Origin: an uncultured Clostridia bacterium
GTDB lineage: Bacteria; Bacillota; Clostridia; Oscillospirales; Acutalibacteraceae
Length of the DNA: 42,413 nucleotides
Assembly (NCBI GenBank): GCA_947652665.1
Contig: CANTDZ010000010.1
Location: 1 to 42,413 of the forward strand
Direction: 5' to 3'
The notes beneath the pieces were generated by a model. The model made no database searches and had not been told where the DNA came from. It saw only the letters and a list, made by a program, of their open reading frames with translations. This document shows positions 1 through 42,413 of the stretch, one piece after another. The position numbers and the translations under genes are program-made. How positions within the stretch are numbered: the stretch's first letter is position 1; the number at the start of each line of letters is the position of its first letter.

Positions 1-1
1 C

Positions 2-364
2 CACGACCACGAGTTCAAGCCCAACGAGGACGGCATCATCGCCGAGGAAGAGTTCCTCAAGCGCACCAAGATCAACCTGGAGGTCGATACATACTGGGTA
101 TTTGCCGCCGAGAAAGACCCCGTTGCGTTCCTGAAGGAGCACAAGGACCGTATCAGCGTTATCCATCTGAAGGACGGCGTGGGCGGCCATGAGGGCAAGT
201 CCCTGGGCCTGGGCAAGGCCCCCGTGCTGGCCGTGCGCGATACCGCTATCGAGCTGGGCATCGAGATGGTAGTGGAGAGCGAAGGCTTAGAGCCCACGGG
301 CTTGGAAGAGGTCAAACGGTGCATCGACTTCCTGAAGGAAGTGGACGCCAAGGACGGGAAGTAA
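2..364 (+). CDS. Sugar phosphate isomerase/epimerase (TIM barrel), 3' end only
   Basis: This is the C-terminal part of a TIM-barrel protein of the xylose-isomerase-like AP endonuclease 2 superfamily. The gene begins before the window. The visible 120 codons start with HDHEF, the metal-site strand typical of these isomerases. They continue with LEVDTYWVFAA (a metal-binding Asp in the next strand), then VIHLKDG, and end with MVVESEGLE, a conserved Glu strand. The family isomerises or epimerises free or phosphorylated sugars and inositol-like compounds; the substrate cannot be read here. The stop lies 14 bases before the GH32 start, so the two are probably co-transcribed in a sugar-use operon. 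Family call firm, substrate unknown. Confidence 0.82.
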   Translation, partial: HDHEFKPNEDGIIAEEEFLKRTKINLEVDTYWVFAAEKDPVAFLKEHKDRISVIHLKDGVGGHEGKSLGLGKAPVLAVRDTAIELGIEMVVESEGLEPTGLEEVKRCIDFLKEVDAKDGK

Positions 365-378
365 GAAGGAGTGTTTTT

Positions 379-1464
379 ATGTCTGCGAGGCTTGCGTATC
401 ATATTGAGGCGGAGAAAGGGTGGATCAACGACCCCAACGGCCTTTGCTGGTTTAGCGGGGAGTACCACGCCTTTTTCCAGCACAATCCCTTTGCCGCCAA
501 GTGGGACACCATGCACTGGGGCCATGCGGTCAGCAAGGACTTGGTGCACTGGGAGGAGCTGCCCATCGCCCTGTACCCAACCGAGCCCTATGAGAACAGC
601 GATGGCTGTTTCTCCGGGTCGGCGCTGGTAAAGGACGGGGTGCTGTATCTGATGTACACTGCCGTTTCGAAGGAGCTGGGCCAGACCCAGTGCATTGCCA
701 CCAGCCGCGACGGGCGCACCTTTGAGAAGTATGAGGGCAACCCGGTTATTGCCCAGAGCCCGGTGGACCCTGTGAGCAAGGATTTCCGCGACCCGAAAAT
801 CTTCCCCTATAAGGATGACGGGTACCGGATGGTCTGCGGCGCGGGGATTGGCGGGGAGGCCAGCGTCCTGCTGTACCGGTCGGACGATCTGCTGCACTGG
901 GAGTATATGGGGCCCATCTTCCAAAGCCGGGACTTCGGCCCTGTGCCCGAGTGCCCCGACCTGTTCGAACTGGACGGCAAGTGGGTGCTGGTGTTCTCCC
1001 GGATGGATGAAAGCCGGGCCTCGCAGTTTATAGTGGGTCGCTTTGACGGGGCGAGCTTTACCCCGGAAAGCTACCAGATCGTGGAAAAGGGCAAGGACTT
1101 CTACGCCCCCCAGACCTTCTTGGACCCCAAGGGCCGCCGCATCCTGATTGGCTGGCTGCACGGCTGGGAGCGCGAGACGCCTCCCGATGCCGTCCGGGCC
1201 GGGGCGCTGACCATCCCCCGGGAAGTAACGCTGGTGGATGGCAAGGTGCACAACTATCCTGTGGAGGAGGCACAAGCGCTCCTGCGGGATGGGGTTGAAT
1301 ACCTGCGCCACGAGGACGGGCTGTTTGTCCTGCAGGATGAGGACAAGATTTTGGCGTCTTGGCCGGAGGATCAAGTGAAAGACGTGAAGTATCTGCTGGA
1401 TAGAAATGTCCTGGAGATATTCGTAAACCACGGGGAAAGCTCTTACAGCTTCCTGACAGAATAA
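379..1464 (+). CDS. Glycoside hydrolase family 32 beta-fructosidase (sucrose/fructan hydrolase), compact form
   Basis: The enzyme should cleave terminal beta-fructosyl bonds of sucrose, sucrose-6-phosphate or short fructans. All three catalytic signatures are present: WINDPNG at residues 15-21 (nucleophile Asp18), FRDPK (transition-state stabiliser Asp) and ECPDLF (acid/base Glu). No signal peptide is visible, so it is likely cytoplasmic. The start at 379 follows an AAGAAGGAG ribosome site; an upstream in-frame ATG at 319 lies inside the preceding gene and is rejected. At 361 residues it is much shorter than the usual 450-500. The five-bladed propeller seems complete and the closing strand VLEIFVNHG of the beta-sandwich is retained, so the shortening is inside the C-terminal domain rather than at the end. 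Exact substrate unknown. Confidence 0.9.
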   Translation: MSARLAYHIEAEKGWINDPNGLCWFSGEYHAFFQHNPFAAKWDTMHWGHAVSKDLVHWEELPIALYPTEPYENSDGCFSGSALVKDGVLYLMYTAVSKELGQTQCIATSRDGRTFEKYEGNPVIAQSPVDPVSKDFRDPKIFPYKDDGYRMVCGAGIGGEASVLLYRSDDLLHWEYMGPIFQSRDFGPVPECPDLFELDGKWVLVFSRMDESRASQFIVGRFDGASFTPESYQIVEKGKDFYAPQTFLDPKGRRILIGWLHGWERETPPDAVRAGALTIPREVTLVDGKVHNYPVEEAQALLRDGVEYLRHEDGLFVLQDEDKILASWPEDQVKDVKYLLDRNVLEIFVNHGESSYSFLTE

Positions 1465-1466
1465 AA

Positions 1467-1507
1467 AAGAACCAGCCTTCCGGGTTTCCGGTCGGCTGGT
1501 TTTTTTG
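1467..1507. terminator. Bidirectional intrinsic terminator between GH32 gene and pnp
   Basis: ACCAGCC (1471-1477) pairs with GGCTGGT (1494-1500). The stem is flanked by an A-run on the left and a seven-T run on the right, so it can end transcripts of both convergent genes. Confidence 0.88.
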
Positions 1508-1513
1508 TTGTGC

Positions 1514-3703
1514 TTAACGGTCAAAATTGCGGCGGGGACGGCGGTCACGGTCGGGGCGCTCCCGGCGGGGAGGCCGGGAGTCGGAGACTTCGTTCTCGGG
1601 GACAGCGCCGTCCAGGTCGATGAGGGCGTCGCGGCGGGAGAGGTTCAGGCGGCCTTTGTCGTCGATTTCAAGGACTTTTACCTTTACCACGTCGCCTACG
1701 TTCACCACGTCGGTGACCTTCTCGGTGCGCTTGATGTCAAGCCGCGAGATGTGCACCAGGCCCTCCTTGCCGGGGGCAATCTCTACGAAAGCGCCGAAGT
1801 CCATGAGGCGGGTGACGCGGCCGTTGTAGTAAGAGCCGGGCTCCGGGTCGTTGACGATGGTGTCCACGATGTCCAGGGCGCGCTGGCACTTCTCCAGGTC
1901 GATGCCGGAAATGAAGATGTGGCCGTCTTCTTCCACGTCCATGGTGATCTCGCACTCGGCACAGATCTTCTGGATGACCTTGCCACCGGTGCCGATGACC
2001 TCGCGGATCTTGTCCACGGGGATCTGGGTGGAGAGCATTTTGGGAGCGTACTTGGAAAGCTCGGGGCGCACCTCGGGGATGGCCTTGAGCATGATCTCGT
2101 CAATGATATAATTGCGGGCCTTGTGGGTCTTTTCCAGGGCTTCCTTGACCATCTCGGGGAGGAGGCCGGAAATCTTCAGGTCCATCTGAATGGCGGTGAT
2201 GCCTTTCTTGGTGCCGCCTACCTTGAAGTCCATGTCGCCGAAGAAGTCCTCAATGCCCTGGATGTCCACCATGGTCATCCAGCGGTCGCCCTCGGTGATG
2301 AGGCCGCAGGAGATGCCAGCCACGGGGGCCTTGATGGGCACACCGGCGTCCATGAGGGCCAGGGTAGAGCCGCAGATGGAAGCCTGGGAGGTGGAGCCGT
2401 TAGAGCTCAAAACCTCGCTGACCAGGCGGATGGTATAGGGGAACTCCTCCAGAGAGGGGATGACGGGCACCAGGGCGCGCTCGGCCAAGGCGCCGTGGCC
2501 TACTTCGCGGCGGCCGGGGCCGCGGCTGGGACGGGTCTCGCCTACGGAGTAGGAGGGGAAGTTGTAGTGGTGGATATAGCGCTTGGACTCTTCCTCGTCG
2601 ATGCCGTCCAAAAGCTGGTTGTCGCGGATGGAGCCCAGGGTGGCTACGGTGAGCACCTGGGTCTGGCCACGGGTGAACATACCGGAACCGTGGGTGCGGG
2701 GCAGCAGGGCCACTTCGGCGGCCAGGGGGCGCATATCGTCCATGCCGCGGCCGTCTACGCGCTTCTGCTCGTCCAGGAGCCAGCGGCGCACCACGATCTT
2801 CTGGGTCAGGTACAGGCACTCGTCAATCTTGGCCTCCTGGTCGGGGTACTCGGGGTCGAAGCGCTCGTGAACCTTCTCATAGACGGGCTTGAGGCGCTCG
2901 TCGCGGACGGTCTTGTCGTCGGTGTCCAGGGCGGCGCGGACGTCCTCCTGGGCAAAGGCGCGGATGGCGTCCAGCATTTCGGGCTCGGGCTTGTTGCTGG
3001 GGTAGGTGAACTTGGGCTTGCCGATCTCGGCGACAATGCCCTTGATGAAGGCGATGATTTTCTGGTTTTCCGCGTGGCCGGCCATGATGCCGTTGTACAT
3101 ATCCTCGTCGGAAACCTCGTTGGCTCCGGCTTCGATCATAGCGATGCGCTCATCGGTAGAGGCCACGGTGACGGCCATCTGGCTGACCTTGCGCTGCTCG
3201 GCGGTGGGGTTCATGATGAACTCGCCGTCGATAAGGCCCACGGACACGCCGGAGATGGGGCCGTTCCAGGGAATGTCGGAAATGGAAAGGGCAATGGAGG
3301 TGCCCACCATGGCGGCAATCTCCGGGGAGTTGTCCTGCTCAACGGACATGACGGTGCAGACGATTGCCACGTCGTTGCGCATATCCTTGGGGAACAGGGG
3401 GCGGATGGGGCGGTCAATCATGCGGCAGACCAGGATGGCCTTGTCCGAGGGACGGCCCTCACGCTTGAGGAACGAGCCGGGGATCTTGCCGACGGAGTAG
3501 AGCTTCTCCTCAAAGTCCACGGACAGGGGGAAGAAGTCGATGCCGTCGCGGGGCTTGGCCGAGGCGGTGGCGGCTACGTGCACTACCGTGTCGCCATAAC
3601 GCACCAGGCACTCGCCGTTGGCCAGCTGGCCCATTTTGCCAGTCTCGACCACCAGGGGGCGGCCGGCAAAGGTGGTTTCATACACTTTGAAATTCTCAAA
3701 CAT
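1514..3703 (-). CDS. pnp: Polyribonucleotide nucleotidyltransferase (PNPase)
   Basis: PNPase degrades RNA 3'-to-5' by phosphorolysis and takes part in mRNA decay in the cytoplasm. The 729-residue product has the full family layout. Two RNase PH-like domains come first; the N-terminal core has GKMGQLANG and FLKREGRPSDKA. A KH domain follows at about residues 555-615 (IREVIGTGGKVIQ), then an S1 domain at about 625-695 (GRVTRLMDFGAFVEI). The tail is rich in Arg and Asp and is slightly longer than in most homologues. Translation starts 8 bases after an AAAGGA site. It lies downstream of rpsO, the same order as in many bacteria. No convincing own promoter is seen in the gap, so it is probably expressed by read-through past the rpsO hairpin. 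Confidence 0.98.
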   Translation of the reverse strand: MFENFKVYETTFAGRPLVVETGKMGQLANGECLVRYGDTVVHVAATASAKPRDGIDFFPLSVDFEEKLYSVGKIPGSFLKREGRPSDKAILVCRMIDRPIRPLFPKDMRNDVAIVCTVMSVEQDNSPEIAAMVGTSIALSISDIPWNGPISGVSVGLIDGEFIMNPTAEQRKVSQMAVTVASTDERIAMIEAGANEVSDEDMYNGIMAGHAENQKIIAFIKGIVAEIGKPKFTYPSNKPEPEMLDAIRAFAQEDVRAALDTDDKTVRDERLKPVYEKVHERFDPEYPDQEAKIDECLYLTQKIVVRRWLLDEQKRVDGRGMDDMRPLAAEVALLPRTHGSGMFTRGQTQVLTVATLGSIRDNQLLDGIDEEESKRYIHHYNFPSYSVGETRPSRGPGRREVGHGALAERALVPVIPSLEEFPYTIRLVSEVLSSNGSTSQASICGSTLALMDAGVPIKAPVAGISCGLITEGDRWMTMVDIQGIEDFFGDMDFKVGGTKKGITAIQMDLKISGLLPEMVKEALEKTHKARNYIIDEIMLKAIPEVRPELSKYAPKMLSTQIPVDKIREVIGTGGKVIQKICAECEITMDVEEDGHIFISGIDLEKCQRALDIVDTIVNDPEPGSYYNGRVTRLMDFGAFVEIAPGKEGLVHISRLDIKRTEKVTDVVNVGDVVKVKVLEIDDKGRLNLSRRDALIDLDGAVPENEVSDSRPPRRERPDRDRRPRRNFDR

Positions 3704-3753
3704 TTTTTAGTTCCTTTCTCCCGTTTATTCGGGATTTGTGGGAAAGGCGCAAT

Positions 3754-3807
3754 CCTGTTTGACAAGCGAACCAGCCAAAACTTTAGCTGCTTGGCTTGTA
3801 AAACAGG
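3754..3807 (-). promoter_or_regulatory. Long imperfect stem-loop in the pnp leader
   Basis: Read on the minus strand, CCTGTTT pairs with AAACAGG at the ends. After a two-by-two internal loop, CAAGC pairs with GCTTG, and CAGC pairs with GCTG nearer the tip. It stands about 50 bases before the pnp start. In Escherichia coli a leader stem cut by RNase III mediates pnp autoregulation; a similar role here is inference from position and shape. Confidence 0.5.
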
Positions 3808-3818
3808 TATTCCGCCTT

Positions 3819-3873
3819 AAAAAAGAGTAAAAGGCTGGGCTTGCCGGCTAAAAGCCCGCAGGCCACAGCCTTT
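3819..3873 (-). terminator. Intrinsic terminator or attenuator after rpsO
   Basis: On the minus strand AAAGGCTG and CAGCCTTT enclose a GC-rich loop with a further small stem, followed by TTACTCTTTTTT. It is 22 bases past the rpsO stop. Because pnp has no clear promoter, this probably works as a partial terminator. Confidence 0.7.
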
Positions 3874-3894
3874 GGCTCTTTGTTCTTGCTTGTC

Positions 3895-4158
3895 TTACTT
3901 GCGGATACCCAGCTCGGCAATGATAGCGCGGTAACGCTCGATGTCGATCTTAATCAGGTAGTTGAGAAGGCTACGGCGCTGGCCGACCATCTTCAGCAGG
4001 CCGCGGCGGGAGTGGTGGTCCTTCTTGTTGGAGCGCAGATGCTCGGTCAAGTCGTTGATGCGCTTGGTGAGGACAGCCACCTGCACCTCGGGGGAGCCGG
4101 TGTCGCCTTCGTGGCGGGCGTACTTCTGGATGATTTCGGTCTTTTCTGCTTTGGTCAT
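3895..4158 (-). CDS. rpsO: 30S ribosomal protein S15
   Basis: S15 is a primary 16S rRNA-binding protein of the small-subunit platform. The 87-residue product is family-sized and carries the signature stretches [29 protein letters not shown] and LNYLIKID. The start at 4158 is chosen because a GGAAAGGTGATT ribosome site precedes it and the N-terminus MTKAEK fits the family. An in-frame ATG 42 bases upstream (at 4200) would add an unrelated N-terminal extension. A strong promoter lies about 100 bases upstream, and a hairpin then pnp lie downstream. Confidence 0.98.
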
Positions 4159-4196
4159 GTGAATCACCTTTCCTGCGGCTTTGTGCCGCGTGTTAT

Positions 4197-4352
4197 TCAC
4201 CCGTACCGCAGAGGGGGTCGGTGGTTCCCGTGTCCGCGGCAGGGCATCTTATTTATTTTAGCACAGTGGGACGGGTTTGTAAAGTGGGAAATGCAGGCCG
4301 CTAAAACCAAAAGGCTTACAAGCATCAAAAAGAAAGCAATCGTTCTTTTCAT
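4197..4352 (-). pseudogene. Truncated tandem copy of the lipoprotein gene (signal peptide only)
   Basis: This 51-codon frame begins MKRTIAFFLMLV and reaches a lipobox LAAC, then runs into sequence unlike any lipoprotein body (His-, Pro- and Arg-rich) and stops. It resembles the start of the intact upstream lipoprotein (MKRYIVFLFG...LAAC). The bases before its ATG (4353-4384) resemble the last 32 bases of ribF, matching at 25 of 32 positions, including AAAGGAGT and CCGCCG. This indicates an old tandem duplication of the ribF tail plus lipoprotein gene, followed by loss of the second body. The rpsO promoter lies inside the frame. A short secreted peptide could still be made, so a functional small gene is not excluded. 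Confidence 0.6.
4255..4283 (-). promoter_or_regulatory. Promoter of rpsO(-pnp)
   Basis: On the minus strand TTTACA (4278-4283) is followed after exactly 17 bases by TAAAAT (4255-4260). It lies inside the truncated lipoprotein copy and points at rpsO. Confidence 0.8.
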
Positions 4353-4384
4353 ACCGGCGGTACTCCTTTCGTGGTCTCTTGTGC

Positions 4385-4729
4385 TTATTTGGAATTTCTC
4401 TTGTTTATAAAATCCTCCACGCTTTCTTCCCGTATATCGATATATTCGCCGCTCTTTTTAGAAACAAGCCGTATATATAAGGGAATATCCTCTTCCCCGG
4501 CCACGCCGACGGCCAGTTCATAGTCGTCCACATCAAACACATAAATTCTTATTCCAGAGCCTTCGTCCTCATGGGGATAATCCTGGAAGTCGGCCCAGGC
4601 CAAATCCTTGCCTTTTTGGGAGAGTTCGATTATTTTTTCAAGAGTCAGCCGGTTTTCCTCCATGTCCTTACAGGCGGCTAGTTGAAATATGCAGAACAGC
4701 CCGAAAAGAAATACAATATATCTCTTCAT
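4385..4729 (-). CDS. Small putative lipoprotein, unknown function
   Basis: The 114-residue product has a lipoprotein signal peptide: MKR, a hydrophobic core, then LAAC with the acceptor Cys at residue 20. The mature part of about 95 residues is acidic, with alternating strand-like segments (IRIYVFDVDDYELAVGV, PLYIRLVSK). It should be anchored to the outer face of the membrane. I do not recognise the family. Its ATG overlaps the ribF stop (ATGA), so it is translationally coupled to ribF, and it is the last intact gene of the accD-accA-ribF unit. A decayed second copy of its 5' end follows. The name rests only on the lipobox. Confidence 0.72.
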   Translation of the reverse strand: MKRYIVFLFGLFCIFQLAACKDMEENRLTLEKIIELSQKGKDLAWADFQDYPHEDEGSGIRIYVFDVDDYELAVGVAGEEDIPLYIRLVSKKSGEYIDIREESVEDFINKRNSK

Positions 4730-5622
4730 CGCGGCGGCACTCCTTTGGTAATCTCCTGTGCCTGTTTGGCGTTGCGCTTGATTTCTTCTTTAAGGGCGTC
4801 CAGGGAGGGGAACTTCGTTTCCGGCCGGATAAACTCCAGCAGGGACAGGCGCACCGGGTAGCCGTAGAGGTCGCCGGAGAATTCGGGCATCCAGGTCTCG
4901 CATAGAACGTAGTCCGAGCCTACGGTGGGCTTGACGCCAATGTTGGCCACGCCGTAATAGAACTCTCCCTTGGCGTAGCACCAGGCGGCGTACACGCCGA
5001 ATTTCGGCAGGATGAAGCCCTGAGGGATGGCCTGGTTGATGGTGGGCGTGCCTAAAGAATGCCCAATATGGTTGCCGTGTATGACCGGCAGGGAGAACCC
5101 AAAGGGACGGCCCAGCAGGCGGTTGGCGGTGGGGATGTCGCCGTCTTCGATAGCAGCGCGGATGCGGGTGGAGCTGATTTTTTCGCCGCCGTCCAGCACG
5201 GGGGGCAGGACGCAAAGCTCTACCCCGGCTTTGGCGCACAAGGAGGCAAGCAGGGTCGTGTCGCCAGCGGCCCCGCGGCCAAAACGGAAATCCTCGCCGC
5301 AGCAGATGCGGGAGGCCCGGCATTTTTCAAATAAGACTTCTTCCACAAAGCGCTGGGCGTCCATGTCCCGCAGGTCGCCGAAATCGATGCGGAAGACCTG
5401 CTCGATGCCGGCCTTCTCCAGGAGAAGCAGCTTGTCCTCGGGAGTGAGCACGGCCGGAGCGCCCTTGGGCCCGGAGCTAAAGGTGAACACGCCGGGGCAC
5501 TCCCCTTGGGCGGCGGCGTGCAAAACGGCCATATGGCCCCGATGGAGGCCGTCAAAAGCGCCCAGGGCCAGGGAGCAGGGGGTGGGGCTGTGAATGTCGT
5601 CGAGGGTAGTGGTCAGATGCAT
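4726..5622 (-). CDS. ribF: Bifunctional riboflavin kinase / FAD synthetase
   Basis: RibF phosphorylates riboflavin to FMN and then adenylylates FMN to FAD. The N-terminal nucleotidyltransferase half shows GAFDGLHRGH at residues 21-30, the HxGH-type motif, and later ISSTRIR. The C-terminal flavokinase half (from about residue 170) shows HGNHIGHSLGTPT, the family's TxN region, and YGVANIGVKPTVG. At 298 residues it is of normal length. The start has an AAAGGA site 8 bases upstream. It sits 16 bases after accA and overlaps the downstream lipoprotein gene by 4 bases. The usual truB neighbour is not in this window. Confidence 0.96.
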   Translation of the reverse strand: MHLTTTLDDIHSPTPCSLALGAFDGLHRGHMAVLHAAAQGECPGVFTFSSGPKGAPAVLTPEDKLLLLEKAGIEQVFRIDFGDLRDMDAQRFVEEVLFEKCRASRICCGEDFRFGRGAAGDTTLLASLCAKAGVELCVLPPVLDGGEKISSTRIRAAIEDGDIPTANRLLGRPFGFSLPVIHGNHIGHSLGTPTINQAIPQGFILPKFGVYAAWCYAKGEFYYGVANIGVKPTVGSDYVLCETWMPEFSGDLYGYPVRLSLLEFIRPETKFPSLDALKEEIKRNAKQAQEITKGVPPR

Positions 5623-5638
5623 GGGCGTGTTCCTTTCG

Positions 5639-6394
5639 TCAGAACGCCCGGAAGCGCTGATAGCGTTTGGCCAGCAGCTCGTCCTGGGGGAGGGCCAGCA
5701 GCTGGGGCAGCAGCTCCGAAAGGCTTTCTTTGATTTGGCCGCAGCAGGCCTCGTCCTCGGGGATAACCTTTTCCACTACGCCCAGCTCCTCCATGTCCTG
5801 AGCGGTCAGGCGCAGGCAGTCGGCGGCGTCTTTGACGCGCTTGGGGTCCTTCCAAAGGATGCTGGCGCAGCCTTCGGGGGAGATGACGGAGTAGACGGCG
5901 TTTTCCAAAATCCACACCTGATCGGCCACCGCTAGGGCCAGCGCGCCGCCGCTGCCGCCCTCGCCAATGAGGATGGACACGATGGGCGTTTTCAGCCCGA
6001 TCATTTCCATGAGGTTTTCGGCGATGGCCTGACCTTGGCCGCGCTCCTCAGCGCCCAGGCCGCAGTAGGCCCCGGAGGTGTCTACAAAGCAAACCACGGG
6101 CCGATGGAACTTTTCTGCCTGCTTCATCAGGCGCAGGGCTTTGCGGTAGCCTTCGGGGTTGGGGGCGCCAAAATTGCGGCGCACCTTGTCTTTCATGTCG
6201 CTGCCCTTTTCCATGGCGATTACGGTGACGGGCATTCCGTCCAAGGTGGCCAGGCCCCCTACGATGGCGGGGTCGTCGGCAAAGCGGCGGTCGCCGTGGA
6301 GCTCCAGGAAGCTGGAAAAGATGTTGTTAATATAGGAAAGGCCCGTGGGGCGGTCTTTTGCCCTGGCCAGCAGGACTTTGTCATAGGCGCTCAT
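5639..6394 (-). CDS. accA: Acetyl-CoA carboxylase carboxyltransferase subunit alpha
   Basis: AccA and AccD form the carboxyltransferase that moves CO2 from biotin carboxyl carrier protein to acetyl-CoA, giving malonyl-CoA for fatty acid synthesis. The 251-residue product shows [52 protein letters not shown] and [15 protein letters not shown], all typical of AccA. It starts at 6394, where ATGA overlaps the accD stop. A longer frame reaching 6802 would run antisense-like through accD in another frame and is rejected. It is shorter at the N-terminus than the E. coli protein (about 319 residues), as often in Clostridia. accB and accC are not nearby. Confidence 0.96.
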
Positions 6395-7254
6395 TGTGCC
6401 GCCTCCTCTCTGGGGGATTGCCCGTGCAGGCGCAGCAAATAGGCGATGGCCTGTTTTTGCTCGCTGCGGGGGACGATCAAATCTACAAAGCCGTGCTCCA
6501 AAAGGAACTCGGCGGTCTGGAACCCTTGGGGCAACTTCTTGCGGATGGTCTGCTCGATGACCCGGGCCCCGGCAAAGCCGATGGTAGCGCCGGGCTCGGC
6601 CATGATGACGTCGCCGTCCATGGCAAAGCTGGCGGTTATGCCGCCCAGGGTGGGGTCGGTGAGGACGGTCAGATAGAAGTTGCCTGCATCGCTGTGCTTT
6701 TTCAGGGCGGCGCTGGTTTTGGCCATCTGCATCAGGGACAGGATGCCCTCCTGCATACGCGCCCCGCCGGACACGGTGAAGCCCACCACGGGCAGGCTGC
6801 ACTGGGTGGCGTGCTCAAACAGGCGGGTGATTTTCTCGCCTACAATGGTGCCCATGCTGCCCATCATGAAATTGGGGTCCATGCAAAAGACCGCGCAGTC
6901 CAGCCCCTCAATCCGGGCGGTGCCGCACAGCACGCCCTCCTTCTCTCGGGAGGCCAGCTTGGCGTTTCGAAGCTTCTGGTCATAGCCGGGGAAGTCCAAG
7001 AGGTCGCGGCTCATCAGCTCACCGTCCAATTCCTGGAAGCTCCCCTCGTCGCACACAAAAAAGATACGCTCCCGGGGCCCGATGCGGAAGTGGTACCCGC
7101 AGGCGCTGCACACGTTCAAATTTTCCTGCAGGTCCGTAATCGGCAGCTGTACCCCGCATTTGGGGCAGCTGTTGCGGATTCCCTGATCCTCCGCCTCCTT
7201 GCCGCCCTTTTCCAGCTCGTTTTGGGGCGAGCGGAATAATCCCATCAAATTCAT
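6391..7254 (-). CDS. accD: Acetyl-CoA carboxylase carboxyltransferase subunit beta
   Basis: AccD is the zinc-binding partner of AccA. The 287-residue product carries the N-terminal four-Cys zinc ribbon (CPKC ... CSAC at about residues 29-52). The crotonase-like core follows: [51 protein letters not shown] and [15 protein letters not shown]. The start at 7254 is preferred over the in-frame ATG at 7278, because AGGAAAGGA lies between them at proper distance from the second and nothing precedes the first. A consensus promoter is 37 bases upstream. It heads accD-accA-ribF-lipoprotein, with overlaps that imply coupling. Confidence 0.97.
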
Positions 7255-7290
7255 ACGCACTGTTCCTTTCCTGTTCATCCGTTTGCTAGT

Positions 7291-7319
7291 ATTATAACAA
7301 ATCCTGGGGATAAAGGCAA
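7291..7319 (-). promoter_or_regulatory. Promoter of the accD operon
   Basis: On the minus strand TTGCCT (7314-7319), a 17-base spacer and a perfect TATAAT (7291-7296). It is back-to-back with the toxin promoter about 16 bases away. Confidence 0.85.
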
Positions 7320-7334
7320 GTGCAGCGGTGACGG

Positions 7335-7363
7335 TTGCTTTTTGTGTTATTTTCTGGTATTAT
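7335..7363 (+). promoter_or_regulatory. Promoter of the type I toxin mRNA
   Basis: TTGCTT (7335-7340), 17 bases, TATTAT (7358-7363). The start of transcription would be near 7370, giving a leader of about 120 bases before the toxin start codon. Confidence 0.65.
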
Positions 7364-7464
7364 GAAGGTGCGCAACAGCGCAGGAGCCTGCCAAACGGTA
7401 GGTGGTTGGCCTTCAACAGAACGGCCTGAACCTTCTGATTACATAGAAACCCCATAGCTTGGGG
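7364..7464 (+). promoter_or_regulatory. Structured leader of the toxin mRNA
   Basis: GAAGGT (7364-7369) can pair with ACCTTC (7430-7435), enclosing several smaller GC stems. CCCC (7451-7454) and GGGG (7461-7464) form a second hairpin just before the ribosome site AAAGGAGGGG (7475-7484). Long folded leaders that limit translation are common in type I toxin mRNAs. That this one does so is inference. Confidence 0.5.
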
Positions 7465-7488
7465 AATCCATGGAAAGGAGGGGATACT

Positions 7489-7581
7489 TTGAGTGCCTAT
7501 GAAATCCTCTCACTGGCGTTGATGATGGATGGTATCATTGTCACGCTCTTGATTGCATGGATCACCAGCACAAAAAAGTAA
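7489..7581 (+). CDS. Holin-like type I toxin peptide (30 residues)
   Basis: A 30-codon frame starts at TTG 7489, seven bases after a perfect AGGAGG, and ends with TAA. The peptide begins MSAYEILSLALMM, has one hydrophobic membrane-spanning stretch (GIIVTLLIAWI) and ends TSTKK. The start M-S-x-Y-E-x-L-S-L, a single membrane segment and a short basic tail are the hallmarks of the putative holin-like toxin family (Pfam Hol_Tox), related in design to TxpA/BsrG-type toxins that damage the membrane. A convergent antisense RNA overlaps its 3' end, as expected for a type I system. The frame is too short for most gene callers. Activity is inferred from architecture. Confidence 0.85.
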   Translation: MSAYEILSLALMMDGIIVTLLIAWITSTKK

Positions 7582-7605
7582 CCGCCCCGGCATAGGAGCG
7601 GTTGC
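7571..7605 (-). terminator. Terminator of the antisense antitoxin RNA
   Basis: GCAACCGCTCC pairs with GGGGCGGTTAC (one G-T pair), followed on the minus strand by six T. It overlaps the toxin stop codon. It would also end transcripts reading through from pepC. Confidence 0.82.
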
Positions 7606-7631
7606 TTTTCACATAATAACAACTTAACCAG

Positions 7632-7660
7632 GCCAGCCGTCTATCGGCAGGCTCTTTTTT
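7632..7660 (+). terminator. Terminator of the toxin mRNA
   Basis: GCCAGCCG (7632-7639) pairs with CGGCAGGC (7645-7652) with a single A-A mismatch, followed by TCTTTTTTT. In the antisense RNA the same bases form the 5' hairpin. Confidence 0.8.
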
Positions 7661-7669
7661 TCTGTCTTT

Positions 7670-7698
7670 ATTATAGCAGGATTTCCGGCCTTTGTCAA
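7670..7698 (-). promoter_or_regulatory. Promoter of the antisense antitoxin RNA
   Basis: Perfect TTGACA (7693-7698), 17 bases, perfect TATAAT (7670-7675) on the minus strand. It is much stronger than the toxin promoter, as expected for a type I antitoxin. It starts only six bases past the pepC stop. Confidence 0.92.
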
Positions 7699-7704
7699 CG
7701 CTCC

Positions 7705-9042
7705 TTACAGCGCCAGCGAACCCATGGGGTCCCAAGGCTCCAGGGCGATGGGCGGCTGCTCCAGTTCCTGCTTCTGGGCGTCCGTCAGGTACTTCTTGTT
7801 CACCACGATCTGGTAGGTGTACTCGCTGAACCACTCGTCGCTCATGACATAGTAGCCGTCCTCGCCGGGCTCTTTGCCCCAGCTGTTTTCCACGCGCCAG
7901 CGGGTGGGCTTGCCGTCCTCATCCAGGTTGACCCCCTGGAACACCATGGCGTGGGTCATCAGGCTGTCGCCGTAATCCAGGCGCTGGGCCTTGTCCATGC
8001 CGAAGGTGGTGCCAAAGAGCTCGTCGACCCGCACGGCCTCCAAATCCATGATGCCGCCGTCGCGGATGGAATCCTGGCCCACGTCGCAGCCGAACCACAC
8101 GGGCTTGCCGTCCTTCATCTGGGCGATGGCCGCGGCCTTTAGGTCTTCAATGGGCAGGTTCAGGTACTTGACCGGGCGGCCCTCCACGATGTTGCCCAGC
8201 ATCTTGACGGTGTAGGTCTTGTGGTAGGGCTTGTCGGCGGTGGGGGCGTTGATGAGGCTGACATAATCGTCCATGTCCCAGCCCACGTATTTCTGGAAGA
8301 AGTCCTGGCCGGTCAGGTTCTCGTCGCGGATGAACTCTTTCTTTTTGTTCTGGATTTCAAAGGTAAAGGTCTGCGGGGGCGTGCCCAGGGAGACGCACAG
8401 AATGTCATAGATGGTCTGCATCATGGCGTCTTTCTCTGCGCGCAGGGCCTCGATGGATTTGCCGGCGGCGTGGCCTTCCCGCAGGACGCAGGCGAATTCC
8501 CGCAGCTTTTTGGTCATAAAGCGGGTCATCTCCCAGGTGCTGGAGGAGGATGCGGTTTCGGGCATGACGTCCTTGGGCACTACGCCGTATTTGTTCACCA
8601 AGTTGCAGAACATATCCCACTGGCCGCCGTCGCCCAGAGGGTCGTGCAGCAGGTGGGCGATCACCCGCCCGGCGGTGGGCTCGTCCAGGGTGCACAGGAT
8701 GTTCTCCAGGAAATAGTTGGATTTCTCCAGCTTGTCATAGAAAAGCGTGTAGCTCTGGGACAGCTCGATGTTCTCCAAGTCCAGCTTCTTCATGATGTCA
8801 AAGCGCATGGTGTTCAGCGCAGCGAACATCCAGCAGCGGCCCGACTGCTTCTGGTTGGTGATCTTCCCCTGCTCCAGGCGGATGGAATACTGGTGGCGGT
8901 CCTTGGCGTAGACCTGGGGGTCGATGGCCGACTTGACCACGCCGTTTGCGGTGCAGGCGCGCATGGCGACGTTCTTGGCCTTGTCGGCGGCAAATGCCTG
9001 GCGGTACTGTCCGAGCTGTTCGAGGGTGATGTTCTTGTCCAT
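7705..9042 (-). CDS. pepC: Aminopeptidase C (bleomycin hydrolase family, C1B)
   Basis: A cytoplasmic papain-fold cysteine aminopeptidase that trims peptides from the N-terminus. The 445-residue length is normal. The catalytic triad is visible: Cys in QKQSGRCWMFAALN (about residue 70), His in SLMTHAMVFQGV and Asn in WRVENSWGKE. The family motif LSQSYTLFYDKLEKSNYF is also present. The C-terminus ends MGSLAL, consistent with the self-compartmentalising arm of these hexamers. The start has a perfect AGGAGG site. It is downstream of the methyltransferase and ends next to the antitoxin promoter, so its transcript may run into the antisense RNA and stop at that hairpin. Confidence 0.95.
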   Translation of the reverse strand: MDKNITLEQLGQYRQAFAADKAKNVAMRACTANGVVKSAIDPQVYAKDRHQYSIRLEQGKITNQKQSGRCWMFAALNTMRFDIMKKLDLENIELSQSYTLFYDKLEKSNYFLENILCTLDEPTAGRVIAHLLHDPLGDGGQWDMFCNLVNKYGVVPKDVMPETASSSSTWEMTRFMTKKLREFACVLREGHAAGKSIEALRAEKDAMMQTIYDILCVSLGTPPQTFTFEIQNKKKEFIRDENLTGQDFFQKYVGWDMDDYVSLINAPTADKPYHKTYTVKMLGNIVEGRPVKYLNLPIEDLKAAAIAQMKDGKPVWFGCDVGQDSIRDGGIMDLEAVRVDELFGTTFGMDKAQRLDYGDSLMTHAMVFQGVNLDEDGKPTRWRVENSWGKEPGEDGYYVMSDEWFSEYTYQIVVNKKYLTDAQKQELEQPPIALEPWDPMGSLAL

Positions 9043-9080
9043 GGGAATGCCTCCTGATTATAGTTAAAATTTGTATGGAA

Positions 9081-9809
9081 TTACATTTTTTGAGCCGATA
9101 CCGCCAGCATCATGGGGCGGCGCATTTCGTCCGGCATACCGGGCAGGCTCATCATGCTTTGGGGCGGCTGGGGCTCGCGCACGTGGCGCAGGGCAAAACC
9201 GGCTTCCAGCAGGCCGTCCAGATAGGTGGTGAGGGTGCGGTGGTATTTGGTGACCTCCTCGCCCAGGAAGACCGCCTGGCGCTGGCCTTCGTAAAAGTAG
9301 CGGTCTACGGGGAAGTGCTGGATTTCCCCCTCCGGGCCGTAGTGCCAGTCCTGAGGCCCTTGGGCGGTGAAGACCGGGTGCTCGACCGTAAAGACGAACG
9401 TGCCGCCCGGGGCAAGCCAGCTGTGCACCTTGCGGTAAAGGCCGGGGATATCCTCTATATAATGGAGGGCCAGGGAGCTTAGCACGATGTCAAAGGAGCC
9501 GGGCCCGAAGTCTGCTTCTTCTATAGAAAGCAGGCGGTATTCGACCGCTTCCCGCCCGTTTTTCTCCCGGGCCGCATCCAGCATCTTTTGGGAGATGTCC
9601 GTGCCCAGCACCGAGGCCGCGCCGTGGTCGGCCGCCCAGGCGCAGTGCCAGCCGTAGCCGCAGCCCAGGTCGAGCACGCGCCTGCCGGTGAAATCGGGCA
9701 GCATGGCCCGGAGGGTCTCCCACTCGCCTGCCCCGGAGAGGCCCTTTTGCGAACGGAGCATCCCGCTGTATTTTTCGAAGAAGACGGGGTCGTCGTATTT
9801 GTTTTGCAT
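9081..9809 (-). CDS. Class I SAM-dependent methyltransferase
   Basis: The 242-residue protein has the Rossmann methyltransferase signature: VLDLGCGYGWHCAWAADHG (motif I, about residues 45-63), VLGTDISQKMLDAAREK (motif II with the acidic residue that binds the ribose), DIVLSSLALHYIED (motif IV) and LAPGGTFVFTVEHPVF (post-IV). It belongs to the UbiE/Methyltransf_11 group of small-molecule methyltransferases. The substrate cannot be inferred. The start follows AAGGAAAAT. A terminator-like hairpin lies between it and the upstream 84-residue gene, so it may be expressed only by read-through. Confidence 0.9.
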   Translation of the reverse strand: MQNKYDDPVFFEKYSGMLRSQKGLSGAGEWETLRAMLPDFTGRRVLDLGCGYGWHCAWAADHGAASVLGTDISQKMLDAAREKNGREAVEYRLLSIEEADFGPGSFDIVLSSLALHYIEDIPGLYRKVHSWLAPGGTFVFTVEHPVFTAQGPQDWHYGPEGEIQHFPVDRYFYEGQRQAVFLGEEVTKYHRTLTTYLDGLLEAGFALRHVREPQPPQSMMSLPGMPDEMRRPMMLAVSAQKM

Positions 9810-9827
9810 GGGGGATTTTCCTTTCTT

Positions 9828-9861
9828 CGCAGAAAAGACGGGCTGTGGAGGGCCCGTCTTT
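9828..9861 (-). terminator. Intrinsic terminator after the glyS-coupled small gene
   Basis: On the minus strand AAAGACGGGC pairs with GCCCGTCTTTT, immediately after the stop codon at 9866 and just before the methyltransferase ribosome site. Confidence 0.75.
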
Positions 9862-9865
9862 GTGC

Positions 9866-10120
9866 TTATTTTACGGCCTGTAATACCTCTATCGTTTCTA
9901 TACAGACTGCTAACTGAGCTTTCAAATCTTTTACATCTTTTTCCAATTTCGCTATGCGGTTTTTTAGCCGTTCCTGTTCTTGAAGCTTCAATTCACGGAT
10001 CGATTCCGTGTAGCTTTCGTAAATTTTCCGCTCCTTTTCCAAGTTTTCCTTAAATTCTTCGAGAGTTACGCCATAGCCATATACGGGGCTGTGACATAAT
10101 TCTTTCGTCAGCTTTTCCAT
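9866..10120 (-). CDS. Small coiled-coil protein, unknown function
   Basis: An 84-residue protein whose start overlaps the glyS stop (TAATG), indicating translational coupling. After a short N-terminal part (CHSPVYGYGVTLEEF) the rest is highly charged and helical. A heptad-like coiled coil runs from about residue 25 to 78 (LQEQERLKNRIAKLEKDVKDLKA contains regular Leu/Ile spacing). There is no signal peptide or membrane segment. The coding sequence is less GC-rich than its neighbours. I do not recognise a family. The coupling suggests co-expression with glycyl-tRNA synthetase, but no function follows from that. Confidence 0.7.
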   Translation of the reverse strand: MEKLTKELCHSPVYGYGVTLEEFKENLEKERKIYESYTESIRELKLQEQERLKNRIAKLEKDVKDLKAQLAVCIETIEVLQAVK

Positions 10121-11499
10121 TAGAACTTAATCCTCTCCGCAATGTACCCCTCCAGCGCGGAAACAGGGATGCGCTCCTGCTGCATGGTGTCGCGGTCGCG
10201 GACGGTGACGCAGTTGTCATCGGCCGTTTCAAAGTCCACAGTGATGCACAGGGGCGTGCCGATCTCGTCTTCGCGGCGATAGCGCTTGCCGATGGAGCCG
10301 GTCTCGTCGAAGTCGACCATGAAGGACTTGGAGAGATTCTCATAAATCTCCCGGGCCGGGCCGGAGAGCTTCTTGGACAGGGGCAGCACGGCGGCCTTGT
10401 AGGGGGCCATGGCCGGGTGCAGGTGCAGCACTACGCGGCTGTCGTTTTTGGCCTCGTCCAGCATCTCCACGTCGTAGGCCTCGCAGAGGAGGGCCAGGAC
10501 GGTGCGGTCCAGGCCGTAGGTGGATTCGATGATATAGGGGATGAATTTTTCGTTTGTCTCAGGGTCGAGATAATCCATCTTCTGGCCGCTGTATTCCTGG
10601 TGGCGGCTAAGGTCAAAGTCGGTGCGGTTGTGGGTGCCGTTGATCTCGCCCCAGCCGAAGGGGAACAGGTACTCGATGTCGCAGGCGGCTTTGGCATAGT
10701 GGGCCAGTTTTTCGTGGTCGTGGAAGCGCAGGGCGTTTTCCGGCAGCCCCAGATCCATAAAGAACTTCTTGCCGTACTCTTTAAAGTGCTCGTAAAGGTC
10801 GCCGTCGGTGCCTTCTTTGCAGAAGGTCTGGAACTCCATCTGCTCGAACTCAATGGTGCGGAAGGTGAAGTTGCCGGGAGTGATCTCGTTTCGGAACGCC
10901 TTGCCGATCTGCCCGATGCTGAAGGGAAGCTTGGCGCGCATGGTGCGCTGGACGTTCAGGAAGTTCACATACTCGCCCTGGGCGTTTTCGGGGCGCAGGT
11001 AGATGATGCTCTTGCTGCTCTCGGTAACGCCCCGGTAGGTCTGGAACATGAGGTTAAATTCGCGGATATCCGTGAAGTTGTGCTTGCCGCAGTGGGGGCA
11101 GGGGATGTGGTGGTCTTTTATGTACTGGAACATTTCCTCTTTGGTCATGCCGTCGGCGTGGGCTTCGGGGTCGAAGTCGTCGATGAGGTTGTCGGCCCGG
11201 TGGCGCATCTTGCACTCCTTGCAGTCCAGAAGGGGGTCGGAAAAGGACTGCACATGGCCGCTGGCCTCCCACACCCGGGGGTGCATGAGGATGTCGGCGT
11301 CGATCTCGTAGCTGTCCCGGCGCTCCTGGATGAAACGCTTGCGCCAGGCGTCTTTTACATTGTTCTTCAAACGGGTGCCCAAGGGGCCGTAATCCCACGT
11401 GTTTGCCAAGCCCCCGTAAATCTCGCTGCCAGGGAAGATGAAGCCCCTGTTTTTGCACAAGCCCGTGACCATATCCATTGTCTTATCTGTAACGTTCAT
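10120..11499 (-). CDS. glyS: Glycyl-tRNA synthetase, single-chain (alpha2) type
   Basis: The enzyme charges tRNA-Gly. This is the dimeric, eukaryote/archaea-like class II form found in many Firmicutes, not the alpha2beta2 form. The 459-residue product begins TMDMVTGLCKNRGFIFPGSEIYGG and shows class II motif 1 (GPLGTRLKNNVKDAW), the zinc-binding region (LDCKECKMRHRA ... CPHCGKHNF), motif 2 (IGKAFRNEITPGNFTFRTIEFEQME) split over the active site, and motif 3 (STYGLDRTVLALL). The C-terminal anticodon-binding domain is complete. Its promoter is about 40 bases upstream. There is no room for a T-box leader. Confidence 0.97.
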   Translation of the reverse strand: MNVTDKTMDMVTGLCKNRGFIFPGSEIYGGLANTWDYGPLGTRLKNNVKDAWRKRFIQERRDSYEIDADILMHPRVWEASGHVQSFSDPLLDCKECKMRHRADNLIDDFDPEAHADGMTKEEMFQYIKDHHIPCPHCGKHNFTDIREFNLMFQTYRGVTESSKSIIYLRPENAQGEYVNFLNVQRTMRAKLPFSIGQIGKAFRNEITPGNFTFRTIEFEQMEFQTFCKEGTDGDLYEHFKEYGKKFFMDLGLPENALRFHDHEKLAHYAKAACDIEYLFPFGWGEINGTHNRTDFDLSRHQEYSGQKMDYLDPETNEKFIPYIIESTYGLDRTVLALLCEAYDVEMLDEAKNDSRVVLHLHPAMAPYKAAVLPLSKKLSGPAREIYENLSKSFMVDFDETGSIGKRYRREDEIGTPLCITVDFETADDNCVTVRDRDTMQQERIPVSALEGYIAERIKF

Positions 11500-11540
11500 T
11501 TTGCTGCGCCTGCCTCTCCATAAAATCGTTTTCTTTTGGC

Positions 11541-11569
11541 ATTATACCAAACTGCGGGGAAGTTTGCAA
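11541..11569 (-). promoter_or_regulatory. Promoter of glyS
   Basis: On the minus strand TTGCAA (11564-11569), 17 bases, perfect TATAAT (11541-11546). Its -35 box is separated by one base from the -35 box of the divergent RNA promoter. Confidence 0.85.
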
Positions 11570-11570
11570 G

Positions 11571-11599
11571 TTGACAGCGGAGAAAAGTTGCGCTATAAT
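11571..11599 (+). promoter_or_regulatory. Promoter of the second antisense-type RNA
   Basis: Perfect TTGACA (11571-11576), 17 bases, perfect TATAAT (11594-11599). Same quality as the antitoxin promoter at 7670-7698. Confidence 0.9.
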
Positions 11600-11605
11600 A
11601 GAAGC

Positions 11606-11703
11606 AGGAAAAGAAAAAGAGCCTGCCGATATACGGCTGGCCAAGGTTAGCTATGTTTTTATTAACTAAAAGTAGCTGCCCGTGCCGGGGCGGCTACTTT
11701 TTT
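11606..11703 (+). ncRNA. Orphan paralogue of the type I antitoxin RNA
   Basis: The predicted RNA of about 98 bases starts a few bases after the TATAAT box and ends at a strong hairpin (GTAGC...GCTAC, 11672-11697) with six T. It carries AAAGAGCCTGCCGATA then ACGGCTGGCC (11613-11642), which differs from the antitoxin RNA of the 7.5 kb locus at one position in the shared box. Its terminator (GCCGGGGCGGCTACTTTTTTGTG) is also similar. On the opposite strand, where the toxin should be, only a C-terminal DTKK-stop-like end next to the terminator resembles the toxin; there is no membrane segment, start or ribosome site. I infer a solitary antitoxin left after loss of its toxin gene. Confidence 0.72.
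11609..11641 (-). terminator. Remnant toxin-side terminator of the second locus
   Basis: On the minus strand GCCAGCCG pairs with CGGCAGGC (one A-A mismatch), then TCTTTTTCTTTT. This is the same hairpin that ends the toxin mRNA at 7632-7660, and it now faces a missing gene. Confidence 0.6.
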
Positions 11704-11752
11704 GTGTCTTTTAGCGCTGAAAAAATTTTGCCCCAGAAACCAGTTTGCCCGA

Positions 11753-11781
11753 TTGTAATTTGCAGACCGGTGTGGTACAAT
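11753..11781 (+). promoter_or_regulatory. Promoter of fakA-recG
   Basis: TTGTAA (11753-11758), 17 bases, TACAAT (11776-11781). Expected transcript start is near 11788, which bears on the choice of the fakA start codon. Confidence 0.7.
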
Positions 11782-11836
11782 AAGAAAAAGTATGGCTAGA
11801 ACAGGACAAGCGATTGATTTTAAGGATGTGTTACTT

Positions 11837-13534
11837 GTGATACAGGGATATCAGTTTAAAAATGCGGTAGTTTCGGGATCAAACAACATTGCCAAGTACA
11901 AGAAGCAGGTAAACGAGTTGAATATATTCCCGGTGCCGGACGGCGATACGGGGACGAATATGTCCATGACGGCCGGAGCTGCGGCGGACCGGGTGAAGGA
12001 GCTCCCCGAGGAGATCAGCGTGGGGGAGGCCGCTAAGGCCGTAGCGTCCACTATGCTGCGCAATGCCAGGGGGAATTCCGGCGTAATTTTGTCGCTGCTG
12101 TTCCGGGGGCTTTCCAAGGGATTAGAGGGCCTGCAGGAGGCCGGGGCCGAGGATTTGGTGAAGGCGCTGGAATTGGGCGTTGAGGAAGCCTATAAGGCCG
12201 TTATGAAGCCTACGGAGGGCACGATGCTCACCGTGGCCCGGGTGGCGGCAGAGAAGGGCCGGGAGGCTTTGGAAACCGGCTGCGAAGACCCCGTGCAGGT
12301 CTGGGACGCCGTGTGCATCGGCGCGGGGCAGGCCCTGGAGGAAACCCCGGAGCTGCTGCCTGTCCTTAAGCGCGCAGGGGTCGTGGATGCCGGCGGGCAG
12401 GGTGTCTGCCTCATTTTTGAGGGGATGCTCAGCGTGTTCCAAGACGGCATCATGATCGAATCCGGCCTTTCCGAGGAGGAGAAGGCTCAGGAGACTGCCG
12501 AGTTCTTCCGCAACGTGGCGGCAGAGTTCGACAGCGAGATCAACTTTACCTATTGCACCGAGTTTATTGTGGGCCGCGACCCGGAGGTCACCAAAGACCC
12601 CCTGGATCTGCGCCTGTTCCTGGAGACCATCGGCGACTGCGTGGTGGTAGTCGACGACGAGGAGATCATCAAGACCCATGTGCACACCGAGAACCCCGGC
12701 AACGCCCTGCAGGCGGCGCTCCAGTATGGCCAGCTGCTGACGGTGAAGATCGAGAACATGAAGGAGCAGCACCGCAAGGCCGCCGAGGAAAACGAAGCCT
12801 TGAAAGCGTCCGCGGCCGTGAAGGAACCGGAAGCCAAGCCCGCCCTGGCCCCCCAGGAGCCTGTGGAGGAAATGGGCTTTATCTCCGTGGCGGCCGGCGA
12901 AGGCCTCAAGGGGCTGTTTACGGACTTGGGCTGTGCCGTGGTCGTCAGCGGCGGCCAGACCATGAACCCCAGCACCGAAGACCTCCTGCAGGCTGTGCTG
13001 GCTACCCCGGCCAAGAAAGTCTTCATCCTGCCCAACAACAAGAATATCATCATGGCCGCCGAGCAGGTGGTGCCTCTGGTCACCGACCGGGAAGTGGTGG
13101 TGCTGCCTACCCGCACCATCCCCCAGGGCATTTCCGCCATGCTGGCCTTTGACCCCGACAGCGATCCCGACGAGAACCAGCAGCAAATGCTGGACGCCGC
13201 CGGGAACGTAGACACCGGCCTGGTCACCTTTGCCGCCCGGGACTCCGAGTTCGGCAGCTCCACCATCCGGCAGGGGGACATCCTGGGCCTGAAAAACGGC
13301 AAGCTGGATTATATCGAAAAGGACCCCGTCAGCGCTTGTGTAAGGGTGGCGCGGTCCCTGGCCAGGAAGCATGCGGACACGTCGTTTATCACGCTCATTT
13401 ACGGCGAGGGCATTTCGGCCCAGCAGGCCGAGGAAGCCAAGCGCCTGCTGGCGGCGAAGGTCAGCGCGGACGTGGAGATCACCCTGGTAGAGGGCGGACA
13501 GCCGGTCTACTACTTCATCATTTCGGTCGAGTAA
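11837..13534 (+). CDS. fakA: DAK2/DhaL-domain kinase, FakA (YloV) family
   Basis: FakA phosphorylates fatty acids held by FakB (DegV) proteins, feeding exogenous acids into phospholipids. The N-terminal DhaL-like kinase domain has the nucleotide and magnesium motif LNIFPVPDGDTGTNMSM and ARGNSGVILSLLFRGL. The middle and C-terminal domains, including FILPNNKNIIMAAEQV and the closing EITLVEGGQPVYYFIISVE, fit the whole-length family (about 550 residues). The start is uncertain. ATG 11792 would leave only about four untranslated bases and no ribosome site. GTG 11837, chosen here, follows AAGGA by ten bases and gives an N-terminus (IQGYQFKNAVVSGSNNI) like homologues. recG follows after five bases. 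Confidence 0.9.
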   Translation: MIQGYQFKNAVVSGSNNIAKYKKQVNELNIFPVPDGDTGTNMSMTAGAAADRVKELPEEISVGEAAKAVASTMLRNARGNSGVILSLLFRGLSKGLEGLQEAGAEDLVKALELGVEEAYKAVMKPTEGTMLTVARVAAEKGREALETGCEDPVQVWDAVCIGAGQALEETPELLPVLKRAGVVDAGGQGVCLIFEGMLSVFQDGIMIESGLSEEEKAQETAEFFRNVAAEFDSEINFTYCTEFIVGRDPEVTKDPLDLRLFLETIGDCVVVVDDEEIIKTHVHTENPGNALQAALQYGQLLTVKIENMKEQHRKAAEENEALKASAAVKEPEAKPALAPQEPVEEMGFISVAAGEGLKGLFTDLGCAVVVSGGQTMNPSTEDLLQAVLATPAKKVFILPNNKNIIMAAEQVVPLVTDREVVVLPTRTIPQGISAMLAFDPDSDPDENQQQMLDAAGNVDTGLVTFAARDSEFGSSTIRQGDILGLKNGKLDYIEKDPVSACVRVARSLARKHADTSFITLIYGEGISAQQAEEAKRLLAAKVSADVEITLVEGGQPVYYFIISVE

Positions 13535-13539
13535 ATTTT

Positions 13540-15549
13540 ATGGACATCGAAGCTCTGAAAGGGGTGGGCCCCAAAAAGGCCTCTTTATATGAAAAGCTAG
13601 GCGCCTCCACTGTGGAGGCGCTTTTGCGGCTTTACCCCCGTGCGTATGAGGACTGGGGCGCTTACATCCCCATTGCCGAAACCACGCTGAACGAAACCGC
13701 CACCGTGCGCGCCCGGGTGCTCCACAAGCCGACCACCACCCGCATCCGGGGCGGCATGGCGCTGTACAAGACCACCGTCACCGACGGCGTGGACGGGATG
13801 GAGCTTACCTTTTTTAATAACCGCTACATCCCCAACCTTTTGCGGGAAGGGCACACCTACGTCTTCCGGGGACGGGTCACGGGGAGCTTTTTCAAGCGCG
13901 AAATGCTCTCCCCCGAGTTCGTGGCCGAGGGGAAGGAGAAGGCCATCCTGCCCGTTTACCCGGCGACCCAGGGGCTCACCAGCCGCACCATCTGTAAGGA
14001 CATGGAGCAGGCCCTTTCGCTGCTGCCCACCCTGTGCGACCCCCTCCCCGATGCCCTGCGGGAAAAATACGGCCTGATAGGGTTGCAGGAGGCCCTGCGG
14101 GGCATCCACTTTCCCCCGTCCATGGAGGAGCTGGCAAAGGCCAAGGCGCGCCTGGTCTTCGAGGAGTTTTTGGTGCTGCAGCTGGGCCTTATGCAGATCA
14201 AAAGCGGCCGGAAGCAATCGAACCTGCACCCGGTGCCGGGAGGGTTCCCGGAGGGCTTTGCGGAGCTGCTGCCCTTCCGGCTTACGGGGGCCCAGCGGCA
14301 GGCCATCACCGAGGCCATGGAGGACATGGCGGGGCCGTCCCCCATGAACCGCCTGGTACAGGGCGACGTGGGCAGCGGCAAAACCGCCGTGGCGGCCGCC
14401 CTGTGCTGGGCCGTAGCCAAGGCCGGGTACCAGGCCGCGCTGATGGCCCCCACGGAGATTTTGGCCGTGCAGCACTTTGAATCGCTCTCCGGGCTGCTGG
14501 CCCCGGCCGGGATACGTTGCGCCCTGTTTACGGGGTCTATGCCGGCCGCGCGCCGCCGGGAGCAGCAGGAGCGGCTGGCCTCTGGGGAGATCGATTTGGC
14601 TATTGGAACTCACGCGCTCCTCAGCGAAAAGGTGGCTTTCCGGGATTTGGGGCTGGTCATCACCGACGAGCAGCATCGGTTCGGGGTGAACCAGCGCTCG
14701 GCTTTGGCGGAGAAGGGCGCGTCGGCCCACCTGCTGGTCATGAGCGCCACGCCCATCCCCCGCACGCTGGCGCTGATGGTCTACGGGGATTTGGACATCT
14801 CCGTCTTAAACGAGCTGCCCCCCGGGCGGCAGGAAATTGATACGTACCTCATCGACTCCCCCAAGCGCCAGCGGGCTTTCCGCTACATCCAGAAGCACCT
14901 GGACGAAGGGCGGCAGGGCTACCTGATCTGCCCCCTGGTGGAGGACGAGCCGGACCTGCCCCTGATGAGCTTGGAAAAATACCAGGGCATCGTGGCCCAG
15001 GCGTTCCCGGGGGTCAAGACTGCCGTGATACACGGCAAGCTGAAAAACGCCGAAAAGGAACAGATCATGGCCGGGTTCGCGTCGGGGGAGACGAAGCTCC
15101 TGCTGGCCACCACGGTGGTGGAGGTGGGCGTGGACGTGCCCAACGCCGCCATCATGCTCATTGAGAACGCCGAGCGCTACGGGCTCTCCCAGCTGCACCA
15201 GCTGCGGGGGCGCATTGGGCGGGGGAAGCACAAGTCCACCTGCATCCTCCTCACCGACGCCCAGAACGACAGCACCCTCGAGCGCCTGCGCTTGTTCCGG
15301 GACACCCGCGACGGGTTCAAGATTGCCGACGCCGACCTGAAGCTCCGGGGGCCTGGGGACTTCTTCGGCGCGCGCCAGCACGGCCTGCCCCAGCTGAAGA
15401 TTGCCGACATGGCCAGCGACATGGACGCCCTGCGCGCGGCCCAGATGTGCGCCCAGCGGCTGTTCCCCCATCTGCAGGAGCCCTGCTACGGAAATTTGAG
15501 CAAAGAAATACGCCGCCTTTTTAAAGACGGCGTACAAGTAACGCTTTAA
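13540..15549 (+). CDS. recG: ATP-dependent DNA helicase RecG
   Basis: RecG remodels stalled replication forks and branch-migrates Holliday junctions. The 669-residue product starts with the wedge-domain leader MDIEALKGVGPKKASLYEKL and shows Walker A GDVGSGKTAVAAAL, Walker B-like ITDEQHRFGV, motif III SATPIPRTLALM, TTVVEVGVDVPNA and the QLHQLRGRIGRG motif VI. The C-terminal DLKLRGPGDFFGARQHG is typical of RecG. A longer in-frame start at 13336 would lie within fakA and is rejected. It begins five bases after the fakA stop with no good ribosome site, so translation is probably coupled. It converges on carD with one base between stops. Confidence 0.97.
   Translation: MDIEALKGVGPKKASLYEKLGASTVEALLRLYPRAYEDWGAYIPIAETTLNETATVRARVLHKPTTTRIRGGMALYKTTVTDGVDGMELTFFNNRYIPNLLREGHTYVFRGRVTGSFFKREMLSPEFVAEGKEKAILPVYPATQGLTSRTICKDMEQALSLLPTLCDPLPDALREKYGLIGLQEALRGIHFPPSMEELAKAKARLVFEEFLVLQLGLMQIKSGRKQSNLHPVPGGFPEGFAELLPFRLTGAQRQAITEAMEDMAGPSPMNRLVQGDVGSGKTAVAAALCWAVAKAGYQAALMAPTEILAVQHFESLSGLLAPAGIRCALFTGSMPAARRREQQERLASGEIDLAIGTHALLSEKVAFRDLGLVITDEQHRFGVNQRSALAEKGASAHLLVMSATPIPRTLALMVYGDLDISVLNELPPGRQEIDTYLIDSPKRQRAFRYIQKHLDEGRQGYLICPLVEDEPDLPLMSLEKYQGIVAQAFPGVKTAVIHGKLKNAEKEQIMAGFASGETKLLLATTVVEVGVDVPNAAIMLIENAERYGLSQLHQLRGRIGRGKHKSTCILLTDAQNDSTLERLRLFRDTRDGFKIADADLKLRGPGDFFGARQHGLPQLKIADMASDMDALRAAQMCAQRLFPHLQEPCYGNLSKEIRRLFKDGVQVTL
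15503..15534. terminator. Hairpin between convergent recG and carD
   Basis: TACGCCG (15509-15515) and CGGCGTA (15528-15534) pair perfectly. On the minus strand TTTCTTTG follows, so it best serves carD. It lies within the last codons of recG. Confidence 0.5.
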
Positions 15550-15550
15550 C

Positions 15551-16069
15551 TTAACCGGCCTTTTCCGCGTCGTTGACCCGCGCGGTAATGTAGCCCCGCA
15601 CCTCGCCCCGGGGGATTTCCAGTGCGGCGGCCAGCTCCCCAAAGAGCAGGTCCTCCGCCTGCTTGAGGAACCGCTCGTCCACACTGCCAAAGCGCCGCTT
15701 CTGGCGCTGCATATTCTCCTTTTTGGCGTAGATGGACATGGTCAGGTCGATCAGATCCTCGCAGTTGTGGGACTTGAGCATGGCGTCATAATGCTGCGTC
15801 AGCTCCCGGGTGGCGCGGTTGTGGTAAGCCTCGCACTTGCGTCCAGGGATCAGGCTGATGAGCCGCTCGGCCTCGTCCTTGGAAATAATGGGCCGGATGA
15901 ACACCTTGTCCGAATCCACCGGCACCGAGATCACGCAGGACTGGTACAGGGGCTTCAGGACGTAATAAAGCCGCTGCTCCCCGGTATTGGGGAAATCCTG
16001 TGTCTTGATCTCGCTCACCCTACACACGCCAGTGCTGCCATACAGCACCAGTTCGCCGATATCATACAT
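15551..16069 (-). CDS. CarD/CdnL-family transcriptional regulator
   Basis: CarD-type proteins bind the RNA polymerase beta subunit through an N-terminal Tudor-like domain and DNA through a helical C-terminal domain, adjusting promoter opening. The 172-residue protein begins MYDIGELVLYGSTGVCRVSEI, the usual CarD opening, with YYVLKPLYQSCVISVPVDSD completing the Tudor-like domain. The helical part contains RELTQHYDAMLKS and SVDERFLKQAEDLLFGELAAAL, which fits the family. An AGGAGGG site precedes the start. It is transcribed away from the RpiR gene and converges on recG. Target genes cannot be inferred. Confidence 0.9.
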   Translation of the reverse strand: MYDIGELVLYGSTGVCRVSEIKTQDFPNTGEQRLYYVLKPLYQSCVISVPVDSDKVFIRPIISKDEAERLISLIPGRKCEAYHNRATRELTQHYDAMLKSHNCEDLIDLTMSIYAKKENMQRQKRRFGSVDERFLKQAEDLLFGELAAALEIPRGEVRGYITARVNDAEKAG

Positions 16070-16121
16070 CTTTCAGCCCTCCTTACACAGACCTTGCCTT
16101 TTGTCTTCCTTTTTTGCATTT

Positions 16122-16127
16122 TGTATA
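16122..16127 (-). promoter_or_regulatory. Extended -10 promoter of the CarD-family gene
   Basis: On the minus strand TGGTATACA gives an extended -10 (TG-N-TATACA). No convincing -35 lies 17 bases upstream. Confidence 0.5.
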
Positions 16128-16241
16128 CCACGTTTCTCCGCAAAATGGTAGTACTTTGTAAAAAAATTCCAAGGTTTTTTGACGGGCCTCCTTTTAGGCA
16201 GGCGCTTGACAAAGAATTGCTTTTGGCGGCATTCCGTCTAT

Positions 16242-16266
16242 ACCCCCAGAAATTGGGGTGTTTTTT
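16242..16266 (+). terminator. Terminator-like hairpin in the carD-rpiR intergenic region
   Basis: ACCCC pairs with GGGGT over a nine-base loop, followed by TTTTTTATTTT. A lone TTGACA sits 35 bases upstream without a good -10. The 297-base gap otherwise holds only the two outward promoters. Possible short transcript or insulator. Confidence 0.5.
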
Positions 16267-16291
16267 ATTTTCGAATATGCAAGAAAACCGC

Positions 16292-16320
16292 TTGCAATTT
16301 GCAAAGCAAAGCCTTAAAAT
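16292..16320 (+). promoter_or_regulatory. Promoter of the RpiR-family regulator gene
   Basis: TTGCAA (16292-16297), 17 bases, TAAAAT (16315-16320). The overlapping GCTTGC...GCAAAGC dyad could be an operator, possibly for the regulator itself. Confidence 0.65.
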
Positions 16321-16366
16321 GGAGCGAGAGGAGAAATTCGTGCTTTTTAATGAATAGGGAGGGACT

Positions 16367-17239
16367 ATGAACAGTCAGCTTTCAGAGAGGATACGCAGCC
16401 GGAGCACTGGCTTTTCTAAGGGACAGAGGGCCATTGCCCGGTATATCCAGGAGAACCCGGACCGGGTCGCGTTTATGACGGCCTCGAAGCTGGGGGCTAC
16501 GGTAGGGGTCAGCGAGTCCACGGTGGTGCGCTTTGCCACCGAGATCGGCTACTCCGGCTACCCGGCCCTGCAGCAGGCCATGCAAGAGATGATCCGCAGC
16601 AAGCTCACCAGCGTCCAGCGCTTGGAGATGACCAGCCGCAACATCGGCCCGGACAAGTTGCTGGATGCCGTGTTGGATCAGGACATCGACATTTTGAAGC
16701 GCACCAAGGAGCACATCGACCACGAAGCCTTTAACCGCGCCGCCGACGCGCTGGTGGGGGCGAAAAAGGTCTACGTGCTGGGGGCCGGGAGTTCCTTGGC
16801 GCTGGCCACGTTTTTGGCCCATTACCTGCGGCTGATCTTTGACACCGTGCAGCTGGTAGAGGCCACCAGCGAGGCCACCATCCTGCAGCAGATCATCCAC
16901 GCCGGGGAGGGGGACGCGGTCATTGCCATCAGCTTCCCCCGCTACTCCAAAAAGGCGGCCAAGACCCTGCGCTACGCCTCGGACCGCCACATGGTGACCG
17001 TGGCCATCACCGACAGCCCCCTGTCGCCCCTGGCCGAGCACGCCGCCCATCTGCTGCTGGCCCGCAGTGACATGGTGTCCTTTGTGGACTCCCTGGTGGG
17101 GCCCCAAAGCGTTATCAATGCGCTGATCGTGGCGGTGGCCATCCGCAAAAAGCAGGCGGTAGCGGACACCCTGCAGAAAATCGAGTCCATATGGGACGAG
17201 TACGGAGTTTACGAAAAGGTGGATGAGAAAAACACGTGA
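16367..17239 (+). CDS. MurR/RpiR-family transcriptional regulator (HTH + SIS)
   Basis: A 290-residue regulator. The N-terminal HTH_6 domain (residues 1-80) has KGQRAIARYIQENPDRVAFMT and the recognition region GVSESTVVRFATEIGYSGYPAL. The C-terminal SIS domain (about 125-260), which binds sugar phosphates, shows VYVLGAGSSLALATFLAHYL and VIAISFPRYSKKAAKTLRYA. Such proteins control sugar or amino-sugar use, or peptidoglycan recycling, in response to a phosphosugar. No sugar transport gene is adjacent; it overlaps the flavoprotein gene by four bases (GTGA), so the regulon lies elsewhere or is unclear. A GGGAGGGACT ribosome site fixes the start. Confidence 0.93.
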   Translation: MNSQLSERIRSRSTGFSKGQRAIARYIQENPDRVAFMTASKLGATVGVSESTVVRFATEIGYSGYPALQQAMQEMIRSKLTSVQRLEMTSRNIGPDKLLDAVLDQDIDILKRTKEHIDHEAFNRAADALVGAKKVYVLGAGSSLALATFLAHYLRLIFDTVQLVEATSEATILQQIIHAGEGDAVIAISFPRYSKKAAKTLRYASDRHMVTVAITDSPLSPLAEHAAHLLLARSDMVSFVDSLVGPQSVINALIVAVAIRKKQAVADTLQKIESIWDEYGVYEKVDEKNT

Positions 17240-18477
17240 CAGAGCATTTTGACGCGATCGTGGTAGGCGGCGGCCCGGCGGGGCTTATGGCCGCGGGGGC
17301 GTGCGCCGCCCGGGGGAAGAAGGTCGCCCTGCTGGAAAAGAACCGCCAGCTGGGGCGCAAGCTGCGCATCACCGGCAAAGGGCGGTGCAACGTGACCAAC
17401 CATTGTACCTGGCAGGAAGCCGCCAGCGCCGCCGTGCGGGGCCAGCGCTTTCTGCAGGGGGCTATGGCGCAGTTTGGGCCGGAGGACACCATGGACTTTT
17501 TCGAAAGCCTGGGCGTGCCGCTGAAGACCGAGCGGGGGCGCCGGGTGTTCCCCCAGTCGGACAGCGCTCATGACATTGCCGACGCCTTGGCCGGGTTCGC
17601 ACAGGCTCAGGGGGTGCGGGTTCTGCAGGAGGAAGCCACCGGCCTGCTGATAGAAGGCGGCCGGGTGACTGGCGTGAAAACGGCCCAGGGGGTCTACCGC
17701 GCCCAGGGGGTTGTGCTGTGCTGCGGCGGGGCTTCTTACCCGGGGACGGGCTCGGACGGCAAAGGCTACCGGCTGGCCCAAGCGGCAGGGCATACCTTGG
17801 CGGAAATCGGGCCGTCCTTGGTGCCGCTGGTGGAGCAGGGCGGGTGGTGTTCCCGGCTGATGGGCTTGTCCCTGCGCAACTGCGGGGTAAAGGTCACGGA
17901 GCGGGGGAAGAAAAAGCCCGTCTACGAGGATTTCGGCGAGCTGCTCTTTACGCACTTTGGCCTGTCGGGGCCGACGGTTTTGAGCGCTTCGGCGTACCTG
18001 CGGCCCATGGAGCCCGGCCGGTACACCGTGCACATCGACCTAAAGCCCGCCCTGGACGAGGCCCAGCTGGACGCCCGGCTCCTGCGGGAGCTGGAGGCCC
18101 ACAAGAACCAGTTCTTTGCCAACTCTTTAGGGGAGCTGCTGCCGAAAAAGCTGATACCCGTTATGATAGAGCGCAGCGGCATTGCGCCCGAGACCCGCTG
18201 CCATTCCATCACGAAAGCGCAGCGGCGGGGGCTTTTGGCGCTGCTCAAGGATTTTACGGTAGAGATAAAAGGCACGCGGCCCATCGTCGAGGCCATCGTC
18301 ACGGCGGGGGGCGTGAGCCTGAAGGAAGTCGACCCGCGCACCATGCAGTCCAAGCTGTGCCCGGGGCTCTTTATCGCCGGGGAGATGCTGGACTGCGATG
18401 CCCCTACCGGCGGGTATAATTTGCAGATTGCTTTTGCCACCGGGCATCTGGCCGGGCAGAATGTAGGCGGGGAATAG
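17236..18477 (+). CDS. NAD(P)/FAD-dependent oxidoreductase, HI0933/BaiN-like family
   Basis: A 413-residue flavoprotein of the HI0933 (YhiN/BaiN) family. An FAD Rossmann motif stands at the N-terminus (AIVVGGGPAGLMAAGACAARG). The family signature GRKLRITGKGRCNVTN and LLFTHFGLSGPTVLSAS follow, as does the closing FAD contact CDAPTGGYNLQIAFATGHLAG. Translation starts at GTG 17236, overlapping the stop of the RpiR gene, so the two are coupled. Family members have been linked to bile-acid dehydroxylation (BaiN), but most are uncharacterised and no other bai gene is seen, so no substrate is assigned. The position directly before cmk is common in Clostridia. Confidence 0.92.
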   Translation: MTEHFDAIVVGGGPAGLMAAGACAARGKKVALLEKNRQLGRKLRITGKGRCNVTNHCTWQEAASAAVRGQRFLQGAMAQFGPEDTMDFFESLGVPLKTERGRRVFPQSDSAHDIADALAGFAQAQGVRVLQEEATGLLIEGGRVTGVKTAQGVYRAQGVVLCCGGASYPGTGSDGKGYRLAQAAGHTLAEIGPSLVPLVEQGGWCSRLMGLSLRNCGVKVTERGKKKPVYEDFGELLFTHFGLSGPTVLSASAYLRPMEPGRYTVHIDLKPALDEAQLDARLLRELEAHKNQFFANSLGELLPKKLIPVMIERSGIAPETRCHSITKAQRRGLLALLKDFTVEIKGTRPIVEAIVTAGGVSLKEVDPRTMQSKLCPGLFIAGEMLDCDAPTGGYNLQIAFATGHLAGQNVGGE

Positions 18478-18490
18478 AAAGGAGAAGTTT

Positions 18491-19153
18491 ATGTTTGCAG
18501 TAGCCATAGACGGCCCTGCCGGGGCCGGGAAGTCCAGCGTCGCGAAAGCGGCGGCGAAGGAGCTGGGGTTCTTATATGTAGACACGGGGGCGATTTACCG
18601 CACCATCGCCCTGTATATGCTGGAAAACGGCATCGCCCCCACAGACCCGGCGGCGGTGGAAGCCGCGTTGCCCCAAGTAAAAGTCGGGCTGGCGCACACG
18701 GCGGAGGGGCAGAAAATGTCCCTCAACGGCGAGGACGTCACCTCGCGCATCCGCACGGAAGAGGTCTCGGCGGCTACGTCGGCCGTGGCGGCGGTACCGG
18801 CGGTACGGGCGTACTTGCTGGGGCTCCAGCGGGATTTGGCACGGGACAACAACGTGCTCATGGACGGCCGGGACATCGGCACGGTGGTGCTGCCGGACGC
18901 CCAGCTGAAGGTGTTCCTGACCGCCTCCCCGGAGGAGCGCGCCCGGCGGCGCACGGCCCAGCTGGCGGAATCCGGCCAGCCTGCCGACTATAAGCAGATT
19001 CTGGAAGAAATAAAAGCCCGCGACCACCAGGACTCCACCCGGGCCGCGGCCCCCTTAAAGCCTGCCCCCGATTCGGTCCTGCTGGACACCAGCGGGTTAA
19101 GCTTTGAGGGCTCGGTGGCGGCCTTGGTGGGCCTGGTGCGCGAGCGCCAATAA
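18491..19153 (+). CDS. cmk: Cytidylate kinase
   Basis: Cmk phosphorylates CMP and dCMP to the diphosphates in nucleotide salvage. The 220-residue protein is normal length. It has the P-loop IDGPAGAGKSSVAKAAAKEL (residues 7-26), LYVDTGAIYRTIALYML (CMP-binding), MDGRDIGTVVLPDAQLKVFL and the lid ASPEERARRRTAQL. The start follows GAAAGGAGAAG. It is 13 bases after the flavoprotein gene. Its stop is one base from the convergent small-gene stop, with no obvious terminator between. Confidence 0.96.
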   Translation: MFAVAIDGPAGAGKSSVAKAAAKELGFLYVDTGAIYRTIALYMLENGIAPTDPAAVEAALPQVKVGLAHTAEGQKMSLNGEDVTSRIRTEEVSAATSAVAAVPAVRAYLLGLQRDLARDNNVLMDGRDIGTVVLPDAQLKVFLTASPEERARRRTAQLAESGQPADYKQILEEIKARDHQDSTRAAAPLKPAPDSVLLDTSGLSFEGSVAALVGLVRERQ

Positions 19154-19154
19154 A

Positions 19155-19469
19155 TCACATCAATAAGAATAGCAGGGCGAACATGAGCTCCTGGCTGCCC
19201 TCCTCGCTGCCCAGCAAAATCAGCAGCGCCAAAAGGACCGTCCGCTCCTTGTCCTGGAACAGGTTGCCCAAGAGGCTGGCCGGGGCCGTCTCCAGGGCGG
19301 CAGGGGCAGGCGTTCCCGCTGGGGGAGGCGGGGGAGGGCTTGGCTCCGGGGGCGGCGCCTCCTTAGGGGGCTCCGGACGGGGCCGGGGTACCCGGGCCCG
19401 CGACTGCATCTCCCGGGCGCGCCGGGCGGCGTCTTCCTGCATACGTCTCATATCGAATTCACCGGGCAT
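19155..19469 (-). CDS. Small Pro-rich protein with hydrophobic C-terminus, third of a three-gene cluster
   Basis: A 104-residue protein in three parts. The N-terminus is Arg/Glu-rich and helical (MRRMQEDAARRAREMQSRAR). A proline-rich linker follows at about residues 28-60, with runs of six prolines. The C-terminus is strongly hydrophobic, with two short Leu-rich helices (RTVLLALLILLG and ELMFALLFLLM). GGAGGTGAG precedes the ATG at 19469; the ATG at 19487 would place that site inside the gene. It is last in a minus-strand unit with two other small genes. I do not recognise a family. The two Leu-rich stretches suggest a membrane or protein-assembly surface. Confidence 0.65.
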   Translation of the reverse strand: MPGEFDMRRMQEDAARRAREMQSRARVPRPRPEPPKEAPPPEPSPPPPPPAGTPAPAALETAPASLLGNLFQDKERTVLLALLILLGSEEGSQELMFALLFLLM

Positions 19470-19496
19470 CACCCTCACCTCCGGCAAACCCTGCGC

Positions 19497-19865
19497 CTAC
19501 AGCAGCCCGGACAGCAGGCCGGAAAAGACCCCGCTTTCCTTGAGCAGGGGCAGCAGGCGCATCATTTGCAAAATTTTCATGGCTTCGTCGACTTTCTTCT
19601 GCCTCTCGGGCCCCAGCAGCGGGCGCAGGGCCCGCAAAAGCCGGGTGGAATCGTCCTCCCGGTTCAGCTGCCCCAGCAGCGGCGCGAGCTTGGTCATCAT
19701 GCCCAGCATCTGGGTATCCGGGGGATTGGCCGGAGCAGGCGGGGGCGGGGCGCTGGCGGCTTGGGCGTTCGCGCCCAGCCCCAGGGAGCTCATGACGTTT
19801 TGCAGCTGCTGCATCTGGTTGGGGTCGGACAGGATTTCGTTGATCTGCTGGGCGAGGTCGTCCAT
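19497..19865 (-). CDS. Small helical Leu/Met/Gln-rich protein, second of a three-gene cluster
   Basis: A 122-residue protein with a strong GGAGGAGGG ribosome site. The N-terminal segment (EILSDPNQMQQLQNVMSSLG) resembles the DP-containing helices of STI1/Hop-like repeats. An Ala/Pro linker follows. The C-terminal helical region has the charged stretch RLLRALRPLLGPERQKKVDEA leading into LQMMRLLPLLKESG. There is no signal peptide. It lies 18 bases after the first gene of the cluster and 27 bases before the third. Not assigned to a named family; the STI1 resemblance is by eye only. Confidence 0.65.
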   Translation of the reverse strand: MDDLAQQINEILSDPNQMQQLQNVMSSLGLGANAQAASAPPPPAPANPPDTQMLGMMTKLAPLLGQLNREDDSTRLLRALRPLLGPERQKKVDEAMKILQMMRLLPLLKESGVFSGLLSGLL

Positions 19866-19883
19866 AGCTTGGCCCTCCTCCCT

Positions 19884-20129
19884 TTACGGACTTTTGCTGC
19901 CGAAAAGCTCCAAAAGCTTCTGGGCCTGGGGTGTGGAGAGCAGCTTTTTCGCGGCCTCCGGGTCGGTAAGGACTTTCTGCATGGCCGCGCTTTCCTTTGC
20001 GCCCATGCCGCCCATCATCTGCGACAGGTCGCCGTTTTGGGCGGCCGCCTTCAGCGCGTCCGGGGTGGTACCCATGCGCTGGGCCGTGACCTGCAGCAGG
20101 TTTTCTAATTGTTTATTTGAAGGATCCAT
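19884..20129 (-). CDS. Small helical protein, first of a three-gene cluster
   Basis: An 81-residue protein starting at 20129, seven bases after GGAGGG; a further ATG at 20153 lacks a ribosome site. The N-terminal part (LENLLQVTAQRMGTTPDALKAAAQNG) looks like a small helical bundle. A Met/Gly-rich turn (MMGGMGAKE) and LTDPEAAKKLLSTPQAQKLLELF follow; the latter repeats the DP...LL pattern seen in the next gene. No signal or membrane segment. It is divergent from the phosphodiesterase gene with only 52 bases between, which must hold both promoters; the TACTAT/TAGTAT boxes near 20158 overlap. Unrecognised family. Confidence 0.65.
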   Translation of the reverse strand: MDPSNKQLENLLQVTAQRMGTTPDALKAAAQNGDLSQMMGGMGAKESAAMQKVLTDPEAAKKLLSTPQAQKLLELFGSKSP

Positions 20130-20181
20130 AAAGACATCCCTCCTTTCCCACACTTCATACTATGCAGAAAGAAGGCATTTG

Positions 20182-20649
20182 ATGCGTATTTTAGTGTTAT
20201 CCGATTCCCACGGCGACGACAGCGCCCTGCGCCGGGCGCTCCTGTCCCAGCCCAAGGCAGAGGTGGTGATCCACCTGGGCGACGGCGAGGTAGAATTTCA
20301 GCGGGCCCGGGCGAGCTTCCCGGAGAAGATGTTTTTGCAGGTACGCGGCAACTGCGACTGGGGCTCGGATTTGCCGGTAACCGGCACCTATGAGGTGGAC
20401 GGCGTGAAGATTTTTTACACCCACGGCCATGCCTACGGGGTAAAGTCGGGGCTGTACAACGCGGTCTGTGCCGCCCGGGAGCAGGGGGCCCAGGTGCTGC
20501 TTTACGGGCACACCCACAAGGCCCTCATGGATTACGACGACGGCCTGCACATCCTGAACCCCGGGGCCCTCAGCGGGTGGCAGGCAAGCTATGGGACGGT
20601 GGATGTTACGCCCCAGGGGGTCGTGACGAATGTGGTAAAATTGCCGTAA
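20182..20649 (+). CDS. YfcE/MJ0936-type metallophosphodiesterase
   Basis: A 155-residue calcineurin-like phosphodiesterase with the full two-metal motif set: LVLSDSHGD (residues 4-12), HLGDGE, RGNCDW, YTHGHAYG and YGHTHKA. Small members of this family hydrolyse model phosphodiesters; the natural substrate is mostly unknown. The start at 20182 gives the canonical N-terminus MRILVLSDSHG. A longer frame to 19183 runs antisense through the three small genes and is rejected. It is followed by the promoter of the phosphoglucomutase gene. Confidence 0.93.
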   Translation: MRILVLSDSHGDDSALRRALLSQPKAEVVIHLGDGEVEFQRARASFPEKMFLQVRGNCDWGSDLPVTGTYEVDGVKIFYTHGHAYGVKSGLYNAVCAAREQGAQVLLYGHTHKALMDYDDGLHILNPGALSGWQASYGTVDVTPQGVVTNVVKLP

Positions 20650-20664
20650 TCGTCACATTTCGAG

Positions 20665-20693
20665 TTGACAAGCAGTACAAAAAATGGTAATCT
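20665..20693 (+). promoter_or_regulatory. Promoter of the phosphoglucomutase gene
   Basis: Perfect TTGACA (20665-20670), 17 bases, TAATCT (20688-20693). The leader of about 65 bases can fold: TTAGC pairs with GCTAA around a CCCTGC/GCGGGG hairpin. Confidence 0.8.
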
Positions 20694-20766
20694 TAATAGT
20701 AGAAACTTTAGCAGATTGCCCTGCACTGCGGGGGAGGATGCGAAGCTAAGAAAGGGACGATGGAAT

Positions 20767-22464
20767 ATGTCAGAATATGAGAGATGGCTCCAGCAGGAGC
20801 TGGACGACAAGGACCTTACGGAGGAGCTCTTGTCTGTCAAAGATAAGCCCGAGGAGATCAACGACCGTTTTTACCGCGACCTGGAGTTTGGCACCGGCGG
20901 CCTGCGCGGCGTGCTGGGGGCTGGTACGAACCGCATGAACGTCTACACTGTGCGCAAGGCTACCCAGGGCATGGCCAACTACCTTTTGAAGCACGCGGAT
21001 GGGAAGCCCCAGAGCGTGGCGATCGCCCACGACAGCCGCAATAAGGGCGTGGCGTTTGCCCAGCAGTCGGCAGCGGTGCTGGCGGCCAACGGCATCAAGG
21101 CCTACCTGTACCCCCAGCTGATGCCCACCCCGGCGCTGTCTTACGCGGTACGGCATCTGCAGTGCGACGCGGGCATCTGCGTCACCGCCAGCCACAACCC
21201 GGCCAAGTACAACGGCTACAAGGCTTACGGCTCGGACGGCTGCCAGGTTACCGCCGACATGGCTGACGGCATCATGAACGAGATCAACTCCCTGGACATC
21301 TTTGCGGATGTGAAGAAGATTGATTTCCAGGAGGGCATCGACAAGGGGCTCATCGAGTACATTGGCGAGGAGACCGTGGATTCCTTCATCAATGACGTCT
21401 ATAAAGAGAGCCTGATTGACGACGCCAGCAACCTGAAGGTCGTCTACACGCCCTTAAACGGCAGCGGCAAAATGTGCGTCACCCGCATTTTGGACAAGAT
21501 CGGCGTGAAGGACATCACCATCGTGCCCGAGCAGAGCGAGCCCGACGGCAACTTCCCCACCTGCCCCTATCCGAACCCCGAAATCCGCGAAGCCCTGCAG
21601 AAGGGCCTGGAACTGTGTGAGAAGGTCCAGCCTGACCTGCTGCTGGCCACCGACCCCGACTGCGACCGCGTGGGCATCGCCGTGAACCAGAAGGGCGAGT
21701 ACGTGCTCATGACCGGCAACGAAGTGGGCATTATGCTTCTGGACTTCATCGCCCGGGTGAAGAAGGAGCAGGGCAAGCTGCCCGCCCATCCCGTGGCGGT
21801 CACCACCATTGTCAGCACGGACATGGTCGACCCCATTGCCAAAGAGTACGGCGTGGAGCTGCGCCGGTGCCTGACCGGCTTTAAGTACATCGGCGACATT
21901 ATTGCCGAGCTGGAAGAAAAAGAGGGCAATGCCGACAGCTACCTGCTGGGCTTTGAGGAAAGCTACGGCTACCTGTCCGGCGGCTACGTGCGTGACAAGG
22001 ATGCCGTAGACGGCAGCATGCTCATCTGCGAAATGGCTTCCTATTATAAGGGCAAGGGCATGACCCTGGTGGACGCCATGAACGCCCTGTACGAGAAATA
22101 CGGCTACTACAAGAATGACCTGTGCAACTTCGGCTTTGAGGGCGAGGACGGCATGAAGACCATGAACAACATCATGGACACCCTGCGCAAAGACCCGCCT
22201 GCCGAGATCGCCGGGGCCAAAGTGGTGGGCCGCAGCGACTATAAGGAGTCCAAGTCTTACGGCGACAAGGAGGGCGATATCGACCTGCCCAAGTCCAACG
22301 TCTTGGAGTACCGCATGGAGAACGGCTGCAAGCTCATCGTGCGCCCCTCCGGCACCGAACCCAAGATTAAGATTTACCTGTCCGGCAAGGGCGCGACCCG
22401 TCAGGACAGCGAAGCCGTCATCCAGAAGATGAAGGACGCCGTGCCCGGCCTGCTGGGCATCTAA
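20767..22464 (+). CDS. Phospho-sugar mutase (alpha-phosphoglucomutase/phosphomannomutase)
   Basis: The enzyme interconverts hexose 1- and 6-phosphates, linking glycolysis with UDP-glucose and cell-envelope synthesis. The 565-residue length fits the PgcA-like group. The phosphoserine loop is TASHNPAKYNGYK, the magnesium loop ATDPDCDRVG, the sugar-specificity loop GFEESYGYLSGG and the phosphate-binding loop RPSGTEPKIKIYL. FGTGGLRGVLGAGTNRMN at the N-terminus is also characteristic. The start at 20767 (MSEYERWL) is chosen over an upstream in-frame ATG that lies in the promoter. A strong terminator follows, so it is monocistronic. Confidence 0.95.
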   Translation: MSEYERWLQQELDDKDLTEELLSVKDKPEEINDRFYRDLEFGTGGLRGVLGAGTNRMNVYTVRKATQGMANYLLKHADGKPQSVAIAHDSRNKGVAFAQQSAAVLAANGIKAYLYPQLMPTPALSYAVRHLQCDAGICVTASHNPAKYNGYKAYGSDGCQVTADMADGIMNEINSLDIFADVKKIDFQEGIDKGLIEYIGEETVDSFINDVYKESLIDDASNLKVVYTPLNGSGKMCVTRILDKIGVKDITIVPEQSEPDGNFPTCPYPNPEIREALQKGLELCEKVQPDLLLATDPDCDRVGIAVNQKGEYVLMTGNEVGIMLLDFIARVKKEQGKLPAHPVAVTTIVSTDMVDPIAKEYGVELRRCLTGFKYIGDIIAELEEKEGNADSYLLGFEESYGYLSGGYVRDKDAVDGSMLICEMASYYKGKGMTLVDAMNALYEKYGYYKNDLCNFGFEGEDGMKTMNNIMDTLRKDPPAEIAGAKVVGRSDYKESKSYGDKEGDIDLPKSNVLEYRMENGCKLIVRPSGTEPKIKIYLSGKGATRQDSEAVIQKMKDAVPGLLGI

Positions 22465-22476
22465 AAAAGCATAGTG

Positions 22477-22515
22477 GTAAAGCGCGCAAGGGGAGCTTTG
22501 TGCGCTTTACTTTTT
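22477..22515 (+). terminator. Intrinsic terminator after phosphoglucomutase
   Basis: GTAAAGCGC (22477-22485) and GCGCTTTAC (22502-22510) form a perfect nine-pair stem followed by five T. Confidence 0.88.
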
Positions 22516-22534
22516 GGGGCCTGTATGCTATACT
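22506..22534 (+). promoter_or_regulatory. Promoter of the RNHCP gene
   Basis: TTTACT (22506-22511), 17 bases, TATACT (22529-22534). The -35 box overlaps the upstream terminator. Confidence 0.6.
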
Positions 22535-22569
22535 GGTTTGGATAAAAAAGCTTTTAGGAGCGTGCGCTT

Positions 22570-23007
22570 ATGAACCGGGAAAACAAACGCCGTCAATACG
22601 AAAAAGGGTTCTACAAGACCCATGCCTGCGACGAGACCTTCACCTGCAAGGTCTGCGGCCGGGAGGTGGTGCCGGGGGGAGCGGGGAGCGATCACCGCAA
22701 CCACTGCCCCAACTGCCTGTCGAGCCTTCACGTGGACATAGAGCCCGGCGACCGGGCGTCCGACTGCGGCGGGGTCATGGAGCCCATTGCCGTATGGGTG
22801 CGGCATAACGGGGAGTGGGCCATTGTCCACCGGTGCAAGCGCTGCGGGGCCTTGAGCTCTAACCGCGTGCTGGCCGACGACAACCCCATGAAGCTCATGT
22901 CCATCGCCCTGAAGCCCCTGGCCTGCCCGCCCTTCCCCCTGGAGCGCATTGAGGAGCTGACCAGGATGATGGGCGGTTCCGGCGACCTGCCGAAAAGCCA
23001 AGATTAA
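22570..23007 (+). CDS. RNHCP domain protein
   Basis: A 145-residue protein of the RNHCP family, named for the motif seen here as HRNHCPNCLSSLHVD. Two zinc-ribbon-like Cys pairs precede and follow it (FTCKVCGREV and HRCKRCGAL), and GDRASDCGGVMEPI and LSSNRVLADDNP complete the family pattern. The function of the family is not known; the Cys pairs suggest structural zinc and possibly nucleic-acid binding. It is transcribed from its own promoter and is 14 bases before the isomerase-like gene, so the two are probably co-transcribed. Confidence 0.9.
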   Translation: MNRENKRRQYEKGFYKTHACDETFTCKVCGREVVPGGAGSDHRNHCPNCLSSLHVDIEPGDRASDCGGVMEPIAVWVRHNGEWAIVHRCKRCGALSSNRVLADDNPMKLMSIALKPLACPPFPLERIEELTRMMGGSGDLPKSQD

Positions 23008-23021
23008 GGAGGAGTATAAGT

Positions 23022-24500
23022 ATGATAAACATCCCGCAGATCAAAGTGGGCGTGGTGGCAGTCTCCCGGGACTGCTTCCCCGAATCCCTGTCCGTCAACC
23101 GCCGCAAGGCCCTGATGGAGGCATACGAAAAGAAGTACGGCAAAGAGGGCGTGTACGAGTGCCCGGTCTGCATCGTGGAAAGCGAAATCCACATGGTGCA
23201 GGCCCTGGAGGACATCAAGAAGGCCGGGTGCAACGCCCTTGTGGTGTACCTGGGCAACTTCGGCCCGGAAATTTCCGAGACGTTGCTTGCCAAGCACTTT
23301 GACGGCCCGGCCATGTTCATCGCCGCGGCTGAGGAAAGCGGGGACGACCTGGTGGGCGGCCGCGGCGATGCTTACTGCGGCATGCTCAACGCCAGCTATA
23401 ATTTGAAGCTGCGCGAGATCAAGGCCTACATCCCCGAGAACCCTGTGGGCGATGCCGAAGACTGCGCCGACCGCATCCACGAATTCATCCCCATTGCCCG
23501 GGCTTTAGTGGGGCTGAAAAACCTGAAGATTATCAGCTTTGGCCCCCGGCCCCTGAACTTCCTGGCCTGCAACGCCCCCATCAAGCGCCTGTATGATTTG
23601 GGCGTGGAGATCGAGGAAAACTCCGAGCTGGACTTGTTCGAAGCTTTCCACAAGCACGCCGGGGACCCGCGCATCCCGGAAATTGCCAAGGAGATGGCGG
23701 AGGAGCTGGGCGAAGGCAACAAGAAGCCCGAGATTTTGGAGAAGCTGGCTCAATATGAAATCACCCTGCTGGACTGGGTAGAGGAGCACAAGGGCTACCG
23801 CCAGTATGTGGCCCTGACCAGCAAGTGCTGGCCGGCCTTCCAGACGCAGTTCGGCTTTGTGCCCTGCTATGTCAACTCCCGCCTGACCGGCCGGGGCATC
23901 CCGGTTTCCTGCGAGGTGGACATCTACGGCACGCTGTCCGAGTTCATCGGCACCTGTGTCAGCGACGACATCGTCACCCTCTTGGACATCAACAACACCG
24001 TGCCCAAGGATATGTACAAGTCGGATATTGAGGGCAAGTTCCCCTACAGCCTCTCCGACACGTTCATGGGCTTCCACTGCGGCAACACCTGCTCGAAGAA
24101 GCTGTGCAGCCCCACCATGAAGTACCAGATGATCATGGCCCGCAGCCTGCCCGAGGAAGTGACCCAGGGCACCCTGGAGGGCGACATCACCCCCGGCGAT
24201 ATCACCTTCTTCCGCCTGCAAAGCACTGCCGACTGCGAGCTGCGCGCCTACGTGGCCCAGGGCGAGGTGCTGCCGGTAGCCACCCGCTCCTTCGGGGGCA
24301 TCGGCGTGTTCGCCATCCCGGAGATGGGGCGCTTCTACCGCCACGTGCTCATTGAGAAGAATTACCCCCACCACGGGGCCGTGGCCTTTGGGCATCACGG
24401 CAAGGCACTGTTTGAGGTGTTCAAGTTCCTGGGCGTGGAGGACATTGGGTTCAACCAGCCTAAGGGGATGCTCTACAAGTCTGAAAACCCCTTCTGCTGA
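23022..24500 (+). CDS. L-fucose/L-arabinose isomerase-family protein
   Basis: A 492-residue protein resembling the L-fucose/L-arabinose isomerase superfamily, which converts aldoses to ketoses with a manganese-type metal. Visible family features are the N-terminal PQIKVGVVAVSRDCFPESL, the inner FGPRPLNFLACNAPIKRL, the acidic region SCEVDIYGTLSEFIG (probable metal and substrate site), LLDINN and the C-terminal HHGAVAFGHHGKALFEVFKFLG with several His. A GGAGGAG site precedes the start. It is not next to a kinase, aldolase or sugar transporter, so the substrate is unknown. A terminator follows. Confidence 0.88.
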   Translation: MINIPQIKVGVVAVSRDCFPESLSVNRRKALMEAYEKKYGKEGVYECPVCIVESEIHMVQALEDIKKAGCNALVVYLGNFGPEISETLLAKHFDGPAMFIAAAEESGDDLVGGRGDAYCGMLNASYNLKLREIKAYIPENPVGDAEDCADRIHEFIPIARALVGLKNLKIISFGPRPLNFLACNAPIKRLYDLGVEIEENSELDLFEAFHKHAGDPRIPEIAKEMAEELGEGNKKPEILEKLAQYEITLLDWVEEHKGYRQYVALTSKCWPAFQTQFGFVPCYVNSRLTGRGIPVSCEVDIYGTLSEFIGTCVSDDIVTLLDINNTVPKDMYKSDIEGKFPYSLSDTFMGFHCGNTCSKKLCSPTMKYQMIMARSLPEEVTQGTLEGDITPGDITFFRLQSTADCELRAYVAQGEVLPVATRSFGGIGVFAIPEMGRFYRHVLIEKNYPHHGAVAFGHHGKALFEVFKFLGVEDIGFNQPKGMLYKSENPFC

Positions 24501-24518
24501 TTTTTGTAAATAGCGTAC

Positions 24519-24557
24519 AAAGCAGGCCTCTGGACACCTCCGGGGCCTGCTTTCTTC
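24519..24557 (+). terminator. Intrinsic terminator after the isomerase-like gene
   Basis: AAAGCAGGCC (24519-24528) pairs with GGCCTGCTTT (24544-24553), followed by CTTCT. Confidence 0.8.
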
Positions 24558-24586
24558 TGGACAGGAGGCGAGATTTGTGGTAAACT
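24558..24586 (+). promoter_or_regulatory. Promoter of the operon ending in thiI
   Basis: TGGACA (24558-24563), 17 bases, TAAACT (24581-24586), with a TGTGG just before the -10. Confidence 0.65.
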
Positions 24587-24614
24587 GGACGGGTAGCAAA
24601 GGAGGTATGACGTT

Positions 24615-25475
24615 ATGCCTGGAAGAGAACAAGTATTGTGGGGACGGCCCATCCCGCCCCAGGACGACGCCCCCCGGCGTTCCATCCTGCATTGTATGCG
24701 GATGCTGGCCCCGTTCCGTGAAGCCGTGCCGGACGACGGCCATCTGGCTTCGGATATGGCCGAGGGTGAGCGGCAGTTTTATGCGTTCATCAAGGGGCTG
24801 TACGGCGAAATGTACAGCGACCCGGCGTTTTTCCTCATCCCCAAGGAAGAGCCTTTCCAGCAGGCCATCCGCTTTTATGCAGGCTACCTTTACCAGCTGG
24901 GCATCCGGGCCCAGAGTGTCGAGAAGGGGGTGCTGTCCCTTACCACCGCCGCCTGGCAGGAGGCCCGCAAGGCCATGGGCGGCCCTCGGGGCCGGGAGGA
25001 GTTCCAGCGCTTGAAGGGGCTGGGGCTGGATGAGCAGGAGGAGCCGAAGCTCGTGTATGTCACCTGCCGGGACTTCCCCAAGATGCTTTACGGCCTGTGG
25101 GCCCTTTGCAAGGCGCCCGAGGGCGTTTACCACTACACCAACTATCTGCGGGTGGATTACCAGTCGGCCCTGCGGGGGCAGCCGCTGCCTGGGGACATTT
25201 TCTCCACCCTCACTCCTGACCGCGCCCAGCCGGCCCGTACCCTGCACGCGGCCATGATCGGCATGGGGGCCCGGTGGGAACTGCAGCCTTTAAAAGAAAT
25301 CACCTGGGGCTCCCGGTGGGAGGCCGACTATGTCAAGGCCGAGCGGCGCATCCTGGGCATTGCCGCCAGCCCCGATAACTTTACCCTGCGCCTGAAAAAC
25401 GGCGTGGAGATATTGGACCCGTCTTATGAGGAAATGGACATTGTGCTGTCGAATATAAAGGAGGAATTGTCGTGA
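24615..25475 (+). CDS. Unrecognised 286-residue protein, first gene of the thiI operon
   Basis: I do not recognise a family. The protein appears soluble: no signal peptide and no membrane segment. It begins MPGREQVLWGRPIPPQDD. The central part is helical with many aromatic residues (RQFYAFIKGLYGEMYSDPAFF, FYAGYLYQLG). The C-terminal half holds strand-like segments (LVYVTCRDFPKMLYGLW, NFTLRLKNGVEILDP). A perfect GGAGG site fixes the start. It overlaps the dehydrogenase gene by four bases. The operon (dehydrogenase, cysteine desulfurase, acetyltransferase, ThiI) gives no direct clue. GC-rich codon use like its neighbours suggests a resident gene. Confidence 0.75.
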   Translation: MPGREQVLWGRPIPPQDDAPRRSILHCMRMLAPFREAVPDDGHLASDMAEGERQFYAFIKGLYGEMYSDPAFFLIPKEEPFQQAIRFYAGYLYQLGIRAQSVEKGVLSLTTAAWQEARKAMGGPRGREEFQRLKGLGLDEQEEPKLVYVTCRDFPKMLYGLWALCKAPEGVYHYTNYLRVDYQSALRGQPLPGDIFSTLTPDRAQPARTLHAAMIGMGARWELQPLKEITWGSRWEADYVKAERRILGIAASPDNFTLRLKNGVEILDPSYEEMDIVLSNIKEELS

Positions 25476-26488
25476 AAAACATTTTGGTGACTATCCCGGT
25501 AGAGCCGGCCCACGTAGAGAAGCTTAAGGCTGCCGGGGCGGGGTGCGAATTCCGGTTCAAGCAGGCGGCCCCGCTGCCGTCGCTGGTGAAGGCCCCCCTG
25601 CCCTTTGAAAACCTGCTGAAGACCGAGCCCGTTACCCAGGAGGACATCGACTGGGCGGACATTATTTTGGGCAACGTAAAGGGCGCCATGCTGCATGGCA
25701 GCGAAAAGCTCCAGTGGCTGCAGACCAACAGCGCCGGGGTGGAGGAATACATCAAGCCCGGCGTGCTGGCCCAGGGCGCCCAGCTCACCAACGCCACAGG
25801 GGCCTATGGCCTGGCCATCGCCGAGCATATGCTGGCCATGCTTTTGGGCATCTTTAAGAAGCTGGAGCTTTACCGGGACGCCCAAAAATCCGGCGCGTGG
25901 GAGAGCTTAGGGGCTGTGCGTTCGATTTACGGCAGCACGGTGCTGGTGCTGGGCATGGGCGACATCGGCGGCGAGTTCGGCAAGCGCTGCAAGGCCTTGG
26001 GGGCCAAGGTCATCGGGGTGCGCCGTACTAACGCCCAGAAGCCGGATTATGCGGACGAAGTGCGGCTCATTGACGAGCTGGATGAAATCCTGCCCCAGGC
26101 CGACGTGGTGGCCATCACCCTGCCCGGCACGGAGGCCACCCGCAATTTGATAAACCGCAGCCGGATTGAGAGCATGAAGCCGGGGGCTGTCCTGCTGAAC
26201 GTGGGCCGGGGGTACATCGTGGACACCGAGGCTTTGTGCGACGCTTTGGAGAGCGGCGCGCTTTCCGGGGCCGGGGTGGATGTCACCGAGCCGGAGCCTT
26301 TGCCTTCGGAGCACCGCTTGTGGCAGATCCCCACGGCGGTGGTGACGCCGCACATTTCCGGGTTCTACCACCTGAAAGAGACCCACGAGCGCATTGTGGG
26401 CATCATGGCCGACAACCTGGGGCGGTTCCTGCGGGGCGAGCCCCTGCGCAACCAGGTGGACTTCTCCACCGGCTACCGCAAGCTGTAA
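25472..26488 (+). CDS. D-2-hydroxyacid dehydrogenase family protein
   Basis: A 338-residue NAD-dependent dehydrogenase of the SerA/LdhA/CtBP group, which reduces 2-oxoacids to D-2-hydroxyacids or the reverse. The NAD-binding loop is VLVLGMGDIGGEFGKRCKALG (shown in part: GMGDIGGEFG). The substrate Arg falls in the LNVGRGYIVDTEAL region, the catalytic Glu in VTEPEPLPSEHRLW and the catalytic His in TPHISGFYHL. The start is GTG 25472, eight bases after AAAGGAGG, overlapping the previous stop. The substrate cannot be told; it lacks the C-terminal ACT domain of many SerA proteins. Confidence 0.9.
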   Translation: MKNILVTIPVEPAHVEKLKAAGAGCEFRFKQAAPLPSLVKAPLPFENLLKTEPVTQEDIDWADIILGNVKGAMLHGSEKLQWLQTNSAGVEEYIKPGVLAQGAQLTNATGAYGLAIAEHMLAMLLGIFKKLELYRDAQKSGAWESLGAVRSIYGSTVLVLGMGDIGGEFGKRCKALGAKVIGVRRTNAQKPDYADEVRLIDELDEILPQADVVAITLPGTEATRNLINRSRIESMKPGAVLLNVGRGYIVDTEALCDALESGALSGAGVDVTEPEPLPSEHRLWQIPTAVVTPHISGFYHLKETHERIVGIMADNLGRFLRGEPLRNQVDFSTGYRKL

Positions 26489-26489
26489 T

Positions 26490-27605
26490 ATGGCCGAGCA
26501 TTATTTGGACAACGCCGCCACCACCCAGGTCCTCCCCCAGGCCGCCGACCGGGCCCGGTCGCTGATGCTGGAGGAGTTCGGGAACCCGTCGTCCCTGCAC
26601 ACCCGGGGATTTAAGGCCCGGCAGGAGCTGGAGCGGGCACGGGAAACCATCGCCGCAAAATGGGGCGTGGGGGCCGCAGAGGTGATTTTCACCGGGGGCG
26701 GCACCGAGGGCAACAACCTGGCCATACTGGGCGGGGCTTTGGCCCGGAAGCGGCTGGGGGACAAGGTCGTCACCACGGCCATTGAGCACGATTCCGTCTT
26801 AAACGCCATGAAGGAGCTGGAAAGGCAGGGCTTCCGGGTGGCATACGCAAAGCCGGAGCTGGCAGCGCTGGAGGCGGAAATCGACGAGAAGACCGTGCTG
26901 GTCAGCGCCATGGCGGTGAACAACGAGACGGGAGCCCTCCTGCCCGTGCGGGAGCTGGCCCGGATTATCAAGCGGAAAAAGGCCCCGGCGCTCCTTCATT
27001 GCGACGGCGTGCAGGCCTTTGGCAAGATGGCTTTTTCCCCGGCCAAGTGGGGCGTCGACCTGTGCACGGTCAGCGCCCACAAGATACACGGCCCCAAAGG
27101 CGTGGGAGCGCTGTACGTGCGCAAAGGGGTGCACATCCTGCCCCGTACCTTTGGCGGCGGCCAGGAGAGGGGCCTGCGCCCCGGCACGGAGAGCCTGCCG
27201 CTCATTGGGGCCTTCGCCGAGGCGGCGGAGCATCTGCCCAAGCCCGCCCAGGCGCTGGAGGCCGTGGGCGCTTTGCGGGACCGGCTTGTGGCAGGCCTGC
27301 GGGAGATGCCGGGGGTGCATATCCATTCGCCGGAGGACGGCCTGCCCTACATCGTGAATTTTTCCGCCGGCACCGTGCGCGCCGAGACCATGCTGCATTT
27401 TTTGGCCCAGAGGGGCGTGTATGTGTCGGCGGGGTCGGCCTGCGGGAAAGCCAAGCCCAGCCACGTGCTGGAGGCCATGGGCCTGCCGAAAGAACAGATT
27501 GCTTCGGCGCTGCGGGTAAGCTTTTCGCGTTTCTCCACTAGGGAAGATGTGGAAGCCCTGCTGGCCGCGCTGAAGGAGGGCCTTGGGAGTTTGCAGAAGG
27601 AGTGA
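26490..27605 (+). CDS. Cysteine desulfurase (NifS/IscS class), probable partner of ThiI
   Basis: A 371-residue PLP-dependent class V aminotransferase that releases sulfur from cysteine as an enzyme persulfide. It has the N-terminal YLDNAATTQVLPQA and GGTEGNNLAILG. The PLP lysine is in SAHKIHGPKG and the persulfide Cys in SAGSACGKAKPSHVLEAMG. It starts one base after the dehydrogenase stop; the longer frame from 26394 lies within that gene. It shares an operon with thiI, the same pairing as nifZ-thiI of Bacillus subtilis, so it most likely supplies sulfur for 4-thiouridine. A second desulfurase at the window end is paired with IscU instead. Confidence 0.94.
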   Translation: MAEHYLDNAATTQVLPQAADRARSLMLEEFGNPSSLHTRGFKARQELERARETIAAKWGVGAAEVIFTGGGTEGNNLAILGGALARKRLGDKVVTTAIEHDSVLNAMKELERQGFRVAYAKPELAALEAEIDEKTVLVSAMAVNNETGALLPVRELARIIKRKKAPALLHCDGVQAFGKMAFSPAKWGVDLCTVSAHKIHGPKGVGALYVRKGVHILPRTFGGGQERGLRPGTESLPLIGAFAEAAEHLPKPAQALEAVGALRDRLVAGLREMPGVHIHSPEDGLPYIVNFSAGTVRAETMLHFLAQRGVYVSAGSACGKAKPSHVLEAMGLPKEQIASALRVSFSRFSTREDVEALLAALKEGLGSLQKE

Positions 27606-27609
27606 GCGT

Positions 27610-28089
27610 TTGGACAGTTGGAAGATTGAAAAGGTAGAGGATGCGGAGAAACGGTCGGCGTACACGCGGCAGGTGCTGGAGAGTTTGCCGGACTGGTTCG
27701 GGAATGCCGAAGGCGTGGCAGAGTATTGCGAAGAAGTGAAGTCCCTGCCCCTGTGGGCGGCGGTGGGCGAGGCCGGGGAGCCCTTGGGCGTGCTGGCGGC
27801 CACCATCCATTATGGGCGCACCGGCGATATCGTGGTGATGGGCGTAAAGCCCGGCCAGCATCGGAAGGGCGTAGGACGGGCATTGTACCAAGCGGCGGAG
27901 GCCTATTTTATAGAGCAGGGCTGCGGGTATGCGATGGTGAAGACCCTCAGCGACGCCGCAGACTTTGCGCCCTATGAATCCACCCGGCGCTTTTACAGGG
28001 GTATGGGCTTCGAGCCTTTAGTCACCCTGCGGGAGATGTGGGACGAGGACAATCCCTGCCTGATCATGCTGAACAAATTAGGGGGTTAA
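27610..28089 (+). CDS. GNAT-family N-acetyltransferase
   Basis: A 159-residue acetyltransferase. The core acetyl-CoA site is VVMGVKPGQHRKGVGRALYQA (motif A, Q/RxxGxG/A form), followed by helix AEAYFIEQGC and the C-terminal STRRFYRGMGFEPL. Translation probably starts at TTG 27610, seven bases after AAGGAG; an upstream TTG at 27583 has no ribosome site. It lies between the desulfurase and thiI genes with gaps of 4 and 3 bases, so it is tightly co-expressed. The acceptor substrate is unknown. Confidence 0.88.
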   Translation: MDSWKIEKVEDAEKRSAYTRQVLESLPDWFGNAEGVAEYCEEVKSLPLWAAVGEAGEPLGVLAATIHYGRTGDIVVMGVKPGQHRKGVGRALYQAAEAYFIEQGCGYAMVKTLSDAADFAPYESTRRFYRGMGFEPLVTLREMWDEDNPCLIMLNKLGG

Positions 28090-28092
28090 CGG

Positions 28093-29277
28093 ATGGCGAA
28101 AGAGATCATACTGCTAAAGCTGGGGGAGATCGCCCTGAAGGGCCTCAACCGCCGGGCGTTCGAGGACGTGCTCATCAAAAACATCCGCCGCAGGCTGCGG
28201 GACGCCGGGGAGTTTTCGGTGTCGTCCCGGCAGTCCACGGTGTATATAGAGCCCAAGGACGAAGACGCGGACATGGATTTGGCCGAGGACCGCTGCGCGA
28301 AAATTTTTGGCGTGGTGGCCTACACCCGGGCCGGGGCGGCGGAGAAAGACCTGGGGAAAATCTGTGAGAAAGCCGCCGAATACCTACAGGAAGCCCTGGA
28401 GGACGCCAGTACCTTTAAGGTGGAGTGCAAGCGCAGCGACAAGAAGTTCCCCTACAAGTCGCCGGAGATTTCGGCGGAGGTGGGCGGCTATCTGCTGGAA
28501 AAGTACCCCCACCTGACGGTGAACGTCCACGAGCCCGACATTGTTGTGCGGGTAGAGGTTCGAGAGAGCGAAGCCTACGTCCACGCCGACCCCAAGCCCG
28601 GGGCCGGGGGCATCCCGGTGGGGACGGGGGGCAAGGGGCTCATCCTCATCAGCGGAGGGCTGGACAGCCCCGTGGCCGCATGGATGATGGCCAAGCGCGG
28701 GGTCGAGCTGACCGCCGTGCATTTTGCCAGCCCCCCCTACACCAGCGAGCTGGCCCATGACAAGGTGGTGCGCCTGCTGAAAAAGGTCAGTGAATACGCG
28801 GGGCGCATTAAGATGGTGACGGTGAACCTGACCCATCTGCAGGAGGAAATCCGCGACCACTGCCCTGAGGAGCTGCACACGGTGATCCTGCGGCGGTTCA
28901 TGCTGCGTGCGGCTCAGGAGGTCGCCAAGGCCGAGGGCTGCGGGGCGCTCATCACCGGCGAGAGCCTGGGCCAGGTGGCTAGCCAGACCATGCAGGCCAT
29001 TGCCTGCACCGACGCGGTGGCCCAGATGCCTGTGTTCCGGCCGCTGATCGGGTCGGACAAATCGGAGATCGTGAAGGTGGCCAGCCGCATTGGCACCTAT
29101 GACATCTCTATCGAACCCTATGAGGACTGCTGCACCATCTTCACCCCCAAGCATCCGCGCACCAAGCCCATCCTGCACTTTGTGGAGGACGGCGAAAAGG
29201 CCATTGACGGCGAGGCCCTTTTGCAGGAAGCTCTGGAGCAGGTGGAGACGCTGCACATCATGCCCGGTAAAATCTAA
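28093..29277 (+). CDS. thiI: tRNA 4-thiouridine synthase ThiI
   Basis: ThiI adenylates uridine 8 of tRNA and inserts sulfur to make 4-thiouridine. The 394-residue protein has the ferredoxin-like N-terminal domain (LLKLGEIALKGLNRRAFEDVL), a THUMP domain (about residues 60-165) and the PP-loop ATPase with LILISGGLDSPVAAWMM. Conserved ITGESLGQVASQTM, a binding-pocket motif, and CCTIFTPKHPRTKP follow. The rhodanese domain of E. coli ThiI is absent, as in other Firmicutes, so sulfur should come directly from the adjacent desulfurase. It starts three bases after the acetyltransferase stop and ends the operon. Confidence 0.97.
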   Translation: MAKEIILLKLGEIALKGLNRRAFEDVLIKNIRRRLRDAGEFSVSSRQSTVYIEPKDEDADMDLAEDRCAKIFGVVAYTRAGAAEKDLGKICEKAAEYLQEALEDASTFKVECKRSDKKFPYKSPEISAEVGGYLLEKYPHLTVNVHEPDIVVRVEVRESEAYVHADPKPGAGGIPVGTGGKGLILISGGLDSPVAAWMMAKRGVELTAVHFASPPYTSELAHDKVVRLLKKVSEYAGRIKMVTVNLTHLQEEIRDHCPEELHTVILRRFMLRAAQEVAKAEGCGALITGESLGQVASQTMQAIACTDAVAQMPVFRPLIGSDKSEIVKVASRIGTYDISIEPYEDCCTIFTPKHPRTKPILHFVEDGEKAIDGEALLQEALEQVETLHIMPGKI

Positions 29278-29360
29278 AGAAAAATGTAAGGATTGAATCG
29301 GGTTTTTCGTAGATAATTTCCGCTATCCTATGGATAGAAGGTTATGGGGAGGTCAGCAAA

Positions 29361-30014
29361 ATGAAAAAGCAGAAGAATGTGAAAAAGCAGAACCTCATCG
29401 GCGCGGCCATCATGATCGTCCTGATTTTGCTGGCCATGCCGCTGGGGGTGGCCCACTCGCTGGAGGATTTGCGGGAGGATGCCGAGTGGCAGTTTTACGA
29501 GGACCGGACCGGGTTTTCCATTTGTGACAGCCTGGACAACCGGCGGGAGGCGGCGCATAACCTGCTGACCGTGGCCAATCGGTACACCGACGACCACCCG
29601 AATCTTATGCCCTATTTTAACGAGCTGGAATATCAATTTAACGCAAGCGAGAACGCTTACAGCGAGTCCCACCAGATAGAAGCCGAAGCCAATTACCAGA
29701 TGGGTGAGGCCGCCGAGGAATTGGCGGATGCGCTGGGGATTGTCGGGCTTTCGGAAAAGGACGAGCAATACCGGGTGCAGCTCATCGCCCAAATGCGGTC
29801 GGAGCAGGACAAGATCCAGCGCAGCGGGTATAATGCCGCCGCCCGGGAGTTTAACAACCGGCTGTATGTGTTCCCGGTAAACGTCCTGAAAAATTTTACG
29901 GATGTAGAGGGCCTGTTCCCCTTTGACGAGCCCCATGCTTCGGATGTGGTCGAGGACACCCTTGTACAGGAGCTAGCGCCGGAATACTTTGCAGAGGAGA
30001 CGGTAACCGAATGA
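29361..30014 (+). CDS. LemA family protein
   Basis: A 217-residue membrane-anchored protein. After a basic start (MKKQKNVKKQN) comes one membrane segment (LIGAAIMIVLILLAMPLGV, residues 12-30) and then a long helical extracytoplasmic domain. The LemA signature is near the end: YNAAAREFNNRLYVFPVNVL followed by FPF. The helical domain contains RREAAHNLLTVANRY and a deep acidic stretch. It overlaps the TPM-domain gene by four bases (ATGA); LemA and TPM-domain proteins are often paired, probably in an envelope complex of unclear role. A clear promoter was not identified in the 83 bases upstream. Confidence 0.85.
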   Translation: MKKQKNVKKQNLIGAAIMIVLILLAMPLGVAHSLEDLREDAEWQFYEDRTGFSICDSLDNRREAAHNLLTVANRYTDDHPNLMPYFNELEYQFNASENAYSESHQIEAEANYQMGEAAEELADALGIVGLSEKDEQYRVQLIAQMRSEQDKIQRSGYNAAAREFNNRLYVFPVNVLKNFTDVEGLFPFDEPHASDVVEDTLVQELAPEYFAEETVTE

Positions 30015-31012
30015 AAAAACTTCTAAAAGCGGGTACAGCCCTTCTGTGCGCGTGCCTGGTTCTGTGCTTAGGTCTCCCCGCCCTGGCGGCTGTGCCGGAG
30101 CGCCCCGCCAACAAGTACGTGCTGGACGAAGCCGGAGTGCTGTCGGACAAGACAGAACGGGAGATCGTAAAGGAAAACAACGAGCTTTTTGAGGAGTGCG
30201 GCGCCGAGGTCGTGGTGGTGGCGGTGGACTTTTTGGGCGGCGAGGATATCCGGGACTATGCCTATAACCTCTTTAACGATTGGGGCATCGGCTCCTCCCA
30301 GTACAACAACGGCATCCTGCTGGTGCTGGCTATTGGTGAGGACAACTACTATGCCACGTCCGGCTATGGGCTGGAGGACTACTTTGACGGCGCGAAATTC
30401 CGGGGGCTTTTGGACGAATACTTAGAGGACGACTTCGCCAAGGGTGACTACGACCAGGGCGTCATGAAGTTCTTCGACGAAGTGGTCGATGAGGTAGAGG
30501 ACTACTACGACGATTTCGAGGACGAATACACCCAGCAAATCGAGGACGATTTTGATTACGAACCCCACTACAGCCGGGGCAACAACGGCTGGAGGAACTT
30601 CATGGGGATCGTCTCCAACCTGGTCCGGGTGGTCATCATCATGGTGGTTATCATCGTGATTGTGCGTGCTTTCAGCGGACATGGCCGCGGCGGACGGGGA
30701 GGCCCCCCTTACGGCGGCGGTGGCGGAGGCGGCAACTTCTGGACCGGCATGATGCTGGGCAACATGATGGGCCGCAGCCGCAGGCGCAATACCTGGGGCG
30801 CGCCCCCGCCCCCACCTCCCCCGGGTGGTTTTGGCGGGCCCCGACCGGGAGGCCCCCGACCGGGAGGTCCTCGTCCGGGCGGCGGCTTTGGCGGGTTTAC
30901 AGGCGGCGGACGTTCCAGCGGCGGTTTCGGCGGAGGCCGGGGCGGCTTTGGTGGCGGTGGCGGGTTCACCGGCGGCGGAGGCACCCATGGCGGCGGAGCC
31001 GGCCGGCGTTAA
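30011..31012 (+). CDS. TPM-domain membrane protein with Gly-rich tail
   Basis: A 333-residue protein with a signal peptide (cleavage probable after LPALAA, about residue 27) and an extracytoplasmic TPM domain (about 28-165) with YVLDEAGVLSD, VVVVAVDFLGGEDIRDYAYNLFNDWGIG split over the fold, and GILLVLAIGEDNYYATSGYGLE. An acidic linker follows (VEDYYDDFEDEYTQQIEDDF), then one membrane helix (VVIIMVVIIVIVRAF) and a tail of about 110 residues dominated by Gly, Pro and Arg, with three tandem GGPRP units and a closing run of Gly-Gly-Gly. Its start overlaps the LemA stop. Gly-rich tails are common in this family; this one is long. Confidence 0.88.
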   Translation: MKKLLKAGTALLCACLVLCLGLPALAAVPERPANKYVLDEAGVLSDKTEREIVKENNELFEECGAEVVVVAVDFLGGEDIRDYAYNLFNDWGIGSSQYNNGILLVLAIGEDNYYATSGYGLEDYFDGAKFRGLLDEYLEDDFAKGDYDQGVMKFFDEVVDEVEDYYDDFEDEYTQQIEDDFDYEPHYSRGNNGWRNFMGIVSNLVRVVIIMVVIIVIVRAFSGHGRGGRGGPPYGGGGGGGNFWTGMMLGNMMGRSRRRNTWGAPPPPPPPGGFGGPRPGGPRPGGPRPGGGFGGFTGGGRSSGGFGGGRGGFGGGGGFTGGGGTHGGGAGRR

Positions 31013-31025
31013 GCAATAAAAATCG

Positions 31026-31059
31026 CGCACGCAGATACGCTTTGTACCTGCGTGCGTTT
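31026..31059 (+). terminator. Hairpin after the TPM-domain gene
   Basis: CGCACGCAG (31026-31034) pairs perfectly with CTGCGTGCG (31048-31056), followed by only TTTG. The short T-run makes termination probably partial, and the phosphatase gene follows closely. Confidence 0.55.
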
Positions 31060-31084
31060 GTGCTGTAAAAAACAGGAGGGTAAG

Positions 31085-31738
31085 ATGAAAAAGTATTTTT
31101 TGTTCGATTTGGACGGCACGATCACGGACACCGGCGAGGGCATTATGAAATCGGCCCAGTACGCCTTGGACGCCTTTGGCATCCCCCAGCAGGCGGAGGC
31201 CCAGCTGCGCCGGTTCGTGGGGCCGCCGCTGTACCTGTCCTTTGAGAGGTTTTACGGGCTCAGCCCCCAGCAGGCCCTGGAGGCCGTGGAGAAGTACCGG
31301 GAACGCTACCGGGTGAAGGGCGTCTTTGAGAGCCCCTTATATGAGGGCATGGACGAGGTGTTGGCGCAGCTTTCCCAGGTGGGGACGCTGTGCCTGGCCA
31401 CGTCGAAGCCCCTGGTGTACGCCAAGCAGATCCTGGAGCTGCGGGGGGTGGACAAGTACTTCGCCCACCTGGCCGGAGCTGAAATGGACGGCACTCGGAC
31501 GGACAAAGCCGAGGTCATTGGGTATGCGCTGGAGCTTTTGGGGAATCCGAACAGGGCCGAAGTTATCATGGTAGGCGACCGGCAGCAGGACATTTTAGGC
31601 GCGAAGGCCCAGGGTGTGGAGAGCATCGGCGCGCTGTACGGCTACGGCGAGCCCGGCGAACTGCAGGAGGCCGGGGCCGATTATCTGGCGGCAACCGTGG
31701 GGGAGCTGGGGGAAATCTGCCTGCGGATGGCCAAATAA
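31085..31738 (+). CDS. HAD-superfamily phosphatase (phosphoglycolate phosphatase-like)
   Basis: A 217-residue haloacid-dehalogenase-type hydrolase. Motif I is LFDLDGTITDTGEG, with nucleophile Asp8 and acid/base Asp10. Motif II lies around LCLATSKPLVYAKQ (Thr/Ser), motif III at the Lys of DGTRTDKAEV and motif IV at IMVGDRQQDILGAKAQG. A four-helix cap follows motif I (GIMKSAQYALDAFGIPQQ), as in the Gph/PpaX/5'-nucleotidase group. The start at 31085 has a perfect AGGAGG site; an in-frame ATG at 31052 is upstream of it. Natural substrate unknown. Confidence 0.92.
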   Translation: MKKYFLFDLDGTITDTGEGIMKSAQYALDAFGIPQQAEAQLRRFVGPPLYLSFERFYGLSPQQALEAVEKYRERYRVKGVFESPLYEGMDEVLAQLSQVGTLCLATSKPLVYAKQILELRGVDKYFAHLAGAEMDGTRTDKAEVIGYALELLGNPNRAEVIMVGDRQQDILGAKAQGVESIGALYGYGEPGELQEAGADYLAATVGELGEICLRMAK

Positions 31739-31747
31739 ATTGCGGAC

Positions 31748-31783
31748 AAAAAGCGGGCCATGCAGCCATGACCCGCCTTTTTC
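31748..31783. terminator. Bidirectional terminator between HAD and ThuA genes
   Basis: AAAAAGCGGG and CCCGC-TTTTT arms with an inner CATG/CATG pairing form a stem flanked by A and T runs on both sides. Confidence 0.82.
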
Positions 31784-31808
31784 GTATAAAGTTAGCAAAT
31801 AAGTGGTC

Positions 31809-32606
31809 TTACTTCAAAAGCTCCTCAGGCGACTGCTTGATCATGGGGCTCTCCAGCTTCTCAATCCACTGGGTAGGCGCAACCCACCGTACCGCATTCT
31901 CGATGATCTTGACGATGATGGGGTTGTGGTAAGAGGGGAAGGTCTCATGGCCGGCCTGGAAGTAGAAGATTTTGCCGTTGCCGCGGGTCCATGTAGCGCC
32001 GCTGCGGAACAGCTCGCCGCCCCGGTACCAGTTGGTGAACAGCAGATCGTCGGGCTTGGGGATGTCGAAGGGCTCGCAGTAGACTTCCTCGCGCTCCAGC
32101 TCGAAGGTCTCGGGGATGCCCTGGACGATGGGATGGGTGCGGTTCATCTTGTAAACGCGGGTGAAGTCCACCTCACGCCACTGCAGGTTGCCGCTGGTGC
32201 CCAGCAGATAGCGGAAGGGCTTGGACAGATGGGCCGAATGCAGCCCGATAAAGCCCATGCCCCGCTGCACGCGCGCCACGACCTTAAAGGCCAGCTCGTC
32301 CGGCACAACCTGATGGGCGATGTGCCCCCACCAGATGAGCACGTCGGTCTTGTCCAGCAGCTCGTCGGGCAGGCCGTACTCGGGGTCAAAGAGGCTGGTG
32401 TAGGTTACGTTCATATCCTCGTTCTTGTCCAGAGTGTTGGCCAGGGTCTTCAAGTGGCCCTCGGGATAGACGGACTTGATCTCGCCTACGTTGCGGGCCA
32501 GCAGCTCCTCCAGGTGCTTTTTGTGCTCTTCGGGTATCCCGGCGCCGCCGCCGAACAGCTCGCCGCGCTCCTCTACGGCCTCATACCATACGGTTACATT
32601 AATCAT
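31809..32606 (-). CDS. ThuA domain protein (trehalose-utilisation-like)
   Basis: A 265-residue protein of the ThuA family, a class I glutamine-amidotransferase-like fold. Features are VTVWYEAVEE at the N-terminus, VLIWWGHIAHQVVPDEL, the family motif GMGFIGLHSAHLSKPFRYLL and HPIVQGIPETFELEREEVY. The closing IFYFQAGHETFPSYHNP contains conserved His residues, ending INDxVRW-like (IIENAVRW). ThuA proteins act with Gfo/Idh/MocA dehydrogenases in the use of trehalose and other disaccharides through keto-sugars, and such a dehydrogenase gene stands 0.8 kb away. Catalytic role not established. It has its own promoter. Confidence 0.92.
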   Translation of the reverse strand: MINVTVWYEAVEERGELFGGGAGIPEEHKKHLEELLARNVGEIKSVYPEGHLKTLANTLDKNEDMNVTYTSLFDPEYGLPDELLDKTDVLIWWGHIAHQVVPDELAFKVVARVQRGMGFIGLHSAHLSKPFRYLLGTSGNLQWREVDFTRVYKMNRTHPIVQGIPETFELEREEVYCEPFDIPKPDDLLFTNWYRGGELFRSGATWTRGNGKIFYFQAGHETFPSYHNPIIVKIIENAVRWVAPTQWIEKLESPMIKQSPEELLK

Positions 32607-32649
32607 GTTTGCTCATTCCTTTCGGGGAGATTCGAAAAATTCTGTCATC

Positions 32650-32678
32650 ATTATACACCTAAATTGTGCAGATTGCAA
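32650..32678 (-). promoter_or_regulatory. Promoter of the ThuA gene
   Basis: On the minus strand TTGCAA (32673-32678), 17 bases, perfect TATAAT (32650-32655). Confidence 0.87.
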
Positions 32679-32699
32679 TAAGATTTTGAAGTTTTCCTC

Positions 32700-32728
32700 T
32701 TGCATTTCCCTGCCGCATCCCGTATAAT
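32700..32728 (+). promoter_or_regulatory. Promoter of the flavodoxin-family reductase gene
   Basis: TTGCAT (32700-32705), 17 bases, perfect TATAAT (32723-32728). Confidence 0.87.
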
Positions 32729-32765
32729 GAAAATAGACAATATTTCCACTTAGGGAGGAACACGA

Positions 32766-33383
32766 ATGAAAGTCTTGATGATCAATGGCAGCCCCCGGGC
32801 AGACGGCAACACGGCCCTGGCGCTGGCCGAGATGGAGAAGGTCTTCCAGCAGGAGGGCATCGAAGTGGAAACCGTCCACGTGGGCAACAAGGACATCCGG
32901 GGCTGCATCGGATGCCGCAAGTGCAAAGACTTGGGCAAGTGCGTCTTTAACGACCTGGTCAACGAGACAGCCGAAAAGTTCGCCCAATGCGACGGCCTGG
33001 TGGCCGGCAGCCCGGTATACTACGCGTCGGCCAACGCCACCCTCATCGCGTTTTTGACCCGCCTGTTTTACAGCACCTCCTGCGACAAAACGATGAAGGT
33101 GGGCGCCAGCGCCATCGCAGCCCGGCGCGGGGGGCTCTCGGCTACTTACGATGAGATCAACAAATTCTTCGGCATCTCCGGGATGCCCATCGCCTCCGGC
33201 CAGTATTGGAACAGCGTCCACGGCCAGCAGCCTGGCGAGGCCGCCCAGGACGTGGAAGGGATGCAAGGAATGCGCACCCTGGCCCGGAACATGGCGTTCC
33301 TCATGAAGGGCATCGCCCTGGCCAAAGAGCAGTACGGCCTGCCGGAAAAGGAACCCACCCAGTTTATGAACTTCATCCGCTGA
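32766..33383 (+). CDS. Flavodoxin-family NAD(P)H-dependent FMN reductase
   Basis: A 205-residue flavoprotein of the NADPH-dependent FMN reductase/iron-sulfur flavoprotein group. The FMN phosphate loop is INGSPRADGNTALAL (residues 6-20). The Cys cluster CIGCRKCKDLGKC (about residues 49-61) is typical of this subgroup and may bind metal or act in redox. AGSPVYYASANATLIAFLTRL forms the isoalloxazine-binding wall. An AGGGAGG site precedes the start. It is a single-gene unit with its own promoter and terminator, so the partner or substrate is unknown. Confidence 0.92.
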   Translation: MKVLMINGSPRADGNTALALAEMEKVFQQEGIEVETVHVGNKDIRGCIGCRKCKDLGKCVFNDLVNETAEKFAQCDGLVAGSPVYYASANATLIAFLTRLFYSTSCDKTMKVGASAIAARRGGLSATYDEINKFFGISGMPIASGQYWNSVHGQQPGEAAQDVEGMQGMRTLARNMAFLMKGIALAKEQYGLPEKEPTQFMNFIR

Positions 33384-33384
33384 T

Positions 33385-33416
33385 AAAAAGGCCCCGAGGG
33401 TGACCCCGGGGCCTTT
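33385..33416. terminator. Bidirectional terminator between reductase and Gfo/Idh genes
   Basis: AAAGGCCCCG (33387-33396) and CGGGGCCTTT (33407-33416) form a perfect ten-pair stem with A and T ends. Confidence 0.88.
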
Positions 33417-33432
33417 CTATGTCCATTGTAAT

Positions 33433-34536
33433 TTAGAAGCGGATTTCTTTCTTCTCCAGGTCGGACTGGTAAATCGCTTCCAGGATGCGGGTGACAACCA
33501 GGGCCTCCTCGGGCTTGACCAGGGGCTCGGTGCCGTTGATGACGGCTTCCAGCCACTGGCGGTTGTCCGCTACGCCCGCGTTGCCGGCAGCGCCCTCAAA
33601 GAAGGCGATCTTGCCGCCGGAGGACAGGGTCTCCTCCATCAGCTGGCCGTTGCGGCCGCGGTTGTAGATGAGCTCGTCGTTGGGATAGCTCATGCCGGAA
33701 TGGATCTCTGCGCCAGCCAGGGTGCCGCACAGGGTGGTGCTGGCTTCGCGGGACTCCAGCATATTGATGGCCCAGGCGCTCTCCAGCATGATGGCCGCGC
33801 CGTTCTTCATCTTGATGAAGCCCATGGCGCTGTCCTCAACCTCATAGGTCTCGGGGTCCCAGGGGCCGAAAGCGTTGCCTTCAGTAGCCTGCTGGAGGCC
33901 GCCCAGCTTGTAGAACACGGAGCCGGTGACGCTCTCAACTTCGTAGTTGTTCATGCACCACAGGGTGATGTCCAGGGCATGGGTGCCGATGTCGATCAGC
34001 GGGCCGCCGCCCTGCTTGGACTTGTCCGGGAAAACGCCCCAGGTGGGAACCGCGCGGCGGCGGACGGCGTGGCCCTTGGCGTAGTAGATGTCGCCCAGCT
34101 CGCCGGCGTCGCAGGCCTTCTTCAGGTTCTGGACCTCGGGACGGAAACGGTTCTGGTAGCCGATGGTGAACTGCTTGCCGGAAGCCTTCCAGGCCGCGAC
34201 CATCTTCTCCGCGTCGGCGGAATTGTGGGCCATGGGCTTCTCGCAGTAGACGTGCTTGCCAGCCTCAAAAGCGGCCACGGTGATGGGGCAGTGGGCTACG
34301 TTGGGGGTCAGCACGTGCACGACCTCCACTTCGTTGTTAGCCAGCAGCTCGTGATAATCCGTATAAACCTTTGCGCCTTCTACGCCGTACTCGGCGGCGG
34401 CTTTCTCGGCGCGCTCGGGGATGATGTCGCAGAACGCCACGACCTCGCACAGGTCGCTGTTAGCCTTCATGGCGGGCAGATGCTTCTGGTTTGCGATACC
34501 GCCGCAGCCGACGATACCGATTTTCAACTTTGCCAT
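33433..34536 (-). CDS. Gfo/Idh/MocA-family oxidoreductase
   Basis: A 367-residue NAD(P)-dependent dehydrogenase of the glucose-fructose oxidoreductase/inositol dehydrogenase family. The dinucleotide motif is KIGIVGCGGIANQKHLPAM (residues 4-22). The family EKP motif is in HVYCEKPMAHNSADAEKMV (catalytic Lys), and GGPLIDIGTHALDITLWCM contains the conserved Asp and His of the active site. Such enzymes oxidise sugars or inositols at a ring hydroxyl. ThuA and the TIM-barrel isomerase of the window often accompany this family elsewhere, but here each gene has its own promoter. Substrate unknown. Confidence 0.95.
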   Translation of the reverse strand: MAKLKIGIVGCGGIANQKHLPAMKANSDLCEVVAFCDIIPERAEKAAAEYGVEGAKVYTDYHELLANNEVEVVHVLTPNVAHCPITVAAFEAGKHVYCEKPMAHNSADAEKMVAAWKASGKQFTIGYQNRFRPEVQNLKKACDAGELGDIYYAKGHAVRRRAVPTWGVFPDKSKQGGGPLIDIGTHALDITLWCMNNYEVESVTGSVFYKLGGLQQATEGNAFGPWDPETYEVEDSAMGFIKMKNGAAIMLESAWAINMLESREASTTLCGTLAGAEIHSGMSYPNDELIYNRGRNGQLMEETLSSGGKIAFFEGAAGNAGVADNRQWLEAVINGTEPLVKPEEALVVTRILEAIYQSDLEKKEIRF

Positions 34537-34583
34537 TGGATACTCCTCCTGTTTTGCCCGGTGGCCCGGGATATTCTTCTTTT

Positions 34584-34613
34584 ATTATACTCCTAAGAGG
34601 GTGGGTAAATCAA
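34584..34613 (-). promoter_or_regulatory. Promoter of the Gfo/Idh/MocA gene
   Basis: On the minus strand TTGATT (34608-34613), 18 bases, perfect TATAAT (34584-34589). Confidence 0.75.
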
Positions 34614-34667
34614 CTACAAAAACCATATTTTAGAGAAAAATTTAGTCCCTTTTGATGGCACGCTGTA

Positions 34668-34696
34668 TTGAAATTAACTGGACTGTTGTGTATAAT
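34668..34696 (+). promoter_or_regulatory. Promoter of the SDR gene
   Basis: TTGAAA (34668-34673), 17 bases, perfect TATAAT (34691-34696). Confidence 0.86.
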
Positions 34697-34749
34697 GTAA
34701 TAGGATTGCGGCATTTGCCTGAAAAATAGTAGAAAAGGAGTCGGACAAA

Positions 34750-35583
34750 ATGAAAACATGGTTGATTACAGGATGTTCCAGCGGAATTGGAGCGGGGATT
34801 GCAAAGGCTGTGCTGGCCAGCGGCGACCAGGCGGTCGTGACGGCGCGCAATAAGGAGAAGGTGCAGGGGCTCGTCGGGCAGTACCCCGATACGGCGCTGG
34901 CCGTGTCCCTGGACGTTACCGACAGCGGGAGCATCCAGGCGGCGGTGAAGGAGGCCGAGGCACGGTTCGGCGGCATTGACGTTCTGGTGAACAATGCCGG
35001 CTATGGCTACCGGGCGGCGGTAGAGGAAGGCGAGGCCGAGGCGGTAAACACCCTGTTCCAGACGAACCTCTTCGGACCGGTGGAGCTTATCAAGGCCGTC
35101 CTGCCCGGGATGCGCGCCCGGAAGGCGGGGGCCATCCTGAACGTAACCTCCATCGCGGCGGCGCGGTCGGCGGTAGGCTCGGGGTATTATGCGTCCTCCA
35201 AGGCGGCGCTGGAGCTGCTCTCGGACGGCCTGCGCAAGGAGCTGGCCCCGTTGGGCATCAAGGTGATGGTCGTGCAGCCCGGCGCTTTCCGCACCCGGTT
35301 CTATGACGGGGAATCCCTGCAGGGCACGAAGGCCGCCATTGGGGATTATGAGGCCACGGTAGGCAAGTCCCGGCCCGGCAACTTTGCCAATACCCATCAG
35401 CAGGCCGGCGACCCCGACAAGGCCGGCGAGATCATCGTAAGGGTCGTAGGGGGCGAGGAGTACCCGGAGATCCTGACCTTGGGCAAAGCGGCCGTCACGG
35501 CGGTAAAGTCGACGCTGGAGGCGAAGATTGCGGAGCTTGACAAGTGGGCGGAGGTCTCGGCGCAGGCGGATTATGAGGAGTAA
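34750..35583 (+). CDS. Short-chain dehydrogenase/reductase (SDR)
   Basis: A 277-residue classical SDR. The cofactor motif is WLITGCSSGIGAGIAKAV (TGxxxGIG at residues 7-14). DVLVNNAGYGYRA carries the NNAG motif, LNVTSIAA supplies the catalytic Ser and GYYASSKAALELLSDGLRKEL the YxxxK pair. An Arg in the first beta-alpha-beta unit (VVTARNKEK) suggests NADPH preference, by general rule. It is transcribed alone from a consensus promoter with an AAAAGGAGT site. The substrate is unknown. Confidence 0.94.
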   Translation: MKTWLITGCSSGIGAGIAKAVLASGDQAVVTARNKEKVQGLVGQYPDTALAVSLDVTDSGSIQAAVKEAEARFGGIDVLVNNAGYGYRAAVEEGEAEAVNTLFQTNLFGPVELIKAVLPGMRARKAGAILNVTSIAAARSAVGSGYYASSKAALELLSDGLRKELAPLGIKVMVVQPGAFRTRFYDGESLQGTKAAIGDYEATVGKSRPGNFANTHQQAGDPDKAGEIIVRVVGGEEYPEILTLGKAAVTAVKSTLEAKIAELDKWAEVSAQADYEE

Positions 35584-35623
35584 GTGCTGCCTGCGGCGAA
35601 GTGTAAATGGATAAAGCTGGTTG

Positions 35624-35652
35624 TTTACAAAAATGCTTTTTCATGATAGAAT
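35624..35652 (+). promoter_or_regulatory. Promoter of the SLH-domain gene
   Basis: TTTACA (35624-35629), 17 bases, TAGAAT (35647-35652). Confidence 0.75.
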
Positions 35653-35695
35653 AGCCGAAAGCACGCAATGTGCGGAAAAAGGAGGCTTTTTCTAA

Positions 35696-37069
35696 ATGAA
35701 AAAAGTATTTGCTGTGATGCTTGCACTTTTGATGCTGTGCGCGGGGGTTCCTGCGTGGGCCGCAGAGGGTGAGCCGACATTAGAGTTTGAAATCATGTCG
35801 TTTTTTCGAGCGCGGCTGTGTACCTATACGCTTCCGGATGGGGGCGTCTTGAACTTTGCGGAGTCTTTGAAGCCGGATGATGTATATATTCCGGGATGGT
35901 GGTTATATGAGTCAGAAAATCTGAAAGGGGATATTGTCATACCGGACTATGTCGAAGGTAAGCCGGTGGTTGGCCTTTACTATCGCTACCTGCCTAGTGA
36001 CTACAATCCTGTTTACTGTCTTAGGGATAATAAAGACTTGACATCCATCACCTTTCCGTCTACTTTGCAGAGAATACAGACTGCTATGGGAGGGACCTAC
36101 GGGGAATGGATTGATAATTGCCCGAAGTTGGAGGAAGTTGTTTTTACAGGGGATGGCCCGGAGAATTTAGAGGAATTTTTCCCTTCAAATTTGAAATATG
36201 TGAAGCTGCCGAAAAATGTTTCAAACCTGGAGTATGCGTTTGGCGGACACGTGGATAAAATTGACCTTGACCCGGAAAATCCGCATTTCAAGATGGACGA
36301 GCAGGGCATTATTTATACCGCCGACATGACGACCGTGGTCACGGCGGCCCAGGGCGCGGCCGAACGCACGAGCGTCACCCTGCCAGACAGCGTTACGAAG
36401 ATTTTGGGCGGGGCTTTTAGCAGCCATACCCAGCTGGAAAGGATGGAGGGTGGGGCCGATGCCATTACGGGCCCTTCCAATGTCTTTTTATACTGCACCA
36501 AGCTTCAGCCCTTCCGGGATTTATCGGGCCATTGGGGGGAAGCTTCCGCCATGTGGGGGTTCCAAAACGACCTGTTCCAGGGCACAGACCTGGTACACTT
36601 CTCTCCGGACATGGTCGTAGACCGGGGGATGATCTGCGCCCTTGTAAACAGGATGGCTGGGTGGCCGGATGTCACACATGACGAGTTTGTCGAATTCGGC
36701 TTCCCGGACGTGCATGATTACTATTATTACTACGGTATGGGCGTCCTGTGGTGCCATGCGAAGGGCATCGTCCAGGGCTGTGACGACGGCCTGTTCCACC
36801 CGGAAAGGCCGATCACCCGCGAACAGCTGGCGGCTATTTTGTACCGTTATGCGCAGATGGAAGGCCTGCAGGGCGAAATGGGCGCTATAGACGCCTTTGT
36901 GGACGCCGACGCCGTCAGCCCTTACGCCGAGGATGCCATGAGCTGGGCGGTAGGCTCCGGCCTGCTCAACGGCAAGGATGGCAGCCGGCTCGACCCCCAG
37001 GGCCAGGCTTCCCGTGCCGAAGCCGCGGCGGTCTTGGAGAGGCTGGCCGGATTGATGGAAAGCGATTAA
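35696..37069 (+). CDS. Secreted SLH-domain protein with BspA-like leucine-rich repeats
   Basis: A 457-residue exported protein. The signal peptide ends at AWAAEG (about residue 22). A BspA-type LRR_5 region follows, seen in NPHFKMDEQGIIYTADMTTVV and SVTLPDSVTKILGGAFSSH. Three S-layer homology repeats occupy about residues 270-455: FRDLSGHWGEASAMW, FPDVHDYYYYYGMGVLWCHAKG with FHPERPITREQLAAILYRY, and YAEDAMSWAVGSGLLNG with ASRAEAAAVLERLAG. SLH repeats attach proteins to pyruvylated wall polymers. The coding sequence of the N-terminal third is visibly more AT-rich than the SLH part and than neighbouring genes, suggesting a domain of separate origin. Confidence 0.9.
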   Translation: MKKVFAVMLALLMLCAGVPAWAAEGEPTLEFEIMSFFRARLCTYTLPDGGVLNFAESLKPDDVYIPGWWLYESENLKGDIVIPDYVEGKPVVGLYYRYLPSDYNPVYCLRDNKDLTSITFPSTLQRIQTAMGGTYGEWIDNCPKLEEVVFTGDGPENLEEFFPSNLKYVKLPKNVSNLEYAFGGHVDKIDLDPENPHFKMDEQGIIYTADMTTVVTAAQGAAERTSVTLPDSVTKILGGAFSSHTQLERMEGGADAITGPSNVFLYCTKLQPFRDLSGHWGEASAMWGFQNDLFQGTDLVHFSPDMVVDRGMICALVNRMAGWPDVTHDEFVEFGFPDVHDYYYYYGMGVLWCHAKGIVQGCDDGLFHPERPITREQLAAILYRYAQMEGLQGEMGAIDAFVDADAVSPYAEDAMSWAVGSGLLNGKDGSRLDPQGQASRAEAAAVLERLAGLMESD

Positions 37070-37086
37070 GCAGCGCAAAAAAAGAA

Positions 37087-37120
37087 CCCCCAGGGGTTGT
37101 GCGGCCCTTGGGGGATTTTT
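37087..37120 (+). terminator. Intrinsic terminator after the SLH-domain gene
   Basis: CCCCC-A-GGG pairs with CCC-TT-GGGGG (one bulge), followed by ATTTTT. Confidence 0.8.
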
Positions 37121-37138
37121 ATGCCCTGAGGCAAGGCC

Positions 37139-37167
37139 TTGACTTCTTCACGCGGCTGTGCTATACT
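37139..37167 (+). promoter_or_regulatory. Promoter of pnuC
   Basis: TTGACT (37139-37144), 17 bases, TATACT (37162-37167). It gives a leader of about 114 bases. Confidence 0.82.
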
Positions 37168-37173
37168 GGACAA

Positions 37174-37287
37174 AATGAATAGGGAATAAAACTGCCACCG
37201 GGTAGAAAAACGAAAGCATTCGGTACACATCGTTAGGTCTTGGAAGATGTGTAAGCGGGTGCTTATTTTATTTTCGAGGTGATTGTC
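37174..37287 (+). promoter_or_regulatory. Structured leader of pnuC, candidate riboswitch or attenuator
   Basis: The leader holds hairpin CTGCC/GGTAG (37192-37205), hairpin CGAA-agca-TTCG (37211-37222) and an eight-pair perfect stem TACACATC/GATGTGTA (37224-37231 with 37246-37253). A short hairpin TAAGC-gggt-GCTTA (37252-37265) follows, leading into TTTTATTTT. The last two share bases 37252-37253, so they compete, as in a transcription switch. Vitamin-type PnuC genes are often riboswitch-controlled. I could not fit the sequence to the TPP, FMN or cobalamin consensus, and I cannot judge the NAD+-II (pnuC) class from memory. Confidence 0.5.
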
Positions 37288-37965
37288 ATGCGCTATTTCA
37301 CAAAAGGCGAGCTCATCCTGTGGGGCACGTCGGTTTCGCTGATTCTGGCATCCTTTTTCCTGTTTGACCGGGCCCATTATCTGACGCTCATTGCTTCCCT
37401 GGTTGGGGTGACGTCCTTGATCTTCAATGCCAAGGGGAACCCTTTCGGGCAGGTGCTGATGGTGCTGTTCAGCCTGTTGTACGGCGTCATTTCGTTCACT
37501 TTCGCCTATTATGGCGAAATGATAACGTACCTGGGAATGACGGCCCCCATGGCGGTTATCGCCCTTGTTTCCTGGCTGCGCAACCCTTATAACGGGAACA
37601 AAGCCGAGGTGAAGGTCAACCGGCTGCGCCCCCAGGAAATAGGGCTCATGGTGTTTCTGACGCTGCTTGTTACCTGGCTCTTTTACTATATTCTGGCGGC
37701 TTTCCACACAGCCAACCTGCTGCCCAGCACGCTGTCCGTTACCACGAGCTTTTTGGCCGTTTATCTGACCTTCCGGCGAAGCGCGTTTTTTGCCTTGGCC
37801 TATGCCGCCAATGATATTGTGCTGATTGTGTTATGGGGGATGGCGGCGTTTTCGGATATCGCTTATCTGTCGGTGGCGATTTGTTTCGGGATGTTCTTAG
37901 CGAATGATATTTACGGGTTTATCAGCTGGTCAAAAATGCAGAAGCGGCAGGAGGCCGGGCGGTAG
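37288..37965 (+). CDS. pnuC: PnuC-family vitamin/nicotinamide riboside transporter
   Basis: A 225-residue integral membrane protein with about seven hydrophobic helices. PnuC-type carriers bring in nicotinamide riboside, or in related subgroups other unphosphorylated vitamins, which are trapped by a kinase inside. Family features are ASLVGVTSLIFNAKGNPFGQVL (N-terminal GVxxxxLxAKGN-like loop), WLRNPYNGNKAEVKVN, and FALAYAANDIVLIVLWGM, the binding-site helix. The ATG at 37288 is chosen because GAGGTGAT is correctly spaced; an in-frame GTG at 37279 overlaps that site. It is transcribed alone. Specificity cannot be fixed without the kinase partner. Confidence 0.93.
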   Translation: MRYFTKGELILWGTSVSLILASFFLFDRAHYLTLIASLVGVTSLIFNAKGNPFGQVLMVLFSLLYGVISFTFAYYGEMITYLGMTAPMAVIALVSWLRNPYNGNKAEVKVNRLRPQEIGLMVFLTLLVTWLFYYILAAFHTANLLPSTLSVTTSFLAVYLTFRRSAFFALAYAANDIVLIVLWGMAAFSDIAYLSVAICFGMFLANDIYGFISWSKMQKRQEAGR

Positions 37966-37978
37966 GCCCACGTAACAG

Positions 37979-38009
37979 AAAATGCCCCCGGCTGAGCCAA
38001 GGGCATTTT
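37979..38009. terminator. Bidirectional terminator between pnuC and MATE genes
   Basis: AAAATGCCC (37979-37987) pairs with GGGCATTTT (38001-38009). Confidence 0.82.
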
Positions 38010-38016
38010 GCAAGGA

Positions 38017-39426
38017 TCACTTTTTATTTACGATGGATTTTTTCTTCCAGCGGCCCATCTTGTAGGCGATGGCCGTGAGCACCGCGCCCACAACCCAGGA
38101 GATCAGCAGGGAGAGGAACAACGGCGTCGGGGCGCCGGAGCCCATAGCGCCGCCAGCGGGGCGGGTGAGGAACTCCAGGCCATAGGCGATGGGCACGCGG
38201 ATGACCACGGTGGTGATGATGGAAATCCACATGGGAGTCATGGTGTCGCCCGCGCCGCGCATAACGCCGGAGAGGATCTGGGTGACGGCCATAGCCACAT
38301 AGCCCACGGCCAGGGTTTGCAGCATCTGCTGGCCCAGGTCGATGACTTCGGGGGTGGAAGTGAACATATGCATCAGGTACTTACCGAAGAGGAGGATGAG
38401 GCCTACCAAAACCACCGATACGGCGAGGCCCATCTTCAGGCCTTTTTTGGTGCCTTCCTCTACGCGGTCAATGCGGCCCGCGCCGATGTTCTGGCCGGTG
38501 TAGGTGGTCATGGCGGTGCCGAAGGTAAAGTTGGGCATCATGGCAAAGCCGTCCACGCGCATAACCACGGTATTGGCCGCAATAACGGCGGTGCCGAAGG
38601 AATTGGTGAGGGACTGGATGATAATCATGGCGAAGGAGAAGATCGCCTGGGTCAGGCCGCTGGGCAGGCCCAGCTTGACGAGCTTCTTGACGAAATGGGA
38701 CTTGGGGTACAGCATCCGGGGGGTCAGGGTAAAGACGTCCTTCATGCGCACCAGCCGCCAGAGGCACAGCGCTCCCGAAATAAACTGGGCAATGATGGTA
38801 GCCCAGGCCACGCCGGCCACGCCCATCTGGAAACCGGCCACAAACCAGATATCCAGCACGATGTTCAAAAGGCAGGCCACGACGAGGAAGATCAGGGGCA
38901 TGATGGAATCGCCCAGGCCCCGGAGCACGCCGGAGATGATGTTATAGTAGGCGCACCCGATGATGCCCGCGAAAATGATAATCAGGTATGTACAGGACAT
39001 CTCGTAGATATCCTCCGGGGTGTCCAGCATGGACATGACGGGGTGGGTGATCAGCGGCCCCACAATCATGATGAACACGGCCGAAACAAAGGTAGCGGTG
39101 ATGGTGGTGCCGATGGTTTCAGAAAGGCTCTCCCTCTCCCCGGCCCCGTAATACTGGGACGCCATGATGCTGGCCCCCACGGAAACGCCCATAAACAGCA
39201 CCAGCAGCAGGTTCATGATGGGCCCGCTGGCCCCCACGGCCGCCAAAGCCGTGTCGCCTACGTAGTTGCCTACCACGATGGAATCCACCGTGCTGTACAG
39301 CTGCTGGGCCAAGTTGCCGATAAGCAGCGGCACTGAAAACTGCACCAGGTTTTTGACCGGGCTGCCCTGGGTCATATCCTGTGCGCCGAACATTGCGGAA
39401 AATTTTCCTGCCATTCTCTTTTTCAT
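38017..39426 (-). CDS. MATE family efflux transporter
   Basis: A 469-residue multidrug and toxic compound extrusion protein with about twelve membrane helices in two similar halves. The typical opening is [21 protein letters not shown] with [14 protein letters not shown]. Other conserved stretches are [39 protein letters not shown] (first half) and its counterpart [19 protein letters not shown] (second half). It exports cationic compounds using a sodium or proton gradient in known members. It has its own consensus promoter and is divergent from the DUF1846 gene. Substrates unknown. Confidence 0.95.
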
Positions 39427-39454
39427 CCTTTCTTAAAATATTCGTATCCTAACA

Positions 39455-39483
39455 ATTATATAGAAACCCCCGGGAAAAGTCAA
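39455..39483 (-). promoter_or_regulatory. Promoter of the MATE gene
   Basis: On the minus strand TTGACT (39478-39483), 17 bases, perfect TATAAT (39455-39460). Confidence 0.88.
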
Positions 39484-39492
39484 CCCGTTATC

Positions 39493-39521
39493 TTGCGCAG
39501 GGGAAAAAAATGTGGTATACT
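39493..39521 (+). promoter_or_regulatory. Promoter of the DUF1846 gene
   Basis: TTGCGC (39493-39498), 17 bases, TATACT (39516-39521), with TGTGG before the -10. Confidence 0.72.
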
Positions 39522-39549
39522 GGCAGTATTATTAGAAAGGGGTATGAGG

Positions 39550-41031
39550 ATGAAAACGGGGTTTGATAACGACAAATATTTGCAAACGCAGTCCCGGCAC
39601 ATTTTGGAGAGGATTGAGCATTTTGGCGGCAAGCTGTACCTGGAATTTGGCGGCAAGCTGTTCGACGACTATCATGCTTCCCGGGTGCTGCCGGGGTTCA
39701 AGCCGGACAGCAAGGTCAATATGCTGGTGCAGATGAAAGAGCAGGCGGAGATCGTTATCGTCATCAACGCCTCTGATATCGAGAAGAACAAGGCCCGGGG
39801 CGACCTGGGCATCACCTATGATTTGGAGGTGCTGCGGCTGATTGACGCCTTCCGGGAAATCGGCCTGTACGTGGGCAGCGTGGTGCTGGCCCAGTATGCG
39901 GCCCAGCCGGGGGCCCAGGCATTCCAAAGCCGCTTGGAGGGCTTGGGGGTGAAGGTCTACCGGCACTACACCATACCGGGCTACCCCTCGAATATCCCGC
40001 TGATTGTCAGCGAGGAGGGCTTTGGCAAAAACGAATACGTGGAGACCACCCGTTCGCTGGTGGTGGTGACGGCCCCCGGCCCGGGCAGCGGCAAAATGGC
40101 CACGTGCCTGAGCCAGCTTTACCACGAGCACCGCCGGGGCGTGAAGGCCGGGTACGCGAAATTCGAGACGTTCCCCATTTGGAACCTGGCGCTGACCCAC
40201 CCCGTCAACCTGGCCTACGAGGCCGCTACCGCCGACCTGAACGACGTGAACATGATCGACCCCTTCCATTTAGAGGCCTACGGCGAGACGGCTGTCAACT
40301 ATAACCGGGACATCGAGGTTTTCCCGGTGCTCAACGCCATTTTTGAGAAGATCGCGGGGCAGTCGCCTTACAAGTCGCCCACGGACATGGGGGTGAATAT
40401 GGCCGGCAACTGCATTGTTGACGACGAGGCCTGCTGTGACGCGGCCCTGCAGGAGATCATCCGCCGCTATTACAGCGCCCGGTGCGAACAGCGCCAAGGC
40501 AATACGGATGGCGAAGAAGTATATAAAATAGAGCTTTTAATGAACCGCGCCGGTATCAAGACCGGGGACCGCCCGGTGGTCACCGCTGCCATGCAGCGGG
40601 CCGAAGATACGGGGATGCCCGCCGCGGCTATCCAGCTGCCGGACGGCCGGGTGGTAACCGGCAAGACTACGCCCCTGCTGGGCGCTATGGCGGCGGCGCT
40701 GCTGAATGCGCTCAAGGAGCTGGGGGGCATCCAAAAGAACATACACTTGATTTCGCCCATCATTATCGAGCCTATCCAGAAGCTGAAAACCACCCACCTG
40801 GACAGCCGCAACCCGCGTTTGCATACGGATGAGATACTCATCGCCTTGTCCATCTGCGCGGCCACCAACCCCACCGCCGAGCTGGCCATGCGGCAGCTGA
40901 AGAAGCTGCGGGGGTGCGAGGCTCATGCTTCCGTCATCCTGTCCCATGTGGACGAGAATGTGTTCCGAAAGCTGGGGGTCAATTTGACGTGCGAACCGGT
41001 GTACCAAACCAACCGTTTGTATCATAAATAA
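39550..41031 (+). CDS. DUF1846 family protein
   Basis: A 493-residue protein of the DUF1846 family, whose members are about this long. Characteristic stretches are [19 protein letters not shown] at the N-terminus, [40 protein letters not shown] (a P-loop-like GPGSGK), [12 protein letters not shown] and [18 protein letters not shown]. The biochemical role of the family is not established. The GPGSGKMA sequence and later acidic motifs suggest nucleotide binding, by inference. The start at 39550 follows AAAGGGG at seven bases; further upstream in-frame starts lie in the promoter. It has its own promoter and terminator. Confidence 0.92.
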
Positions 41032-41035
41032 GAAA

Positions 41036-41077
41036 GAAGCCCGTCTCCCGATGAAGGAGAGGGGCTTCGTTAGTTTT
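41036..41077 (+). terminator. Intrinsic terminator after the DUF1846 gene
   Basis: GAAGCCCGTCTCC (41036-41048) pairs with GGAGAGGGGCTTC (41056-41068) with one G-G mismatch, followed by GTTAGTTTT. Confidence 0.78.
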
Positions 41078-41082
41078 AGGAT

Positions 41083-41129
41083 CAAACCCTTTTCCAAAAG
41101 GGTTTGCAGGGTTTGGGACAGCGTCCCAA
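41083..41129. repeat. Double palindrome, candidate dispersed repeat unit
   Basis: Two adjacent palindromes: CAAACCCTTTT with AAAAGGGTTTG (41083-41106) and TTGGGAC with GTCCCAA around AGC (41113-41129). They fill the gap before the iscU stop. The arrangement resembles small interspersed palindromic units of gut Clostridia. No second copy is seen in this window, so the dispersed nature is inference. The second palindrome could also help end iscU transcripts, although no T-run follows. Confidence 0.45.
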
Positions 41130-41133
41130 GGTC

Positions 41134-41565
41134 TTACTCCCCGCAGCCGCAGTGGTCGCACTCGGTGATTTCCCCTACGATGGGAAGGGGGTCGATGCCC
41201 TGGCGGGTGTAGTAGTCGGAGACGGCGGCTTTGATGGCTTGCTCGGCGAGCACTGAGCAGTGCACCTTTACGGGCGGCAGGCCGTCCAGGGCCTCCATGA
41301 CCGCTTTGTTGGTGAGCTTCAAGGCGTCGTCGATGGACTTACCTTTTATCATCTCCGTTGCCATGCTACTGGTGGCGATGGCCGCGCCGCAGCCGAAGGT
41401 CATGAAGGATACATCGGTGATGGTGTTCCCTTCCACCTTAATGTACATCCGCATGATGTCGCCGCACTTGGGGTTGCCTACCTCGCCCACGCCGCTGTAG
41501 TCTTTCATTTCGCCGACGTTGCGGGGATTGGCGAAATGCTCCATTACTTTTTCACTGTATGCCAT
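41134..41565 (-). CDS. iscU: Iron-sulfur cluster assembly scaffold IscU/NifU-like
   Basis: A 143-residue scaffold on which Fe-S clusters are built before transfer to apoproteins. The three ligand Cys are visible in GNPKCGDIM, VHCSVLAEQAI and the GCGAA region (TFGCGAAIATSSM); the Asp of CGD is also conserved. The N-terminus AYSEKVMEHFANPRNVGEM is typical. The extra C-terminal end CDHCGCGE is Cys-rich and often seen in clostridial members. A GAAAGGATGATC site precedes the start. It follows the 60-residue gene and nifS on the same strand, forming an ISC unit; the desulfurase supplies the sulfur. Confidence 0.95.
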   Translation of the reverse strand: MAYSEKVMEHFANPRNVGEMKDYSGVGEVGNPKCGDIMRMYIKVEGNTITDVSFMTFGCGAAIATSSMATEMIKGKSIDDALKLTNKAVMEALDGLPPVKVHCSVLAEQAIKAAVSDYYTRQGIDPLPIVGEITECDHCGCGE

Positions 41566-41571
41566 GGAAGA

Positions 41572-41754
41572 TCATCCTTTCTTTATGCTGTGCACTTTTT
41601 TTACAAGCTTTATTTCTTTTTCAAATTCCCGCTTTCCTTGGAAGAACAGGTTAACAATAAAGGGTGCCAGGCTTAAAAACAGGGAGCGCAGCACGACCTT
41701 CTTTACCCGCTGGCCGTAGGTGGGGCGGGGGGCTTTCTCACATGAATTCATCAT
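41572..41754 (-). CDS. Small basic protein between nifS and iscU, unknown function
   Basis: A 60-residue frame starts at 41754 (a second ATG follows at once), overlapping the end of nifS by 17 bases in another frame, and ends six bases before the iscU start. GGGGGAAG precedes it at eight bases, which supports translation. The peptide is basic at both ends ([30 protein letters not shown]) around a hydrophobic stretch ([17 protein letters not shown]) that could be one membrane helix or an amphipathic helix. No family recognised. A longer upstream extension of the frame is a shadow of nifS. Confidence 0.6.
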
Positions 41755-42413
41755 AGTTGACTTCCCCCTTCTGGATGGAATCCCACAGGGGCGACATGGA
41801 GCGCAGGCGCTCAATGATGGGCGGGATGACCTCCAGCAGGTAGTCGATGTCCTCCATGGTGTTGTAGTCGCCGAAGGACAGGCGCAGGCTGCCGTGGGCC
41901 ACGCCATGGGGCAGGCCGATGGACAAAAGTACATGGCTGGGGTCCAAGGAACCGCTGGTGCACGCCGAGCCGCTGGAGGCCGACACCCCCTTCATGTCCA
42001 GCATCAGCAGAAGGGATTCGCCTTCGACGCCCTGGAAGCAGAAATGGACGTTGCCGGGCAGGCGGTGCTCACGGTCGCCGTTTAAGCGGCTGCGCTCGAT
42101 TTTTAAGAGGCCGTCGATGAGCTTGTCCCGCATGGGAGTCAGCCGGGCGATGCGCTCGTCGATGGTGTCGCAGGCGTCCTTCATGGCGGTGGCCAGGCCT
42201 ACGATTTCCGCCACGTTTTCCGTACCGGCACGCTTGCCGCGCTCCTGGGCGCCGCCGTCCAGAAGGTTCTGCAGCTGCACGCCCAGCCGGACGTACAGGG
42301 CCCCCACGCCCTTGGGCGCGTGGAGCTTGTGGCCGCTGAGGGACAGCATATCGATATCCTGCTCTTTTACGTTGATGTGCACGTTGCCGATGGCCTGGAC
42401 GGCGTCGGTGTGG
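41738..42413 (-). CDS. nifS: Cysteine desulfurase NifS/IscS, 5' end outside the window
   Basis: The C-terminal 225 codons of a PLP-dependent cysteine desulfurase; the gene continues past the window edge, entering with [10 protein letters not shown]. The PLP lysine is in [37 protein letters not shown] and the persulfide-forming Cys in [22 protein letters not shown] are intact; this longer SACTSGS loop is typical of IscS/NifS group I enzymes, unlike the short loop of the desulfurase at 26490. It precedes iscU, so it most likely serves Fe-S cluster assembly. Confidence 0.95.

What the first reader, a model, noticed from the sequence alone, without database searches (positions are those of the whole stretch)
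7335..7698. Complete type I toxin-antitoxin locus between accD and pepC
Seen: a 30-codon frame with perfect AGGAGG and the M-S-x-Y-E-x-L-S-L start plus one membrane helix; toxin promoter and terminator on the plus strand; a stronger consensus promoter on the minus strand driving an RNA of about 90 bases that covers the toxin stop and 3' region and ends at its own terminator. Known: the layout matches txpA/RatA-type systems with holin-like (Hol_Tox) toxins. Both genes are shorter than usual gene-calling limits and likely unannotated in this chromosome.
Basis: partly seen in the sequence, partly recalled or inferred. Interest (0 to 1): 0.85.

Follow-up and report, generated by a model that had tools for sequence, protein, structure and literature searches.

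The report
Toxin-antitoxin family with conserved RNA leader
A tiny membrane-peptide gene and a short antisense RNA facing it look like a self-contained toxin-antitoxin pair, one copy of a family in gut Clostridia that keeps the same folded RNA leader even where the peptide is different.

Summary
At 7335-7698 lie a weak plus-strand promoter, a ~100-nt leader, AGGAGG, a 30-codon frame starting with TTG (7489-7581), two hairpins, and a 12-of-12 consensus minus-strand promoter for an RNA of ~94 nt complementary to the frame's last codons and the 3' region.

It is one of many copies: 13 DNA matches in its own genome. A leader profile matches 16 of 29 genomes of the genus (inferred: Acutalibacter) and 89 of 397 of another family (inferred: Lachnospiraceae). 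Frames are under purifying selection. The antisense promoter is 12/12 in 16 of 16 complete genus copies scored. The leader has covarying, mutually exclusive helices and pairs with the mRNA's 3' end. Of 53 leaders, 52 have the antisense gene downstream. Toxin-less antisense genes occur, one in this window (11571-11705).

Best reading: a type I toxin-antitoxin family working like txpA/RatA or bsrG/SR4. The peptide is remotely related to Hol_Tox but fails Pfam's test; Lachnospiraceae-type peptides on the same RNA frame are unrelated by sequence. Transcription and toxicity are unproven; the switch mechanism is inferred, and one energy test did not support it.

The parts
7335..7363 (+). toxin promoter, TTGCTT-17-TATTAT, TG before the -10
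   Evidence: sequence; 8 of 12 consensus
7383..7483 (+). conserved leader of the toxin mRNA: P1 (7386-7392 with 7397-7403), segment X (7404-7411), P2b (7417-7437), P3 with bulge GATTACATAGAAACCC..GGGGAATC (7437-7468)
   Evidence: profile R2 73.1 bits, E 1.4e-15 (this copy was in the training set); covariation on related copies
7476..7481 (+). Shine-Dalgarno AGGAGG
   Evidence: sequence
7489..7581 (+). 30-residue membrane peptide (putative toxin), TTG start, stop included
   Evidence: purifying selection in the family; hydropathy
7580..7603 (-). terminator hairpin of the antisense RNA; its U-tract is read from the template of the toxin's last codons (AAAAAAG)
7631..7661 (+). 3' end of the toxin mRNA: terminator hairpin and U-tract, complementary to leader bases 7384-7412
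7570..7663 (-). antisense (antitoxin) RNA, ~94 nt, complementary over its whole length to the 3' part of the toxin mRNA
   Evidence: sequence and fold; profile R3 over 7570-7698, 125.4 bits (this copy was in the training set)
7670..7698 (-). antitoxin promoter TTGACA-17-TATAAT, 12 of 12
11571..11705 (+). second copy reduced to the antitoxin gene (promoter 11571-11599 intact), no leader and only the last toxin codons left
   Evidence: R3 101.6 bits, E 3.4e-19, not in the training set; no leader match

Best explanation
A chromosomal type I toxin-antitoxin locus, one copy of a multicopy family. Shown by sequence comparison: a weak promoter precedes an mRNA with a structured leader and a 30-residue membrane peptide; a consensus promoter just past the mRNA's terminator would drive a ~94-nt antisense RNA complementary to the last codons and the 3' untranslated region; the mRNA's 5' leader and 3' end are complementary and covary. 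Inferred: the peptide harms the membrane when over-made; the nascent mRNA folds into P1 (and P2a), then closes 5' to 3' when its end is made; the antitoxin, whose 5' part nearly repeats the leader's 5' arms, pairs with the 3' end in competition with the leader; the duplex is cut by RNase III and translation stays off.
For: Purifying selection: pN/pS 0.10-0.60 in six groups, 492 of 496 (non-independent) pairs with pN<pS in the largest. Antisense promoter 12/12 in 16 of 16 complete genus copies, shuffled 6.5; 9.4 against 7.4 in 55 Lachnospiraceae-type copies. Own leader and 3' end pair better than exchanged partners, 0 of 10000 permutations in both groups. 5'-3' closure predicted in 74 of 74 full-length folds, with P1 lost and P2a nearly lost. 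Leader helices covary. 52 of 53 leaders have the antisense gene downstream, the exception at a contig end. Of 18 antitoxin units displayed, 6 keep only the last toxin codons and 2 more a 5'-truncated frame. Ten true Hol_Tox loci show the same own-specific 5'-3' pairing (0 of 10000), and the peptide family is remotely related to Hol_Tox.
Against: No expression or toxicity data. No over-threshold Pfam, NCBIfam or PADLOC match for the window peptide. Shine-Dalgarno accessibility does not differ between full-length and tail-less folds (higher in 38 of 74, p=0.89), so the tail is not shown to switch translation. In Lachnospiraceae-type copies P2b is favoured even without the tail. Direct pairing of segment X with the Shine-Dalgarno region does not covary (633 and 3372 of 10000). 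The anti-Shine-Dalgarno helix shows no two-sided change. The permutations ignore shared ancestry. The toxin promoter is weak (8/12).
Confidence: 0.82

Rival explanations
1. A regulated but non-toxic small membrane peptide: the structured leader is a sensor (riboswitch-like) and the antisense RNA tunes expression; there is no addiction.
For: Near-invariant bulge GAUUACAUAGAAACCC in the leader; unrelated peptides follow the same leader.
Against: Antisense promoter kept at full consensus in the genus; the only leader without an antisense gene lies at a contig end; copy number up to 14 leaders and 22 antitoxins in one genome; remote relation to Hol_Tox.
Confidence: 0.12
2. A small selfish repeat (MITE-like): the complementary ends are terminal inverted repeats and the frame is incidental.
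For: Many copies, tandem arrays, variable position, complementary ends.
Against: Purifying selection on the frame; two-sided changes that keep RNA pairing; conserved promoters on both strands. Spread as a repeat and a toxin-antitoxin function do not exclude each other; target duplications were not examined.
Confidence: 0.05

Closest known systems
Hol_Tox (Pfam PF16935) type I toxins
   Same: Short MSxYE-type membrane peptide with basic end; profile-profile 95.8 %; the 10 Hol_Tox loci examined, of 24 fetched, also have own-specific 5'-3' pairing
   Different: Below Pfam's threshold; the leader was not found in the 24 Hol_Tox loci (best E 0.54)
txpA/RatA and bsrG/SR4, bsrE/SR5 of B. subtilis
   Same: Convergent genes overlapping at the 3' ends, small membrane peptide, SR4 acts from the 3' end on the Shine-Dalgarno helix (PMC7430163, passages read)
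   Different: Antitoxins there are 222, 180 and 163 nt (same source); here ~94 nt, lying wholly inside the toxin transcript; conserved P2/P3 leader added
aapA3/IsoA3 of H. pylori
   Same: Metastable Shine-Dalgarno-hiding hairpins, then a 5'-3' long-distance interaction (PMC6733600, working-model section read)
   Different: No sequence relation sought; whether closure switches translation is not shown here
C. difficile type I systems (CD2517.1-RCd8 and others)
   Same: Convergent overlapping genes in a Clostridia genome, several copies per genome (PMC6563280, sections 4 and 5 of the text read)
   Different: Toxins there have 34-59 residues; no sequence comparison with them was made here

Membership tests
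type I toxin-antitoxin system | small hydrophobic peptide with a membrane helix and charged end | tested here: met
   best 17-residue hydropathy 2.4; Lys-Lys end invariant in 13 aligned peptides; purifying selection
type I toxin-antitoxin system | antisense RNA gene with its own promoter and terminator overlapping the toxin mRNA | tested here: met
   by sequence only; transcription not tested
type I toxin-antitoxin system | peptide is toxic and the RNA neutralises it | not testable with these tools
   needs expression experiments
Hol_Tox (PF16935) | score above Pfam's gathering cut-off (23.3 bits) | tested here: not met
   no match for the window peptide or in its genome; best family peptide 10.2 bits
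Hol_Tox (PF16935) | detectable homology to true members | tested here: met
   hhalign 95.8 %, E 6.8e-9 for one comparison; 16 of 30 identities between L007 and Hol_Tox member L250
txpA/RatA family | convergent genes with 3' overlap | tested here: met
txpA/RatA family | match to a known antitoxin RNA family in Rfam 15 | tested here: not met
   nothing at gathering score in the window; below threshold only unrelated families
txpA/RatA family | RNase III-dependent silencing | not testable with these tools
   needs an RNase III deletion strain

The most novel reading that the evidence does not exclude
One RNA chassis (leader, 3' end, antitoxin promoter) carries exchangeable toxin peptides across Clostridia. 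Its mRNA is a three-state switch in which the 3' end, once made, displaces P1 and P2a, and the antitoxin is a diffusible near-copy of the mRNA's own leader that takes the 3' end first. Toxin-less antitoxin genes are kept as genome-encoded protection against related incoming copies.
Probability: 0.3. Interest if true: 0.72.

Novelty: new variant of a known kind. Interest (0 to 1): 0.52.

Why it matters
The 2019 review of type I systems in Clostridia (PMC6563280) says that knowledge is limited to experimentally validated modules of C. difficile, with in silico TxpA-like sequences in Clostridium bolteae. Here a family seen in 16 of 29 genomes of one genus and 89 of 397 of another family has no over-threshold match of its leader in Rfam 15 or of the peptides tested in Pfam and NCBIfam. 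It occurs in cultured gut bacteria (Roseburia faecis M72, Eubacterium ramulus, Blautia species, Anaerobutyricum hallii), so it can be tested. It separates the conserved part (RNA) from the variable part (toxin), and gives natural toxin-less antitoxin genes to test the anti-addiction idea.

Tried and rejected
Known RNA family: no Rfam match in the window at gathering score; below threshold only unrelated families; in six Lachnospiraceae-type loci the three gathering matches (RNase P, gut-2, RAGATH-35) lie away from the leader.

'The tail frees the Shine-Dalgarno sequence': not supported by equilibrium folding. 'Segment X covaries with the Shine-Dalgarno region': not supported.

Phage or plasmid origin: no DNA match in 50,697 phage and 72,556 plasmid records; a Lachnospiraceae-type peptide has no plasmid match and one weak phage match, E 0.02. 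Three IMG/VR contigs do carry the leader.

Other libraries: no solved structure, no PADLOC match for 5 peptides, weak PHROGs matches of unknown function only, best E 0.005 among 10 peptides.

Error of mine: profile R2 was built with a misregistered structure string (one search shows 33 % of cells paired). R2 and R3 were trained on copies that include the window's.

Rows dropped: of 108 pattern stretches three (L098, L126, L157; Bacteroidales or Sphingobacteriales titles) look like chance. The regex scripts dropped elements whose parts they could not place: 93 with leader core and tail, 74 complete, 71 scored for promoters. Of 24 Hol_Tox loci, 10 with a clear start were used. Of 31 loci scanned for antitoxin units, 18 units were displayed. 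The first peptide pattern was faulty and was replaced.

Full report
Observation. The 30-codon frame runs from TTG 7489 to TAA 7581, with seven bases between AGGAGG (7476-7481) and the start. An upstream TTG would lengthen the mechanical frame to 40 residues, but relatives start at the equivalent of 7489. The minus-strand promoter at 7698-7670 matches the consensus at 12 of 12 bases, and the RNA that it would make (about 7663 to 7570) ends at a strong terminator. The mRNA's own terminator is 7631-7661.

Family. A DNA search of the window's own genome gives 13 matches. Of 40 genomes searched, own included, 14 have matches; all 14 are among the 25 of the same genus and none among the 15 of other families. 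The genus is inferred to be Acutalibacter, because contig G009:C43 has the length (251,590) of a named Acutalibacter sp. 1XD8-36 contig that carries the element. G018 has tandem copies. An exact scan of genome contigs for GATTACATARARACCY-N2-31-GGGAATC gave 108 stretches. By record title most are Lachnospiraceae, Blautia, Roseburia, Eubacterium, Acetatifactor or unplaced Clostridia; three look like chance and one bears a Muribaculaceae label (L063), perhaps a binning error. The leader profile R2 matches 16 of 29 genus genomes, 8 of 391 class genomes, own included, and 89 of 397 genomes, 85 of 334 genera, of family f44. That f44 is Lachnospiraceae is inference. R2's base pairs were entered in the wrong register, so these are sequence-profile hits.

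Coding. In six groups of equal-length frames pN/pS is 0.60, 0.20, 0.10, 0.24, 0.41 and 0.16; in the largest 492 of 496 pairs, not independent, have pN<pS. Lachnospiraceae-type peptides (MSIVDFIAVVSFGLTCFSIGYTFGKDNNKTQK and kin) do not align by profile with the window family (0.9 %) or with Hol_Tox (6.2 %), although leader, 3' end and antisense promoter are alike. L108 has the Lachnospiraceae-type leader and 3' end with an MSDFE-type peptide. I read this as one RNA chassis with exchangeable toxins. Seventy-two of 74 frames end in Gln-Lys or Lys-Lys; those A-rich codons are also the template of the antitoxin's U-tract, which may be why only the end is shared (inference).

Leader structure. On 19 genus sequences, P1+P2b+P3 gives 93.9 % paired cells and 24 cells with two-sided changes, each reached by 0 of 500 shuffles; the number of pairs with a two-sided change (7) was reached by 6 of 500; slid registers give at most 50.3 %. 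The alternative with P2a and an anti-Shine-Dalgarno helix gives 95.7 % and 21 cells, 0 of 500 each; its anti-Shine-Dalgarno helix has no two-sided change. On 24 sequences from both groups, P2b has two-sided changes in 4 of 7 pairs and 96.4 % paired cells; P2a in 1 of 5 and 98.3 %. P2a and P2b share bases and exclude each other; support is stronger for P2b.

Long-range pairing. The window mRNA folds with its 5' arm on its 3' end, z-score -6.4. The leader-tail duplex is -44.1 kcal/mol; 2000 shuffled pairs reach at best -36.4. Across copies, own leader and tail pair better than exchanged ones: -43.7 against -38.3 (13 genus copies) and -38.1 against -34.5 (53 others), 0 of 10000 permutations each. 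Relatedness inflates this, but matched changes such as CUGACC/GGUCAG (L018) and GGAUGCCACC/GGUGGCAUC (L107) are direct. Closure is predicted in 74 of 74 full-length folds. Ten of the 24 Hol_Tox loci fetched were examined and show the same own-specific pairing, -51.4 against -32.9, 0 of 10000. Closure therefore seems more widespread than this leader, which was not found in the 24 loci.

Mechanism and what speaks against it. The antitoxin's 5' part is complementary to the tail and so nearly repeats the leader's arms; leader and antitoxin should compete for the tail. Precedents are the metastable hairpins plus long-distance interaction of aapA3 (PMC6733600, outline and working-model section), and SR4, which binds the bsrG 3' end and lengthens the helix that hides its Shine-Dalgarno (PMC7430163, passages). 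In the same source RatA binding does not change the txpA Shine-Dalgarno region. The timP mRNA, which is active in full length and has exclusive conformations (PMC11228461, abstract and outline), is a further parallel. My guess that closure frees the Shine-Dalgarno was not supported: mean accessibility 0.32 in full-length and 0.30 in tail-less folds, higher in 38 of 74, p=0.89. The direction of the switch stays open.

Antitoxin. The promoter is 12/12 in 16 of 16 complete genus copies (mononucleotide-shuffled mean 6.5); the toxin promoter averages 8.9 (shuffled 6.6); in 55 Lachnospiraceae-type copies the antisense promoter averages 9.4 against 7.4. Profile R3 gives 111 antitoxin units in 21 of 29 genus genomes. 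Of 53 leader matches 52 have one downstream; the exception lies at a contig end. The reverse does not hold: 59 units lack a leader match. Some have a toxin frame with a diverged leader or another peptide (for example L023, L034, L215, L221). Among 18 units displayed, however, six keep only the last codons (L008, L019, L030 at 1571, L031, L047, L211) and two a 5'-truncated frame (L006, L217). This sorting was made by eye. In the window's genome the antitoxins of six toxin copies match one another's mRNAs over 9 to 30 perfect bases, and three toxin-less units match the six over 13 to 30. The unit in this window (11571-11705) keeps promoter and terminator and only the last codons. Toxin-less type I antitoxins are known in E. 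coli (orzP; PMC11264685, passages).

Site. None of 28 other accD loci in the genus (29 found, own included) carries the element in the stretches fetched, up to 1.5 kb on each side; pepC turned up near one, L170. In G002 similarity runs to window 7320, right up to the element, and then resumes at window 9087, so the element and pepC are both missing between accD and the next gene. G002 does carry a copy on the same contig about 2.8 kb upstream of accD. The position is variable; target duplications were not examined.

Filing. By layout this is a type I toxin-antitoxin locus of the txpA/RatA or bsrG/SR4 kind. It is not filed as Hol_Tox, because Pfam's threshold is not met; remote kinship is supported. 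Papers were sought; in the rows listed (some lists were capped) I saw no title or abstract start about a type I system in Lachnospiraceae or Acutalibacter. The review PMC6563280 does mention predicted TxpA-like sequences in Clostridium bolteae, which I recall to be a Lachnospiraceae species. The survey of candidate structured RNAs in human microbiomes (PMC8040213, passages) may hold this leader in tables that I could not read.

Noticed in passing
L049 1043-1106 (G000:C18:8042-8105); similar inserts in L030, L040, L073, L075, L119, L127, L148: A palindromic insert of roughly 55 nt (core like GCCACTGGC with CGGTCGGTTCG) sits inside the leader of copies from distant genomes, mostly in the P2 loop; it has 3 places in the window's genome.
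   Followed up: partly
G016; L036 = G018:C68:8900-13900: Very high copy number: 14 leader and 22 antitoxin matches in one genome, and head-to-tail copies in G018.
   Followed up: partly
L012, L016, L017, L033, L052: The 5' half of the leader is replaced by another sequence (ending like ..TACCGGGAAACTCC) while the GATTACATA part, frame and 3' end are kept.
   Followed up: no
L198 about 1447-1816; L215, L221: Further peptide types behind a similar RNA frame, for example MSLDQILQFVIMLTAVAALFYQIGKRK.
   Followed up: no
window 7319-7291: A minus-strand promoter-like site for accD (TTGCCT-17-TATAAT) lies directly beside the toxin promoter, so the two genes would start divergently from a very short interval.
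   Followed up: no
L047 380-760 (G000:C48): A toxin-less antitoxin copy whose terminator hairpin is duplicated in tandem.
   Followed up: no
window 7321-9086 against G002:C5 (L169): Element and pepC are both missing in G002 between accD and the methyltransferase-like gene at window 9081-9809, so the pair may have come or gone together.
   Followed up: partly
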